64,000 nucleotides of DNA from Chlorobiaceae bacterium (GTDB taxonomy: Bacteria > Bacteroidota > Chlorobiia > Chlorobiales > Chlorobiaceae), in assembly GCA_013334865.1 (NCBI GenBank), contig JAAXWS010000009.1, positions 1 through 64,000 of the forward strand. The letters are read 5' to 3'. Position 1 is the first letter of the stretch. Each line of letters starts with the position of its first letter. Made by a program: the position numbers and the translations under genes. Shown piece after piece: positions 1 to 64,000 of the stretch. The notes under the pieces were generated by a model. It ran no database searches. It saw nothing but the letters and a program-made list of their open reading frames with translations, and was not told where the DNA came from.

Positions 1-60
1 CTCGACGGCATCAACTTTAAACTGTTTGTCGAACGTGCGACGGTGCCTGTAACTCCCCAT
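1..60 (-). CDS. IS3-family transposase OrfA, N-terminal 20 residues (runs off the window)
   Basis: The minus strand reads ATG at 60-58 followed by 20 open codons to the window edge, giving MGSYRHRRTFDKQFKVDAVE. This is the typical start of the small helix-turn-helix OrfA protein of IS3-family elements, which binds the element ends and is joined to OrfB by programmed frameshifting. A strong Shine-Dalgarno (AAAGGAGGT) lies just upstream at about 68-77. An IS-like end follows at about 99-127, which fits an element entering the window from the left. The gene is only partly visible, so completeness cannot be judged. Confidence 0.7.
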   Translation of the reverse strand, partial: MGSYRHRRTFDKQFKVDAVE

Positions 61-98
61 GATTCATACCTCCTTTTGTTTGCAAGGTATGGCTTCTT

Positions 99-127
99 GG
101 ACTGTCCATCAAAATGTAGCAACTCCA
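99..127. repeat. Probable terminal inverted repeat of the IS3-family element
   Basis: Read on the minus strand from 127, the sequence begins TGGAGTTGCTAC, then ATTTTGATGGACAG. It starts with the TG dinucleotide usual for IS3-family ends and resembles, from memory, IS150-group ends (TGnAnTG...CATTTTGnTGGAC). It lies 38 bases upstream of the OrfA start, the expected place for the left end. The other end and any target duplication are outside the window. Confidence 0.5.
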
Positions 128-149
128 CCGGAGGTCGGTGTAAGTCGGT

Positions 150-572
150 TTACTCCTGAGGAGGGCGTTCGTCTTCGCTTCCTTCCTGCGACTTCTCCCA
201 TTCGAGGAATCGGTCGAGGTCGTGCTTGACCGAGGAGAATATGGCCGCGAGGAGCGCGGCGTCGTCGGTGAGGCCGAGCATGGGGATGAAGTCGGGGATG
301 GCGTCGGCCGGGGAGACGAAGTAGACGAGGCCCGTGGTGATGAGCACGATGCTCCTCCACGGAACGTCCCGGTACCCCCTGCTCACCGTCATCCTGACCA
401 GGCGAACAGCTGCATGCATCTTCACGGCCAGCCCCTTCATGTCGAAAAACCGCTGTTCGCTCCTGAGGCGGCGGATGGCCGCATCGAGCAGGGCGATTGC
501 TTTTTTCCGGTCCTTCAGCAGCGTTACGGCGCTTGAGGAGGCATGGCCGATAGCGTTGTCGAGCGGTTTCAA
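150..572 (-). CDS. DUF1232 (YkvA-like) membrane-associated protein
   Basis: This 140-residue protein starts at TTG 572-570, which overlaps the TGA stop of the upstream rhomboid gene (TTGA); a purine-rich GGCGGGGA precedes it. Residues about 75-105 contain a hydrophobic segment followed by SPADAIPDFIP and LTDDAAL, the signature of the DUF1232/YkvA family, whose members are small membrane-associated proteins of unknown biochemical role. Translational coupling to the rhomboid protease suggests co-expression. Its stop codon is only 22 bp from the inferred IS end at 127, so the insertion sits directly downstream. The function is not known; the family assignment is firm and the TTG start is inferred from the overlap. 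Confidence 0.75.
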   Translation of the reverse strand: MKPLDNAIGHASSSAVTLLKDRKKAIALLDAAIRRLRSEQRFFDMKGLAVKMHAAVRLVRMTVSRGYRDVPWRSIVLITTGLVYFVSPADAIPDFIPMLGLTDDAALLAAIFSSVKHDLDRFLEWEKSQEGSEDERPPQE

Positions 573-1396
573 CGTTTCCCCGCCTGCAGCAGCTTCCGTT
601 TCTCCTCGGCAGTGAGGGACTGGTAGCCCCTGCTTGATATCTTGTCGAGGATCGCGTCGATCTCCTCCTCGGTCGCTTCTCCGGAGCCCCGTCCGCCCTG
701 GTAAAGTGTCGGCCCTTTCGGTTTGCGCGGGCCTTTCAGGCGCTTGATCCACTGCGCCACCGACCACTCGTTGCGATTGAAGGTGATGTAGAGGAAGCCG
801 ACCAACATGCCGCCGAGGTGGGCGAAATGTGCGATGTTGCTGCCGCTTCCCATCGACTGGCTTCCCAGTCCGGAGATGAACTCGACGAAGGCGTAGCCCG
901 CGACGAAATACTTCGCCTTGACGGGCACCAGGAAGTAGAGGAAGATGTACCGGTCGGGAAACATCATGCCGAAGGCGAGGAGCACGCCGTAGATAGCTCC
1001 TGAGGCGCCGACGGTCGGGTAGGGGTCGCCGATGGTCGCCAGGAGGTTCAGGAGGGCCGCGCCGATGCCGCAGACGAAATAGTAGGTGGTGAAGTGGCGC
1101 GTTCCCCAGTAGTTCTCGATCTCGGCCCCGAAGATCCAGAGGGCGAACATGTTGAAGAAGAGGTGCCCGAAGCTGCCGTGCAGGAACATGTAGGTCACGG
1201 GCTGCCAGAGGTGGAAGCCGTAGCCCCCGAACTTCTGGGATCCGACGGGCCAGAGCCCGCCCATGAGGGTCAGCATCTCTCCTGCCGGAGTCATCTGCAG
1301 CAGGAATGCCGCCACGTTGGCCAGGATGATCGTCTTGATGGCCGGGGGGATCACCTGGAAGCCGCCGGGCGAGTAAGGTTGGTCGTAACGGGTCAT
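569..1396 (-). CDS. Rhomboid family intramembrane serine protease
   Basis: A 275-residue polytopic membrane protein. The rhomboid catalytic dyad is visible: Ser132 in GASGAIYG and His193 in AHLGG, along with the conserved loop-1/TM2 block HGSFGHLFFN (residues 73-82) containing the oxyanion-region His and Asn. Several hydrophobic segments span residues 20-205, followed by a charged cytoplasmic tail (about 210-275) ending in a Lys/Arg-rich helix. Rhomboids cleave single-pass membrane proteins inside the bilayer; the substrate here cannot be predicted. It lies 81 bp downstream of pgk on the same strand and is coupled to the DUF1232 gene. Confidence 0.92.
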   Translation of the reverse strand: MTRYDQPYSPGGFQVIPPAIKTIILANVAAFLLQMTPAGEMLTLMGGLWPVGSQKFGGYGFHLWQPVTYMFLHGSFGHLFFNMFALWIFGAEIENYWGTRHFTTYYFVCGIGAALLNLLATIGDPYPTVGASGAIYGVLLAFGMMFPDRYIFLYFLVPVKAKYFVAGYAFVEFISGLGSQSMGSGSNIAHFAHLGGMLVGFLYITFNRNEWSVAQWIKRLKGPRKPKGPTLYQGGRGSGEATEEEIDAILDKISSRGYQSLTAEEKRKLLQAGKR

Positions 1397-1411
1397 AGCT
1401 CATTCGTTCGC

Positions 1412-1443
1412 ACGGCGGGCGCCGGATTAAGGGCGCCCGCCGT
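1412..1443 (-). terminator. GC-rich 12-bp hairpin between pgk and the rhomboid gene
   Basis: ACGGCGGGCGCC at 1412-1423 is a perfect inverted match to GGCGCCCGCCGT at 1432-1443, with an 8-base loop. It follows the pgk stop codon (1478) on the transcribed minus strand. There is no T-run on either side, so it is not a classical intrinsic terminator; it could stabilise the pgk mRNA 3' end or give partial termination. Confidence 0.4.
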
Positions 1444-1477
1444 TGAGTTCATGTAAAGCCGGGATGTCGGATCGTCT

Positions 1478-2677
<1,200 letters not shown>

Positions 2678-2760
2678 TTCCCTGGTATGGTTGGTTAATG
2701 GATGGATATCCGTTTTGAAAGAATATATAACAATCCGCGCATTCTCCTGCACAACACCCT

Positions 2761-3807
2761 TCAAGGTGCGTCAGCCCCCTGCGCATTCGTCCTGCTCCGC
2801 TGCATCGCCCGGTATCGCCGGATGTTCCCGTCGTGGGCGGCGAGCGTCGTGGCGAAAGCGTGCCCGCCCTGCCCGTTGGCGACGAAATAGACGAAGGCGG
2901 TCCCGGCGGGCCGGAGCACAGCCATGATCGACGCCTCGCCCGGATTGCAGATCGGTCCCGGGGGCAGCCCGTTATGGAGATAGGTGTTGTAGGGTGATTC
3001 GATGGCGAGGTCCTTGAAATAGAGCCGCCTTGCGGGGCCTGGAATGGCGTACTGCACGGTCGGATCCGCCTGGAGGCGCATGTTCTTCCTGAGGCGGTTC
3101 AGGTAGGCGCTGGCGATGAGCGGCTTTTCCGCATCGAGCGGGGTTTCGGCCTCGACGATGGAGGCCATCGTCAGCACCTGGCGTTCGGTAAGCCCGGCTT
3201 TCGCGGCCTCCTTCCTGAGGCTCTCGGTATAGAAGCCCCTGAACCGGCGGGAAAGGAAGGTGATCACCTCCCGGGGCGTGCTCGCCCACGGGAAGTTGTA
3301 GGTTCCGGGAAACAGGTACCCCTCGGCGCTCTCGCCCTCGATGCCGAGCGATGAGAGGAGGGCCCGGTCGCGTCCTGCTGCCATGAACGCGGTGGAGTCG
3401 ATGTCGAGGTTCGCCGCGACGATTCCCGCGATCCGCGACTGTTCGACGCCGTTGGGGATCATGAGCCGGACCTCGTCCTGGGGGCTGGTGTGGAGCCGCT
3501 GGAGCAGGCCGTAGGTGGAGAGGCCCATGGGCACGGTATACCTGCCCGGCTTGATCTTGTGCAGTTCGGGGAAGAGCGTCCCGGCCAGCAGCAGCGGCCA
3601 TCGGAAGCGGATGATCCTCGACTCGCCGAGCCTGTCGACGATCTGGCGGAAGCCGGTGCCGCGATGGATGTTGACCGTCGCGCTCCGTCCGGTGAGGCTC
3701 ATGGAGTTAGCGCCGGGCATGAAGAGGAAAATGGCTGCAGCGGCCGCGATTGCCAGCAGGATCGCTGTCAGGGGGCCTGACCGGCTGGTGGCTTTACGGC
3801 GCGGCAT
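2761..3807 (-). CDS. mltG: Endolytic murein transglycosylase MltG
   Basis: This 348-residue YceG/MltG family protein cleaves nascent glycan strands in the inner-membrane-proximal peptidoglycan, releasing anhydro ends and probably terminating chain growth. One N-terminal transmembrane helix (about residues 13-30) anchors a periplasmic LysM-like region and the catalytic domain. The expected catalytic glutamate is Glu219 in ASIVEAET, and the conserved [10 protein letters not shown] and SPYNTY blocks follow. It starts 15 bp after the chorismate mutase stop on the same strand, suggesting one transcript. It functionally complements the dcw cluster that begins on the other strand about 1 kb away. 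Confidence 0.94.
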
Positions 3808-3822
3808 GTGCGGGTAGGCCGG

Positions 3823-4149
3823 TTAGCTGGCGGAAATGTTCTGTTGCCCGCTGTTGCACTCTTGCTGGAACAGGCGCGATTCGTGGAGAATGCTCCGGTA
3901 GATCTGCTCAAGCGCCGTGCTCATCCGGGGGTTTTCCGACATGGCCAGAACATTGGCGATGACCTCCTTCTCGCGTTCAGGCTGGAGGACGGTTTCGCCG
4001 AGCCTGGTTTTCACCGAGCTGATGTTCCCGGCGTAGCGAAGCCGTTCACAGAGCAGGGCGACCATCTGCCGGTCGATGGCGTCGATCTTGCCCCGCCACT
4101 CTTCGAGTTCGCGTCGGTGATCGTTGTGGTTACTGCTGTCGGCCGTCAT
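3823..4149 (-). CDS. Chorismate mutase, AroQ type
   Basis: A stand-alone 108-residue all-helical chorismate mutase domain, converting chorismate to prephenate for Phe/Tyr synthesis in the cytoplasm. Typical AroQ features are the first helix with a WRGKIDAIDRQMVALLCER register (residues about 18-37), a basic residue before GNISSVK, and QPEREKEV followed by a C-terminal helix. There is no fused prephenate dehydratase or DAHP synthase domain. It is the first gene of a leftward chain with mltG and pgk, and a TATAAT-type promoter lies 42 bp upstream. Confidence 0.88.
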   Translation of the reverse strand: MTADSSNHNDHRRELEEWRGKIDAIDRQMVALLCERLRYAGNISSVKTRLGETVLQPEREKEVIANVLAMSENPRMSTALEQIYRSILHESRLFQQECNSGQQNISAS

Positions 4150-4190
4150 GCGCTGGTCTGTTAAGGGGTCTGCAGAAATGCCATTCCTGC

Positions 4191-4219
4191 ATTATAAGAA
4201 ATTGTCGACATAAAATTGC
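4191..4219 (-). promoter_or_regulatory. Probable sigma-70-type promoter for chorismate mutase-mltG-pgk
   Basis: The minus strand carries a perfect TATAAT at 4196-4191. A weak -35-like GCAATT lies 17 bp upstream (4219-4214). Predicted initiation is about 35 nt before the chorismate mutase ATG. The -10 match is exact and the -35 poor. Confidence 0.45.
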
Positions 4220-4239
4220 CGCCGAATCGCCCTTCAGCC

Positions 4240-4758
4240 TCAGCGGTCGAACAGCTTCAGCCATCGCTCCACCTCGGCGTCGCCGAGCGGCTGAGAGCCG
4301 GTTTTCCTGCTGGCGATTCCTTTCGGCGCGGGGCGGGACGCCCGGCCCGTAGCGCAGAGCCCGAGCGCTTCGAGTTCGGCGATGAACGATTCCGACTCCG
4401 AGCACGACGCTCCCCAGGCGATGACGTGGCGCCGTATCTCCCGGTCCGAGGTGATCACGGTGACCAGGCCGGCACGGGCCTTGAGGGCACGGACCAGATC
4501 AACGATACGCTGGTCGGCCGTCCGGTCGGAGCCGCTGAAGACCACCTCGATCGCGCCGCTGATCGACAGCGCTCCAGCTCCGGGCCCTCCGTCGTAGACC
4601 ACGGTCACATGCCTGCGGCTTGCCTTCCGGTATGCCGAGAGCATCGATTCGAGGCGGTCGCGCAGCTCCGCCATGGTTGCTTTTTCCCTGCCCGGTCGCC
4701 AGAGCTTGTGGATGAGGTTGTAGCCGTCGATCACGGTCTCCCTGGCTGGTGTCGGCAT
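4240..4758 (-). CDS. NYN-domain (YacP-like) predicted ribonuclease
   Basis: A 172-residue protein of the YacP/NYN group, PIN-like Mg-dependent RNases related to Rae1. The N-terminal VIDGYNLIHKLW carries the acidic residue of the active site, followed by a long helix with ELRDRLE, the strand VTVVYDGG, and VITSDREI, which supplies further acidic residues. The start MPTPARETV at 4758 is chosen because GGGGGGAG precedes it; an upstream in-frame ATG at 4782 lacks a ribosome site and would add eight residues. It is divergent from mraZ across about 140 bp. Substrate unknown. Confidence 0.8.
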   Translation of the reverse strand: MPTPARETVIDGYNLIHKLWRPGREKATMAELRDRLESMLSAYRKASRRHVTVVYDGGPGAGALSISGAIEVVFSGSDRTADQRIVDLVRALKARAGLVTVITSDREIRRHVIAWGASCSESESFIAELEALGLCATGRASRPAPKGIASRKTGSQPLGDAEVERWLKLFDR

Positions 4759-4868
4759 GGTCCCCGTTTTTTCTCCCCCCATCTATCAATAAGGAGGGGC
4801 CTCTTTTTTCTTCGCCTGAAAGCTGATTGTACCATTTTTTTTGGAAATCCTTTTTCGGTACATTAAGG

Positions 4869-4892
4869 TGGGAGAAAATGGGGAAAAATGGG
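4869..4892 (+). promoter_or_regulatory. MraZ operator: three TGGG repeats at 10-bp spacing
   Basis: TGGG occurs at 4869, 4879 and 4889, an exact 10-bp period, immediately before the mraZ ATG at 4899. MraZ is known to bind direct TGGG-type repeats at this spacing upstream of its own gene in other bacteria. Here the last repeat would also serve as, or overlap, the ribosome binding site, so bound MraZ could affect both transcription and translation. The fit is visible directly; binding is inferred. Confidence 0.8.
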
Positions 4893-4898
4893 ATAAAA

Positions 4899-5360
4899 AT
4901 GCCCGGATTCATCGGACGCGAACAGCATGCCGTCGATGAGAAAGGCCGGTTGCTCGTGCCGGCTCGTTTCCGTCGAAAGATCGCCCTCCGGCAGGACGGC
5001 TCGGGCGTGCCGTCCGTGGAGACGGTGCTCTATGTCCTTAAGGCCGACGACGGCTCACTGGAGCTCTACGAGCCCTCCGCCTGGGCCGAAAAGGAGCGCC
5101 AGCTGCTCAAGCTTTCCGATTTCAACCCGGAAGAGCGCCTCCTCACCACCATGATTTATGCCCGCCTCGAACAGGCCGAACTGGATCGCTCGGGCAGGAT
5201 CGCCCTGTCCCGCGACATGCTCGACCATGCCGGCATAGAAAAGGATGCGGTCTTTATCGGCGCCAACGTGAAGATGGCTGTCTGGGAGCCTTCGCGGCTC
5301 GAGCGGTTGCTTCAGGAAAACGCAGGCAGGTTCTCCCTGCTCGCCGGCCGGCTGGCGTGA
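4899..5360 (+). CDS. mraZ: Transcriptional regulator MraZ
   Basis: This 153-residue protein has two tandem SpoVT/AbrB-like halves: [22 protein letters not shown] (about residues 3-24) and the second copy near [22 protein letters not shown] (about 88-110). MraZ forms ring-shaped multimers that bind the repeat operator in front of its own gene and represses or tunes the dcw cluster. ATG 4899 is chosen because homology starts at MPGFIG and the TGGG repeats lie just upstream; ATG 4878 is in frame but lies inside those repeats. It is the first gene of the dcw cluster, 4 bp before rsmH. Confidence 0.95.
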
Positions 5361-5364
5361 CGCC

Positions 5365-6327
5365 ATGGAAGCGTACGGATACCATGCCCCGGTCCTGCCG
5401 GATGAGACCGTTTCGCTGCTGGTTACCGGCCCGGGCATCTATATCGACGGAACCCTCGGCGGGGGCGGCCATTCGCTGCTGATCCTCCGGCGGCTCGGGG
5501 AGACTGGAGGGCTGGGCCGCTCGCTGCTGGTCGGCATCGACCAGGATACCAACGCGCTTGACGAGGCCTCCCGAAAGCTCGTGGAGTTCCAGGGCTCGAG
5601 CATGTTCGTACGGGGGAATTTCAGCACGGTCGGAGATGTCGCCCGTTCGGCAGGCGAGGGGCCGGGACGCGGTCTGCCGGTCATGGGCATCCTGCTCGAC
5701 CTCGGCGTCTCCTCCTTCCAGATCGATACGCCTGAGCGGGGGTTCAGCTACCTTCGCAACGGCCCGCTCGACATGAGGATGGATCCCGACGGACCAGTCA
5801 CGGCGGCGGATATCGTGAACGGTTACGAGGAGAAGGCGCTGGCGTCTCTTTTCCGCAGGTATGGCGAGGAGCCGCTCGGCGGCCGTATCGCCAGGGCCCT
5901 GGTGGCGGCCCGGGGCGCCGGCAGGATCTCGACGACGGGGGAGCTCGCGGCGCTGGTGAAGGGGGCATGCCCCAGGAAGGATCTGGCGGTCAAGACACTC
6001 TCGCGGGTCTACCAGGCCCTGCGCATCGAGGTCAACGACGAGCTCGGCGTCCTCGAGGAGGCGCTCGAAGAGGGCTTCGAGGCGCTGTCTCCCGGCGGGC
6101 GGATGGCCGTCATCAGCTACCATTCGCTCGAGGACCGGATCGTGAAGCGCTTTTTCGCGTCGAAGGCTGCCGAGGACTGGGGTCCGAAGGGGGTGGCGCT
6201 CAGGGAGCCGCTGGCTCCCGCGAAGGCGATCCAGGTCACCCGGAAGGCCGTGACGGCGACGCAGGAGGAGATCGACAGGAACCCGAGGTCGCGCAGCGCA
6301 AGGCTGAGGGTGGTTCAAAAACTGTAA
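5365..6327 (+). CDS. rsmH: 16S rRNA (cytosine-1402-N4)-methyltransferase
   Basis: A 320-residue RsmH/MraW protein, which uses S-adenosylmethionine to methylate N4 of C1402 in the 16S rRNA decoding centre. It shows HAPVLPDE at the N-terminus, the SAM loop [12 protein letters not shown] (about residues 27-38), [10 protein letters not shown], and [14 protein letters not shown], followed by the family-specific helical insert and the C-terminal [12 protein letters not shown] block. Start ATG 5365 lies 4 bp after mraZ. Placement as second dcw gene is canonical. Confidence 0.96.
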
Positions 6328-6339
6328 AGGAGGAGATCC

Positions 6340-6819
6340 GTGGGCACCGTAAAGAGATCAGGGCATTCCTTGGTAAGTCTTGCCGGCAGCGGCGGGCGCC
6401 TGCTCAAGTGGCGTCCGCAGGCGGCAACAGAAGAGGTCGAGCTTGCAGGAATCGACGTGCTTGGCGAGCCGGGTTCCGGCTTGTTCCCTCCAGACGCGCC
6501 CGCGCCCGCAGCCGCAGCCGCCCCGCCGAAGCCGAAGGAGGACATCTTCGACATCGGCGCCATTTTGCGCCTCAGGACTTTTTTGTACCTTATCGCCGGA
6601 ACGGCGCTGCTGCTGTTCCAGATCCACAACACGCTCTCCATCAAGGAGCTTGCCAGGCAGAACGAGCAGCTCAGGGAGCAGCTCAGGATAAGCACCAGCA
6701 TCAGGACATCCCAGGAGCTCAAGGCGAGCGAGCTGCAGAGCATCCACAACATCTCCGGGTACGCCCAGGGGCTCGGGCTGATCTCCTCTGCCGTGCCTCC
6801 GGTGGACCTTGAACCTTGA
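6340..6819 (+). CDS. FtsL-like bitopic division protein
   Basis: A 159-residue protein between rsmH and ftsI, where ftsL normally sits. It starts at GTG 6340 with AGGAGGAG upstream. Residues 1-79 are an unusually long cytoplasmic region with an Ala/Pro-rich stretch (51-66), followed by one transmembrane helix (about 80-96) and a coiled-coil-like segment with heptad Leu/Ile spacing (about 98-133). This topology and position match FtsL, which recruits and activates FtsW/FtsI with FtsB. Primary sequence similarity of FtsL proteins is low, so the identity rests on topology and context. Confidence 0.7.
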   Translation: MGTVKRSGHSLVSLAGSGGRLLKWRPQAATEEVELAGIDVLGEPGSGLFPPDAPAPAAAAAPPKPKEDIFDIGAILRLRTFLYLIAGTALLLFQIHNTLSIKELARQNEQLREQLRISTSIRTSQELKASELQSIHNISGYAQGLGLISSAVPPVDLEP

Positions 6820-6846
6820 CAACCCCACGACCATCGGGATGACTAC

Positions 6847-8796
6847 ATGAACGGCCAGGAATCACGCCAGCGAGGCAAGGGCACCAGCGACCGGGAATTC
6901 GGGCAGCGGCTTGGCATCGTGGGGCTTGTCATGACGCTGTTCTTCGTGGCTATCGTGTTCAAGCTGCTGAGCATCCAGGTCATCAACGTCAGGAAATACA
7001 AGGTGATGGCTAGCAGGCAGTACGAGAGCCTGGTGACCGAAAAGGCCCGTCGAGGCAGGATCTACGACCGTCACGGCCGGCAGCTCGCCGAGAGCATCGA
7101 GAGCATCTCCTTCTATGCCGACCCGCTCCACGTCAAGACGCCTCAGGATCTGGCGACCCGTTTTTCGACCCGTTTCGGAAGGAACCGCCTCTACTACCTC
7201 CGCCTGCTCCAGACCAGGAAGCGTTTCGTCTGGCTCGAAAGGAACGTGCCGGTCTCGCAGGCGGCCGACCTGATGGCCCTGAAGGCGCCCGGCCTCGGCT
7301 TCCGTCGCGAGCAGCAGCGCTACTACCTGAACACCGCGTCGCAGATCATCGGCTTCACCGACCGGGACGACAAGGGGATCAGCGGACTTGAGCGGCAGCT
7401 CAACAGCCACCTCAAGGGGCGTGACGGTACGAGGATCTTCCAGCGCTCGGCGACCGGCGAGCGCTACCCCGCTCCCGATGCCGACCAGATAATGCCGCTC
7501 GGAGGGAGCGACGTCGAGCTGACCATCGATTCGGATATCCAGGGGATCGTCGAGGACGAGATCATGCAGGCGGTCGCGACCTTCAGGGCGAAGGCTGCCG
7601 CGGGCATCCTGATGGATGTGAGGACAGGCGAGATCCTCGCGATGGCCAACTACCCGGGTTTCGACATGAACCGCCGGACGACCGTCACCAGCGAGCAGAC
7701 CCGCAACCGGGCAGTGACCGACATGTTCGAGCCCGGATCCACCTTCAAGATCGTCATGGCCTCCGCCGCCACCGAAGCGCTCAATTACAAGGCCGATACG
7801 ATGGTTGACGGCCACAACGGGGCGGTGCAGCTTTATGACCGCCAGATCGTCGACCACGAACCGATGGGCAGGATCACCTTCAGGGAGGCGATCACGAAGT
7901 CGAGCAACGTCGTCGCCGCGCTGACCGCACTGAAAGTCGGTCCCGAGGCCTTCTACCGGTATGCACGCAACCTCGGGTTCGGCGGGAAGACCGGAGTCGG
8001 CCTCATCGGCGAATCCCGCGGCATCCTCAAGCCGATCCCGCAGTGGGACCGCACGACGCTGCCCTGGATGGGATATGGCTACCAGGTCATGGCCACGCCG
8101 CTGCAGGTGCTTCAGGCATACGCGACCATCGCCAACGACGGGGTCCGCATGCGGCCCTACATCATCCGCAAGGTCGTCGACCGCGACGGTCAGCCGGTAT
8201 GGGAGGGCAAGCCGATGAAGGTGGTGCAGGCCGTCAGGCCCGAGACCGCCAGATACATGGCGAAGGAGTATTTCAGGGGTGTTGTCCAGGAGGGCACCGG
8301 CGTTTCGGCGGCCGTCGACGGCGTCGAGGTCGCCGGCAAGACCGGAACGGCGCAGAAGTACACCGGCGGTTACCAGGGGCGACATGCTTACCTGTCCACC
8401 TTCGTCGGGTTCTTTCCTGCCGGCAACCCGCAGTACGCGGCGATCGTCATCGTCGACGAGCCGCAGACCGCCTACTATGCGGCGGCGGTCGCCGCTCCGG
8501 TATTTTCGAGGATCTGCGGCCGCTCCCTGGCCTGTTCCCGCGAGATGCAGCACCGGCTTGCGATGCAGTCGGTGGAGAAGGCAAACCTCGACAGGATCGT
8601 GACGGTCGCGGTCCCCGACCTGACCGGGTTGACCGGCAGGGAGGCCGAGCGGTTGCTGAAGTGGAGCGGACTGAAGGCCGAGTTCGCCGGGAGCCCGGAC
8701 GAGACGGTGCTCCGCCAGAGCCTTGAAGCCGGTGTGAAGGTGCAGAAGGAGGCGGTAGTCAGGCTGACCATGGCGCAACGGCCGAAAAAAATCTGA
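6847..8796 (+). CDS. ftsI: Septal peptidoglycan transpeptidase (class B PBP) with PASTA domain
   Basis: This 649-residue FtsI/PBP3-type protein cross-links septal peptidoglycan. It has one N-terminal transmembrane helix (about 21-45), a PBP dimerisation/pedestal region with RGRIYDRHG (69-77), and a transpeptidase domain with all three motifs: STFK (Ser298 nucleophile to Lys301), SSN (352-354) and KTG (498-500). A C-terminal PASTA module occupies about 590-645. The PASTA module is absent from enterobacterial FtsI but occurs in Gram-positive and Bacteroidetes/Chlorobi division PBPs. It lies 27 bp after the FtsL-like gene, directly before murE. Confidence 0.93.
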   Translation: MNGQESRQRGKGTSDREFGQRLGIVGLVMTLFFVAIVFKLLSIQVINVRKYKVMASRQYESLVTEKARRGRIYDRHGRQLAESIESISFYADPLHVKTPQDLATRFSTRFGRNRLYYLRLLQTRKRFVWLERNVPVSQAADLMALKAPGLGFRREQQRYYLNTASQIIGFTDRDDKGISGLERQLNSHLKGRDGTRIFQRSATGERYPAPDADQIMPLGGSDVELTIDSDIQGIVEDEIMQAVATFRAKAAAGILMDVRTGEILAMANYPGFDMNRRTTVTSEQTRNRAVTDMFEPGSTFKIVMASAATEALNYKADTMVDGHNGAVQLYDRQIVDHEPMGRITFREAITKSSNVVAALTALKVGPEAFYRYARNLGFGGKTGVGLIGESRGILKPIPQWDRTTLPWMGYGYQVMATPLQVLQAYATIANDGVRMRPYIIRKVVDRDGQPVWEGKPMKVVQAVRPETARYMAKEYFRGVVQEGTGVSAAVDGVEVAGKTGTAQKYTGGYQGRHAYLSTFVGFFPAGNPQYAAIVIVDEPQTAYYAAAVAAPVFSRICGRSLACSREMQHRLAMQSVEKANLDRIVTVAVPDLTGLTGREAERLLKWSGLKAEFAGSPDETVLRQSLEAGVKVQKEAVVRLTMAQRPKKI

Positions 8797-8826
8797 AACA
8801 TGGGTCGTCATGAAGGGAGCATCGCG

Positions 8827-10356
8827 ATGGTGTCGCTGAAGGCGATCGAAGCGGGGATAAAGGGCCTCATGGGATGCCGCGGGGATGCCGACCCGACCGC
8901 GGTCGGGATCGGCCTGGTGACCTGCGATTCGCGTGAGTGCGTGCCCGGCGCGCTCTTCGTGGCTGTGCGCGGCTTCAGGACCGACGGACACCGGCACATC
9001 GCCGCCGCCGTTGCGGCAGGCGCGGCCGCCGTGGTCTGCGAGGAGTATCCGCAGGAGTGCCATCCTTCTGTGCGCTACCTCCTGGTCGGCGACGGACGGG
9101 AGGCGCTGGCCGATGCGGCACGGGTGTTCCACGGGGATGCCTCGGGCAGGCTGATGCTCATCGGTGTGACCGGCACGAACGGCAAGACCACGACCTCGCG
9201 CCTGATCACCTCGATGCTGAACTCCGCGGGGATCCCGGCGGGCTACATCGGTACGGGGCTCTGCCGGATCCTGGATCGCGAGATCGTGCTCGATCGCACC
9301 ACGCCCGAATCGCACGAGCTGCAGGCGCTCTTCCGCCGGATGCTCGATGCCGGGTGCCGAGCCGCCGTGATGGAGGTCTCCTCACACGCCCTGGTGCTCA
9401 AGCGGGTGCACGGCATGCGGTTCCGCGCCGCCGTGTTCACGAACCTGACCCCGGAGCACCTCGACTTCCACGAGACCATGGAGGGGTATGCCGAAGCCAA
9501 GCGCCTGCTTTTCGGCCAGCTGACGTCCGACGGGTTCGGGGTGGTCAACGCGGACGATCCCCATGCCTCGTTCATGGTGGCGCGGCTCTCCCCTGAACGG
9601 GTGTTCCGATGCTCGCTCGAAGGCGTCGCGGCCGGTGCCGCAGCCGATCGTCGCATCGGAGCGGAGATCACGGGCATGAGCGTCGAGGGGACCCGGGCGA
9701 CGATCTCGTCCGGGGAGGATCGGCTGCCGGTGACGGTCGCCCTGCCGGGGACCTTCAATGTCATGAACCTCCTCGAAGCTTTTGCCGTGGGGCTCGGGCT
9801 CGGCCTCGACAAGGATGCCGTGTTGCGGGGAATCGCCTCCGCCGATGCGGTCGAAGGGCGCATGGAGCGTTTCTGGAGCCCGGACCGGAGCCGCTGTGCA
9901 GTGGTCGACTACGCCCATACTCCCGATGCGCTGCAGAAGGCGCTCGAGGCGCTCCGCGGGATCTTGCCCGCCGGTGCGGGGCTGACCGTGGTGTTCGGGT
10001 GCGGCGGGAACCGCGACCGGCTGAAACGTCCCGAGATGGGGCGGATCTCGGCCGACCTGGCCGACCGGGTCATCCTCACCTCCGACAACCCGCGGGACGA
10101 GGATCCCGAGGCGATCCTCGACGAGATCGAGGCCGGAATGGCCGGCCGGGCCCACCTGCGGGTGAGCGACCGCGCCGAAGCGATCCGCCGGGCGGTCGAG
10201 GGGCTCGGGGATGGCGACATCCTGCTGGTCGCAGGGAAAGGACATGAAAAATACCAGGAGGTCGCGGGCAAGAAGCACTACTTCTCGGACCAGGACATAC
10301 TCGCCGGATGCCTCGGGAAGCCGGGCAAGGCGGACGAAGCAAAGGAGATTGCATGA
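8827..10356 (+). CDS. murE: UDP-MurNAc-tripeptide synthetase (meso-diaminopimelate adding)
   Basis: A 509-residue Mur ligase that adds the third amino acid to UDP-MurNAc-L-Ala-D-Glu. The P-loop is GVTGTNGKTTT, the central domain has VMEVSSHAL and TPEHLDFH, and the C-terminal domain contains SDNPRDEDP, whose DNPR motif is diagnostic of meso-diaminopimelate rather than lysine specificity. ATG 8827 is chosen over 8800 because GAAGGGAG precedes it at good spacing. Its stop overlaps the murF start by ATGA. Confidence 0.95.
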   Translation: MVSLKAIEAGIKGLMGCRGDADPTAVGIGLVTCDSRECVPGALFVAVRGFRTDGHRHIAAAVAAGAAAVVCEEYPQECHPSVRYLLVGDGREALADAARVFHGDASGRLMLIGVTGTNGKTTTSRLITSMLNSAGIPAGYIGTGLCRILDREIVLDRTTPESHELQALFRRMLDAGCRAAVMEVSSHALVLKRVHGMRFRAAVFTNLTPEHLDFHETMEGYAEAKRLLFGQLTSDGFGVVNADDPHASFMVARLSPERVFRCSLEGVAAGAAADRRIGAEITGMSVEGTRATISSGEDRLPVTVALPGTFNVMNLLEAFAVGLGLGLDKDAVLRGIASADAVEGRMERFWSPDRSRCAVVDYAHTPDALQKALEALRGILPAGAGLTVVFGCGGNRDRLKRPEMGRISADLADRVILTSDNPRDEDPEAILDEIEAGMAGRAHLRVSDRAEAIRRAVEGLGDGDILLVAGKGHEKYQEVAGKKHYFSDQDILAGCLGKPGKADEAKEIA

Positions 10357-11768
10357 AGGGAACCCTGACTTGCGGGGATTTGGCAAAAGCCGGCCGGATA
10401 GTGGCCACGGACGCGGGCGAGGGCTATGCGCTGGTCGACCCGGTCGTGGTGATCGATTCGCGGGAGGCCGTGGCGGGCTCGGTTTTCGTTGCCCTGCCGG
10501 GCGACAGGACCGACGGGCACCGCTATGTGGCCGACGTGTTCGCGAAAGGTGCGGCCTGGGCCGTGGTGAGCCGCGACTGGCACGAGGCGAACGGCAGGGA
10601 GTTCACCGGGCCGGAGCACCGATTCGTGGTGGCGGACGACCCCGTTACCGCACTCCAGACGCTCGGTGCGTGCTACCGGGAGCGGTTCGACATCCCGGTG
10701 ATCGGGGTCGGCGGCAGCAACGGCAAGACCACCACGAAGGAGATGCTTGCCGCCGTGCTGGCGACGAAGTTTTCCGTCCACATGAGCCAGGGTAATCGCA
10801 ACAACCACCTCGGCGTGCCGCTGACCCTCCTGCAGATGCGGCACGATACCGATGTCGCCGTGGTGGAGATGGGCATCAACCATCCGGGCGAGATGGCCAT
10901 CCTCTGCGGGATCGCCAGGCCGACGCACGGGCTGTTGACCAACATCGGCCACGAACACCTCGAATTCTTCGGCAGCCTCGACGGCGTGGCCGAGGCCGAA
11001 GCCGAACTCTTCGGTTTCCTGGACGCTCACGGCGGAACGGCGTTCGTCAACATGGACGATGCCCGGCTGCGCAAGGCGGGCGAAGGGCTCGCCCGCAAGG
11101 TGTGTTTCGGCACCTCTCCGGGCGGCTGCAACGGGTGGTGGGCCGAAGGGGTCTCGGCCGACCGGGTCGGACGGGTTTCCTTCTCGATCTGCTCGAAGGA
11201 GTGCCGCCAGCAGGTATCCATGCAGTTCATCGGCCGCCACAACGTCATCAACGCCCTTGCCGCCGCGACGGTCGGCAGCCATCTCGGCCTGGGACCGGCC
11301 GCCATCGCCTCCGGACTCGAGGGTTTGGTGCCCGCGAAGGGGTGGAAGCGCATGGAGCTGCTCGAAGGGGGCGGCATCGTGGTGCTGAACGACACCTACA
11401 ACGCCAACCCCGACTCGGTGCGCTTTGCGCTCGACACGCTCGCCGGCCTCGGATGCGGCGGGAAGAAGATCGCGGTGATCGGCGACATGCTCGAGCTCGG
11501 GGAGACCTCGGCAGTTGAACATGAGGGCATCGGCAGGTATATTCAGCAGGTGCCGGTCGACGGTGTCTGCACCTACGGCGGGATGTCCCGGCTCTGCGGC
11601 CGGAACGCCGGCGAGCGCTCCCTGGGCCATTTCGACGACATGGACAGGCTGAACGCCTTCCTCGCGGGCCTGGTGAAGACCGGCGATGCCGTGCTGTTCA
11701 AGGGATCACGGGGCATGAAGCTGGAGCTTGCGGCCGAAGCGCTCATCAGGGCAAAAACACAAGAATAA
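10353..11768 (+). CDS. murF: UDP-MurNAc-tripeptide-D-alanyl-D-alanine ligase
   Basis: A 471-residue Mur ligase that adds D-Ala-D-Ala to give the pentapeptide. It has the N-terminal MurF domain with [15 protein letters not shown]-loop [14 protein letters not shown] (about 120-133), the ligase block [23 protein letters not shown], and the C-terminal [12 protein letters not shown]. The start at 10353 shares ATGA with the murE stop, so the two are translationally coupled. Length and order are normal for a dcw cluster. Confidence 0.95.
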
Positions 11769-11775
11769 CGGAAGT

Positions 11776-12882
11776 ATGCTGTATTACCTGCTCAGATATA
11801 TCAAGGAGGCGTTCAATCCGCCAGGCATGAGGGTCATCGAGTACCTGACCTTCAGGTCGAGCGCGGCGGCCATCACGGCGCTCCTGATCACCCTGCTCGC
11901 CGGCCCCTGGTTCATCAGGTTCCTGAAGTCGCGCTTCATCGAGCCGGTCAAGGAGGAGGCGCCGCCGGAGCACCGCAAGAAGAGGGATGTGCCCACGATG
12001 GGCGGCCTTCTGATCATCTTCGCCGTCGAGGTCTCCACCATGCTCTGGGCGAAGCTCGACGACCCGCACGTCTGGCTGATCATGCTGGCCATCTTCTGGA
12101 TGGGGGCCATCGGCTTCATCGACGACTACCGCAAGGTGGTGCTCAAGATCAAGGGCGGCCTGGCAGGCAAGTACAAGCTGGTCGGGCAGATAGCGCTCGG
12201 CGTGGTGGTGGGGCTCTACACCTATAACGATCCCGCCTTCGCCGTGCTGCTCTCCAAGACCACCGTTCCCTTCTTCAAGAAGCTGACGCTCGACTACGGG
12301 ATCCTCTACATCCCCGTGGTCATCTTCATCATCACGGCCGTCTCAAACGCGGTCAACCTGACCGACGGGCTCGACGGCCTGGCCGCCGGCAGCTCCGCGA
12401 TCGTGGTGTTCGCCCTCGGCGTTTTCGCCTACCTCGCGGGTAACGCCGTCTACGCCGGGTACCTGAGCATTCCGTTCATCCCGGGCGCGGGCGAAGTCGC
12501 CATCGTCAGCATGGCCATCGTCATGGCCTGCGTCGGATTCCTCTGGTTCAACTCGAACCCGGCCGAGGTGTTCATGGGTGACACCGGCTCCCTGGCCATC
12601 GGGAGCGCCATCGCGGTCATCGCCCTCATGATCAAGCAGGAGCTGCTCCTCCCGGTGCTCGCGGGCGTCTTTTTCCTTGAGACCCTGTCGGTCTCGATGC
12701 AGGTCGCCTGGTTCAAGTTCACCAAGATGCGCTTCGGCGAGGGGCGGAGGATCTTCCTGATGGCCCCGCTGCACCACCACTTCCAGATGAAGGGGTGGCC
12801 CGAACAGAAGATCGTCATCCGGTTCTGGATCGTGACCATCCTGTTCGTCCTCACCAGTCTCACGACTTTCAAGCTCAGGTAA
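11776..12882 (+). CDS. mraY: Phospho-MurNAc-pentapeptide-transferase MraY
   Basis: A 368-residue integral membrane enzyme with about ten transmembrane helices that transfers phospho-MurNAc-pentapeptide to undecaprenyl phosphate, giving lipid I. Conserved cytoplasmic motifs are visible: [18 protein letters not shown] (Mg-binding aspartates), [28 protein letters not shown] and the HHHF block near the C-terminus. ATG 11776 gives MLYYLLRYI, the usual MraY beginning; a longer in-frame start at 11728 would overlap murF by 41 bases. Confidence 0.96.
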
Positions 12883-12883
12883 C

Positions 12884-14275
12884 GTGGAACCGGAAAGACT
12901 CAGGGGAATGAAGGCGTCGGTGCTCGGCGCCGGGAAGAGCGGGCTGGCGGCGGCAGAACTGCTTGTCAAGGCGGGTGCGCGCCCGTTCGTCAGCGAATTC
13001 GGGCTGATGTCGACCGAAGCCGTCTCGCTGATGAACGAGCTGGCCATCCCCTTCGAGGAGAGTGGCCATACGGAACGGGTCTTCGACGCCGCCTTCTGCA
13101 TCGTCAGCCCCGGGATCCCGCAGACGGCACCGGTGCTGCTCGAGATGGCCCGGAGGGGCGTCCCGGTCTACAGCGAGATCGAAGCCGCCTCCTGGTTCTG
13201 CTCCGCCCGCGTCATCGGCATCACCGGCACGGACGGCAAGACCACCACGGCCACGCTCATCCACCGCATCTGCGAGGCCGAGGGCCGGCTCCGCGGATTC
13301 CGCGCATTCAGCGTCGGCAACATCGGGGTGCCATTCTCCTCGAAGGTGCTCGAGGCGGGGCCGAAGGACCTTGTCGTGCTGGAGCTCAGCAGCTACCAGC
13401 TCGAGGGCTGTGTCACCTTCAGGCCGGACGTCGCGGTGCTGACCAACATCACCCCGGACCACATGGACCGCTACGGCGGCGACATCCGGGCCTACGCGGC
13501 GGCCAAGTTCAGGATCCACGCCAGCCAGGGCGGGGAGGGGACGGTGGTCTACAACCACGACGACCCGATGCTCAGGGAGCACTTCACCGGGGAGGAATGG
13601 CCTTTCAGCATCGTCCGCTTCGGCTTGCAGGAATGCGTCCCGGAGCCGGGCGTCGCAGGTTTCGTCACGGTGCGCGATGGCGCGATCGTCGACCTGGGGT
13701 CGGGTGAGGAGGTCATCGGGGTCGACGAGTTCGTCAAGCCGAGCTTCCGGGGGGAGCACAACATCTACAACGCCCTCGCCGCGGTCGCCGCGTCGAGGGC
13801 GGCAGGAGTCTCATCAGCGGCGATCCGCGAGGGGCTCGTGAAGTTCGGCGGCGTCGAGCACCGGCAGGAGTTCGCTGGGTCGGCGTGCGGCCTGGAGTGG
13901 ATCAACGACTCGAAGGCGACGAACGTCAACGCGATGCGCCAGGCGCTGCAGGCCGTGCCGGCAGGCATGGTACTGATCGCCGGAGGGCGCGACAAGGGCA
14001 ACGACTATCGCGCCGTCGCCGCGCTGGTAAGGGAGAAGGTCTCCTGCATCGTCGCCATCGGCGAGTCACAGGAGAAGCTCGCCGCGGCGTTCGACGGCGT
14101 CGTCAGGGTGGTGATGGCCGGCTCGCTGCGCGAGGCGGTCGCCGAGGCCGCACGGGCAGGGGCTCCCGGCTCGACCGTCCTCTTTTCGCCCGCCTGCTCG
14201 AGTTTCGACATGTTCCGGGACTTCGAGGACCGGGGTGAACAGTTCAAGCAACTTGTCAGGGAGCTTCCGTCATGA
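12884..14275 (+). CDS. murD: UDP-MurNAc-L-alanine:D-glutamate ligase
   Basis: A 463-residue MurD. The N-terminal Rossmann motif GAGKSGLAA binds the substrate uridine portion, the P-loop is GITGTDGKTTTAT, followed by SSYQLEG, TNITPDHMDRY and the C-terminal INDSKATN and FSPACSSFD. The start is GTG 12884, one base after the mraY stop; ATG 12908 is an alternative that would remove eight residues. The stop overlaps ftsW by ATGA. Confidence 0.95.
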   Translation: MEPERLRGMKASVLGAGKSGLAAAELLVKAGARPFVSEFGLMSTEAVSLMNELAIPFEESGHTERVFDAAFCIVSPGIPQTAPVLLEMARRGVPVYSEIEAASWFCSARVIGITGTDGKTTTATLIHRICEAEGRLRGFRAFSVGNIGVPFSSKVLEAGPKDLVVLELSSYQLEGCVTFRPDVAVLTNITPDHMDRYGGDIRAYAAAKFRIHASQGGEGTVVYNHDDPMLREHFTGEEWPFSIVRFGLQECVPEPGVAGFVTVRDGAIVDLGSGEEVIGVDEFVKPSFRGEHNIYNALAAVAASRAAGVSSAAIREGLVKFGGVEHRQEFAGSACGLEWINDSKATNVNAMRQALQAVPAGMVLIAGGRDKGNDYRAVAALVREKVSCIVAIGESQEKLAAAFDGVVRVVMAGSLREAVAEAARAGAPGSTVLFSPACSSFDMFRDFEDRGEQFKQLVRELPS

Positions 14276-15486
14276 ACGAGGTCGAAGTGTCAATCGCCCC
14301 CGGATCGGGTTCGGCGTCGCCAGAGCCCTTGCGGCAGGCGCGCGGTGGTGACGGCGTCGCCGGCAAGGTGCTGCTGCTGATCGTTGCGCTGCTGATGTGC
14401 ATCGGCATCATCGTGGTGTACAGCAGCGGGGCCGGATGGGCGGAGGAGAAGTTTTCGGACCCGCAGTACTTCCTCTGGCGGCAGCTCACCTTCGCGGTCG
14501 CCGGCATGGTGCTTATCGTCGGGGTTGGGGCGGTCGACTACCATGTCTTCATGAAGACCAGCAAGCTGGTGCTTTTCGTCAGCATGGGCCTGCTCGCGGC
14601 GCTCCTCATGCTCAAGGTCGTCCACGTCATCCACGGAGCGGCCCGCTGGCTCGGATTCGGGCCGTTCAAGTTCCAGGCTTCCGACCTCGCCAAGTACGCG
14701 ATCATCTTCCATTTCTCACGGCTCATCAGCGAAAAGCAGGAGTACATCAAGGACCTGCACGACAGCTACTACCCGCTGCTCATCCTCCTCATGTCGGTCG
14801 TGGCGCTGGTGGCCCTGGAGCCGAATTTCAGCACCGCGTCGCTCATCGCCCTCATCGGCTTCATCCTGATGTTCATCGGCGGCGTCAGGGTCAAGTACCT
14901 TCTCGCCACGGCGTCGATGCTCATCCCGATCGCGGCGGTGTTCGCCATCGCGGCACCGTACCGGGTCTACCGCCTGGTCACCTTCCTCAGCTCTGACCCG
15001 AAGCAGATGAGCTACCAGGTCCTCCAGGCGCTGATCGGCCTCGGCAACGGCGGCATGTTCGGGCTCGGCGTCGGCAACAGCAAGCAGCGGGAGCTCTACC
15101 TGCCGCTCTCCTACAACGACTTCGTGTTCGTCGTCATCGGCGAGGAGTACGGCTTCATCGGCGCGCTGGTGGTGCTGACCCTGTTCGCCGGCTTCTTCAT
15201 CTGCGGCATCATCATCTCGAAGCACGCCCCAGACACTTTCGGCCGGTACGTCGCGCTCGGCATCACGATCGCCATCTCGCTGTTCGCATTCGTCAACATC
15301 GCCGTGGCGAGCCACCTCCTGCCGACTACCGGCGTGGCGCTGCCGTTCATCAGCTACGGAGGCACGGCCCTGCTGTTCAATTCGCTCGGAGTCGGCATCC
15401 TTGTCAGCATCTCCAGGTACAAGCGGCGCGAGGAGGCGATGGCCAAGGCAAGCCTCAACCCTGAAACCGAAGGAGGTCCGCAGTGA
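14272..15486 (+). CDS. ftsW: Septal peptidoglycan glycosyltransferase FtsW
   Basis: A 404-residue SEDS-family polytopic membrane protein, the polymerase that works with FtsI at the septum. It has about ten transmembrane helices; conserved stretches include [11 protein letters not shown] (about 141-151), [27 protein letters not shown] and [12 protein letters not shown] near the C-terminus. A polar cytoplasmic N-terminus of about 40 residues precedes the first helix. It is coupled to murD (ATGA) and to murG (GTGA). Order murD-ftsW-murG is canonical. Confidence 0.95.
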
Positions 15487-16577
15487 ACGTACTCTTCGCC
15501 GGCGGGGGCACGGGAGGCCACCTCTACCCCGGCATCGCCATGGCGGCGCAGCTGCAGAAGGCAGACCCGAAGGTTTCTGTCCTGTTCGCCGGCACCGCCG
15601 CCGGTATCGAGGCGACCGAGGTGCCGCGCCTGGGCTACCGGATCCACCTGCTTCCATCCCGGGGGCTGAAACGGGGACGCTCGCTGCGCGACCTCGCCGA
15701 CAACGTCGGCGTGCTCGCCGACTTCGTCTCGGCCGTCATGCAGTCGATGTCGCTCATCAGGCGGGAGCGTCCCGACGTGGTTGTCGGGACGGGGGGCTAT
15801 GTCAGCGCCCCGGTGCTGCTTGCCGCCCAGCTTATGGGGCGCAGGACCCTGATCCAGGAGCAGAACGCATTCCCCGGCCTGACGACGAGGCTTCTTGCCC
15901 GTCGGGCGACCGAACTGCACCTTTCGTTCGAGGAGAGCCGCCGCTTCTTCACTCGCGGCAAGGGGGTGTTCGTGACCGGCAACCCCGCCCGGTCGTTCGA
16001 AGCCGGGGAGCCCGGCGCGGCCCGGCGCAGGTTCGGCCTCGAGCCCTCACGGCCGACGATGCTCGTCTTCGGCGGCAGCCGGGGCGCAAGGTCGATCAAC
16101 AATGCGATGCTCGGCTTCATCCCGAAACTCTCCGGGAAGGTCAACCTGATCTGGCAGACCGGTTCGCTCGACTTCCCGAGGATCGAAAAGGAGGTCAGGC
16201 CCTCCGATTCGCTCTGGGTCGCCCCTTACATCGAGGAGATGGGCCCGGCCTACGCAGCCGCTGACCTGGTGGCCTGCAGGGCCGGTGCCTCGACCCTCGC
16301 CGAGTTGACCAACCTCGGCAAGCCCTCTATCCTCGTGCCCTATCCCTATGCCGCGGCGGACCACCAGCGCCACAACGCCCTCGCCCTGGTGAAGGCCGGA
16401 GCCGCCCTCATGATCGAGGACAGCCGTTTCGGCGGGGAGGATGCGCTCGGGACGATCATGGAGACGCTCGGAAACCACGGAGCGCTCGAACGCATGGGTG
16501 CGGCGAGCAGGGGGCAGGGGCATCCCGCTGCGGCGGCTGAGCTTGCGGCAAGAATCATCGCGCTTTCAAAACATTAA
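15483..16577 (+). CDS. murG: UDP-GlcNAc:lipid I N-acetylglucosaminyltransferase MurG
   Basis: A 364-residue GT-B fold glycosyltransferase, membrane-associated on the cytoplasmic face, that converts lipid I to lipid II. It starts at GTG 15483, overlapping the ftsW stop (GTGA). The N-terminal glycine loop [11 protein letters not shown] (about 7-17) and TGGYVSAP, the second-domain loop [11 protein letters not shown], and the donor-site segment [20 protein letters not shown] are all present. It ends 13 bp before murC. Confidence 0.95.
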
Positions 16578-16590
16578 GGACTCCTTATCG

Positions 16591-18000
16591 ATGGAACTGG
16601 GAAAAACGAGAAACGTGCATATCGTCGGCATCGGCGGGGCGGGCATGAGCGCCATAGCGGAACTGCTCCTGAAGTCGGGGTTCGGCGTCAGCGGCTCCGA
16701 CCTCTCTCCGGGCGAGGTGACCGAAAAGCTCCGGGACCTCGGCGCCGTGATCTACCACGGACACAGTGCCGAGCAGGTCGGATCGAGCGACGTGGTGGTC
16801 TACTCCTCCGCCGTCAGGCCCGAGAGCAACGTCGAGATCCTGGCGGCCGAGAAGCTCGGCATCCCGGTCATCAAGCGCGACGAGATGCTCGGCGAGCTGA
16901 TGCGCTACAAGTCCGGCATCTGCGTCTCGGGCACCCACGGGAAGACCACCACGACGGCCATGATCGCCACCATGCTGATCGACGCAGGGGAGTCCCCGAC
17001 CGTCATGATCGGCGGCGTGTCGGACTACCTCAAGGGGAGCACGGTCGTCGGTGACAGCCGGTACATGGTGATCGAGGCCGACGAGTACGACAGGGCCTTC
17101 CTCAAGCTTACCCCGACCATCGCGGTCGTCAACAGCCTCGAGTCGGAGCACATGGACACCTATGGCACCATGGACGAGCTTCGCTCCTGCTTCGCCCAGT
17201 TCGCCAACAAGGTCCCCTTCTACGGCCGGGTGGTCTGCTGCGTCGACTGGCCGGAGATCCGCAGGCTCATCCCGCGCCTCAACCGTCGCTGCATCACCTT
17301 CGGGATCGAGGAGCCGGCGGACGTCATGGCTTCGGACATCGAACTCGGCGAGTCGGGGTCCCGCTTCACGGTCGAGGCCTTCGGTGAGCGCCACGAGGGG
17401 GTCCGCCTCGGCGTGCCCGGGCGCCACAACGTGCTCAACGCCCTGGCCGCCTTCTCCACCGGCCTCGAGCTGGGGCTCGAGCCGCAGCGCATCATCGCCG
17501 GCCTGGCCCGGTACAGCGGCATGCGCCGCCGTTTCCAGGTGAAATATTCGGGCGACGACGGCCTGCTGGTCGTCGACGACTACGCGCACCACCCGTCCGA
17601 GGTCAAGGCCACCGTCCGTGCCGCCAAGGAGGGCTGGAAAGGCCACCGCATCGTAGCGGTGTTCCAGCCGCACCTCTTTTCGCGGACCGTCGAGTTCGCC
17701 GACGAGTTCGGATGGGCGCTGTCGAGGGCGGACCAGATCTTCGTCGCCGGCGTCTACCCGTCGCGAGAGCAGGCCGCCGACTACCCCGGGGTCACCGGCG
17801 AGCTGGTCGCCGAGGCTGCCCGGAAGGCCGGCGCGAAGCACGTGGCCTATGTCGCCGACCGCGACGGGCTGGAAGCCGCGCTGCGTCCCCTCGCCTCCGG
17901 CCCGACCCTGATCCTCTTCATGGGGGCGGGCGACATCACCCACACGGCGACGCAGTTCGCCGCTGAGTGCGGCAAAAGTGTAGCCGGCGGGGCCCGATGA
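16591..18000 (+). CDS. murC: UDP-MurNAc:L-alanine ligase
   Basis: A 469-residue MurC, which adds the first residue of the stem peptide. It has an N-terminal [12 protein letters not shown] Rossmann loop, P-loop [32 protein letters not shown], the FGIEEPADV region, and [11 protein letters not shown] in the C-terminal domain. ATG 16591 is chosen because homology begins at [13 protein letters not shown] and AAGGA lies upstream; longer reading overlaps murG. Its stop overlaps the murB start (ATGA). Confidence 0.95.
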
Positions 18001-18923
18001 TCTCGACGCAGGAGCTTATCCGGCTCATCAAGGGACCGATCGCCGTGGCCGAACCGCTGGCCCCCTACACCGGGCTGCGCATCGGCGGCACGGCGGACTA
18101 TTTCATCAAGCCCCGCGACCGGGCGGACCTGTGCCGTGCATTCGGCTATTTCAGGGAGCGAGGCCTGCCGTTCTTCATCCTCGGCAGGGGAAGCCGTCTC
18201 CTGGTGCACGAGGAGGGGTTCCGCGGCACGGTGATCGCTACCCACTACCTCGACCGGATCGTCGTCGACGGTGAGATGGTCGAAGCCGACGCCGGCGCCT
18301 CGATTCCGGCCATTGCCGATCGTGCCGCAAAGGCCTCCCTCGGGGGCCTCGGCCGGTTCGGCCGGGCTGCCGGTACCGTGGGGGGAGCCCTCTGCAGGAT
18401 CGACGGTTCTCCCGTAAAGGAGGCCGGCGAGTGCCTCGAGTGGGTCGACGTCCTCCGCAACGGTCGCGTCAGGCGGCTGAAGAACGGTGAACTGCATGCG
18501 AGCATGGGGACGCAGGGCATCGAGGCTGATGTGATCCTCGGCGCCGGCTTCAGGCTGCACAAGGTTTCTGGCAGGAACAGGCCGGCGGCTCCGGGCCATC
18601 CTCCGGATACCGGGGCCGCGCATTCCCGGGCGCTCTCCGGGAGGGTGTTCAGGGACCCCGCGCCGCAGTCCGGTTCGGGCCCCTCCTCCGCGGCCGAGCT
18701 GCTGGACGCCTGCGGCCTGAGGGGGGCAACCCGCGGAGGGGCCTCCTTCTCGGATGGCGACCCCAACCGGATCCTCAACAACGGGGCGGCTTCGTCGGAG
18801 GACGTGCTTGAACTGGTGCGCCATGCCAGTGAGGAGGTGCGGCAGCGATTCGGGGTGGTGCTCGAACTCGGACTTGTCCTTGTCCGAAACAACAGGAACG
18901 GAACCCATGTCCCCTTCAGCTGA
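17997..18923 (+). CDS. murB: MurB homologue (UDP-N-acetylenolpyruvoylglucosamine reductase fold) lacking catalytic residues
   Basis: This 308-residue protein is in the normal murB place between murC and ftsQ and has the MurB/FAD-binding-4 fold: YTGLRIGG (24-31), LGRGSRLLV (62-70) in place of the usual GxGSN, and AGTVGGAL (125-132). The active-site positions are altered. The NAGAYGG stretch after GGA reads RIDGSPV; the YRxS arginine region reads ASMGT (168-172); GSxFxxP, whose Ser donates the proton, reads SGRVFRDP (214-221) with Arg216 at that place; and the C-terminal LxxEV glutamate reads LELGL (289-293) with Gly292. The reading frame is intact and coupled to murC (ATGA), so it is not an obvious pseudogene. 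Enzymatic MurB activity is doubtful; a structural or regulatory role is conceivable. Confidence 0.8.
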
Positions 18924-19845
18924 CCAGATCGGTCGCGACGGCGACCAGCTTCAGGATCGGGGCGGCCCCGGTTCCCCGAAAGGGAAGGCCCTGCGCCTGC
19001 TCGCATTGCCACCGGTAGTCACGGTGGTGCTGCTGCTGCTTTTCGCCGGCATCGCCTCGCTCGCCTGGCAGGCCTCCCACTGGAAACAGAACGTCGTGGC
19101 CTCACGGGTGGTGGTCGTCGGCACCCGGCTGGTCCCGAAGGAGCGTGTCGTGCGCGCCCTCGCGCCGTTCGGCGGGCGGAAGCTGGCCGAGCTGCGCGAA
19201 GAAGATCTGCTCAAGGCGCTCTCGGCGGAGCCCTACATCAGGGACGCCAAGATCTCCAGGGAGCTCAACGGGATCGTGAGGGTGGCCATTACCGAACGGC
19301 AGCCGATGGCGGTTACGTTATTCCAGGGCAGCCCGATGATTATCGACACTGAAGGATTCCTGTTGCCGGACAACGCCGTTTCGGCCCGGTACCATCGCCT
19401 GCCGAAGGTCTACGGCATTACCGGGGCCACGCAGGCCGGCGGAGGGAGCTGGCGGATGCAGGAGGCCGAGAAGCGTACGCTCGACAGCATGGTCGCGGCG
19501 TTCGCCCAGTCGGAATACGCAGGTATCATGCTTCGGGAAATCCACATTGCTCCGGGAAACGGCTCATGGTTTCTGGTGTCCGGCTCAACGGTCAGATTTA
19601 TTCTCGGCAATGACGGTAACTTCAAGGAAAAGTTGAAAAAATTCGAGATATTCTGGCAAAAGGTCATTGCAAAAAAGGGGCTCGACTGCTATGAGTCTGT
19701 AGACCTTCGATTCCGGGAAAGGGTTTTCGCCAAGGATCCGGGAGTCGCCGGGTCCTCCCAGGCCCCGCCCGTACCCGCACCTGCACCCGCGCCTGCACCT
19801 GCACCCCCGGAAATGCCAACGGCCGTACAGCCTTCGCCCCGCTGA
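18907..19845 (+). CDS. ftsQ: Cell division protein FtsQ
   Basis: A 312-residue bitopic inner-membrane protein with a cytoplasmic N-terminus of about 31 residues, a transmembrane helix (about 32-55), a POTRA domain (about 62-132) and the FtsQ/DivIB beta domain. It links the early and late divisome parts through FtsB/FtsL. The last about 25 residues are a Pro/Ala dipeptide-rich tail encoded by a repetitive stretch near 19770-19815. The start at 18907 has AGGAACGG upstream and overlaps murB by 17 bases. The position directly before ftsA is canonical. Confidence 0.9.
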   Translation: MSPSADQIGRDGDQLQDRGGPGSPKGKALRLLALPPVVTVVLLLLFAGIASLAWQASHWKQNVVASRVVVVGTRLVPKERVVRALAPFGGRKLAELREEDLLKALSAEPYIRDAKISRELNGIVRVAITERQPMAVTLFQGSPMIIDTEGFLLPDNAVSARYHRLPKVYGITGATQAGGGSWRMQEAEKRTLDSMVAAFAQSEYAGIMLREIHIAPGNGSWFLVSGSTVRFILGNDGNFKEKLKKFEIFWQKVIAKKGLDCYESVDLRFRERVFAKDPGVAGSSQAPPVPAPAPAPAPAPPEMPTAVQPSPR

Positions 19846-19866
19846 ACTATCATTGAAACTGGAGAA

Positions 19867-21198
19867 ATGCTGAAAAGCGATATTGTAATCGGACTCGATA
19901 TCGGCACTACGAAAGTATGTGTCGTCGTCGCCGAGAAGGACGACATCGGCAAGCTCAACGTACTGGGCAAGGGCCGTTCGAACTCCGAGGGCCTCCATCG
20001 GGCGACCGTCGTGAACATCAACAAGACCGTCGACGCCATCAGGAAGGCCGTCGCCGATGCGGAGCGCGAGTCGTCGATCAGGATCAAGGGGGTCAACGTC
20101 GGCATCTCCGGCGCCCATGTCCACTGCATCTACAGCAACTCCGAGATCAGCGTCAACCAGTCGGGCATCGTCAACGATTCCGATGTCAAGCGTTTCCTCG
20201 AGAAGGCCAAGACAAACATCCGCTACCTCGACATCGACCACGAGATCATCCATGTCATCCCGCAGGAGTTCATCGTGGACGACCAGGAGGGGGTGCTTGA
20301 CCCGATCGGCATGGCAGGTACGATCATGCGGGGCAGCGCCTACATCGTCGTGGGGCTCCGCACCAAGATCCGCAACATCAGGCAGTGCATCGAAAAGGCC
20401 GGCCTCGAGGTCAGCGCAATGACCTTCGAGCCTGTCGCGTCCGGACTCGCCGTCATGAAGGACAGCGAGAAGAAGAGCGGAGTCGTCGTGATCGACATCG
20501 GCGGCGGCACGACCGAGGTGGCCATCTATATCGACGGGGCGATCCGCTACTCCGAGGTGATCAAGGTCGCCGCGAGCGACGTGACGCACGACGTCGCCTA
20601 CGGCGTCAAGGCCCTCAACGACGTCGCCGAGGAGGTGAAGATCCGTTACGGATGCGCCAGCGCCAAGTCGATGGGCGAGGACGAGGAGATCGTGATCGAC
20701 GGGATCGAGGGGCGGCCGAGCAAATCTTTCCCGAAGAGCTCGCTGACCGTCATCATCGAGGCGCGCATGATGGAGATTTTCGAACTGGCGCGGGATATCG
20801 TCAGGCGCTCCGGCTATTACGAGTACCTGAACGCCGGCGCGATCATCACCGGCGGCGGATCGCTGCTGCCCGGCACCGAGGCGCTTGCAAGGGAGATCAT
20901 GGGCCTCGATGTCAGGATCGGCTATCCCGAAGGGGTTTCCGGCGGCATCAAGGAGTCGATCAACAACCCCATGTACGCCACCGTCATGGGCCTGGTCGCC
21001 CACTCCCTGCAGAACAGCGTCTACCAGGATTACGGCGTGGTCGCTCCGCCGGTCAAGGAGGAGCCCGTCGCTGAACCGGAGCCGGTTCAGGAGCCCGGCC
21101 GAACCAAGGAGCCGTCGAAGCCGAAGATCAGGAACGGAGGCCCCGCCGTCACCGGCAAGTGGGCCGACAAGGTGAAGAAGTTCTGGGACCAGTTATAG
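19867..21198 (+). CDS. ftsA: Cell division protein FtsA
   Basis: This 443-residue actin-family ATPase tethers FtsZ to the membrane. It shows the phosphate-1 loop GLDIGTTKVCVVVAE (about 9-23), the SHS2/1C domain with GVNVGISGAHVHC, phosphate-2 VIDIGGGTTEVAIY, and the adenosine loop ITGGGSLLPG. After a linker rich in Glu/Pro (about 390-425), the C-terminus ends in the amphipathic segment KWADKVKKFWDQL, the expected membrane-targeting helix. It is followed by ftsZ after 39 bp. Confidence 0.96.
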   Translation: MLKSDIVIGLDIGTTKVCVVVAEKDDIGKLNVLGKGRSNSEGLHRATVVNINKTVDAIRKAVADAERESSIRIKGVNVGISGAHVHCIYSNSEISVNQSGIVNDSDVKRFLEKAKTNIRYLDIDHEIIHVIPQEFIVDDQEGVLDPIGMAGTIMRGSAYIVVGLRTKIRNIRQCIEKAGLEVSAMTFEPVASGLAVMKDSEKKSGVVVIDIGGGTTEVAIYIDGAIRYSEVIKVAASDVTHDVAYGVKALNDVAEEVKIRYGCASAKSMGEDEEIVIDGIEGRPSKSFPKSSLTVIIEARMMEIFELARDIVRRSGYYEYLNAGAIITGGGSLLPGTEALAREIMGLDVRIGYPEGVSGGIKESINNPMYATVMGLVAHSLQNSVYQDYGVVAPPVKEEPVAEPEPVQEPGRTKEPSKPKIRNGGPAVTGKWADKVKKFWDQL

Positions 21199-21237
21199 AG
21201 GCATCACAAAAAGGTATGACAAAGAGGAACGCATATC

Positions 21238-22524
21238 ATGGCATTTGAACTTGACCCCGGGCTGTTCGACAGCGACCAGGGGGGCGGCGTCTGCATCAAG
21301 ATCGTCGGTGTCGGGGGCTGTGGCGGCAATGCCGTGAACAACATGATCGACAGGAAAATCAGCGGGACCGAATTCGTCGTTTTCAATACCGACCGCCAGG
21401 CGCTGCTGAACTCAAAGGCGCCCATCAGGGTCCAGATCGGCAAGAAGGCCACCAACGGGCTTGGCGCCGGTGCCGATCCCGCGAAGGGTCGCCAGGCTGC
21501 CGAGGACGACCGCGAGATCATCGCCACGCAGCTCCGCGGCGCGGACCTCGTTTTCATCGCGGCAGGCATGGGCAAAGGCACCGGTACCGGGGCCGCTCCC
21601 GTCGTCGCCTCCATCGCCCGGAACATGGGCATCCTCACCATCGGGGTGATCACCCGCCCGTTCAGTTTCGAGGGCCAGATCAAGGCCCGCATCGCCGACC
21701 ATGGCATCGCCGAGCTCCGCAAGTATATCGATACGCTCATCGTCGTCGAAAACGAGAAGATCCTCAGCATCGCCGAAGAGGGGGTCAGCGCCACCGAAGC
21801 CTACAACATGGCCAACGACGTCCTCTACCGGGCCGTCAAGGGGATCGCCGACATCATTACCCGCCATGGCCACGTCAATGTCGATTTCGCCGACGTCCGG
21901 AGCATCATGCAGGGTGCCGGCGACGCCGTCATGGGCTCCGCCGCCGCCGCCGGCGAGCGCCGTGCGCTCAAGGCCGCGTCCGACGCCATCAACAGCCCGC
22001 TGATGGACGGCGTGTCGGTCCGCGGCGCCAAAGGCGTGCTGGTGAACATCACCGGCGACGTCACCATGCGCGACATGTCCGATGCCATGAACTTCATCGA
22101 AGAGCAGGTCGGCAGCGAGGCGAAGATCATCAACGGCTACGTCGACGAACCGCAGGTCTCGGGCGAGATCCGCGTCACGGTGATCGTCACCGGATTCAAG
22201 CGGAAGGAGCCCGGCGAGGAGCCCCGGCCCACCGTGCAGACCGGAACGAAAGAGCTTCGGTCCACGAGGCCGGCTCCGGTTGCCGGTCCCGTCAGGTCCG
22301 TGCCGCAGGGCGGGTTCCCGGAATCCCCGGTCGAGGACCTCAGGATCCCCGCCTACATCAGGAAAAACATCGCCATCAACGAACCGTCCGAGCTGGCAGG
22401 CGGCAGGGCTTCGACAGGCCCCAGGCTGACCATGGTCATCAGCGACGAAGATGAGCAGATCCGGAAGGACCAGCCCGACACCCCGGCCTACCTCAGGAGG
22501 AAAAGCGGGGCGCCGCTACAGTAA
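21238..22524 (+). CDS. ftsZ: Cell division protein FtsZ
   Basis: A 428-residue tubulin-like GTPase that forms the Z ring. The N-terminal nucleotide loop [13 protein letters not shown] (about 24-36), the tubulin signature [12 protein letters not shown] and the T7-loop region [11 protein letters not shown] are intact, so GTPase polymerisation is expected. The C-terminal domain ends near residue 320 and is followed by an about 100-residue linker with two C-terminal-peptide-like motifs, RIPAYIRKN (369-377) and TPAYLRRK (415-422), where most FtsZ proteins have one. It is the last gene of the dcw cluster; no intrinsic terminator with a T-run was found in the 178 bp after it. Confidence 0.97.
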
Positions 22525-22702
22525 GCATTTGTTCTGACTGCGGGGCCCCGGCACCCGGAAAACTCCCGGTAGCCCCTCCCGCCGTAATCCTTGTTCCTTG
22601 ACTCTGCAGCTGCCGGTAGTGGACTGTTCTGGGGCTGTTTCGCCAGGCGAACCTCCGGAGTCCGGGGTGCCGGCGCGAACCGTTCACCATAAGGAGTGTT
22701 TC

Positions 22703-23995
22703 ATGCGTTATCGGATGATATCGGCGGAAGAGGCTGTCATGGCCATCAAATCGGGCGATCGGGTGTTTCTCCAGACGGCGGCGGCAACCCCCGCGAGGCT
22801 CGTCAACGCCATGGTCGGCAGGGCACCGTCCGTTAAGAATGTCGAGATCGTGAGCCTGCATACCGAGGGGGGCGCCCCGTACGTCCGGCCTGAATATCAG
22901 GAAAGTTTCCGCCTCAATGCCTTCTTCGTCGGCAAGAACGTCCGCTCGGCCGTCCAGTGTGGCGATGCCGACGCCATCCCGATCTTCCTGAGCGACGTCC
23001 CGTCGATGTTCTACAACGACATCATGCCGCTTGACGTCGCCCTGGTGCACGTCTCTCCCCCCGATCGCCACGGATTCTGCTCGCTCGGCGTTTCCGTCGA
23101 CGTCACCCGTGCCGCCGTCCATACCGCAAGGCACGTGATCGCCCAGGTCAATCCCCACATGCCCCGTACGCACGGCGAGGGGCTCCTCCACGTCAGCAAG
23201 ATCAGCTCCCTCGTCGAGGTGGACGAGCCGTTGCCGGAGTTCCCTCCGCACGAGCTCAGCGATGCCGAGCGCCGGATCGGCGAGTATATCGCCTCCATCG
23301 TCGAAGACGGGGCGACCTTGCAGATGGGCATCGGGGCAATCCCTGATGCGACCCTTGCCGCGCTCGGCGGGCACAAGGACCTCGGGGTCCACTCCGAGAT
23401 GTTCTCCGACGGCGTGGTCGACCTGGTCGAAAAAGGCGTCATCACCGGGCGCTACAAGAAGACGCACAACGAGATCATCGTGGCCAGTTTCCTTATGGGC
23501 TCGCGGAAGCTCTACGATTTCGTCGACGACAACCCGCTGGTGGAGATGTTCCCTTCCGACTACATCAACGATACCCGTGAGATCAGGAAGAACCCCAAGG
23601 TCGTCGCCATCAACAGCGCCATCGAGATCGACATGACCGGCCAGGTTTGCGCCGACACCATCGGCACCCGTCATTTCTCGGGCGTCGGCGGCCAGATGGA
23701 CTTCATCCGCGGGGCGGCACTCTCCCCCGGCGGAAAGCCGATCATCGCGCTGCCCTCTGTCACCGCAAGGGGCGAGTCGCGGATCGTGCCGCAGCTCAGG
23801 CCCGGGGCCGGCGTGGTCACCACCCGCGCCCACGTGCAGTACGTCGTCACCGAGTACGGCATCGTCAACCTCTTCGGCAAGAACTTCCGTCAGCGGATCG
23901 ATGCCATGGCCAGCATCGCGCACCCCGATTTCAGGGAGGAGATCCTTCGAAAGGGGCATGACCTTTACGGAAAGAAGAGCCTCTGCCCCGAATGA
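22703..23995 (+). CDS. Acetyl-CoA hydrolase/CoA-transferase family protein
   Basis: A 430-residue protein of the acetyl-CoA hydrolase/4-hydroxybutyrate CoA-transferase family (two CoA-transferase folds in tandem). Visible blocks are SGDRVFLQTAAATP at the N-terminus, VSPPDRHGFCSLG, LQMGIGAIPDA and the second-half VVTEYGIVNLFGK, close to the expected catalytic Glu region. Members exchange CoA between acetate and another acid or hydrolyse acyl-CoA; which reaction applies here cannot be told from sequence alone. ATG 22703 is preceded by AAGGAG. The 178 bp between ftsZ and this gene contain no recognisable gene or clear terminator. Confidence 0.85.
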   Translation: MRYRMISAEEAVMAIKSGDRVFLQTAAATPARLVNAMVGRAPSVKNVEIVSLHTEGGAPYVRPEYQESFRLNAFFVGKNVRSAVQCGDADAIPIFLSDVPSMFYNDIMPLDVALVHVSPPDRHGFCSLGVSVDVTRAAVHTARHVIAQVNPHMPRTHGEGLLHVSKISSLVEVDEPLPEFPPHELSDAERRIGEYIASIVEDGATLQMGIGAIPDATLAALGGHKDLGVHSEMFSDGVVDLVEKGVITGRYKKTHNEIIVASFLMGSRKLYDFVDDNPLVEMFPSDYINDTREIRKNPKVVAINSAIEIDMTGQVCADTIGTRHFSGVGGQMDFIRGAALSPGGKPIIALPSVTARGESRIVPQLRPGAGVVTTRAHVQYVVTEYGIVNLFGKNFRQRIDAMASIAHPDFREEILRKGHDLYGKKSLCPE

Positions 23996-24120
23996 CCCCG
24001 GGGTTTTCCGGGGAGCCGTATTGACTGCTCCCCGGAAATGGCGATATTTCGATATTGAGGCTGTGCATCCCATGCCGCCCCTGCCCTCCAGCAGGGGAGG
24101 CGAACCAAAGGAGGTTTGCC

Positions 24121-24330
24121 ATGTTATCGAGCCTTTCGAAGCTCACCCCCGACCAGGTCGAGGAGATCCGCTCCCTCGAGCAGAAGCTGGGCAAGACCCT
24201 GCTCTCTTTTTCCGGCTACGACGTCGCCCCTGATGACCTTTCGCCCGAAGAACTCGCCATGCTCAAGGCGCTCGAGGAGAAGCTCGGCACGATGCTCGTC
24301 GCCGTCCGCGGGATCAGCGGCAAGCCCTGA
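24121..24330 (+). CDS. Small conserved-looking hypothetical protein (69 aa)
   Basis: A 69-residue acidic, helix-rich protein with a very strong ribosome site (AAAGGAGG, 7 bases before ATG). It contains LTPDQVEEIRSLEQKL and, later, LSPEELAMLKALEEKL, so it appears to be an internal duplication of a helix with the pattern L(T/S)P(D/E)(Q/E)...L..LE.KLG, separated by about 32 residues. No signal peptide or membrane segment is present. It lies 125 bp after the CoA-transferase gene and its 3' end overlaps the convergent pgeF by 17 bp. I do not recognise a named family; function unknown. Confidence 0.75.
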   Translation: MLSSLSKLTPDQVEEIRSLEQKLGKTLLSFSGYDVAPDDLSPEELAMLKALEEKLGTMLVAVRGISGKP

Positions 24331-25084
24331 CGCCGATGATGCTGAGCATTCGGCCGGTGCGGCCGTGGTCGCGGCGGTAGGAGAAGAAGAGATCCCGGTC
24401 CCCCGATGAGCACAGGGGAGAGCATTCGATCTGGCAGGCAGGGACCCCGGCTTCGAGGAGCTGGTCCCGGTTGGCGGCAGAGAGGTCGAGCAGGGACTTT
24501 GTCTCCCCGCCGGGTGAGGGCTTCAGGTATCGCTCGTCGAACCTCCCGGCGATCTCGGCCCCGATCTCGTAGTTTTCCCCGGAGATTCCGGTGCCCACCC
24601 AGGCGGTGCAGGCGTCAGGCCTGGTCCCGAACTCCTTGGCCATTGCTCTGAGCGTTTTTATCACGATCTGCCCGACAGTGCCCTGCCAGCCGGCGTGGAC
24701 AGCTCCCGAGGCCCGGTGTTCCGGGTCGTGGATGAGCACGGGGTAGCAGTCGGCGGTGCCGATGGCGAGGTAGATGCCGGGGGCATCGGTGATGAGGGCG
24801 TCGAAGCCCTCGACGTGGCCGGGTCGGTGGATCCTGCACACCTCCGTCCCGTGGACCTGTCTTGTGAGGATGAGGGATTCGACGGGGATACCGAGACGGG
24901 AGCAGAGCCTCCGGTGGTTCTCCTTGACATTCGCCGGGTCGTCGTCGGTGTTCAGCCCGAGGTTGAGCGAGTCGAACGGCGGGGCGCTGACTCCGCCTTT
25001 GCGTGAGCTCTGGACGGCGACAAGTCCGGGGAAACTGCGGAAGATCTCCGGCGCTAGCAGAAGGGGATGTTCCTTGTTGGCCAT
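24314..25084 (-). CDS. pgeF: Polyphenol oxidase/YlmD-type purine nucleoside phosphorylase-like protein PgeF
   Basis: A 256-residue DUF152 protein. The zinc site His-Cys-His is visible in RQVHG, GTADCYPVLI and GAVHAGWQGT. The family was annotated as laccase; members have also been shown to act as purine nucleoside phosphorylases/adenosine deaminases, and E. coli YfiH (PgeF) edits mis-incorporated Ser in peptidoglycan precursors. The start at 25084 (MANKEHP) is chosen since homology begins soon after; 25159 is also in frame. It is divergent from galE across 132 bp and convergent with the 69-residue gene. Confidence 0.88.
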   Translation of the reverse strand: MANKEHPLLLAPEIFRSFPGLVAVQSSRKGGVSAPPFDSLNLGLNTDDDPANVKENHRRLCSRLGIPVESLILTRQVHGTEVCRIHRPGHVEGFDALITDAPGIYLAIGTADCYPVLIHDPEHRASGAVHAGWQGTVGQIVIKTLRAMAKEFGTRPDACTAWVGTGISGENYEIGAEIAGRFDERYLKPSPGGETKSLLDLSAANRDQLLEAGVPACQIECSPLCSSGDRDLFFSYRRDHGRTGRMLSIIGVRACR

Positions 25085-25216
25085 AGGGGTGGTGTTTGGG
25101 GGAAGATAAGAAAGAATGATGAGTGATGACGTAGGGATTCGTGATGGGTTGCGTGTCACGTGTTACGCATGGATGTGTTATCTTTCACCACAAACAACGA
25201 TACGACGGGAGCAGAC

Positions 25217-26206
25217 ATGAAGATACTTGTCATCGGTGGGGCCGGCTACATCGGCAGCCATGTCACGAGGGAGTTCCTCGACCGGGGATATGAGGTCACG
25301 GTGTTCGACAACCTTTCGACCGGGCGCGAGGAGAACCTTTTCAAAGAGGCCGGATTCGTCCGGGGCGACATCCTCTGCGAAGCTGAGCTCACAGGGGTGA
25401 TGCGGCGCGGGTTTGACGGGTGCGTGCACCTGGCGGCACTCAAGGCCGCAGGTGTCTCCATGCAGCGGCCGGAGGAGTACTCCGTCACCAACCTGTGCGG
25501 CACGATAGCGGTGCTTAACCAGGCGGCGAACAACGGGATCCGCTGCCTGCTGTTCTCGTCGTCGGCAGCCATCTTCGGCAGTCCGAAGTACCTGCCGATC
25601 GACGAGGAGCACCCGAAGGAGCCGGAGAACTACTACGGGTTCACCAAGCTCGAGGTCGAGCGTATCCTGGAGTGGTACGACCGACTGAAGGGCCTCCGGT
25701 TCGCGGCGGTACGCTATTTCAATGCCGCGGGTTATGATGTCGCAGGACGTATCCGCGGCCTCGAGCGCAACCCTGAAAACCTCCTGCCGATCGTCATGGA
25801 GGCGGCGCTCGGCGTCAGGGAGGGGTTGACCGTGTTCGGCGACGACTACCCGACCAGGGACGGCAGCTGCATCCGCGACTACGTGCATGTGGGCGACCTC
25901 GCTGTCGCGCATGTCTCGGCCTTCGAGTACGTCGTGAAGCACGGCAGGAGCCTGTCGGTCAACCTCGGCAGCGAAACAGGGGTCTCTGTACTCGAGATGA
26001 TCGGGCATGCGCGCCGGTTGACCGGAAGGCCGATCCCGGCAACCATCGGCCCGAGGCGGGTCGGGGATCCGGCGAACCTCGTCGCGTCGTCTTCGAAGGC
26101 TCGCGAGCTGCTTGGCTGGGTTCCCAGGTACAGCAGTGCGGAGACGCTCGTCGAATCGACCTGGAACGTCTACCGGCGTGTGTTCGAGGAGAAGGGGCAG
26201 CTGTGA
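25217..26206 (+). CDS. galE: UDP-glucose 4-epimerase
   Basis: A 329-residue extended short-chain dehydrogenase/epimerase that interconverts UDP-glucose and UDP-galactose with bound NAD. Visible are the NAD loop GGAGYIGSHV (about residues 7-16), the catalytic region FSSSAAIFG and YYGFTK (Tyr and Lys of the YxxxK motif), and VRYFNAAG. ATG 25217 is chosen because the Rossmann motif starts seven residues later. It precedes the ATPase genes by 52 bp on the same strand, so read-through is possible. It probably supplies galactose for envelope glycans. Confidence 0.93.
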   Translation: MKILVIGGAGYIGSHVTREFLDRGYEVTVFDNLSTGREENLFKEAGFVRGDILCEAELTGVMRRGFDGCVHLAALKAAGVSMQRPEEYSVTNLCGTIAVLNQAANNGIRCLLFSSSAAIFGSPKYLPIDEEHPKEPENYYGFTKLEVERILEWYDRLKGLRFAAVRYFNAAGYDVAGRIRGLERNPENLLPIVMEAALGVREGLTVFGDDYPTRDGSCIRDYVHVGDLAVAHVSAFEYVVKHGRSLSVNLGSETGVSVLEMIGHARRLTGRPIPATIGPRRVGDPANLVASSSKARELLGWVPRYSSAETLVESTWNVYRRVFEEKGQL

Positions 26207-26258
26207 ACGTCAAGCATCGGCAGTCCCGCGCGCAACGTTTCGGTGAAGGAGGCTCATC

Positions 26259-26531
26259 ATGTTAGGCAATGACGGGAAAAAGGATAAATTCACAGACCAG
26301 TTCGGACGGTCCAACAGGGAGCTGTCCGACTACTTCGGCATCGGCGTGCAGATCGCGGCCAGCTTCGTATTTTTCGTGTTCCTCGGCTACTGGGCCGACA
26401 CGAAGTTCGGTACGTCACCGCTGCTGCTGCTTGCCGGGGTGCTGGTGGGCATGGTCGGCATGGGCCTGGTGCTCATGAAAACCGTGCGGAAAGCGAACCG
26501 GGAGCACGATGGGCGATCCCGGGACAATTGA
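26259..26531 (+). CDS. atpZ: AtpZ/AtpI-type small membrane protein of the ATP synthase operon
   Basis: A 90-residue protein with two transmembrane helices (about 27-45 and 52-71) connected by a short loop containing GYWADTKFGTSP, the AtpZ/F0F1-ATPase subunit signature. AtpZ/AtpI proteins are Mg channel or c-ring assembly factors of F-type ATPases and are not part of the finished enzyme. A strong GAAGGAGG precedes ATG 26259. It opens the atp operon. Confidence 0.85.
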   Translation: MLGNDGKKDKFTDQFGRSNRELSDYFGIGVQIAASFVFFVFLGYWADTKFGTSPLLLLAGVLVGMVGMGLVLMKTVRKANREHDGRSRDN

Positions 26532-26557
26532 AACTTCCAAAAGAAGGTTAGAGTGAT

Positions 26558-26953
26558 ATGAAGCCGTTGTTTGATTTTCTGGTAAAGTTATTTATCTTGT
26601 CCGTCATTTTATGGGGGGTGATCTACTGGGGATATACGAAATATCCTGTCGACCTGCCGTCCGTTTTTACGGCGTGGGTCATGGTCACCGTCAATGCCCT
26701 CGTCGGGTATCTGCTCTTTGAATATGCATTCGACAAGGAATCCCGGGTGTTCACCCTGGTCGTTTTCGGTGGCGTGGCGATGAGGCTCCTGCTCATCATG
26801 GCCCTCGTGCTCGTCATCAACCTGCTCCATCTGGTCAGGCCGATCGACTTTGCGGTATCATTCATCTCCTTTTACTGCATTTACCTGGTCGTCGAGATTC
26901 TCGGCTACCAGAAGAAGAATCAACTGAAAAAAAACGCTGCAAGAAACGGATAA
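26558..26953 (+). CDS. Small polytopic membrane protein, AtpI-like by position
   Basis: A 131-residue protein with four predicted transmembrane helices (about 8-27, 35-54, 64-85, 93-115) and a short Lys-rich cytoplasmic tail. It lies between atpZ and atpB, the place where AtpI/UncI proteins are encoded in many atp operons, and has a similar size and topology; I see no diagnostic motif. A role in ATP synthase assembly is inferred only from context. GAAGG precedes ATG 26558 by a normal distance, and atpB begins 5 bp after its stop. Confidence 0.75.
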
Positions 26954-26958
26954 TCGTT

Positions 26959-27999
26959 ATGCGAGTTAAAGCGATTTCAAGAATCCTGGCACTGGTCGTG
27001 CCTGTCCTCCTGAGCCTGAACAGCCATGTGTTCGCTGTCACCAGCCAGGACGAGGCCACGGTCCGGGAGACCGCAACCGCAGCGGCGCCGGCAGCACCGG
27101 CAACCGTGGCTGCCCCCGAGGCAGCAGCCCCTGCCGAGGCGACCGCCCACGAAGCCGAAGGCGAGGAGAAGCCCGGCGACGTGATCATGCACCATATCCT
27201 CGACAACAAGATCTACCCGATCGAACCGTTCGGCGAGATCCACCTCCCTGAAATCGCCGTCAAGCCTTTCGGCATCGATATCTCGGTCACCAAGCACGTC
27301 GTGATGGTCTGGCTTGCCTGTGCAGTGCTCCTGGTCGTCGGACTCGCCGTCGGCGCCAGCTTCAAGAGCCTCTCTTCGAAGCAGTCTCCGAAGGGGATGG
27401 CCAACGTCATCGAGGCCCTCATCGATTTCATCAGGACCGACGTGGCCAAGTCGAATATCGGCCACGGCTACGAGAAGTTCGTACCGTTCCTCGTGACGGT
27501 CTTCTTCTTTATCCTGATCTGTAACCTTCTCGGTCTGATTCCGTACGGCGCGACCGCCACGGGCAACATCAACGTCACCCTGACGCTCGCCCTGTTTACC
27601 TTCGTGATCACCCAGGCGGCAGCCTTCAAGGCCCAGGGCGTCGTCGGCTACGCCAAGCACCTGACCGCAGGCACCCACTGGTCGCTCTGGATCATCATGG
27701 TGCCGATCGAGCTCATCGGGCAGTTCACCAAGCCGTTCGCGCTCACCATCCGACTTTTTGCGAACATGACTGCCGGTCACATCATCATCTACAGCCTGAT
27801 CTTCATCGCCTTCATCCTGAAGAGCTACGTTGTCGCCATGGCTGTTTCGGTGCCGTTCGCGATCTTCATCTACCTCCTCGAGCTGTTCGTCGCCTTCCTG
27901 CAGGCATTCGTCTTCACGATGCTTTCCGCCCTGTTCATCGGGCTTGCGACCGCTCACGAGGGGCATGACGACCACGCCGTGGAAGGGGCCCATCACTGA
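26959..27999 (+). CDS. atpB: F1Fo ATP synthase subunit a
   Basis: A 346-residue Fo subunit a, the stator half of the proton channel. The essential arginine is Arg265 in [13 protein letters not shown], equivalent to E. coli aR210, and the C-terminal helix pair follows. The protein is longer than E. coli subunit a (271): it begins with a signal-peptide-like hydrophobic stretch (1-26) and then an Ala/Glu/Pro-rich segment (27-75), probably periplasmic. It is 126 bp upstream of atpE. The spacer is AT-rich with respect to the neighbourhood. Confidence 0.95.
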
Positions 28000-28126
28000 G
28001 ATGGCCGTGCATGGCTGAGGAATTGAAAAAGAAATCGTATTTTATAAGTTTACTGGCTATTTTTCAGAACCGCTACAAGAGGTAGCATTCGCTTTACTAC
28101 AAACAATAAACGGAGGCAATTCAAAG

Positions 28127-28348
28127 ATGGAAGGTTTGGGTTATTTAGGTGCCGGCATCGGCGCCGGTCTGGCAGTTATCGGCGCTGGTCTTGGTATCGG
28201 CAACATCGCTGCTTCCGCAGCAGAAGGTACGGCCCGTCAGCCTGAAGCTACGTCCGATATCCGCACCACCATGATCATTGCAGCAGCTCTTATCGAAGGT
28301 GTTGCTCTGTTCGGTGAGGTTATCTGCGTTCTTCTCGCCCTGAAGTAA
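28127..28348 (+). CDS. atpE: F1Fo ATP synthase subunit c
   Basis: This 73-residue hairpin of two hydrophobic helices joined by the polar loop ARQPEA (37-42) forms the rotor ring. The ion-carrying carboxylate is Glu57 in ALIEGVALFGE. The positions that hold Gln and Ser in Na-dependent rings are Ile24 and Gly58 here, so proton coupling is predicted. CGGAGG precedes ATG 28127, with an AT-rich leader that resembles translational enhancers of atpE in other bacteria. A perfect 10-bp terminator hairpin follows at 28371. Confidence 0.96.
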   Translation: MEGLGYLGAGIGAGLAVIGAGLGIGNIAASAAEGTARQPEATSDIRTTMIIAAALIEGVALFGEVICVLLALK

Positions 28349-28370
28349 TGCACTTCTGCCATAGCTTACT

Positions 28371-28410
28371 CCGTCTGCAGTATCGTTGAGAAACTGCAGA
28401 CGGTTTTTTT
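28371..28410 (+). terminator. Intrinsic terminator between atpE and atpF
   Basis: CCGTCTGCAG (28371-28380) pairs perfectly with CTGCAGACGG (28394-28403) across a 13-base loop and is followed by seven T (28404-28410). It lies 22 bp after the atpE stop and 24 bp before atpF, inside the atp operon. Partial termination would give more subunit c mRNA than subunits b and delta. Confidence 0.85.
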
Positions 28411-28434
28411 CAATCTGATTAAAGAACAGCGTTC

Positions 28435-28962
28435 ATGCTTACGTCAGGGATCATTCTGCTCGAGGGCGGTCTCCTCAATCCCAATCCGGGACTTATCTTC
28501 TGGACCGCTATCTCTTTCCTCATCGTGATGCTCATCCTGAGCAAATTTGCATGGGGCCCGATCGTTTCGATGCTCGAGGAGCGGGAGAAAGGTATCCAGT
28601 CGGCGATCGATCGCGCACACTCCGCCAAGGATGAGGCCGAGACGATCCTGAAGAAAAACAAGGAGCTGCTGGCCAAGGCTGATGCCGAAGCCGACCGTAT
28701 CGTCAGGGAAGGCAAGGAGTATGCCGACAAGGTCCGCTCGGAGCTTACCGAAAAAGCCCAGCAGGAGGCTCAGAAGATGATCGCTGCGGCAAAAGATGAA
28801 ATTGAACAGGAAAAGCGCCGTGCACTCGACGTGCTTCGCAACGAGGTCGCCGACATGGCGGTCAAGGGCGCTGAAAAGATCATCAGGACTGCGCTTGATG
28901 CCGAAAAGCAGAAGGCCGTGGTCGATGACATGATCAAGGAATTAGCCGCATCGCGTAACTGA
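28435..28962 (+). CDS. atpF: F1Fo ATP synthase subunit b
   Basis: A 175-residue peripheral-stalk subunit. An N-terminal transmembrane helix (about 18-38, beginning [12 protein letters not shown]) is followed by a long charged helix (about 45-160) of the coiled-coil dimer that connects Fo to F1 via the delta subunit. The ribosome site upstream is weak (AAAGAAC), compared with the strong sites of atpE and atpZ. Only one b-type gene is present, so a homodimer is likely. It is followed by atpH after 15 bp. Confidence 0.93.
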
Positions 28963-28977
28963 ATAAACTCCGGAACT

Positions 28978-29523
28978 ATGTCAAGTGCAATCGCAAGCCG
29001 TCGATACGCATCAGCACTGCTTGATGTCGCCGTTGACGCTCATTTTCTGGAGACGGTTACCGCTGACCTTCAGTTGGTCCAGGAGACCCTCGCGGGGAGC
29101 CGTGAGCTCCAGCTGGCGCTCAAGAGCCCGCTGATCAAAGGCGATACGAAATTCCGCATCCTCGAGGAGATCTTCGACGGGAAGATCGGCGAAAAGACGA
29201 TGATTTTCCTCAAGCTGCTTTCGCACAAGAAGAGGGCCAACCTCATCGACGAAGTCGTTACCGAGTTCGGCACGCTCCTCGACGAGATGAACGGCTACCT
29301 CAACGCCGACGTGAAGAGCGCCGTGAAGCTCTCCGACGACCAGGCACGCGATCTGGTCAATGGCCTCTCCACCAGGACAGGCAAGAAGATCCGCGCGAAA
29401 ATGGCGCTCGACGAGTCGCTCATCGGCGGCTTCACCGTCAAGATCGGCGACACCATCCTCGACGGCAGTGTCAGCCACCAGCTTCAGCTGCTCAGGAAAT
29501 CCCTCTCATCCGAGATGGCCTGA
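28978..29523 (+). CDS. atpH: F1Fo ATP synthase subunit delta
   Basis: A 181-residue OSCP/delta subunit, joining the top of F1 to the b stalk. The N-terminal six-helix domain (about 1-105) and the C-terminal GGFTVKIGDTILDGSVSHQL segment, a family signature, are present. It is the last gene of this operon: a strong terminator follows at 29543 and no atpA, atpG, atpD or atpC is seen, so the F1 genes are encoded elsewhere, as is usual in Chlorobi as far as I recall. Confidence 0.93.
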   Translation: MSSAIASRRYASALLDVAVDAHFLETVTADLQLVQETLAGSRELQLALKSPLIKGDTKFRILEEIFDGKIGEKTMIFLKLLSHKKRANLIDEVVTEFGTLLDEMNGYLNADVKSAVKLSDDQARDLVNGLSTRTGKKIRAKMALDESLIGGFTVKIGDTILDGSVSHQLQLLRKSLSSEMA

Positions 29524-29542
29524 CCGGTACATAGATACATCG

Positions 29543-29574
29543 AAAAAAGCCTGCCGGGAAGCAGGCTTTTTTTT
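29543..29574 (+). terminator. Intrinsic terminator of the atp operon
   Basis: GCCTGC (29549-29554) pairs with GCAGGC (29561-29566) across a 6-base loop, extended by an A-run on the left (29543-29548) and eight T on the right. It starts 19 bp after the atpH stop. With A-runs on one side and T on the other it may act in both directions. Confidence 0.9.
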
Positions 29575-29595
29575 GTGCCTGTTAAAAGGTTATCT

Positions 29596-29623
29596 TTGTG
29601 CCCAGTACGAAAATTCGTATCAT
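29596..29623 (+). promoter_or_regulatory. Probable promoter of tRNA-Ala
   Basis: TTGTGC (29596-29601) and TATCAT (29618-29623) are separated by 16 bp. Predicted initiation falls a few bases before the mature tRNA 5' end at 29639. The hexamers match sigma-70 consensus at four to five positions each; this is a plausible but unproved site. Confidence 0.4.
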
Positions 29624-29638
29624 ACACGATTATGTTTC

Positions 29639-29711
29639 GGGGCTTTAGCTCAGTTGGTAGAGCGTCTCGTTCGCAATGAGAAGGTCAGGGGTTCGACTCC
29701 CCTAAGCTCCA
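29639..29711 (+). tRNA. tRNA-Ala (anticodon CGC)
   Basis: A 73-nt cloverleaf: acceptor GGGGCTT pairs with AAGCTCC, including the G3:U70 wobble pair that is the alanine identity element. The D arm is GCTC/GAGC, the anticodon stem TCTCG/TGAGA, and the loop TTCGCAA has anticodon CGC at 29672-29674. The T arm is AGGGG TTCGACT CCCCT. Discriminator A at 29711; the 3' CCA is not encoded. It reads GCG alanine codons, frequent in this GC-rich genome. Confidence 0.95.
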
Positions 29712-29861
29712 CAAAACCAGCCCGCCCCGCCTCGGGAGGTTTGCCGCTACCGGCGGCATCCGGATGTTCCGGCTGCATGAGTTTCCCGGCGCCAGCATCC
29801 TCCCAACCCCAAGAACGCGGTCGGGGCCTCTCTCGTTAACCTAGGTTTCAAGGATCCATCA

Positions 29862-30761
29862 ATGTTCCAATCGAATTCAGGAGTGCCGTTCCGCAGGTTC
29901 CTGCCCGTAATGCTCGGTACGACCCTATTGCTGTCGGCCTGCTCGTCATCAAAAGAGGTGGTCGACAAGGATCCGGTGCAGGCTCGCTACAACAAGGCCA
30001 TGGCGGACATGGAGAAGAGGGATTATGACAACGCCATCCTCAAGCTCGAGGGGCTGATGTTCTCCACAAGGGCGACGCCGCTCGAGGACAAGGTGCTGCA
30101 CAATCTCGCATCAGCCTATTTCCAGTCCAGGCAGTACCTGCTTTCGGCTGAAATCTACCGCCGCCTCCTGCAGCAGACGCCCGACTCCCCCTATGCGAAG
30201 GACGCCCAGTACCAGCTGGCCCGATCTTTCGAAAAGCTTTCTCCCCAGTTCGAGCTCGACCAGGAGTATACGGTCAATGCGATCAACGAGTTCAAAATCT
30301 ACCTCGACCAGTATCCGGCAGAGGATACGCAACGGGTCGCCAGCGATGTGGAGACCTACCGCGAACTGCTGAAGCTGAAGCCGGACAACGCCCAGTACAA
30401 GGCCAGGTATGAACAGGCCATGGCCGAGCTCTCCGAGCAGTCTCCAGCCAGGTATGCGAATGCGGCCATCGCCACGCTGCGTGAAAAGCTCGCCCACAAC
30501 CGGTATTCGATCGCCTCGCAATACGCAAGGCTCAGGAAGTACCGCCCGGCGGCCATGTACTACGACCAGGTCATCGCCAACTACTCCGATACCGTCTGGA
30601 ACGAACCCGCATGGATCGGCAAGATCGAGATGGCCGAGAAGCGCAGCAAGTGGTTCGAGGCGAGACAGGCCCTCGAACAGTACCTGCAGCACTTCCCGGA
30701 GAAGAAGGGTAAGGTCGACGCCACCTACAGGAGGGTGCTCAGGAAATTCTCCACTCCCTGA
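29862..30761 (+). CDS. bamD: Outer-membrane assembly lipoprotein BamD
   Basis: A 299-residue lipoprotein with signal peptide and lipobox LLLSAC (acylated Cys27). It contains TPR-like helical repeats in which residues 40-150 match the BamD pattern, e.g. YNKAMADMEKRDYDNAILKLE and SAEIYRRLLQQTPDSPYAKDA. BamD is the essential peripheral lipoprotein of the BAM complex that inserts beta-barrel proteins into the outer membrane, so a diderm envelope is implied. The C-terminal half (about 190-299) adds further helices. It is followed by nadD after 11 bp, probably one transcript. Confidence 0.9.
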   Translation: MFQSNSGVPFRRFLPVMLGTTLLLSACSSSKEVVDKDPVQARYNKAMADMEKRDYDNAILKLEGLMFSTRATPLEDKVLHNLASAYFQSRQYLLSAEIYRRLLQQTPDSPYAKDAQYQLARSFEKLSPQFELDQEYTVNAINEFKIYLDQYPAEDTQRVASDVETYRELLKLKPDNAQYKARYEQAMAELSEQSPARYANAAIATLREKLAHNRYSIASQYARLRKYRPAAMYYDQVIANYSDTVWNEPAWIGKIEMAEKRSKWFEARQALEQYLQHFPEKKGKVDATYRRVLRKFSTP

Positions 30762-30772
30762 CGGGGGCGGCT

Positions 30773-31360
30773 GTGCGTATCGGCGTTTTCGGCGGGTCGT
30801 TCGATCCGCCGCACAATGGACACCTTGCCCTCTGTATCCTCGCTTGTGAGCGGCTATGCCTCGACCGCCTGCTCGTCTCCGTCTCCAGGAATCCCTTCAA
30901 ATCAGCATCAGACGCCCCTGATATCCATCGGGAGCAGATGGCCGGAATGCTGGTCGCCGAACTCGACCGGTCATGCCGTAATGCGACGCTCGACACCCGC
31001 GAGCTCGAACATCCGGGTCCATCATTCACTGTTGAGCTGCTGCGCCGGCTGCGTGATGAATTCCCCGCCGACGAGCTGTTCCTGATCGTCGGGGAGGACA
31101 GTTACCGTGATATGCCGAAATGGATGGAGTCCGGGGCCATTCCAGGGCTCTGTACGATCGTCGTGTTCGGGCGCCCGGTCGCCGAAGTACCAGCCGGCAT
31201 CATGCATGAAGCGGAACGGCTGCCAGCAATTTTCGTGGAGTTCGATATGCCGGTTTCGGCTACCGGGGTCCGTGCCCTCCTCGCAAAAAAAGAGCCCGTG
31301 GCGCATCTTGTGCCACGGGCGATAGCTGCGTATATCGAGGCCAACGGTCTCTACCGCTGA
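30773..31360 (+). CDS. nadD: Nicotinate-nucleotide adenylyltransferase
   Basis: A 195-residue NadD, converting nicotinate mononucleotide and ATP to deamido-NAD. It starts at GTG 30773. The N-terminal GVFGGSFDPPHNGHLAL carries the GxFxxxHxGH nucleotidyltransferase motif; VGEDSYRDMPKW is the substrate-binding block, and the C-terminal VSATGVRALL corresponds to the ISSTxIR motif. The codons for residues about 171-183 also form, on the opposite strand, the terminator of the convergent argS operon. Confidence 0.93.
   Translation: MRIGVFGGSFDPPHNGHLALCILACERLCLDRLLVSVSRNPFKSASDAPDIHREQMAGMLVAELDRSCRNATLDTRELEHPGPSFTVELLRRLRDEFPADELFLIVGEDSYRDMPKWMESGAIPGLCTIVVFGRPVAEVPAGIMHEAERLPAIFVEFDMPVSATGVRALLAKKEPVAHLVPRAIAAYIEANGLYR
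31285..31320 (-). terminator. Intrinsic terminator of the argS operon, embedded in nadD
   Basis: On the minus strand GCCCGTGGC (31320-31312) pairs perfectly with GCCACGGGC (31302-31294) across a 9-base loop, then TC and seven T follow (31291-31285). It lies 59 bp past the argS stop. The whole element is inside the 3' coding region of nadD, so protein sequence and terminator function constrain the same bases. Confidence 0.85.
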
Positions 31361-31378
31361 GCTCCCTTCCCCTTGCGT

Positions 31379-33034
31379 TCACATCGATTCCGGGGCGGAG
31401 ATGCCCAGCAGGGCGAAGCCGTTCCTGAGCACCTGCCGCGTGCACAGGGAGAGTTCGAGCCTCGCCGTGCGGAGCTCGGGGTCGGCCTTCAGGATCGGGC
31501 ACTCCTGGTAGAATTTGTGGTACAGCTCGGCGATGCCGTGCAGGTATTCCACCATCTTCTGCGGCTCGAGGAATCTCAGGCAGGACTGGATCACCTCCGG
31601 GAAGTCCAGCAGCGCTGAGCCCAGTTCGATCTCGACCGGCTCGGTCAGGCGTTCGAGGCTTTCGCCGCCGGCGGAGGTTTCGTCGAAGCCGACCTCCTTC
31701 GAGGCCATCCTGAGCAGGCTGCAGATCCTCGCATGCGCATACTGGAGGTAGAACACCGGATTGTCCTTCGACTGCCTTTTCGCGAGGTCGATGTCGAAGT
31801 TCAGGTGCGAATCCTTGCTGCGCATGATGAAGAAGAGGCGGGTAGCGTCGGCGCCGACTTCGTCGATCAGCTCGTCGAGCAGGTCCGCGTTCCCCTTGCG
31901 GGTCGACATCTTGATCGTCTGGCCGCCGACCGTGGTGGTGACGAACTGGTTGATCGCCACGCGGATCCGGTCGGTATCGTAGCCCATGATCTTCAGCGCC
32001 TCGGCCACGTCGGGGTATTCGTCGATATGGTCCGCTCCGAAGACGTTCACGATCAGCGAGAAGCCCCGCTCGAACTTGGTCACGTGGTAGGCGATGTCCG
32101 GAAGCCGGTAGCTTGGGTCGCCCGACGACTTGACGAGCACCTTGTCCTTCTCCTGGCCGAGCTTCGTGGTCGTGAACCAGGTTGCGTTTTCGTGCCTCGA
32201 GATGAATCCTTTGGCGTCGAGCGCCTCGATGACCGACTGGTTCGGCGAGATGCCGTTTTCAGCGGCCTGGTAGAGGGTGTGCTCGTTGAAGAAGGAGTCG
32301 TGGTTGATCGAGAGCCTTGACAGGGTGTGCCTGATGGAGGAGAAGATGATCCCCTCGGCGGTCTCCTTGAAGATGGCGAGTCCTTCGGCCGAAGCGAGTC
32401 CGTCACCGTGCTCGATGAAGAGGGTCTCGGCGATGTCGCGGATGTAGTCGCCCTGGTAATGGCTGTCGGGGAATTCGACCGGGTGGCCGCAGCGCTCGAG
32501 GTAGCGGAACCGGACCGATTCGGCCAGGATCTGCATCTGGCGCCCTGCGTCGTTGAAATAGTATTCGCGGGTGACCTCGTAGCCCTGCGTTGCGAGGAGG
32601 TTTGCGATGCAGTCGCCGAGCACCCCGCCGCGGCCGCGGCCCACCGTCAGCGGTCCGGTCGGGTTGGCGCTCACGTATTCGACGATCGCCTTCCGGCCTG
32701 CGCCGATGTCCCGGGTGCCGAACGAGTCGCCGGAGGCGAGCACCTCGCGGACGGAACGCATGATGAACGCCGGGTCGAGGTGGAAGTTGACGAATCCCGG
32801 ACCGGCCACCTCCGACCTGGCCACGCTGCCTTCGGGGAATGAGAGGTGCCCGATCAGTTCGCCGGCAAGCTCTCGGGGATTCCTCTTCAGCTCCTTGCCA
32901 AGCAGGAACGCGATGTTCGTGGAGAAGTCGCCGAACTTCTTGTCGGCCGGTTTTTCGATCTGGATCTCCCTGTCGGTCTCAATGCCTGCGGAGCGTAGCG
33001 CCCCCTGGATGAACGGTATGAAGAAATCTCGCAT
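31379..33034 (-). CDS. argS: Arginyl-tRNA synthetase (variant HIGH motif)
   Basis: A 551-residue class Ia synthetase: N-terminal Add-1 domain (residues 1-110), Rossmann catalytic domain, the KMSKS-like loop KMSTRKGN, and a C-terminal DALR anticodon-binding domain (about 420-551). The HIGH signature, normally PLHVGHxRG in ArgRS with this ANPTGPL context, reads PLTVGRGRG (128-136), replacing both histidines. The protein is otherwise full length and must be functional unless a second argS exists. It is the third gene of the leftward trpS-HAD-argS unit, 6 bp after the HAD gene, with GAGGT before ATG 33034. Confidence 0.93.
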
Positions 33035-33040
33035 CGGTGT

Positions 33041-33754
33041 TTACCTCAATGTCGTTGTCCGCAGGCCTGTTGTTATGGCGTGCAGCGTTTCGGGACGGAG
33101 CCCTGAAAAGTCGTCGATGGTCGTGATGACGTTGTCGAAGCCGGCAAAGGCTTCCGGTGTGTTGGTGGTCGTGACGGCGACGCAGCGCATGCCCGCGGCG
33201 CCAGCCGCTTCCACGCCCGGCAGGGCGTCCTCGAACACGATGCACGATGCTGGGCTGGCCCCGAGCAGTTCTGCCGCCCTGAGGAAGGTCTCGGGATGCG
33301 GCTTGCCGTGACTCACCTGGTGCGCCCCCACCACCGCCTGGAACCGGGACTCGATGCCGAGCAGCCCGAGCACGTAGGCGATGTTCTTGGGGCCCGCGCC
33401 CGTACCGACACCAAGCAGGATGCCGGCGTCAGCCGCCGAGGCGAGGAATCCGTCGAGGCCGGGCATCGGCCTGATGGCGTCGCGGTTCATCACACGGTAG
33501 AGGATGTCCTTGAGTTCGGTCAGCCGTTCGGCCTTTTCGGCCGAGATCGACGGGTCGAGGAAGTAGCGGAGCACGTCGAGCCCCTTCATGCCGGCCGTCT
33601 CCACCAGGTAGCGCTCCGGGTCGAGCCCCTGCAGGCCGTAGTCGGCGAACAGGTCGACCCAGGACTGCGCGTGCATCCTCATGTTGTCGGTGAGCACGCC
33701 GTCCATGTCGAAGATGAACGCCTTCGGTTCTCCGCCGTTCATGCTGTTGTTCAT
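33041..33754 (-). CDS. HAD-superfamily phosphatase, beta-phosphoglucomutase/phosphatase-like
   Basis: A 237-residue HAD subfamily IA protein. Motif I is FDMDGVLTD (15-23) with nucleophile Asp16 and acid/base Asp18; a helical C1 cap follows (about 30-95); motif II is around GVGTGAGP, motif III the Lys of HGKPHPETF (149-157), and motif IV IVFEDALPGVEAA. This set fits beta-phosphoglucomutases and sugar-phosphate phosphatases; the substrate is not predictable. The start overlaps the trpS stop (ATGA), and argS follows after 6 bp. Confidence 0.85.
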   Translation of the reverse strand: MNNSMNGGEPKAFIFDMDGVLTDNMRMHAQSWVDLFADYGLQGLDPERYLVETAGMKGLDVLRYFLDPSISAEKAERLTELKDILYRVMNRDAIRPMPGLDGFLASAADAGILLGVGTGAGPKNIAYVLGLLGIESRFQAVVGAHQVSHGKPHPETFLRAAELLGASPASCIVFEDALPGVEAAGAAGMRCVAVTTTNTPEAFAGFDNVITTIDDFSGLRPETLHAITTGLRTTTLR

Positions 33755-34785
33755 GCGTGCAGCTCCCCGAGATGCATGGCCTCGCGGACTTCGGCCATGG
33801 TGGCGCCGGCGATGCGGCGGGCCTTCTGCTCTCCTTCGTGCAGTATCTGGCGGACCGTGTCCGGCTGAGCCTCGTACTGGCGGCGCCGTTCGAGCATGGG
33901 GGCGAGTTCGGCGGAGATCGCCGCAGAGCACATCTTCTTGCAGTCGACGCAGCCGAGCGAGCCGGAGCGGCACCCCTCTTCGATCGCGGGGAGCTCCTCC
34001 GGTTTCGTGAACTTCTGGTGGTAGCTCCAGACCGTGCACACCTCGGGACGACCGGGATCGTTCCTGCGGACCTTCTGCGTGTCGGTCACGGCGTTGCGCA
34101 TCTTCGACGCGATCTCGTCCGGCGTGTCGCTCAACAGGATCGTGTTGCCCAGCGACTTGGACATCTTCGCCTTGCCGTCCAGGCCGACCAGCCGCGAGAA
34201 CTTCGTGATCTTGGGGGACGGCTCCGGGAAGACCTCGCCGAGGATGCGGTGGGGGAAGTGGCTGTTGAACTTCCGGGCGATCTCCCTGGTGATCTCCACG
34301 TGGGGCAGCTGGTCCTCGCCGACCGGGACGACGTTGCCCTTGTAGAGCAGGATGTCGGCCGCCTGCAGCACCGGGTAGCCGAGGTGCCCGTAGGACATCG
34401 ACTCCATGTTCAGGTCGCGCACCTGCTCCTTTAGGGTCGGGTTCCGTTCGAGGCGGGCCGTGGTGATCAGGTTCGAGAAGATCAGGAACAGTTCGGCGTG
34501 CTCCTTGACCTGGGACTGCCGGAAGACGGGGCTTTTGTCGGGATCTACGCCGGCTGCGAGCCAGTCGATGAGCATGTCGATCGTATGGGCGTAGACGCTG
34601 CCCGTGTCGAGCGACGTGGTCAGGGTGTGGTAGTCGGCGATCAGGAAGCAGGTTTCGTAGGCCCTGGTCCCATCCGGTTGCAGCAGGTTCTGCTGTTCGA
34701 TCCAGTTCTCGAGCGCCCCTGTGTAGTGGCCGATGTGCAGCTTGCCGGTCGGCCGCATCCCGCTTAAAATCCTTTGTGTCGACAT
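33751..34785 (-). CDS. trpS: Tryptophanyl-tRNA synthetase
   Basis: A 344-residue class Ic synthetase that charges tRNA-Trp. The HIGH motif is in GMRPTGKLHIGHYTGAL (about 9-25) and the KMSKS motif is in KMSKSLGNTI, followed by the SDTPDEI adenylate-binding region and a helical C-terminal anticodon domain. It is the first gene of a leftward operon with a HAD phosphatase and argS, divergent from the SRP RNA gene. Confidence 0.95.
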   Translation of the reverse strand: MSTQRILSGMRPTGKLHIGHYTGALENWIEQQNLLQPDGTRAYETCFLIADYHTLTTSLDTGSVYAHTIDMLIDWLAAGVDPDKSPVFRQSQVKEHAELFLIFSNLITTARLERNPTLKEQVRDLNMESMSYGHLGYPVLQAADILLYKGNVVPVGEDQLPHVEITREIARKFNSHFPHRILGEVFPEPSPKITKFSRLVGLDGKAKMSKSLGNTILLSDTPDEIASKMRNAVTDTQKVRRNDPGRPEVCTVWSYHQKFTKPEELPAIEEGCRSGSLGCVDCKKMCSAAISAELAPMLERRRQYEAQPDTVRQILHEGEQKARRIAGATMAEVREAMHLGELHA

Positions 34786-34964
34786 ATCGCCGTGTTTCTT
34801 GGCCCTGCCGGAAAACCGCCATTGGCGGGCTATCTGTTAATTGTTTTCGAAGTTATGACAGTTCGGCTAAAGATAAAAGCGCGCTGTTTGTTTTTTGTCC
34901 CCGGAACGCTATATTAGACGACTTGTTTTTAATTGCATCGACAATAAAAACAAAGCCAGTTTAG

Positions 34965-35064
34965 GAGAGCAAGTCCTATACAACATTCTCTTGCCCAACC
35001 ATGTCAGGTCCGGAAGGAAGCAGCATCCGGCAATGTGAGTGTGTGATATAGTCAGCTTGCTCTC
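34965..35064 (+). ncRNA. ffs: Signal recognition particle RNA (4.5S type)
   Basis: The near-invariant SRP RNA core GTCAGGTCCGGAAGGAAGC lies at 35003-35021, including the GGAA tetraloop and the Ffh-binding internal loops. The ends pair as GAGAGCAAG (34965-34973) with CTTGCTCTC (35056-35064), giving an about 100-nt hairpin RNA of the short bacterial type. Seven T follow (35065-35071), so the closing helix doubles as terminator. A TTGTTT at 34923 with an A-rich -10-like stretch near 34945 may be the promoter. The 337-bp space between trpS and the DHS-like gene holds only this RNA and its flanks. Confidence 0.93.
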
Positions 35065-35122
35065 TTTTTTTGTTTCCTACGCAGCCACTTTAATCAGCAA
35101 AGCCAAAGATACAGGAGCCACC

Positions 35123-36172
35123 ATGCAGAAAGACGTGAAGAAAGGGGAGTTTCTGAAGGAACCGATCAGGCATATCGAGATCAAGAAGCACAACGTCGTT
35201 CCGATGGTCGAGCAGATGGCCGACATGGCCTTCCAGGCCCGGAACCTGGCCCGCGCGGCATCGATCGTCGACCTCATGCAGAAGGACAAGGATTGCGCCG
35301 TCATCCTGACGCTGGCCGGCTCGCTCATCAGCGCAGGCCTCAAGCAGGTCATCGTCGACATGCTCGAGAACAACATGGTGGACGTCATCGTCTCGACCGG
35401 CGCCAACATCGTCGACCAGGACTTCTTCGAAGCCCTCGGCTTCAAGCACTACAAGGGCAGCCAGTTCGCCGACGACTCCGAACTGCGCGAACTCGCCATC
35501 GACCGCATCTACGACACCTACATCGACGAGGACGACCTCCGCATCTGCGACGACACCACCGCCGTCATCGCCAACTCCATGCAGCCCGGCGCCTACTCAT
35601 CACGTGAATTCATCGTCGAGATGGGCCGCTACATCGAACAGAACGGGCACGACAGGAACTCCATCGTCTACAAGGCCTACGAGAAGGGCGTGCCGATCTT
35701 CTGCCCGGCATTCTCCGACTGCTCGGCCGGTTTCGGCCTGGTGCACCACCAGTGGAACAACCCCGACAGCCACGTCTCCATCGACTCGGTCAAGGACTTC
35801 CGCGAACTGACGAAGATCAAGATCGAGAACGACAGGACCGGCATCTTCATGATCGGCGGCGGCGTTCCGAAGAACTTCACCCAGGATATCGTCGTCGCCG
35901 CCGAAGTGCTCGGCTACGAGGAGGTCTCCATGCACACCTATGCGGTGCAGGTAACGGTTGCCGACGAGCGCGACGGCGCGCTGTCCGGCTCGACCCTGAA
36001 AGAGGCCAGCTCCTGGGGCAAGGTCGACACCGTCTTCGAGCAGATGGTCTACGCCGAAGCGACGCTCGCCATGCCGCTCATCGCCGGCTACGCCTACCAC
36101 AAGGGCAACTGGCAGGGCCGCACGGCAAAGAACTTCAACGCCATGCTCGACGCAAAAACCGTCAACGCCTGA
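35123..36172 (+). CDS. Deoxyhypusine synthase-like protein (probable polyamine aminobutyl-transfer enzyme)
   Basis: A 349-residue member of the deoxyhypusine synthase family, cytoplasmic and NAD-dependent. Residues 61-96 match the N-terminal DHS block ([23 protein letters not shown]), GGGVPKN (246-251) is the NAD-proximal loop, and EASSWGKV (294-301) places Lys300 at the position of the catalytic lysine of eukaryotic DHS. Bacteria lack eIF5A, so the acceptor is unlikely to be a protein lysine; homospermidine- or spermidine-forming activity is the better guess. ATG 35123 has AGGAG upstream. It lies between the SRP RNA gene and transaldolase, 11 bp before the latter. Confidence 0.85.
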
Positions 36173-36183
36173 GGAGGCCAGCC

Positions 36184-36852
36184 ATGAAATTCTTCATCGA
36201 TACGGCAAGTCTCGACGAGATCCGGGCAGCAGCAGAACTCGGCGTGCTCGACGGCGTCACGACCAACCCGTCGCTGATCGCCAAAATCGTCAGGGACCCG
36301 TCGAACTTCACCTACAGCGATTTCAAGGAGCATATCGCGAAGATCTGCGACATCGTCGACGGGCCGGTCAGCGCCGAGGTCACCACGCTGAAGGCCGAGG
36401 AGATGATCGCCCAGGGCGAGGACCTCGCCGCCATCCACGAGAATGTCGTCGTGAAGTGTCCGCTCACCGTGGACGGCCTCAAGGCCATCCGGCACTTCTC
36501 GCAGCAGGGCATCCGGACCAACGCCACGCTGGTCTTCTCGCCCAACCAGGCGTTGCTCGCCGCCAAGGCGGGCGCCGACTACGTCAGCCCCTTCGTGGGC
36601 AGGCTCGACGACATCAGCACCGACGGCATGGGCCTGGTCGAGCAGATCGTGACCATGTACGACAACTACGGCTACCTCACCGAGGTGATCGTGGCCAGCG
36701 TCCGCCACCCGCAGCACGTCGTCGAGGCCTCGATGATCGGCGCCGACATCGCCACCATCCCCTACCCGGTCATCAGGCAGCTGGCCAACCACCCGCTGAC
36801 CGACGCTGGCCTGAAGAAGTTCATGGAGGACGCCGCCGTGATGAAGCGGTAG
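36184..36852 (+). CDS. tal: Transaldolase (FSA/TalC type)
   Basis: A 222-residue short transaldolase with a single TIM barrel. It transfers dihydroxyacetone units between sugar phosphates in the pentose phosphate network. The start [24 protein letters not shown] (24-34), Schiff-base lysine Lys91 in [35 protein letters not shown] and the C-terminal TIPYPV block are typical. GAGGAG precedes ATG 36184. The gene follows the DHS-like gene closely and is followed by a strong terminator at 36909. The short form can also act as fructose-6-phosphate aldolase; transaldolase is more likely here. Confidence 0.93.
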
Positions 36853-36908
36853 TCGAAAGCCGTGACACGAAACACGTGACGCGAGACCAGCGTGACAAGG
36901 GATCAACA

Positions 36909-36941
36909 AAAAAGGAAGCCCGGCCCCGGCTTCCTTTTTTT
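36909..36941 (+). terminator. Intrinsic terminator after transaldolase
   Basis: GGAAGCC (36914-36920) pairs with GGCTTCC (36928-36934) across a 7-base loop, extended by A-run/T-run pairing and ending in seven T (36935-36941). It lies 57 bp after the transaldolase stop. Confidence 0.9.
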
Positions 36942-37003
36942 GTGTCGAAAATGCGTACATTTTCTGTGCAATCTTACGCCCCCTCCCCAGACATCTGTGA
37001 AAT

Positions 37004-37318
37004 ATGAATTTCGAATACGGCCCAACGCATACGGCTGGTTTCGGAAATGGTTACGCATGTGATTCGCGAAACCGGCGTTCTATACGTTTGCCGGGGTACG
37101 ATTACTCCCGGGGCGGAGCATATTTCGTGACCGTTTGCACGCAGGACAGGGCGTGTCTGTTTGGTGAGGTCGTAAACGGTGAAATGCGGTTGAATGATGC
37201 GGGGCGGATGATTCAGGTGGTCTGGGATGCAATCCCGGTCCATTATGCAGGTGTCGACATCGATGCATCCGTTGTCATGCCCGATCATATCCATGGCGTG
37301 ATTGTCCCCATTGGGGAT
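37004..37318 (+). pseudogene. Truncated RAYT (REP-associated tyrosine transposase) remnant
   Basis: The first about 103 codons match Y1/HUH RAYT transposases: RRSIRLPGYDYSRGGAYFVT (24-43), CLFGEV (51-56), and the metal-binding MPDHIHG (92-98) with His95 and His97. Homology stops right after this: no C-terminal helix with the catalytic tyrosine is present, and the sequence runs into palindromic repeats and the antisense end of rlpA. It is therefore probably inactive. The reading frame stays open to 37453 by chance. Lower GC than the flanks suggests acquired DNA. The ATG at 37004 has no good ribosome site. Confidence 0.65.
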
Positions 37319-37366
37319 GGGCAACCACAGGGGGTTGCCCCTACAGGGGGGTGCGATGCCCCCCCT
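37305..37366. repeat. Cluster of REP-like palindromes behind the RAYT remnant
   Basis: Three palindromes lie in tandem: TCCCC-ATT-GGGGA (37305-37317), GGGCAACC-ACAGGG-GGTTGCCC (37319-37340) and AGGGGGG-(7-8 nt)-CCCCCCT (37345-37366). RAYTs are known to be flanked by the REP palindromes they mobilise. The last palindrome ends at the rlpA stop codon and may serve as its 3' mRNA structure. Confidence 0.65.
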
Positions 37367-37877
37367 ACCGGAATATCGATTCGACGCGGACGCGGGCTGT
37401 GCCTTTTTCGTAGTAGCCGAGCTGCCTGGCGGCTTCGGCGGAGAGGTCGATGACCCGGTCGTCGACGAAGGGGCCGCGGTCGTTGACCCGAACCACGATC
37501 GAACGGTTGTTCTCGAGGTTGGTGACCCGGACGATCATCGGAAGCGGAAGGAATTTGTGGGCAGCGCTCGGCAGGCCGGGGTCGAAGATTTCCCCGTAAG
37601 CGGTGGGTTGCCCGTTGTGCTGGTCGAGCGTCTCCTGGCCGTACCATGAGGCGATGCCGGTCTCCTCGTAGGCGTAGACCTGGTCGAAGCTCATGGGGAC
37701 GTAGACCCTGCCGGCGATGACGTAGGGGCCATCCTTGAGCTTGCCGAGGCGGTAGGCCTCTTCGGGGGAGAGCCCGATTTTGCTGACGGGTTTGTAGGGC
37801 GCCCGGGTAGTGGTACAGGCGCCGAGGCCCAGAAGCAGGAGCGCGAAGAGCGCGGGAAGTGACTTTCTGATCTTCAT
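37365..37877 (-). CDS. rlpA: RlpA-family septal lytic transglycosylase lipoprotein
   Basis: A 170-residue lipoprotein with signal peptide and lipobox LGLGAC (Cys21). The C-terminal DPBB fold of RlpA is clear: GIASWYG (about 74-80), the active-site Glu/His region NGQPTAYGEIFD, RVTNLENNRSIVVRVNDRGPF and the conserved DLS...AARQLG helix with the acidic residue. RlpA cleaves glycan strands lacking stem peptides and localises to the septum; there is no SPOR domain here. Its stop lies at the edge of the REP-like cluster. It is divergent from the hydrolase gene. Confidence 0.88.
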   Translation of the reverse strand: MKIRKSLPALFALLLLGLGACTTTRAPYKPVSKIGLSPEEAYRLGKLKDGPYVIAGRVYVPMSFDQVYAYEETGIASWYGQETLDQHNGQPTAYGEIFDPGLPSAAHKFLPLPMIVRVTNLENNRSIVVRVNDRGPFVDDRVIDLSAEAARQLGYYEKGTARVRVESIFR

Positions 37878-38011
37878 GATGCTTTGGTGCTTCGGAACGG
37901 ATCGTACCGGCGGGTCCGTCCCTTTTCGAAAAAATAGCCAATTCGCGAGAATTTCCGCGATGCCCTGGTATATTTGCTCTTCAACTGCTGCCCTGTTCGG
38001 GCAGGGCTCCC

Positions 38012-38839
38012 GTGGAGGGGGTGCTTAGCGGAACAATTGCATACTGGATGAGGATCGAGGGAATCGACAGCCGGAACGGCCGGAGGCTCACGGGAGTGAT
38101 GATCCTGCATGGCTTCACGGCAAACCTCGAGAGCGTGAAACCGCTCTTCGAAGCCGTCGGGCGCACCGGGCTCGAACTGTTCACGCCATTGCTGCGCGGG
38201 CATGGGCAGGCGTCGCCCGACGCGCTGCGGGGGGTAACCTGGCTCGACTGGCTCGACGATGCCGAGCGGGCCATGGCCGCCGCTACGGGTGCCGGCGGCA
38301 AGCTGGTCGTCATCGGGCACAGCATGGGGGCGCTCCTGGCCCTGCAGCTGGCGGCGCGCCATCCCGACCTGGTCGATTCGGTCATTCTCGCAACACCGCC
38401 GATCCGGATAGCTTCGCTGCTCGCCCCCGGCCGGCCGCTCCATTTCCTTGCCCCGCTGGTCAGCATGCTGGTCGACCGGTGGGAATTCCAGTCCCGCTTT
38501 GCAGACCCGGCAGATGCCATTATCCCCGAGAACTACCGCTGGGCTCCGACCCGGACCATCATGTCGATGTTCGAACTGCTCGAGGCGACGATGGCGGTCA
38601 TGAACCGAATCAGTGCCCCGACGCTCATCCTGCACGGCAGGCACGACAGCAGCATCCTGCCCGAAAGCGCAGGAATGGTCATGCAGGCCATCGGTACTCC
38701 TGCCGCAGAGAAGCGGGTGGAGTGGTTTGAAAAGACCGACCACCAGATTTTTTGTGACTGCGAAAGGGACCGGGCCGTCAGTGCAGTCTCCGGGTTCATC
38801 GTCCGCCGGATAGCGGCGGGCCTCTCCCCGCAACGCTAA
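38012..38839 (+). CDS. Alpha/beta hydrolase (carboxylesterase/monoacylglycerol-lipase-like)
   Basis: A protein of up to 275 residues with the serine hydrolase fold: oxyanion strand ILHGFTANLES, nucleophile elbow GHSMG, acid in LHGRHDSSILPE and histidine in KTDHQIF. This pattern matches the Est30-type carboxylesterases and monoacylglycerol lipases, which hydrolyse short to medium acyl esters. The start is uncertain: GTG 38012 or GTG 38021, with ATG 38048 giving a 263-residue protein beginning MRIEGIDS. A TGGTATATT extended -10-like element at 37966-37974 may be its promoter. The natural substrate is unknown. Confidence 0.82.
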   Translation: MEGVLSGTIAYWMRIEGIDSRNGRRLTGVMILHGFTANLESVKPLFEAVGRTGLELFTPLLRGHGQASPDALRGVTWLDWLDDAERAMAAATGAGGKLVVIGHSMGALLALQLAARHPDLVDSVILATPPIRIASLLAPGRPLHFLAPLVSMLVDRWEFQSRFADPADAIIPENYRWAPTRTIMSMFELLEATMAVMNRISAPTLILHGRHDSSILPESAGMVMQAIGTPAAEKRVEWFEKTDHQIFCDCERDRAVSAVSGFIVRRIAAGLSPQR

Positions 38840-38862
38840 AATAGCGGCCTTTTCGCCTCTCG

Positions 38863-39525
38863 ATGATGCCTGAACAATTCGCCGAATCACGCCGGGTGAT
38901 CGACCTCAGCCACCCCATCTGCCCGGAGATGCCGGTCTGGCAAGGTGCTCCCGCACCCGAGCTCCTGCCCCTCGCCACCGTTCGTGACGACGGCTTCGCC
39001 GAACACTCCATCCGCCTTTCGTCCCATACGGGTACCCACCTCGACGCTCCTGCCCACATGATCGAGGGCGGGGCCTCGCTCGACAGCTTCGCCCCCGGAC
39101 GGTTCTTCGGCAGGGCTGCGGTGGTCGACGCCCGTGCCTCCCGGGACGGCGTCATCGGACGAGGGCTGCTGGAGGAGTACGGGCAGGCAATCGGCTCCGC
39201 GGATTTCGTCCTGCTCCATACGGGCTGGGCACGCCTCTGGGGCAAACCGGGGTATGGCGCCGGATACCCTGTGCTCGCTGATGAAGCTGCCGAGTGGCTC
39301 TCCTCAAAGGGGCTGAAGGGGGTCGGCATCGACGCCCCCTCCTTCGATCCCCCCGATTCCCAGGGGTTCCCGGTCCATCTGCGGCTGCTCGGCTCTGGCG
39401 TTCTGCTGGTCGAAAACCTGGCGAACCTCAACCTGCTCCCTCCCTCCGGATGCACGCTGGCCGTTTTTCCCCTTCCGGTCAGGGACACCGAAGCCTGCCC
39501 GGTCAGGGCCGTGGCGATCCTCTGA
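38863..39525 (+). CDS. Cyclase family protein (kynurenine formamidase-like metal hydrolase)
   Basis: A 220-residue member of the putative cyclase family (PF04199 type). The start VIDLSHPICPEMPVW is typical, and the metal-binding HTGTHLDAPAHM (about 47-58) carries the HxGTHxDxPxH signature. Family members include bacterial kynurenine formamidase (KynB) and isatin hydrolase; no kyn genes are nearby, so the substrate cannot be assigned. It lies 23 bp after the alpha/beta hydrolase and may be co-transcribed. Confidence 0.85.
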   Translation: MMPEQFAESRRVIDLSHPICPEMPVWQGAPAPELLPLATVRDDGFAEHSIRLSSHTGTHLDAPAHMIEGGASLDSFAPGRFFGRAAVVDARASRDGVIGRGLLEEYGQAIGSADFVLLHTGWARLWGKPGYGAGYPVLADEAAEWLSSKGLKGVGIDAPSFDPPDSQGFPVHLRLLGSGVLLVENLANLNLLPPSGCTLAVFPLPVRDTEACPVRAVAIL

Positions 39526-39740
39526 GCGAGATTTTTTTTTGCTTTTTCCAACCTCTTGATGGTATGGTTCCAGACTGCTTTTCTGCAGAGCAGCTGCGAG
39601 CGATACCCATTCGTTTTCCGGTCGGAGCGTTAACTATTGTTATGGCGTATTTTTGGAAGTTTGGAAGAGAGACGTTACTTTTGCGTCACTGTTTTCAGCA
39701 TTTGCTCGAACTGTTCTTTCCTATCGAAACCAAAAGGATT

Positions 39741-40406
39741 ATGGACAGCTCTGCGCGTAAACTTTCATCCATAACCAGCAAAGTGATCATGGCGCTCGCC
39801 GGATTGTTCCTGGTTGTGTTTCTCCTCGTTCACCTCGGGATCAACCTGCTGCTGCTCGCCAACGACGACGGTCAAGCTTTCTCGGCGGCGGCGAATTTCA
39901 TGGGCACCAATGCGGTGATCAGGGTCATGGAACCGGTGCTCTTCGGCGGATTCCTCCTGCACATGCTCTTCGGCCTCCTGGTCAGCTTCCGGAACCGGGC
40001 ATCGAGGCCGGTCCGCTACCAGCACAAGAGCCTCAGCGAAACCTCCCCGCTCTCGAAGTACATGTTCCACAGCGGTATCATCGTCTTCATCTTCCTCGTC
40101 CTTCACCTCATCGATTTCTACTTCATCAAGGTCGGTCTGGTCGCGCCTCCAGCAGGTGTCGAACGCCACGACTTCTACCATCGGTCGCTCGCGCTGTTTG
40201 CCGACAAGGGATACTCCGCGGCCTACATGGTCGGGTTCCTGTTCCTCGGGTTCCACCTGAACCACGCCGTTCAGGCTGCGTTCCAGACGATGGGCTTCAA
40301 CCATAGCAAGTATACCGGGGCCGTCAAGGCCGGGAGCACCATCTATTCGGTCATCGTCGCCGGCGGGTTCATGATCATCCCGCTCTGGTTCATGATCTCC
40401 AGGTAA
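39741..40406 (+). CDS. sdhC: Succinate dehydrogenase/fumarate reductase cytochrome b subunit
   Basis: A 221-residue membrane anchor with five predicted transmembrane helices and several conserved histidines for haem binding (e.g. LVHLGINLLL, LVLHLIDFYF, LGFHLNHAVQ). The size and single-anchor layout fit type B complexes (one polypeptide, two haems) of Bacteroidetes/Chlorobi and epsilonproteobacteria. AAAAGGA precedes ATG 39741. The 215 bp upstream contain a T-run just after the cyclase gene but no clear hairpin. In green sulfur bacteria the enzyme works as fumarate reductase in the reductive TCA cycle. Confidence 0.92.
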   Translation: MDSSARKLSSITSKVIMALAGLFLVVFLLVHLGINLLLLANDDGQAFSAAANFMGTNAVIRVMEPVLFGGFLLHMLFGLLVSFRNRASRPVRYQHKSLSETSPLSKYMFHSGIIVFIFLVLHLIDFYFIKVGLVAPPAGVERHDFYHRSLALFADKGYSAAYMVGFLFLGFHLNHAVQAAFQTMGFNHSKYTGAVKAGSTIYSVIVAGGFMIIPLWFMISR

Positions 40407-40460
40407 CGCTCCGGCATCCCCGAACGATCTCCATGAACGTCACTGCAAACATAACCGTAC

Positions 40461-42401
<1,941 letters not shown>

Positions 42402-42410
42402 TCTGCGATC

Positions 42411-43184
42411 ATGAATTTCACCCTGAAGATTTGGCGTCAGAAAAACGGCGCGGATAAAGGCGGCCTGGTCACCTACGAGGTCAAGGGGATCTCTCCCGAC
42501 AGCTCCTTCTTCGAGATGCTCGACATGCTCAACCAGCAGCTGATCGGCCAGGGAATCGATCCCGTCTCATTCGACCACGACTGTCGCGAGGGCATCTGCG
42601 GCACCTGCAGCCTCTACATCAACGGCCGTCCTCACGGTCCGCTGAAGGGGGTAACCACCTGCCAGCTGCACATGCGCTCGTTCAGGGACGGTGAGGCCAT
42701 CTTCATCGAGCCCTGGCGTTGCGGCGCTTTCCCGGTCATCAAGGACCTCATCGTCGACCGGAGCGCTTTCGACAGGATCATCCAGTCCGGCGGGTACGTT
42801 TCGGTGAACTCCGGAGGTATCCCTGACGCCAATGCCATTCCCGTGCCCAAGCACGATTCAGACGCTTCGTTCGACGCGGCGGCGTGCATCGGCTGTGGCG
42901 CCTGCGTGGCTTCCTGTCCGAACGCCTCGGCCATGCTGTTCGTCTCGTCCAAGGTCTCGCACCTCGCCCTGCTTCCGCAGGGTCGCATCGAGGCCGAGCG
43001 TCGCGTCCAGAACATGGTCGCCACCATGGACAGCCTCGGCTTCGGCAACTGCAGCAACACCTACGCCTGCGAGGCCGAGTGCCCCAAGGAGATCTCGGTG
43101 GCGAACATCGCCCGCATGAACCGGGAGTTCCTTGCCGCCAAGGTCTTCGCCGAAAAGGAGAAGAAGGTCAGCTTCTCGCTCTGA
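42411..43184 (+). CDS. sdhB: Succinate dehydrogenase/fumarate reductase iron-sulfur subunit
   Basis: A 257-residue three-cluster protein. The [2Fe-2S] cysteines are in [10 protein letters not shown] and the later VTTC (Cys58, 63, 66, 84). The C-terminal ferredoxin domain has [14 protein letters not shown] and [12 protein letters not shown] for the [4Fe-4S] and [3Fe-4S] clusters. It carries electrons between the flavin and the haem membrane subunit. It completes the sdhCAB operon; an imperfect hairpin at 43209-43243 without a T-run may mark its 3' end. Confidence 0.95.
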
Positions 43185-43208
43185 TTCCCGCTTTTCGTCC
43201 CCTTTCCG

Positions 43209-43243
43209 ACCGCTCCGGGCGTAACCGGACGGTCGGGAGCGGT
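43209..43243 (+). terminator. Possible hairpin at the end of sdhCAB
   Basis: ACCGCTCC (43209-43216) pairs with GGAGCGGT (43236-43243) across a 19-base loop. There is no T-run, so termination is uncertain. Confidence 0.3.
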
Positions 43244-43389
43244 GACACTCCATCCCGTTCCCTCCCGTCCCTGTTCTCAGCCACCCATGACCGCATCCTG
43301 CCATACGGCTCGTGGGCTGTTTCGGGAACGCTTTGCCCGGCCGGCAGGTAAGCATCAGAAACACCATTTCAAGACGCGGGAACATCTCG

Positions 43390-44610
43390 ATGCCCAACAG
43401 GGGGAACGATTTTCGCCCGGAGGCGCGGCTTCCAGCCGGAATCTGGGTGCTCGGCTTCGTGTCGATGCTCATGGACATGTCGTCGGAGCTCATCCTGAGC
43501 CTGCTTCCGGTTTTCATGACGACCCTGCTGGGGGCCAGCATGCTCAGCATCGGCATCGTTGAAGGCTTCGCCGAGGCCACCGCCTCGTTCATGAAGCTCT
43601 TTTCCGGCATCAGGAGCGACCGCTCGGGACGACGCAAGCCGCTGGCGGTCGTCGGGTATGGCCTGAGCGCCCTGGCCAAGCCGCTCTTCCCCCTTGCAGC
43701 CTCGATCGACACCCTGTTCCTCGCCCGCTTCGCCGACCGGGTCGGCAAGGGGATCCGGGGTGCCCCGAGGGATGCCCTGATTGCCGAACTCGTGCCCGCA
43801 GAGATGCTTGGCGCGGCTTACGGGCTTCGTCAGGCGCTCGACTCCGCGGGCGCCTTCATCGGGCCGCTGCTGGCCGTGCTGCTGATGCTCCTGTTTGCCG
43901 GCGACATCCGCAGCGTGCTGTGGTGCGCCACGATCCCCGCCCTGTTCTGCGTGCTGCTGCTTGGCTCCGGGTTGCGTGAACCGGTCGCCGCTTCCGTTCC
44001 CCAAGCTGCGCCGGAACGCCCCTCTATCCCTGGCGGCATCAGGGAGATGAAGCTTCCCTTCTGGATGGTGGTGCTGACCGGGGCGACCTTCACCATGGCG
44101 CGGTTCAGCGATGCGTTCCTGCTGCTCCGGGCGCTCGGCTCGGGGATGCCCGCGGGCCTCGTCCCTCTCGTGATGGTCGTCATGAACCTGGTCTACTCGG
44201 GCGTATCGTATCCGGCGGGTCTCCTGTCCGACCGGTACGGTGCGTTCCGCCAGCTTGCCGTGGGCATCTTCCTGCTCATCGTCGCGAACCTGGTGCTCGC
44301 CGCCGCGCAGAGGCCGCTCGCCGTCATGGCCGGCGTGGTCGTCTGGGGCCTGCATCTCGGCTTCACCCAGGGGGTTATTTCGAAACTGGTCGCCGCCAGC
44401 GTTCCGCATGAGTTGCTTGCAACCGGCTTCGGCATCTTCAACCTGGTGAACGGTTTCGCCGTGCTGCTGTCGAGCATGCTGGCCGGCGCGCTCTGGCAGC
44501 AGCTAGGCCCCTCGTGGAGCTTCAGGTCCGGCGCGCTCTTCGCACTGCTTGCCGCCGCCGGCCTCGCCGCATCCCGGAGATCGATGGCATCAGGGATTCC
44601 CCGCGCCTGA
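43390..44610 (+). CDS. Major facilitator superfamily transporter
   Basis: A 406-residue protein with about twelve predicted transmembrane helices. The cytoplasmic loop between helices 2 and 3 contains SGIRSDRSGRRKPL, the MFS motif A, with a second related loop SDRYGAFRQ in the C-terminal half. The RVGKGIRGAPRDALIAE segment after helix 4 is typical of a subgroup of uncharacterised MFS permeases. The substrate is unknown and no neighbour suggests one. ATG 43390 is chosen; the long space after sdhB (205 bp) indicates a separate transcript. Confidence 0.85.
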   Translation: MPNRGNDFRPEARLPAGIWVLGFVSMLMDMSSELILSLLPVFMTTLLGASMLSIGIVEGFAEATASFMKLFSGIRSDRSGRRKPLAVVGYGLSALAKPLFPLAASIDTLFLARFADRVGKGIRGAPRDALIAELVPAEMLGAAYGLRQALDSAGAFIGPLLAVLLMLLFAGDIRSVLWCATIPALFCVLLLGSGLREPVAASVPQAAPERPSIPGGIREMKLPFWMVVLTGATFTMARFSDAFLLLRALGSGMPAGLVPLVMVVMNLVYSGVSYPAGLLSDRYGAFRQLAVGIFLLIVANLVLAAAQRPLAVMAGVVVWGLHLGFTQGVISKLVAASVPHELLATGFGIFNLVNGFAVLLSSMLAGALWQQLGPSWSFRSGALFALLAAAGLAASRRSMASGIPRA

Positions 44611-44619
44611 ACCGATGAT

Positions 44620-44647
44620 TTTCATTACATTTCGTTTACTTTATAAA
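44620..44647 (+). promoter_or_regulatory. Probable promoter of the lipoprotein gene
   Basis: TTTCAT (44620-44625) and TATAAA (44642-44647) are separated by 16 bp in an AT-rich patch that stands out from the GC-rich surroundings. It lies 41 bp before the lipoprotein ATG. Confidence 0.5.
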
Positions 44648-44688
44648 ATGAGAGGCGCAGTTCCGTCAACCAGTTACCGGAAGATGAG

Positions 44689-45189
44689 ATGGCACGTCCA
44701 GGCACTTCACGGCCCGCAGGGATGCTCCTGCTGCTTTTCGTAACCACCTCCATCCTTGGAGGTTGCGGCAAGGGGAGCAAGGAGCGCGACCGAAAGCCGG
44801 CCAATGCCGGGGGCGGTACCGGGGCCGGCGTCGAAGAGCGCACGCAGAGCGTCACGATCGAGACCTCCGGCCGCACGGTGGAGATCACGGCCGGCGGCGT
44901 CGGCTGGCCTTCGGGCGTCCCCGCCGAGGTTCCTCCCTTCTCCTTCGGGTCGATCCGCTCCGTCACCAGGACAGAGAGCCCCGAGGGGCACAGCTGGTCC
45001 ATCGCCGCAGGCGAACTGCAGCCTGAGGCCATCAGGAGGTATGCCGCCCTGCTCAAGGAGCGCGGATTCCAGGCCTCGTCGATGATCGTCGGCAATGGCG
45101 GCAGCGTTACCGCCCAGAAAGGGAACATCTCGATCGCCGTGGTGAGCAGCGACGGGAGCGCCACCATCTCCGTCGCCCTGAAGAGGTAA
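44689..45189 (+). CDS. Hypothetical lipoprotein
   Basis: A 166-residue protein with a signal peptide ending in lipobox SILGGC (acylated Cys26), then a Gly/Lys-rich linker and a compact domain (about 50-166). The domain has SVTIETSGRTVEITAGG and an alternation of strands and one helix (PEAIRRYAALLKERGF) that suggests a small alpha/beta module; I do not recognise a named family. No Asp at +2, so outer-membrane location is likely if Lol rules apply. GGAAGATGAG precedes the ATG. It is followed by the HIT gene after 24 bp. Confidence 0.72.
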   Translation: MARPGTSRPAGMLLLLFVTTSILGGCGKGSKERDRKPANAGGGTGAGVEERTQSVTIETSGRTVEITAGGVGWPSGVPAEVPPFSFGSIRSVTRTESPEGHSWSIAAGELQPEAIRRYAALLKERGFQASSMIVGNGGSVTAQKGNISIAVVSSDGSATISVALKR

Positions 45190-45213
45190 CCGTCAACTCC
45201 AAACCGCACCGGC

Positions 45214-45597
45214 ATGTCCCGCACAGACCCCGACTGCATCTTCTGCAAGATCGTCTCCGGCCAGATCCCCGCGACGGTCCTCTACCGCAACGACCACGTG
45301 ATGGCCTTCAGGGACCTCAACCCCGTGGCGCCCGCTCACGTGCTGATCATCCCGCTGGAGCATATCTCCTCGCTGAGCCACCTCTCGACCGGAGACGAGC
45401 GGATTGCCGGCCAGATCCTTCTGGCGGCGCGCACCGTTGCGGAGATGGCCGGGGTGCTGGAATCGGGCTACCGGCTGGTGTTCAACAACGGCCGCGACGC
45501 GCTGCAGAGCGTCGACCACATCCATGCCCACCTCATCGGCGGCAAGAGCATGCCCTGGCCGCCTTTTGCCGGCCAGGCGGTAGGCCACGGCCAGTGA
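45214..45597 (+). CDS. HIT family (HINT-like) nucleotide hydrolase
   Basis: A 127-residue histidine triad protein. The zinc-site start CIFCKIV (residues 8-14) and the triad HIHAHLIGG (about 102-110), with the middle catalytic histidine, are clear. HINT-type proteins hydrolyse purine nucleoside phosphoramidates and aminoacyl adenylates. The cellular role is unknown. The stop codon lies inside the left arm of a 14-bp inverted repeat at 45595-45676. Confidence 0.92.
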   Translation: MSRTDPDCIFCKIVSGQIPATVLYRNDHVMAFRDLNPVAPAHVLIIPLEHISSLSHLSTGDERIAGQILLAARTVAEMAGVLESGYRLVFNNGRDALQSVDHIHAHLIGGKSMPWPPFAGQAVGHGQ

Positions 45598-45676
45598 ACC
45601 TTGAAAAACCAGCTCTGCGATCCGATGGCGGAGCTGGTTCCGAAAAGTCTTGGCCACAACCATTTTTCAAGGTTCA
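45595..45676. repeat. Nested inverted repeat at the end of the HIT gene
   Basis: TGAACCTTGAAAAA (45595-45608) is repeated perfectly inverted as TTTTTCAAGGTTCA (45663-45676). Inside it AACCAGCTC (45607-45615) pairs with GAGCTGGTT (45631-45639). The element starts at the HIT stop codon and ends 100 bp before feoA. The outer arms would place T-runs on either strand, so a bidirectional terminator is possible, but the geometry is also that of a small palindromic element. Confidence 0.6.
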
Positions 45677-45710
45677 TCCGGTGATTCCCGGGAAGCGGAA
45701 ACCTTTTGGT

Positions 45711-45739
45711 TTGCCTGTGTCGTTATTTGTAAATATTCT
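45711..45739 (+). promoter_or_regulatory. Probable promoter of feoAB
   Basis: TTGCCT (45711-45716) and TATTCT (45734-45739) are separated by 17 bp in an AT-rich patch, 37 bp before the feoA ATG. No convincing Fur box overlaps it. Confidence 0.45.
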
Positions 45740-45775
45740 AATTAGCGACCACAACCCCTTACCTTTCGCATCAGG

Positions 45776-46069
45776 ATGAAGCTCTCCCAACTCAAGGTCG
45801 GCGACAAGGCCGTAGTAACCTCCACAGGCAGCGACTCGCTTGTCCGCAGGCGCCTCATGGATCTCGGCCTTATCCGGGGAACCGAGCTGAAGGTGCTCAG
45901 GGTGGCGCCGCTGGGAGATCCCATAGAGATACTGTTCAAGGGGCTTTACCTTACCCTCAGGAAGGCCGAGGCCGAGGGGATCGGCGTCCGGTTGCACGGC
46001 GGGGAGGCCCCGCAGGCGCCCGAGCCGGGCCGGGCCGGGCACCGGTTCCGTTTCGGGCGTGCATCATGA
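45776..46069 (+). CDS. feoA: Ferrous iron transport protein FeoA
   Basis: A 97-residue cytoplasmic SH3-like FeoA. Residues 1-75 match the family: LSQLKVGDKAVV, RRRLMDLGLIRGTELKVLRVAPLGDP and the last strand; the C-terminal 20 residues are a Gly/Arg-rich extension. FeoA interacts with FeoB and is needed for Fe(II) uptake in many bacteria. Its start has only a weak AGG in front. The stop overlaps the feoB start (ATGA), so translation is coupled. Confidence 0.92.
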   Translation: MKLSQLKVGDKAVVTSTGSDSLVRRRLMDLGLIRGTELKVLRVAPLGDPIEILFKGLYLTLRKAEAEGIGVRLHGGEAPQAPEPGRAGHRFRFGRAS

Positions 46070-48201
46070 GCGGGGGGCGCGACATCACGGTTGCCCTTAC
46101 GGGGAACCCGAACGCCGGAAAGTCATCGCTGTTCAACGCCATCACGGGCGCCCACCAGCGGGTGGGCAATTTTCCCGGGGTCACCATCGAGAAGCATGAA
46201 GGGTTCGTGGACTGCCAGGGGCGCCGGATAACGGTCGTCGACCTTCCCGGCACCTACTCGCTGACTCCGTTCTCGCCCGAGGAGATCGTGACACGGCGCT
46301 TCATCATCGACGAGAAGCCCGACGTGGTGGTCAACGTTGTCGAGGGGGCGAACCTGGAAAGGAACCTCCTCCTGACCGTCCAGCTCATGGAGATGGGGGT
46401 CGATCTGCTCGTGGCCCTCAACATGATCGACGAGGTCGAGGAGAAGGGAATATCGATCGACGTCAAGCAGCTCCAGCAGCTGCTCGGTTCGCATATCGTC
46501 CCGACCTCGGCCAGGCAGAAGCGCGGGATCGATGCCCTGCTCGAGCATATCGTCCGGGTCGCCGACGGCAGGATCGAGATCGGCAAGAACAAGCTCGTCT
46601 TCAGTCCCGAAGTCGAGCATGCCGTGGAGAAGATCGCCGGCCTCCTGTTGCACGAGCGTGCGCTGGACGGCACGAACCACCGGTGGCTGGCCGTCAAGCT
46701 GCTCGAGAACGACCGTGAGGCTTACCGGCTGGTGCGCCAGTACCCGGTCTGGGTCAGGGTGGAACTTGCCCTGCAGGAGGCGATCGTCGACTGCGAGCGG
46801 ATGCACCGGACCGATCCGGAGGTGCTCATCACCGAGGACCGCCACGCATTCATCCGCGGGGCGATGCAGGAGTGCGTCCGGCAGCCGTATGACGGGAAGG
46901 CGACCCTCACCGACCGTATCGACACGGTGGTGCTGAACCGGGTGCTCGGCCTGCCCATATTCCTCGCCGTGGTCTGGGGCATCTTCCAGCTGACCTTCAC
47001 CCTCGGCGCCCCCCTGACCCGAGGCCTCGAGTACCTCTTCATGCTCGCTGCAGAGGCGCTTTCCCCAAGGATGCCCGACCCGTTCACCAGGTCGATCCTC
47101 ATCGACGGCATCCTCTCCGGCGTCGGCGGGGTGGTGGTATTCCTGCCGAACATCGTCCTGCTCTTCATCGGCCTGTCGTTCCTCGAGGCATCCGGCTACA
47201 TGGCCAGGGCGGCGTTCGTGATCGACAAGGTGATGCACCGGTTCGGTCTGCACGGCAAATCGTTCATCCCGATGGTCACCGGTTTCGGATGCTCGATCCC
47301 GGCGATCATGGCGACGCGCACCCTGAAGAGCCGATCGGACCGCCTGGCGACCATCATGGCCATCCCGTTCATGAGCTGCGGGGCGAAGCTGCCGCTCTAC
47401 GTGCTGCTTTCGGGAGCCTTCTTCCCTCCTGCGACCGCGGCCAACGTCATGTTCGGCATCTACCTGCTCGGCATCGGCGTGGGGCTGTGGACGGCGTGGA
47501 TGCTCAAGTCGACCGTGCTGAAGAGCGATTCGGAACCGTTTGTCATGGAGCTGCCTCCCTACCGCTGGCCGACCCTGGCGTCGGTGGTGTTCCAGGCCAG
47601 GATGAAGGCGGTGATGTATCTGAAGAAGGCGGGAACGCTGATCCTGGCAGCGGTCATGATCATCTGGGCTGCGAGCAACTTCCCCCGCAGCAGGGAGATC
47701 GATGCGGAGCTCTCGAGGGAAAAGGCCAGCATCGGGGCCTCGGAAGCCGGTGCGGAACAGAAAGCCCATGCGTTGCGGCTTGCCGAGTCGAAGGCTCAGG
47801 CCGGCCAGCTCGAGTACTCGGTCGCCGGGCGCGCCGGCAGGCTGCTCGAACCCCTCATCAGGCCGCTGGGCTTCGACTGGAGGATCGGTATCGCACTGGT
47901 GACCGGACTTGCAGCGAAGGAGGTCGTGGTCTCGACCCTGGGCACGATCGTGTCTATCGGCCATACGGGGCAGGCGGCCGATCTCGTCTCCATCCTCAGG
48001 AGCGATCCCGGCTTCAGCCCGCCGACCGCGATCAGCCTCATGGTGTTCGTGCTGCTCTATATCCCGTGCGTCGCCTCGATGGGGGTGATGAAGAAGGAGG
48101 TGGGGGCATGGCAGCCCGTGCTTGCCTACACGGGCTACGTCCTGCTGGTGGCGTGGGTCGCCTCGTTCATTGCCTACCGGCTGGCGCTGGCGTTCGGATG
48201 A
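46066..48201 (+). CDS. feoB: Ferrous iron transporter FeoB
   Basis: A 711-residue inner-membrane transporter. The N-terminal G domain has G1 GNPNAGKSSLFN (about 11-22), the switch region GVTIEKHEG, G3 VVDLPGTYS and G4 NMID; a helical insertion (GDI) follows. The membrane part (about 285-705) has two Gate domains with the conserved cysteine in GFGCSIPAIMATRT and the second LLYIPCVASMG. It imports Fe(II), fitting an anaerobe. There is no FeoC. It is convergent with topA over 90 bp. Confidence 0.96.
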   Translation: MSGGRDITVALTGNPNAGKSSLFNAITGAHQRVGNFPGVTIEKHEGFVDCQGRRITVVDLPGTYSLTPFSPEEIVTRRFIIDEKPDVVVNVVEGANLERNLLLTVQLMEMGVDLLVALNMIDEVEEKGISIDVKQLQQLLGSHIVPTSARQKRGIDALLEHIVRVADGRIEIGKNKLVFSPEVEHAVEKIAGLLLHERALDGTNHRWLAVKLLENDREAYRLVRQYPVWVRVELALQEAIVDCERMHRTDPEVLITEDRHAFIRGAMQECVRQPYDGKATLTDRIDTVVLNRVLGLPIFLAVVWGIFQLTFTLGAPLTRGLEYLFMLAAEALSPRMPDPFTRSILIDGILSGVGGVVVFLPNIVLLFIGLSFLEASGYMARAAFVIDKVMHRFGLHGKSFIPMVTGFGCSIPAIMATRTLKSRSDRLATIMAIPFMSCGAKLPLYVLLSGAFFPPATAANVMFGIYLLGIGVGLWTAWMLKSTVLKSDSEPFVMELPPYRWPTLASVVFQARMKAVMYLKKAGTLILAAVMIIWAASNFPRSREIDAELSREKASIGASEAGAEQKAHALRLAESKAQAGQLEYSVAGRAGRLLEPLIRPLGFDWRIGIALVTGLAAKEVVVSTLGTIVSIGHTGQAADLVSILRSDPGFSPPTAISLMVFVLLYIPCVASMGVMKKEVGAWQPVLAYTGYVLLVAWVASFIAYRLALAFG

Positions 48202-48207
48202 GGCAAC

Positions 48208-48288
48208 CGTTTCCTCCAAATCGAAATCTGAATAAAAGATCGATTTCGATATCAAGATCGGGCTATACCGGAAAACCTCAAGGAAACG
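48208..48288. repeat. Inverted repeats between feoB and topA
   Basis: ATCGAAATC (48220-48228) pairs with GATTTCGAT (48242-48250) across 13 bases; weaker outer arms CGTTTCCT (48208-48215) and AGGAAACG (48281-48288) enclose it. It fills the space between convergent genes and could act as a terminator region, but has no T-run of note. Confidence 0.4.
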
Positions 48289-48291
48289 CGG

Positions 48292-50688
48292 TCATGCAGT
48301 GACTTCGTTCTCCTGCTCCGACTGGGAGCTGATGAGCCCGGCCTCTTCCGCCCTCGAGATGATGTCCTCGATCGGAAGCGTCATCGGCGCCGCAGAGCCG
48401 TCGACCATGCGGATCACGACCTCCGGGTGTGCCTTCAGGTGGTCTTTCATGACCGATTCCCAGTGCTCCCTGACCTCTTTTTCTACGGAGTTCCACGACA
48501 GACGGCCGCGGCACTTCGGGAAGGTCGAGCAGCCGAGCCACGGGCCGCGCTTGCCTGACCTCAGGTACATGAGCGAACCGCATTTCGGGCAGCCGAGGTC
48601 GGTCTTGACCGGCGGAGCCTTCTTCGGCTCGATATGCCGCTGCTTGCTCAGGTTGAGCAGGGTGTTGCACTTCGGGTAGTTCGAGCAGGCGAGGAAGGGG
48701 CCCAGGCGACCGTTCCTGAGGAGCATGTGCCCCTCGCCGCAGGTGGGGCAGGCGATTCCGGTGTCCTTCGGTTTGGCCTTGGTGGTGGCGATGGACTTGA
48801 TGTTCTTGCACTGCGGGTAGCAGGAGCAGCCGAGGAACTTGCCGCTGGTGGTCCACTTGACGATCATGCGGCCCTTGCCGCACTTCTCGCAGACCTCGGC
48901 TTCGCGGTTCTGGGGGATGACCGGGTCGGCTTTCCGGTGGCTGAGGGCCGATTCGAGCGGGCGGTAGAACGAATCCAGCACCTTCTCGTACTCGTCGTCA
49001 CCCGAGGCGACCTTGTCCAGTTCGTCCTCCATCTCCGCCGTGAACTTCACGTTGAACAGTTCGGGGAAGTTGGCCACCAGGATGGTCGACACGTCCTTGC
49101 CGAGCTCGGTCGGGATGATCTTCTTTTTCTGCAGTTCGACGTAGCGCCGCTCCTGGAGCGTCGAGAAGATCGATGCATAGGTCGACGGACGGCCGATGCC
49201 GTAGTTGTCGAGCTCCTTGACGAGGCTGGCTTCGGTGTAGCGGGCCGGCGGACGGGTGAAGCTCTGGCGACGGTCGAGCTCGGAGAGCCTGAGGGCGTCT
49301 TTGAGGGAGAGGTGTTCCGGCAGCTTGACGATCTGCTCCTTCTCGACCTCGTCGCGTGTCGATTTCTGCGCCTCGTAGTCCAGCTCCTGCTGGTCGTCGT
49401 AGACCCGGAAGAATCCCGGGAAGATCGTGCGGTTGCCGGTGGCGCGGAAGACGAACTCCTTCTCGTGGTCCTCGACGTCGACGCGCGTCTGCTCGATCTT
49501 CGCCGGGGCCATCATCGAGGCCAGGAAGCGCTTCCAGATCAGTTCGTACAGCTTGAACTGGTCTGCGGAGAGATGTTTCCTGAGCGACTCCGGCGTTCGG
49601 GAGACCGTCGTCGGGCGGATGGCCTCGTGTGCGTCCTGGCTGTTCTTGCCGGACTTCGTCGGGCTACCCGGGCCGATGTACTCCTTGCCGAACTGGCGGG
49701 TGATGTACTCCTGGGCCTGCCCCACCGCCTCCCCGCTGATGCGGGTCGAGTCGGTCCTCATGTAGGTGATCAGGCCGGTTGCGCCCTCCGGGCCCAGCTC
49801 GATGCCTTCGTAGAGCTGCTGGGCGACCCGCATGGTCTTCTGGGAGCCGAAACCGAGCTGGTTCGACGCCGCCTGCTGGAGCAGCGAGGTGGTGAAGGGG
49901 AGCGGCTGGCGGCGCTGGATGACCTTGGGCACGATATCGCTGACGGCGAACAGGCGACCCTGGATGGCCGCCGCGATCTCCTCTGCCTGCTGTCCGTTGG
50001 TGATCTCGGGCTTGTCGCCCCGTACTTTCACCAGGCGCGTCCTGAAGCTCTCCTTCTCCGGGGTCACGAAATCGCCGCTGATGGTCCAGTACTCCTGGGG
50101 GGTGAAGGCGTCGATCTCCGCCTCGCGCTCGCAGATCAGGCGCAACGCGACCGACTGCACCCGGCCTGCCGACAGGCCGCGGTACACGACGTTCCAGAGG
50201 AACGGGCTGATCCTGTAGCCGACGATCTTGTCGAGACCCTGCCGGGTCTGCTGCGAGCGGACGAGCCGGTAGTCGATCTGCCTCGGCTGGCCGATGGCCT
50301 CCACGATGGCCTTCTTCGTGATCTCGTTGAACAGCACCCGGTATACCGGTTTCCTGGCGAACTCGATCTCGTTGGAGATGTGCCAGGCGATGGCCTCACC
50401 CTCGCGGTCGGGGTCGGTGGCGATCAGCACGCTGTCGGCTTCGCCGGCAAGCTTCTTCAGCTGGCGCACCACCTTTTCCTTGCCGGCGATCACTTCGTAG
50501 CGGGGCTCGTAGTGGTTGTCGAAATCGATGCCGATCTCTTTCTTGGGAAGGTCCTTGATATGGCCGATGGAGGCATAGACCGTGTAGTCGTCCCCAAGGT
50601 ATTTGTTGATGGTCTTCGCCTTGGAGGGGGATTCGACCACGACAAGGGTCCTGTTCCTGGCTGAAGGCGCGGCGATTTTGGAAGGCAT
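48292..50688 (-). CDS. topA: DNA topoisomerase I
   Basis: A 798-residue type IA topoisomerase that relaxes negative supercoils. The N-terminal TOPRIM domain begins VVESPSKAKTI (about 16-26) and has ATDPDREGEAIAWH; the catalytic tyrosine is in GLITYMRTDS. Three C-terminal C4 zinc-finger modules follow, recognisable as CEKCGKG...CSCYPQC, CPTCGEG...CSNYPKC and CPKCGS...CSTFPKC, with a basic/acidic tail. It is divergent from the amidase gene across 217 bp that hold no other recognisable gene. Confidence 0.96.
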   Translation of the reverse strand: MPSKIAAPSARNRTLVVVESPSKAKTINKYLGDDYTVYASIGHIKDLPKKEIGIDFDNHYEPRYEVIAGKEKVVRQLKKLAGEADSVLIATDPDREGEAIAWHISNEIEFARKPVYRVLFNEITKKAIVEAIGQPRQIDYRLVRSQQTRQGLDKIVGYRISPFLWNVVYRGLSAGRVQSVALRLICEREAEIDAFTPQEYWTISGDFVTPEKESFRTRLVKVRGDKPEITNGQQAEEIAAAIQGRLFAVSDIVPKVIQRRQPLPFTTSLLQQAASNQLGFGSQKTMRVAQQLYEGIELGPEGATGLITYMRTDSTRISGEAVGQAQEYITRQFGKEYIGPGSPTKSGKNSQDAHEAIRPTTVSRTPESLRKHLSADQFKLYELIWKRFLASMMAPAKIEQTRVDVEDHEKEFVFRATGNRTIFPGFFRVYDDQQELDYEAQKSTRDEVEKEQIVKLPEHLSLKDALRLSELDRRQSFTRPPARYTEASLVKELDNYGIGRPSTYASIFSTLQERRYVELQKKKIIPTELGKDVSTILVANFPELFNVKFTAEMEDELDKVASGDDEYEKVLDSFYRPLESALSHRKADPVIPQNREAEVCEKCGKGRMIVKWTTSGKFLGCSCYPQCKNIKSIATTKAKPKDTGIACPTCGEGHMLLRNGRLGPFLACSNYPKCNTLLNLSKQRHIEPKKAPPVKTDLGCPKCGSLMYLRSGKRGPWLGCSTFPKCRGRLSWNSVEKEVREHWESVMKDHLKAHPEVVIRMVDGSAAPMTLPIEDIISRAEEAGLISSQSEQENEVTA

Positions 50689-50905
50689 TGGCTGATCCCG
50701 GATGTTTGGGATTTATCGGCAAAGGGTGCCGTGATAATGACGTTTGAAAAGATAGGGCTTGCTTCCGTAAAAACAAATATGGTTCGAGGGTCCGCCGGAA
50801 GGCTTTGCCGGGGCTGCAGCAAAAACGGGGAACAGCGCTGGCGCCAACGATATTTATTAGTATTATTAAAAGTTAAATCGTCGAACATCCCAAGAAGAGC
50901 TTGCA

Positions 50906-52660
50906 ATGCCTGAACGTCCCTCCTCATCCCTTCTTCGCCTTGCCGGCCTCCTTTCGCTCCTACTCCTGTCCGTCTACGCGCCTGCTGCTGCCGAACCGCA
51001 GCCGGTTTCCGTTTTCATGCAGGTATCGGCCGGTTCCGGTCAGGGTTACAACATCCGGGTCCAGGGCATCAGGGAGAACTCTGCACTGCTCGTCGACGTC
51101 GGCTCCATGTCGCGCGCACTGAGGCTTCGCAACCTTTTCGACGGTGCCCAGATGCAGATCGACGAGGGGCTCGGCACCCCCGGCACGAGCTGTATCCTTA
51201 CCCCGGGCAGCAGCTTCTCGCTGATCGTTCCGGCTGACGGCGGTGCCGAAAAGCGCCTGCTCCAGCTCTCCTCCGCCCCGGCCCTGCGCGAGGGGCGCCT
51301 GTACCTTCCGGTCGCGCAGGCCTGCCGTATGTTCTCCCTCTGGCTGGACCGCGACCTCACCTACGATGTCTCGAACGGCCGTATCCGCGCATCGGTTTCA
51401 GGCCGCCGCTCCGGTACGTCGCTCCGGTCCATCGGCGTTGTTTCTCCCGAAAACGCCGTGGCTCCTGCTGCTCCGCCGGCGCCTGCACAGCAGCAGCCTG
51501 AGCCGCCTCAGGCCGTCGCGCCGCAACGGCTCCCCTCCGGGCAGTCCGTCATCGAGGATGTACGGGTGGAGACCCTCGCCAACGGGTGTGTCGTCCGCCT
51601 GGTGGCTTCGGGCGGGCAAAGCGCAACCTCGTACCTTCGGCCGGACGAGAACGGCAACGCCTACCTCACCATCGAGAAGGGGGCGGGCAACATGGCCCGG
51701 CTCACGAAACGGTATGCGGACGGCGTGGTCAAGTCGGTCACGCCGGTCCAGCTGCCCGGAGGGGCACTCCAGTTCACGGTCTCCGTCAACACCTCCGCCA
51801 TCAGCCTCAAGTCCTCCTCCTTCCAGTACGATCCCAAGACCAACGACTACCTGCTCTACGTGATGAGCGACGTCGACGTCGAGGCGATCCGCAGGACCGA
51901 GAAGGAGCGTCAGATCCAGCAGCAGCTCAGCCGCGACATCAGCAAGTGGAAGCTCGACGCCGTGGTCATCGATGCCGGCCATGGCGGCAAGGACCCCGGC
52001 GCCATCGGGACGAGGGGCACGAGGGAGAAGGATGTCGTGCTCAATATCGCGACCGACCTCGGCATGTTCGTCAAACAGCGCTGGCCGGGCGTCAAGGTCA
52101 TCTACACGCGCAAGGACGACAGGTTCATCCAGCTGAACGAGCGGGGTAAGATCGCCAACCGCTACGCAGGCAAGCTCTTCGTCAGCATCCACTGCAACTC
52201 CACGCCGACCGTCACGAAGGCAAAGGGCACGGAGGTCTACATCCTCGGTCCGCACAAGACCCAGGCCGCGCTCGACGTCGCCATGTTCGAGAACTCGGTC
52301 ATCTCCCGGGAGGAGAACGCCCGCGAGGCCTACAAGGGCTTCTCCGACGAGTACCTGATCATGAGCAGCATGGCCCAGAGCGCCTTCGCCACGCAGTCGA
52401 CCGAGCTCGCCCAGGATGTGCTCAGGAAGGCGGAGCGCTACGGGAGCAACGGCCTCGGTGTCCGCCAGGCCGGATTCATGGTTCTCTGGACACCGTCGAT
52501 GCCGAGCATCCTCATCGAGACCGGCTACCTCTCGAACCCCGAGGAGGAGAAGATCCTCCGATCCCGGGAACAGCAGGCCAAGATCGCCTTCGGCATTTTC
52601 CAGGGCCTGCAGCAGTACCGCGCCAGCTACGATAACCGGATGATGGCGAACGAGAGGTAG
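50906..52660 (+). CDS. N-acetylmuramoyl-L-alanine amidase (Amidase_3)
   Basis: A 584-residue secreted amidase with an N-terminal signal peptide (about 1-29). The first part (about 30-170) looks like a copper-amine-oxidase-like/AMIN substrate domain, followed by a Pro/Gln/Ala-rich linker (about 185-205) and a second AMIN-like domain (212-330). The Amidase_3 catalytic domain is at about 350-575, with VVIDAGHGGKDPGAIG (first zinc His), the EKDVVLNIA glutamate, SIHCNS (zinc His) and IETGYLSN (catalytic Glu). It cleaves the MurNAc-L-Ala bond during cell separation. A heptanucleotide tandem repeat begins right after its TAG stop. Confidence 0.92.
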   Translation: MPERPSSSLLRLAGLLSLLLLSVYAPAAAEPQPVSVFMQVSAGSGQGYNIRVQGIRENSALLVDVGSMSRALRLRNLFDGAQMQIDEGLGTPGTSCILTPGSSFSLIVPADGGAEKRLLQLSSAPALREGRLYLPVAQACRMFSLWLDRDLTYDVSNGRIRASVSGRRSGTSLRSIGVVSPENAVAPAAPPAPAQQQPEPPQAVAPQRLPSGQSVIEDVRVETLANGCVVRLVASGGQSATSYLRPDENGNAYLTIEKGAGNMARLTKRYADGVVKSVTPVQLPGGALQFTVSVNTSAISLKSSSFQYDPKTNDYLLYVMSDVDVEAIRRTEKERQIQQQLSRDISKWKLDAVVIDAGHGGKDPGAIGTRGTREKDVVLNIATDLGMFVKQRWPGVKVIYTRKDDRFIQLNERGKIANRYAGKLFVSIHCNSTPTVTKAKGTEVYILGPHKTQAALDVAMFENSVISREENAREAYKGFSDEYLIMSSMAQSAFATQSTELAQDVLRKAERYGSNGLGVRQAGFMVLWTPSMPSILIETGYLSNPEEEKILRSREQQAKIAFGIFQGLQQYRASYDNRMMANER

Positions 52661-52736
52661 AGTTGATAGTTGATAGTTGATAGTTGATAGTTGATAGTTG
52701 ATAGTTGATAGTTGATAGTTGATAGTTGATAGTTGA
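52661..52736. repeat. Heptanucleotide tandem repeat (AGTTGAT)10.9
   Basis: Ten exact copies of AGTTGAT (52661-52730) plus AGTTGA, with no sequence variation, directly after the amidase stop codon. Perfect identity of all copies points to recent expansion or slippage. It contains stop codons in all three forward frames and none in the reverse frames. Confidence 0.97.
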
Positions 52737-52758
52737 GGGGGGCCTCAGCTTCTTTTTT

Positions 52759-52780
52759 GTCCTTTCAGTCCCTGATGTCC
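52759..52780 (+). repeat. Three GTCC-containing units at 9-bp period
   Basis: GTCC occurs at 52759, 52768 and 52777, an exact 9-bp period (units like GTCCTTTCA, GTCCCTGAT), followed by pyrimidine-rich DNA to 52808. It belongs to the same degenerate repeat family seen at 59492-62066. Confidence 0.6.
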
Positions 52781-52807
52781 TTTTTCCTCTTCTTCCCTCT
52801 TCCCTCC

Positions 52808-52836
52808 TTGCATAGTTGTCAACCGAGCGCTAAATT
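52808..52836 (+). promoter_or_regulatory. Promoter of the birA-bio operon
   Basis: TTGCAT (52808-52813) and TAAATT (52831-52836) are separated by exactly 17 bp. Predicted initiation is about 12-18 bp before the birA ATG. The BirA operator at 52816-52847 covers the -10 element and the start site. Confidence 0.65.
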
Positions 52837-52847
52837 CGGGTTTACAA
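52816..52847 (+). promoter_or_regulatory. BirA operator (biotin repressor box)
   Basis: TTGTCAACC (52816-52824), 14 bases, then GGTTTACAA (52839-52847). This matches the known bacterial BirA box TTGTAAACC-N14/15-GGTTTACAA in 17 of 18 half-site bases and in spacing. Located 13 bp before birA and overlapping the promoter, it implies that biotinyl-AMP-bound BirA represses the whole operon including its own gene. Confidence 0.88.
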
Positions 52848-52860
52848 CTTTCGGCGATTC

Positions 52861-53862
52861 ATGAACCCGGTTACCTCCAGCATCCTCCAGCGCCTTGTCG
52901 ACCGGGACGGTTTCGTCTCCGGCGGCGAACTCTGCCGCGAGCTGCGCATCACGCGGAGCGCGGTGTGGAAGCATGTCGCCCAGCTCCGTGAGGCGGGGTA
53001 CTCCATCGATGCCGTCAGCGGACGGGGCTACCGGCTTGCCGGGCTGACCGGCGCGCCCGTTGCCGAAGAGGTCCAGCCGTTGCTCGATACCCTCTGTTTC
53101 GGGCGGCGCCTCACCTTCCTCGATACGACCGACTCGACCAACCTGCAGGCCCGGGCGATGGCTCGCGAGGGGGCGGAAGAGGGGGCGGTGGTCGTGGCCG
53201 ACAGCCAGACCGGGGGGCGGGGACGCATGCGGCGCGCCTGGGCCTCCCCGCCCGGCGTGAACCTCTATGGCTCGATCGTGCTGCGCCCGCCGGTGCCGAC
53301 CGTGCGTGTCCCCGAGATTCCCCTCGTCGCGGCGGCCGCCATCCACGAGGCGCTCGCATCGGAGTGCCCCGCTCTCGCTCCCGTCATCAAGTGGCCGAAC
53401 GACATCCTCTGCGGGGGGCGCAAGCTCTGCGGCATCCTCTGCGAAATGGAGTCGGAGCCCGACTTCACCCACTTCGTGGTGGTCGGGTTCGGACTGAACG
53501 TCAACCTCGACCCGGTGCCTGAGGAGTTGCAGGGCATCGCCACCTCCCTCTGCATCGAGGCAGGAGCTTCCTTCTCCCGCGCGCGGCTCCTCGCGGCAGT
53601 GCTCAACCGGTTCGAGCGGCTCTACACCGAATGGCTGAACCACCCGGACCTCGGCTTCCTTCTGCCCGGGCTCGAAAAGCACGCATGGCTGCAGGGCAAG
53701 GCGGTGCGCATCGAGCAGTTCGACCGGATCATCGCCGGCACGGCGGCCGGCCTCTCGCCCCAGGGGCACCTGCTGCTGCGGGGCGACGACGGCGCGGTGA
53801 CGGCCGTCAGCTCCGGCGAGGCGCACATCCAATCCATCAACGACCAAACACGACCAGCATGA
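52861..53862 (+). CDS. birA: Bifunctional biotin ligase/biotin operon repressor BirA
   Basis: A 333-residue protein of the two-function type. The N-terminal winged helix (about 5-60: [25 protein letters not shown]) binds DNA, the central domain has the biotinyl-AMP loop [12 protein letters not shown] (about 118-129) and KWPNDI with the catalytic lysine, and the C-terminal SH3-like domain ends near 325. It attaches biotin to carboxylases and represses the bio operon. A matching operator lies directly upstream. The stop overlaps bioB (ATGA). Confidence 0.95.
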
Positions 53863-54860
53863 GCTCAAGACTGCATCCCGATATCGAGAAGGCCTACAGC
53901 GTGCTCGACACCGGCATCCCGATCGACTTCGAACTCGCCTCGGCCCTCGGCCGCCTGCCGGACAGCGAGGTACTTGACCTGGTCTCCCTGGCCAACAAGG
54001 TCAAGAACCGTTATGCTGCCGATGGCGGGGCCGTGCACGCCTGTTCGATCATCAACGCCAAGTCGGGCCACTGCGGCGAGAACTGCAGCTTCTGCGCCCA
54101 GTCCAGCCACAACAGCGCGACCATCGACGTCTACGGACTGGTCGAAGAAGCGAAGCTGCTCGACTCCGCCCGCGAGGCCTACCGCCAGGGGGTCCGGCAT
54201 TTCGGCATCGTGACCAGCGGCTACGGCTACATGAAGAGCACTCCCGAGTTCCAGAGGATCCTCGGCATGATCGACACGCTGCATCGGGAGCTCCCGGAGA
54301 TGCACGTCTGCGCCGACCTCGGCATGATCGGCGAGGAGCAGGCGACGGCCCTGGCGGAGCGGGGCATCGTGCATTACAACATGAACCTGCAGGTCAACCC
54401 GGAGCGTTACGGTGAGCTCATCGCCGATACCCATACGATCGACGAGCGTATCGCGACCATCCGGCTGCTCCGCTCCAAGGGCATCTCGGTCTGCAGCGGC
54501 GGCATCATCGGCACCGGCGAGAGCATGCAGGACAGGATCTCCCTTATCTTCAAGCTCCGTGAGCTCGATGTCGACGTGGTCCCGCTCAACGTGCTGGTGC
54601 CGATCAAGGGGACCCGGCTGGAGGCCAGCGCCCCCGTGCCCGTTCCCGAGATCGCCAAGACCTTCGCGATCTGCCGCCTCGTCCACCCCGACCGCACCAT
54701 CAAGTTCGCCGCAGGGCGCGAGACCCTCATGAAGGATTTCCAGGGGCTCCTGATGCTTGCTGGCGCCAGCGGCTTCCTGACCGGAGGCTACCTGACCACG
54801 CGCGGTCGCGACACGGCTTCCGACCGGGTGCTCGCCGAACAGGTGGCGATGTTTGCATGA
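53859..54860 (+). CDS. bioB: Biotin synthase
   Basis: A 333-residue radical SAM enzyme that inserts sulfur into dethiobiotin. The [4Fe-4S] cysteines are in [13 protein letters not shown] (Cys72, 76, 79); [20 protein letters not shown] and [16 protein letters not shown] carry SAM- and [2Fe-2S]-cluster-binding residues, including the conserved Arg near 257. The start ATG 53859 shares ATGA with the birA stop; an upstream in-frame reading of 76 codons is inside birA and is not used. Second gene of the biotin operon. Confidence 0.96.
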
Positions 54861-56068
54861 ACGTGACCGGGGATGGCGCGAGGGCTGTATCGATGCCCGT
54901 CGAGGAGGAGATCGCCCGTGAGCTCGACGCGCTGAAGGCGAGGCAGCGCTACCGTGTGCTGCCCGATATCGGCGCCCGCGCCGGCCGGTTCATCGAGGTC
55001 GGGGGGCGGCAGCTGCTCAACCTCTCCTCGAACGATTACCTCGGTATCGGCGCCGACCGGGAGCTGCTCGACTCCTGGCTGCAACGCCTCGAAGATTCCG
55101 GGCTCGATGCCCCGGCCTTCACCAGCGCCTCCTCGCGCCTCCTCACCGGGAACCACCCGTTGTACGGGGAGCTCGAACGCGCCATCGCCGGTGCGTATGG
55201 GAGCGAGGCGGCGCTCGTCTTCAACAGCGGCTACCACGCCAATACCGGCATCCTCCCCGCCCTCTGCAACCGGCACGACCTGATCCTCTGCGACCGGCTG
55301 AACCACGCCAGCATCATCGACGGCATCCGCATCGCCGAGGCGGAGTACCGGCGATATCGCCATGCGGACATGGATCATCTCGAGGAGCTGCTCGATGCCG
55401 CCACGGGGCGCTACCGCCAGGTGTTCCTCGTCACCGAGTCGGTTTTCAGCATGGACGGCGACCTCGTCGACCTCCGGCGCCTCGTCGACCTCAAAAAGCG
55501 TTACGGGGCCTTCCTGATCGTCGACGAGGCCCATGGGGTAGGGGCCTACGGCCCGAAGGGGCTCGGCCTGTCCGAGGAGCTCGGCCTTTCGGGCGACATC
55601 GACATCGTTGTCGGCACCTTCGGCAAGGCGTTCGCCTCCGCCGGGGCCTACGCGGTCATGCGGGGGATTTTCAGGGAGTACCTCGTCAACACCATGCGCA
55701 CCCTGATCTTCACGACGGCCCTGCCGCCGGTGTCGGTCGGCTGGAGCCTGGAGACCTTCCGGAGGCAGCTCGGCATGCAGGAGGCCCGGGCCCACCTGCG
55801 CGTACTCTCCTCGAAGTTGCGAGATGGGCTCCGCTCGGCGGGATTCGATGTGCCCGGACAGAGCCAGATCGTGCCGGTGGTGCTCGGCGAGGACAGGAAC
55901 GCGGTCGCCATGGCCGGGGCCCTTCGCCAGGAAGGGTTCCACGCCCTGCCGGTGCGGCCTCCGACGGTGCCCGAGAACAGTGCCCGCATGCGCTTTTCGC
56001 TTCGAGCGGACCTTCTCATCGAGGATATCGACGCGCTGGTCGAAACCATGGTGCGGAGGCGGCCGTGA
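54857..56068 (+). CDS. bioF: 8-amino-7-oxononanoate synthase
   Basis: A 403-residue PLP enzyme of the alpha-oxoamine synthase family that condenses pimeloyl-ACP and alanine. It shows [13 protein letters not shown] (about 53-66), [34 protein letters not shown] and the PLP lysine in [12 protein letters not shown]. The start at 54857 overlaps the bioB stop (ATGA), and its stop overlaps bioG (GTGA). Confidence 0.95.
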
Positions 56069-56742
56069 GAGGGGCGTGGATCGTACGGGAGGGGCGGGCA
56101 TCGCTGCTGCTCCTCTTCAACGGCTGGGGGATGGACCGCCGGCTCGCCGACTGGATGCGCTCGGCCTGGCCGGACTCCGGGACCCACGACCTCGTCGTGC
56201 TCTACGATTACCGCGACCTGCTCCTTCCCGAAGGGCTTGCCGGGGAGATGGAGCCGTACGGCGCGGTCGACCTCGTCGCCTGGTCGCTGGGCGTCTGGGC
56301 GGCGCTCAACGCCGGCCTTGACGGTATCCGCCGGGCGGTAGCCCTGAACGGCACCCCCTTCCCGATCGACGGGGAGCGGGGCATTCCTCCCGCCACCTTC
56401 ACGGGCACCCTCGACAACTGGTGCGACGCGACCCGCAGCCGCTTCGAGCGGCGCATGTTCTCCGGTGTCGAGCGGGACTCCCGCCTTGGCGAGGTGCGTT
56501 CCTGCCGGGCGTCAAACGACCAGCAGGAGGAGCTTCGCGCCATCGCCGGCGCGGTGACGGCATCCGCGCCATCGCCGGCCCCATCATGGCGGTTTTCGAA
56601 GGCGGTCGTCGGCGGCCGGGACCTGGTCTTCCTGCCGGGGAGCCAGCTCGAGGCCTGGCATGGCCTGGAAACCGAAGTGGTCGCCGACATGCCCCATTTC
56701 CCGTTTTTCCATCTCGAAGGATGGTCGGAGGTGCTCGCATGA
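56065..56742 (+). CDS. bioG: Pimeloyl-ACP methyl ester esterase BioG
   Basis: A 225-residue DUF452/BioG alpha/beta hydrolase. The N-terminal LFNGWGMD (about 17-24) is the BioG signature, VAWSLGVWAAL carries the nucleophile serine elbow (WSLG), and the histidine is in MPHFPFFHL near the C-terminus. BioG replaces BioH in several bacteria: it removes the methyl ester from pimeloyl-ACP methyl ester made through BioC. Starts at GTG 56065, overlapping bioF. The order bioF-bioG-bioC recalls other BioG-type operons. Confidence 0.9.
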   Translation: MRGAWIVREGRASLLLLFNGWGMDRRLADWMRSAWPDSGTHDLVVLYDYRDLLLPEGLAGEMEPYGAVDLVAWSLGVWAALNAGLDGIRRAVALNGTPFPIDGERGIPPATFTGTLDNWCDATRSRFERRMFSGVERDSRLGEVRSCRASNDQQEELRAIAGAVTASAPSPAPSWRFSKAVVGGRDLVFLPGSQLEAWHGLETEVVADMPHFPFFHLEGWSEVLA

Positions 56743-57521
56743 GCGCCCTTCCCGACAAGCAGCTGGTCTGTCGCCGCTTCGGCCGCTCGCTGGAGACCTA
56801 CCGCCAGAGCGCGGTGGTGCAGAGGGTGATGGCTTCGAGGCTGGTCGGGCTGGTCGGCCGCTCGGGCGCCCCCTCCCATTTCGACAGGGTGCTCGAGGTC
56901 GGCGCGGGTTCGGCCATCCTGACCTCTGAACTGCTTGCCAGCCATTCGGTCGGCACCTATGTCGCCAACGACCTGGTTCCGGGGAGCAGGGAGTTCGTCA
57001 TGCAGGCTTTCGACGGGCGGGATGTCGGCGAGGGGCTTTTCCTCGAGGGGGATATCGAACGCCTCGACCCGCTCCCGCAGGGGCTCGACCTGGTGGTGTC
57101 GAACGCCACCGTGCAATGGCTGCACGACCTCGGGGCCTTCTTCGAACGGATGGCCTCGGCGCTGCTCCCGGGAGGCCTGCTTGCCTTCAGCACCTTCGGC
57201 GCCGGCAACATGCGGGAGATCGCGGCCCTCGAAGGGGTCTCGTTGCCTTACCGGACGCCCGGCGAGATCGCGGCGCTCTCCGGCGGCAGCTTCGAGACGC
57301 TCTGCATCGAGGAGGAGGAGCGGCGACTGGAGTTCGTTTCGCCGGAAGCCGTGCTCCGCCATATCCGCCAGACCGGGGTGAACGGCGTCGCCGGCTGCGC
57401 GTGGACCCGGACACGGTACCAGCAGTTCCTGCACCGTTACCGCACCTCGTTTCCCTTCGGTGGCGGCGTCGGGCTGACCTATCATCCCGTGTACTGCTGT
57501 TTCAGGAGGAGGCAATCATGA
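56739..57521 (+). CDS. bioC: Malonyl-ACP O-methyltransferase BioC
   Basis: A 260-residue SAM-dependent methyltransferase that primes pimeloyl synthesis by methylating malonyl-ACP. It has the RRFGRSLETYRQSAVVQ N-terminal block (12-28), SAM loop VLEVGAGSAILTSEL, and LVVSNATVQWLHDL, typical of BioC rather than of UbiE-type enzymes. The start shares ATGA with bioG, and the stop shares ATGA with bioD. Confidence 0.92.
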   Translation: MSALPDKQLVCRRFGRSLETYRQSAVVQRVMASRLVGLVGRSGAPSHFDRVLEVGAGSAILTSELLASHSVGTYVANDLVPGSREFVMQAFDGRDVGEGLFLEGDIERLDPLPQGLDLVVSNATVQWLHDLGAFFERMASALLPGGLLAFSTFGAGNMREIAALEGVSLPYRTPGEIAALSGGSFETLCIEEEERRLEFVSPEAVLRHIRQTGVNGVAGCAWTRTRYQQFLHRYRTSFPFGGGVGLTYHPVYCCFRRRQS

Positions 57522-58198
57522 AAGGACGGGTGATCGCCGTGTCGGGCATCGACACCGGTATCGGCAAGACGGTGGCCACGGGCCATATCGCCAGGGTGCT
57601 GTCGTCGACGGGGGCCAGGGTCATCACCCAGAAGGTCGCCCAGACGGGATGCGAGGGCATCTCGGGTGACATCGCCGTTCACCGGGAGATCATGGGCATC
57701 GGCCTGCAGGAGGTCGACCTGGACGGCACGACCTGCCCCTACGTGTTCGGCTACCCGGCCTCGCCCCACCTTGCCGCGTCCATGGAGGGCAAGGAGATCG
57801 ACCTGCTCGCAATCCGGCGGGCGACCTTCATCCTGCAGAAGCGCTACGACCTCGTGCTACTCGAGGGGGCGGGGGGCCTGCTCGTCCCCCTGAACGAGAA
57901 CCGGCTGTTCGCCGACTACCTCCGCGACGCCGGCTACGGACTGGTGCTGGTCACCTCCCCCCGTCTCGGCAGCATCAATCACACCCTGCTGTCGATCGAG
58001 GCATGCCGGTCGAGGGGCATCGAGCTCAGGGCGCTCGTCTATAACCGTTACGGCCAGGAGGCCGGCCCCGTCGCCGTCGACACCCGCCGGGTGATCGAGC
58101 GGAGCCTCAGGCACTACGGCCTCAGCGGGGTCCCGGTACTCGACCTTGGCGCCGACGGATTTTCCCCGGATGACGCATCCTGGATTGCCGGCTTCTGA
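57518..58198 (+). CDS. bioD: Dethiobiotin synthetase
   Basis: A 226-residue P-loop ATPase that closes the ureido ring of dethiobiotin using CO2 and ATP. P-loop [13 protein letters not shown] (about 9-21), substrate lysine region ITQKVAQTG, and [11 protein letters not shown] are present. A strong AGGAGGAGG lies just upstream of ATG 57518, which overlaps the bioC stop. bioA follows after 19 bp. Confidence 0.94.
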
Positions 58199-58217
58199 AC
58201 CTCTCGTTACCACACGC

Positions 58218-59498
58218 ATGATGAACCTCGATTTCGACCGCCGGCACCTCTGGCACCCGTATACTTCCATGTACGACCCGCTGCCGGTCTACCCGGTCGC
58301 CGGGGCGGAAGGGGCGACGATCCTGCTCGAGGACGGGCGCCGGCTCGTCGACGGCATGTCCTCGTGGTGGGCGGCGATCCACGGCTACAACCACCCGGTG
58401 CTCAACCGTGCGGTCACGGAGCAGCTCGGGCGCATGAGCCATGTCATGTTCGGCGGGCTGACGCACGAGCCGGCCATCGAGCTCGGCAAGCTGCTCGTCG
58501 GCCTCCTTCCGGAGCCGCTCGACCGGGTCTTCTTCTGCGACTCCGGTTCGGTGGCGGTCGAGGTTGCCGTCAAGATGGCCCTGCAGTACTGGCAGGCCGT
58601 GGGGCAGCCTGCCAAGCGCCGGCTCCTTACGGTCCGCAACGGCTACCACGGAGACACCTTCATGGCCATGTCGGTGTGCGATCCGGTCACGGGCATGCAC
58701 GGCCTTTTCAACGGGGTGCTGGCCGAACAGCTCTTCGCGGAAGCCCCTTCCTGCGGCTTCGACGAGCCCTGGAGGGAGGAGTCCATCGATGGCTTGCGAG
58801 GCCTCCTCGAACAGCACGGCCAAGAGCTCGCGGCGGTGGTCATCGAACCCATCGTGCAGGGGGCGGGGGGGATGCGTTTCTATTCCCCGCACTACCTCCA
58901 ACGGCTCCGCGAGCTCTGCACGGAGCATGGCGTCCTGCTCATTTTCGACGAGATCGCGACGGGATTCGGACGTACGGGACAGATGTTCGCCATGGAGCAC
59001 GCGGGTGTCGTGCCGGACATCGTCTGCGTCGGCAAGGCCCTGACCGGGGGCTACCTGACCCTCGCGGCAACGGTCGCTACCGGCCATGTCGCGGAGACGA
59101 TTTCGGCCGGCGAGCCGGGACTTTTCATGCACGGGCCCACCTTCATGGCCAACCCGCTCGCCTGCGCGGCGGCCGTCGCCAGCATCGGCCTCTTGCAGAG
59201 AGGGGACTGGAGGTCCGGGGTGCTCGGCATCGAGCGCCGGCTTCGGGAGGGGCTCGCCCCGTGCGCCGCCATCGACGGGGTGCGGGATGTCAGGGTGCTC
59301 GGCGCCATCGGCGTGGTTGATCTCGAGCGTCCGGTGGAGATGGGCAGGATCCAGAAGCGTTTCGTCGACAGGGGGGTCTGGGTGCGCCCCTTCGGCCGCC
59401 TGGTTTACCTCATGCCCCCGTTCATCGTCGGAGATGCGGAACTTGCCTTGCTTACCTCGGCCGTCTGCGAGGTGGTGGAGGAGGAGTTGAAGGACTAA
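58218..59498 (+). CDS. bioA: Adenosylmethionine-8-amino-7-oxononanoate aminotransferase
   Basis: A 426-residue class III PLP aminotransferase. It uses SAM as amino donor to form 7,8-diaminopelargonate. Typical BioA features are [19 protein letters not shown] (9-27), [43 protein letters not shown] and the PLP lysine in [13 protein letters not shown]. It lacks the N-terminal part found in fused BioDA. It ends the operon; the first unit of a 9-bp-period repeat overlaps its stop codon. Confidence 0.95.
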
Positions 59499-59574
59499 AA
59501 TGACAACAGGGACAGCAATGCAGGAGAAAAATATCCCTATATTTTACCTATTGTCCTTGTAGTCCTTCAAGTCC
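59492..59574. repeat. Inverted pair of 9-bp-period repeats after bioA
   Basis: Left arm: GGAC/TGAC/GGAC at 59492, 59501 and 59510. Right arm: GTCC at 59553, 59562 and 59571. Both have an exact 9-bp period and are inverted with respect to each other, so the spacer can form a long imperfect hairpin. It fills the space between bioA and the acyl-CoA synthetase gene. Confidence 0.7.
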
Positions 59575-59588
59575 TTTCCTTCTTTTTT

Positions 59589-61277
59589 ATGACCGAACGG
59601 CCCTGGTTCAGGAATTACGACGAGGGTGTGCCGCGCTCCCTCAAGCCCTATCCGGAGCATACCCTGCTCGACGTCCTCCGCGAAACCGTGAAGTCGGGAC
59701 GGGGCGACGACCCGGCCCTGCTGTTCCAGGGCACGAAGATATCTTACCGTGAACTGGATCTCCAGAGCGGCGCATTCGCTTCGGGCCTCGTGGCCGCAGG
59801 GGTCCGCAAGGGTGACCGGGTCGCCATCGTCATGCCAAACTCTCCGCAGATGATCATCGCCGAGTTCGGCATCTGGAAGGCTGGTGGCGTGGTCGTTCCG
59901 ATCAACCCGCTCTATACCGGGCACGAGCTGGAGTACGCCATTTCCGAGTGCGGTGCCGAAACCGCGGTCGTGCTCTCCCTTTTCTATGCCAAGGTGAGCG
60001 AAATCAGGAAGGGCACCCCGCTGAAACGGATCGTTTCGTCGAACATCAAGGAGTACCTGCCGCCGCTCAAGCGAATGCTCTTCACGCTGCTCAAGGAGGC
60101 CAGGGAGGGGCACCGGGCCAGCATCGCCCGCGGGGACTTCGAGATGCAGGCGATGATCTCCGCCCATGCGGGCAAGGCCCCCAGCGTCGCCGTCACCCAT
60201 GACGACCCTGCCGTTTTCATGTTTTCGGGCGGGACGACCGGCAGGCCCAAGTGCGCCATCGGCCGCCATCAGGCCATGGTCATCTCCGGCATGCAGATCA
60301 GCAAATGGTTCGGCGTGGTGCTTTCGACCCGCGAGGACAGCATCATCCTCAACATGCCGCTGTTCCATGTCTACGGCCAGCTCGGCATCATGACCGCCGG
60401 CCTGGTCCGGAACTACCCCCTCATCCTGGTGCCGAACCCCAAGGACATCGATGGCCTGCTCCAGCTCATCAAATCGCAGAAACCGGCCGTCCTGCCGGGC
60501 GTGCCGACGCTTTTCAACGCCCTTGCCGCCCACCCGAAACTCCAGAAGGACCATACCCTCCTCAAGTCCATCAAGCTGATCGTTTCAGGCGCGTCGCCGC
60601 TGCACCTCGAGACCCGGCAGCGCTTCGAATCGATGACCGGTGCCCGGATCATCGAAGCATACGGAATGACCGAATCGATGCTGGCCTCGGTCTTTACCCC
60701 GGTGCTGGGCAAGAAGAAGAACGGAGCGGTCGGCGTTCCCGGCCCCGATGTCGACATCCGCATCGTCGATGCCGACGATAGCGGCATCGACCTTCCTTCA
60801 GGGGCGGTCGGAGAGGTCGTCCTGCAGGCCCCGCAGCTCATGGATGGGTACTGGAACAACCCTGCCGAGACCGAGGGGATGCTCCGCAACGGGTGGCTCC
60901 ACACCGGTGACCTCGGCTACCTCGACGAGGACGGGTTCCTGTTCATCGTGGACCGCAAGAAGGACCTGATCAAGCCGAGCGGTTTCCAGGTTTGGCCGCG
61001 CGAGGTCGAGGAGGTCATCGCCAACCATCCGTCGGTGCTCGAGGTCGGCGTGGCCGGCGTACCGGACGACAGGAGGGGCGAGGCCGTCAAGGCGTGGGTG
61101 GTGCTGCGGAACGGCTATCAACTTCCCGTCGAGGAGCTGCAGGAACACTGCCGGAAGGAGCTGGCCGCCTACAAGGTCCCCAACCACATCGAGTTCCGCG
61201 ACGCCCTCCCGAAATCGCATATCGGCAAGGTCCTCCGCCGCCAGCTGGTCGAGGAGCACAATTCCTTGGGGAAGTAA
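59589..61277 (+). CDS. AMP-dependent acyl-CoA synthetase (long-chain fatty-acid-CoA ligase type)
   Basis: A 562-residue ANL-superfamily enzyme. The ATP loop is FSGGTTGRPKC (instead of STGTTGxPKG), the adenylation core has EAYGMTES and DGYWNNPAE, the hinge motif is HTGDLGYLDEDG, and the C-terminal catalytic lysine is in KSHIGKVLRR. It activates a carboxylic acid to its acyl-CoA, probably a fatty acid. The exact chain length is not predictable. It lies 90 bp after bioA, separated by an inverted repeat, and so is probably a separate unit. Confidence 0.9.
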   Translation: MTERPWFRNYDEGVPRSLKPYPEHTLLDVLRETVKSGRGDDPALLFQGTKISYRELDLQSGAFASGLVAAGVRKGDRVAIVMPNSPQMIIAEFGIWKAGGVVVPINPLYTGHELEYAISECGAETAVVLSLFYAKVSEIRKGTPLKRIVSSNIKEYLPPLKRMLFTLLKEAREGHRASIARGDFEMQAMISAHAGKAPSVAVTHDDPAVFMFSGGTTGRPKCAIGRHQAMVISGMQISKWFGVVLSTREDSIILNMPLFHVYGQLGIMTAGLVRNYPLILVPNPKDIDGLLQLIKSQKPAVLPGVPTLFNALAAHPKLQKDHTLLKSIKLIVSGASPLHLETRQRFESMTGARIIEAYGMTESMLASVFTPVLGKKKNGAVGVPGPDVDIRIVDADDSGIDLPSGAVGEVVLQAPQLMDGYWNNPAETEGMLRNGWLHTGDLGYLDEDGFLFIVDRKKDLIKPSGFQVWPREVEEVIANHPSVLEVGVAGVPDDRRGEAVKAWVVLRNGYQLPVEELQEHCRKELAAYKVPNHIEFRDALPKSHIGKVLRRQLVEEHNSLGK

Positions 61278-61345
61278 GGACATAAAGGACAGCAGGGACT
61301 GCAAGGACAACAGGGGGAATTTCCCTTTATTTTCCTTTCACTCCT
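61278..61345. repeat. 9-bp-period repeat after the acyl-CoA synthetase gene
   Basis: GGAC at 61278, 61287, 61296 and 61305 gives four units with exact 9-bp period, beginning at the stop of the synthetase gene; a pyrimidine-rich, more decayed inverted arm follows to about 61345 and reaches into the end of the four-helix-bundle gene. Confidence 0.65.
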
Positions 61346-61895
61346 TTTTCCTGTGCTGTATCCGGGCCCTGGTTATGCGTTCACGGATGCCGCCGTTTTT
61401 CAGGAACTCCTGTTCGATTTTCCGGATCTGCCGCGAGAGTAAAAAACTGCAGACCTTGATCAGCCCGATTATGACATTGGCCGAGATTTCGGGGTCTTCG
61501 TACTCGATCCCTTTGCGGAACGTCTCGTATTCCGCATCAGGAAGGCGATTGAGTTCCCGGAGCCTGCGTGTGTAAGGGTGTGAGGAATTCCATTCGGCAT
61601 AGCGGTTCACACGGAGGAAATCCCGGTAATCGGCCAGCAGTTCTTCAAGGCTCGCCCTGGCGACGTTCGTCAGCTTGACCTCTGACTCTTTGGAGGTTCC
61701 CGACGCCATGCTGCCTTCGATGATGTTCTGCTTGCCCGATCGAGCAGCCTGGACCATCTGGTCGACCGTACGATCACGCCTGTCGAAAAAACGACCGGTA
61801 AAGTACACGGTGGCGTCGTAGATGATTTCAGCCTTTCGGTACGAAAGCAGGTTCCTGTAGCCGCCATGCCTGGGAATGAAACCTTCGGGGTCCAT
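61338..61895 (-). CDS. Four-helix-bundle suffix-domain protein (23S IVP-related)
   Basis: A 185-residue, all-helical protein of the four-helix-bundle family related to 23S rRNA intervening-sequence proteins, with the suffix-domain pattern: YRKAEIIYDATVYFTGRFF (19-37), the conserved QMVQAARSGKQNIIEG (46-61), and LEELLADYRDFLR. Biochemical function unknown; such proteins often lie near or within mobile or hypervariable loci. It is the only leftward gene between bioA and ppx, its GC content appears lower than that of its neighbours, and inverted 9-bp-period repeats lie on both sides. Confidence 0.8.
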   Translation of the reverse strand: MDPEGFIPRHGGYRNLLSYRKAEIIYDATVYFTGRFFDRRDRTVDQMVQAARSGKQNIIEGSMASGTSKESEVKLTNVARASLEELLADYRDFLRVNRYAEWNSSHPYTRRLRELNRLPDAEYETFRKGIEYEDPEISANVIIGLIKVCSFLLSRQIRKIEQEFLKNGGIRERITRARIQHRKKE

Positions 61896-61938
61896 GAAAA
61901 TGCCGATATGTTGGGGTAAAAGGCCTTAAGTACTGCAG

Positions 61939-62066
61939 GGACTGAAAGGACTTCAATGACATGATATGGATATTGCCTATCCAAAGCTCACTTCGGAATA
62001 TTTTGCATGTATTATTTTTTTCTGTAGTCCCTGTAGTCCCTGTAGTCCTTGCTGTCCTTGACCTCC
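61939..62066. repeat. Inverted pair of 9-bp-period repeats upstream of the four-helix-bundle gene
   Basis: Left arm GGAC/GGAC/TGAC at 61939, 61948 and 61957; right arm GTCC at 62027, 62036, 62045 and 62054 and CTCC at 62063, again all at 9-bp period. About 65 bp of AT-rich DNA lie between the arms. The right arm ends directly before the methyltransferase gene. Confidence 0.7.
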
Positions 62067-62078
62067 TTTTCTTCCGCC

Positions 62079-63281
62079 ATGACCTTCGATGAACTTCACG
62101 CCCTGCGGGACCCCGCGGTCCTCGCCCTTGTCGAGGCCCATGCCCATGAGGATCCCGCGGCGTTCGCCATGAGGTTCCACGGCCGGACGGATCTGCCGGT
62201 CCGCGCCATGGCCGAGCAGATCGCCTGCCGGCGGAAGGCCGTCCGTAAGCTCCCGTCGCTCTCCCGCCACCCCCTCCTCTACACCGCACTCTCCCTCGAA
62301 CAGGCTTCGGGCGAGCGAACCGCCGAATGGAAGGCGGGGCTCCTGCAGGGGCGGCGCCTCATCGACCTGACCGGAGGGCTCGGCATCGACGACCTTTTCT
62401 TTGCCCGCAGCTTCGAGCGAGTCGTCGCCTGCGAGCGTGACCCGGTGCTTTCCTCCATAGCGGCGGCCAACTGCGAGGCGATGGGCGTCATGAACGTCGA
62501 GCCGCTGGTGGGCGAGAGCGGCGGGCTGCTCGCCGGATTTCCGGACGATGCGTTCGACTGGGTGTATGTCGATCCGGCACGGCGCGAGGCGGGCGGGCGC
62601 TCCGTCGGGCTCGAGGCGACGAGCCCGGATGTGGTGAAGCTGCACGACCTTATGCTCAGGAAGGCGGCGAAGGCCTGCATCAAGGCCTCGCCGGCGCTCG
62701 AAACCTCCGTCCTGCAGGAGAAGCTGCCGGCGCTCGATTCGGTGGTCGTGGTGTCGGTAGGCGGCGAGTGCAAGGAGACGCTGCTGCTGCTCGACCGGCA
62801 GCAGCAGCAGGGCGTGCCGCCCATGGTCACGGCGGTCTGCCTTGACGAAGGTGGCGGGTCGTACAGGATTTCATCGGAGTCGAGCGCACGCCCGGAACGG
62901 ATCGTGGCCAAAGGGGCGGGCCGGTGGTTCTACGAGCCGGATGCGGCCATCATCAGGGCCCGGCTGACGGCGGAGCTGGCAGAGCGGCTGGGGCTCGAAT
63001 TCCTGAACGGGTCGGTCGACTACCTTACCTCGGAGCGGTACGCCGAAAACTTTCCAGGCCGGAGCTTCAGGGTCGAGGCGTGCCTGCCGTACCGCCCGAA
63101 GAGCCTGAAGGCGGAACTTGCCCGCATGGGCGTCACGGGGGCTGCCATCCAGCGCAGGGACTTTCCGCTCTCCCCCGAACAGATACGAAAGCAGTTCCGG
63201 CTCCGTGAGGGCAGCGATGTTTACCTTTTTTTCACCAAGGATGCGTCAGGTGGCCTGGTGTTCCTGGTCTGCCGAAAATAA
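62079..63281 (+). CDS. THUMP-like-domain class I SAM-dependent methyltransferase
   Basis: A 400-residue protein known mainly from Bacteroidetes/Chlorobi. A helical N-terminal region (1-80) precedes the SAM-binding LIDLTGGLGIDDLFFA (about 96-111), acidic loop ACERDP, and motif IV YVDPARR (about 163-169). The C-terminal half (about 290-400) resembles the THUMP-like RNA-binding domain (FRVEACLPYRPKSLKAEL and IQRRDFPLSPEQIRK). A nucleic-acid methyltransferase is likely, target unknown. ATG 62079 (MTFDELH) is preferred; 62049 is in frame but inside the repeat. Its 3' end overlaps the convergent ppx-like gene by 61 bp. Confidence 0.82.
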   Translation: MTFDELHALRDPAVLALVEAHAHEDPAAFAMRFHGRTDLPVRAMAEQIACRRKAVRKLPSLSRHPLLYTALSLEQASGERTAEWKAGLLQGRRLIDLTGGLGIDDLFFARSFERVVACERDPVLSSIAAANCEAMGVMNVEPLVGESGGLLAGFPDDAFDWVYVDPARREAGGRSVGLEATSPDVVKLHDLMLRKAAKACIKASPALETSVLQEKLPALDSVVVVSVGGECKETLLLLDRQQQQGVPPMVTAVCLDEGGGSYRISSESSARPERIVAKGAGRWFYEPDAAIIRARLTAELAERLGLEFLNGSVDYLTSERYAENFPGRSFRVEACLPYRPKSLKAELARMGVTGAAIQRRDFPLSPEQIRKQFRLREGSDVYLFFTKDASGGLVFLVCRK

Positions 63282-64000
63282 GGGAGTTCAACCAGCTTTT
63301 TCTGGGCCATGCCGAAGCGGAGGCCCTGGATGCTGACGGTCACGCGTTCGATGCCGAGCATCAGCATGAAACGGTGCAGGATCAGCGTGCCCATCAGGAT
63401 CACGTCGGCCCTGCCTTCAGGGACGCCGAGTCCGACGACCTCGTGCAGCTGCATGGAGCTCAGCCGCTCAAGCAGCCGGTCCACCTGGTCTTTTCCGAGC
63501 CGGTACCCCTGGACCTTTTCGGGGTCGAAGCGCTTTTCCCCCATACAGACCTGGGCGATGGTGGTGAGGGTGCCTGCCACGCCGAACACCTCCTGCTTCG
63601 GGGTGGAGAACGAAGCGAGGTTCGCGGAGAGCAGGCGGTCGATCTCCTCCCGGGCGGCCTCGAACTCGCCGGGCGCCGGAGGCATTCCGGTGAGGAACCG
63701 TTCGGTCAGCCTGACCGAGCCGATGTCGATGCTCACCGATCGCGCCACCGCGTCGGCGGTGCCCGTGATGACCTCCGTGCTCCCCCCTCCGATGTCGATC
63801 ACCGTGAAGGGCTCCGGCACCTCCGGCATGCCGGCCACCGCGCCGAAGAAGGTGAGTTCGGCCTCCTCGGTGCCGCTGATGCACCTGAGTCCGATGCCGG
63901 TGCCCCGCAGCACCTCCCCGATGACCTCGTCGCGGTTCGACGCATCGCGCAGTGCGCTGGTGCCGGCAGCGACGACCTCGCCGACGCCGAGGCTCCGGCA
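63221..64000 (-). CDS. Ppx/GppA-family exopolyphosphatase (5' end outside window)
   Basis: The visible 259 residues are the C-terminal part of a Ppx/GppA phosphatase of the short, single-module type. AAGTSALRDASNRDE (starting about residue 11 of the visible part) and the phosphate loop VIDIGGGSTEV are family hallmarks of the ASKHA fold. Substrates are polyphosphate or pppGpp. The frame is open to position 64000, so the start lies beyond the window. The C-terminus runs 20-25 residues past the usual end and overlaps the methyltransferase gene on the other strand. Confidence 0.9.
   Translation of the reverse strand, partial: CRSLGVGEVVAAGTSALRDASNRDEVIGEVLRGTGIGLRCISGTEEAELTFFGAVAGMPEVPEPFTVIDIGGGSTEVITGTADAVARSVSIDIGSVRLTERFLTGMPPAPGEFEAAREEIDRLLSANLASFSTPKQEVFGVAGTLTTIAQVCMGEKRFDPEKVQGYRLGKDQVDRLLERLSSMQLHEVVGLGVPEGRADVILMGTLILHRFMLMLGIERVTVSIQGLRFGMAQKKLVELPYFRQTRNTRPPDASLVKKR

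Follow-up and report, generated by a model that had tools for sequence, protein, structure and literature searches.

A putative MurB pseudoenzyme in the division gene cluster of Chlorobiaceae, apparently displaced by a long MurB of foreign descent

MurB is an essential cell-wall enzyme of UDP-MurNAc synthesis, and its type II form, represented by the Staphylococcus aureus structures 1hsk and 4pyt, carries a catalytic arginine (YRxS/T), a proton-donor serine (GSxF) and a catalytic glutamate (ExEV). Loss of murB from the dcw cluster has been noted in the Fibrobacteres-Bacteroidetes-Chlorobi group (PMC8871954). In our literature searches we came across neither a dead MurB in Chlorobi nor any example of MurB as a pseudoenzyme.

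Here we describe a dcw murB in a 64,000-nucleotide stretch of contig JAAXWS010000009.1 from a Chlorobiaceae bacterium, referred to as the window. The gene (17997..18923, + strand) encodes 308 amino acids and lies between murC (16591..18000, +), which overlaps its start as ATGA, and ftsQ (18907..19845, +), whose probable ATG at 18907 creates a 17-base overlap with the murB 3' end. The product matches both MurB domains of Pfam above their cut-offs, FAD_binding_4 with 41.3 bits (1.5e-10) and MurB_C with 58.1 bits (1.1e-15), and can be aligned by phmmer over its whole length with MurBs of known structure, whereas every NCBIfam MurB model scores it under its curated cut-off, including the equivalogs NF010480 (162.5 vs 259) and TIGR00179 (115.7 vs 144.5). 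An AlphaFold2 model of medium confidence (pLDDT 80, pTM 0.75) superposes on S. aureus MurB 4pyt/1hsk with TM-scores of 0.77-0.79, so the MurB fold is predicted to be retained; residues 137-142, 171-175 and 200-210, active-site loops included, are the low-confidence segments of this model.

A MAFFT alignment of the window protein with 1hsk, 4pyt and 11 single-copy MurBs of the same order leaves all three catalytic positions replaced. The arginine is glycine at codon 171 (G171; 18507..18509, +), with methionine (M170) in place of the preceding tyrosine; the serine is arginine at codon 216 (R216; 18642..18644, +); and the glutamate is glycine at codon 292 (G292; 18870..18872, +), where Glu290, two positions earlier, remains. 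Further conserved positions are affected: the asparagine of GxGSN is arginine at codon 67 (R67; 18195..18197, +), the proline of the PGxxGG loop is alanine at codon 125 (A125; 18369..18371, +), the MN asparagine is I135, and the NAGAYG loop is missing. In the ungapped phmmer alignment to 4pyt, Arg, Ser and Glu pair with the same three residues, and this agreement between two methods rules out misaligned catalytic residues. These results bear out the original prediction, which had placed an in-frame MurB homologue between murC and ftsQ with an ATGA overlap and a preserved overall fold, and had claimed that the serine was replaced by Arg216, the glutamate by Gly292, the arginine lost, and the NAGAYGG loop and GxGSN asparagine changed. 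Read from these residues, the active site of the dcw MurB appears lost and the protein is predicted to be catalytically inactive.

The same prediction had offered two possibilities, a further MurB in the genome or an altered MurB in use by the lineage, and the first of these was found. The window's genome, 98% complete in 44 contigs, contains exactly two MurB_C matches, the second being a 527-residue protein encoded on contig C20 (L001 799-2382, - strand), which rules out the case of a missing second MurB. This long MurB passes the TIGR00179 cut-off (180.2 vs 144.5) and scores 236.7 against 259 for NF010480. It keeps the serine (GSTF) and the glutamate (LExE) and has lysine for the catalytic arginine (YKxT), a substitution common to all inspected members of its clade. 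Almost all Chlorobiaceae carry a long MurB, which is the sole MurB_C match in most of those searched; one genome, G064, has two long MurB genes (on C10 and C99). Among 84,980 species scanned, Silvanigrella/Fluviispira-type genomes encode relatives that match over the whole protein, C-terminal extension and all, at 33-40% identity, and Oligoflexales and SAR324 encode versions lacking that extension; in the six such non-Chlorobiaceae genomes searched, three of them Silvanigrella-type, the long-type protein is the only MurB_C match. Because it is the sole MurB in other genomes, the long MurB appears to do the UDP-MurNAc work. Its C-terminal extension of about 230 residues (residues about 300-527) is shared with Silvanigrellaceae and gave no match in Pfam and PDB sequence profile searches, while the hits of a fold search with the complete model were limited to MurB and FAD oxidases; a by-eye impression of a CBM9-type domain found no support in any of the three.

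In a tree of 51 MurB proteins, the long MurBs of Chlorobiaceae group with Bdellovibrionota/SAR324 proteins (support 100/100), whereas the dcw copies cluster with their dcw counterparts from the order's other families, of Chloroherpeton type (96/87), and sit on a stem 1.18 changes per column long; a Bacteroidota row (L214) forms a very long branch whose position carries no meaning. Sequence comparison establishes the window's dcw murB as the native, vertically inherited MurB of Chlorobia. The simplest reading of the other branch is that the long MurB was transferred into the ancestor of Chlorobiaceae, although we infer both donor and direction. With the long MurB placed among Bdellovibrionota/SAR324 and the dcw copy among intact relatives, an apparently transferred MurB therefore seems to have displaced the native one. 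Genomes from the outgroup families that gave a match encode a single MurB, which lies in dcw wherever that region was read (three genomes). The intact state of these relatives is evident from their sites, with Arg, Ser and Glu kept in 10 of 11 outgroup MurBs. The eleventh, a dcw MurB from G087 (L012 892-1785), has cysteine for the catalytic serine (GCIF); with this divergent protein left out, 75 columns that are invariant in the remaining ten outgroup MurBs carry a change in one or more of the Chlorobiaceae dcw copies. As a separate observation, the sole MurB of the single-contig genome G015 (L091, C1:1076735-1077590) is apparently frame-disrupted near its N-terminus, with a separate piece containing TGA, through either a true mutation or a sequencing mistake.

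Across 98 genomes of the class, an orthologue of the window gene occurs at the same place in seven relatives, giving nine dcw copies of this form in eight genomes (G000, G006, G007, G010, G012, G013, G016 and G018). Arg, Ser and Glu are never all intact together in any of them. By alignment, the arginine is kept only in G006, the serine in G007 and the second G013 copy, and the glutamate in G006, G010 and G012; across the orthologues the catalytic positions vary, reading G, G, A, R, S, G, P, T at the Arg site and R, R, K, R, G, R, S, K at the Ser site, and the GSN asparagine, PG proline and MN asparagine are lost as well in most copies. Since orthologues share the changes, an assembly error behind the losses is ruled out. 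With Glu kept in three copies and Ser in two, the dcw proteins of other species may retain weak activity. The second G013 copy (L046, C12:1-1100) lies on a 3.7-kb contig, runs off its end, and is 93% identical to the G007 copy, and it is probably contamination from a relative. In three relatives of Pelodictyon luteolum (G024, G025 and G029), a 181-residue truncated form consisting of the N-terminal part only sits in dcw beside ftsQ, and at the remaining junctions examined the gene is gone and murC directly abuts ftsQ. The dcw murB is missing in C. tepidum and C. parvum, among others, and is therefore dispensable within the family; its presence and absence need four changes on the long-MurB tree.

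Damage to the active site is accompanied by purifying selection. No internal stop interrupts the nine dcw copies over the available sequence, and their pairwise omega values lie mostly between 0.15 and 0.33 (extremes 0.12 and 0.33), whereas murC gives values around 0.1 and the long MurB around 0.15; the 181-residue forms give 0.05-0.22. These are NG86 estimates, rough where dS exceeds 1, and an omega below 1 indicates selection on the protein and says nothing on its function. Among the six nearest copies, codons 1-100 (17997..18296, +), the N-terminal domain, are the most constrained (mean omega 0.10, identity 0.86), followed by codons 213-308 (0.23), codons 101-190 (0.25) and the linker (0.70). 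In working MurBs, outgroup and long together, the N-terminal hundred residues are instead less conserved than the FAD and substrate parts (0.66 vs 0.72-0.81), and the dead copies reverse this order (0.77 vs 0.54-0.60 elsewhere). Thus, constraint has been lost from the active site and maintained in the N-terminal domain. Descent from an active enzyme, loss of the active site and purifying selection after that loss together mark the dcw protein as a putative pseudoenzyme.

Omega disfavours a neutral pseudogene, and on these comparisons the dead gene is not simply decaying. A slower decay, in which the frame is a relic held open only because translational coupling in the operon needs a bridge from murC to ftsQ, would fit the start and stop overlaps on both sides, the loss or truncation of the gene in other Chlorobiaceae and an omega higher than that of murC. 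Coupling, however, requires an open frame and not the conserved amino acids of the first 100 codons, relatives have cleanly removed the gene with murC still next to ftsQ, and in a substitution-only simulation with 0.5-1 substitutions per site the frame stays open in 1.3-5% of neutral runs; we consider such a relic unlikely.

The search with the dcw protein also matched free-standing proteins of 86 residues in the sister genus (g2). With a profile built from nine sequences, the family is detected in 50 of 65 sister-genus genomes and nowhere in the window's genus. Beyond the family, this profile picks up the N-termini of native MurBs, with 44-54 bits for most outgroups and 32-36 bits for dcw copies, against only 18-19 bits for the long MurB. 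These proteins (fourteen sequences, L222-L235; e.g. G024:C1:1411704-1411961, - strand) belong to no Pfam family and are homologous to MurB domain 1: NF010480 matches at 5e-7 over MurB positions 9-86, and the alignment to residues 1-86 of the window protein is gap-free, with 24 of 86 positions identical. Median omega among the fourteen is 0.09. In 14 of 14 loci read, the gene lies downstream of GNAT and acyltransferase genes and outside dcw; the window's genome and G013 have the GNAT gene but lack the 86-residue one. Because of this neighbourhood, the 86-residue protein may represent a separate co-option.

Taken together, we think it probable that the dcw murB encodes a pseudoenzyme that was displaced when a transferred MurB took over and has been retained because its N-terminal domain serves a non-catalytic purpose. 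Under this scenario, the Chlorobiaceae ancestor would have acquired the long MurB from a Bdellovibrionota-like donor, and the newcomer would have assumed UDP-MurNAc synthesis; some lineages would then have lost the native gene, another would have trimmed it down to the N-terminal part, and the window's lineage would have kept it at full length as a pseudoenzyme under purifying selection. The retained domain, expressed from between murC and ftsQ, would be non-catalytic and probably protein-binding, with MurC, FtsQ and the new MurB as candidate partners by position or pathway only. Since constraint falls mainly on the N-terminal domain, a non-catalytic function of that domain is the likeliest reason for retention, and the combination of purifying selection with the N-terminal shift in constraint lends indirect support to the suggestion that the inactive copy was retained for such a role. 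A part in the Mur/Fts complex, which the original prediction had proposed, would be one candidate. A broader version, which we regard as possible though rather doubtful, is that the native Chlorobia MurB already had a second, non-enzymatic N-terminal function that was freed on takeover and persists today in the full-length dead dcw MurB, the 181-residue dcw protein and the 86-residue protein.

A ligand-binding regulator, still sensing FAD or a UDP-sugar and adjusting Mur flux, would account for the retained fold and for the moderate constraint on MurB_C, but the parts that have changed are precisely the substrate and flavin contact motifs, and the truncated and 86-residue forms lack any substrate domain, making this reading quite improbable. 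Least credible is an altered but active flavin enzyme, whether a MurB whose catalytic residues have moved or a reductase acting on some other substrate: the predicted fold, both retained domains and the nearby Glu290 would allow it, but the catalytic positions are not fixed to a new set among orthologues, the accompanying Asn and Pro residues are also lost in most copies, the active-site loops are the poorly modelled parts, and a second MurB is present.

Retention as a displaced pseudoenzyme would mean that an essential cell-wall enzyme has apparently given way, across the family, to a counterpart of foreign origin, that the older copy persists among the division genes with no active site left, and, if the N-terminal function is real, that MurB has a role beyond catalysis. 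Compared with type II MurB of S. aureus, the window protein shares the fold, length, both Pfam domains and the dcw position, but differs in its three catalytic residues, in several conserved loop residues and in falling under the NCBIfam cut-offs. The long MurB of Chlorobiaceae and Silvanigrellaceae belongs to the same MurB family but to another lineage, and, unlike the window protein, it retains Ser and Glu, has Lys for Arg, bears the extension and is encoded outside dcw. With pseudoenzymes in general, that is, dead paralogues with a non-catalytic role, the window protein has in common a dead active site, a kept fold and purifying selection.
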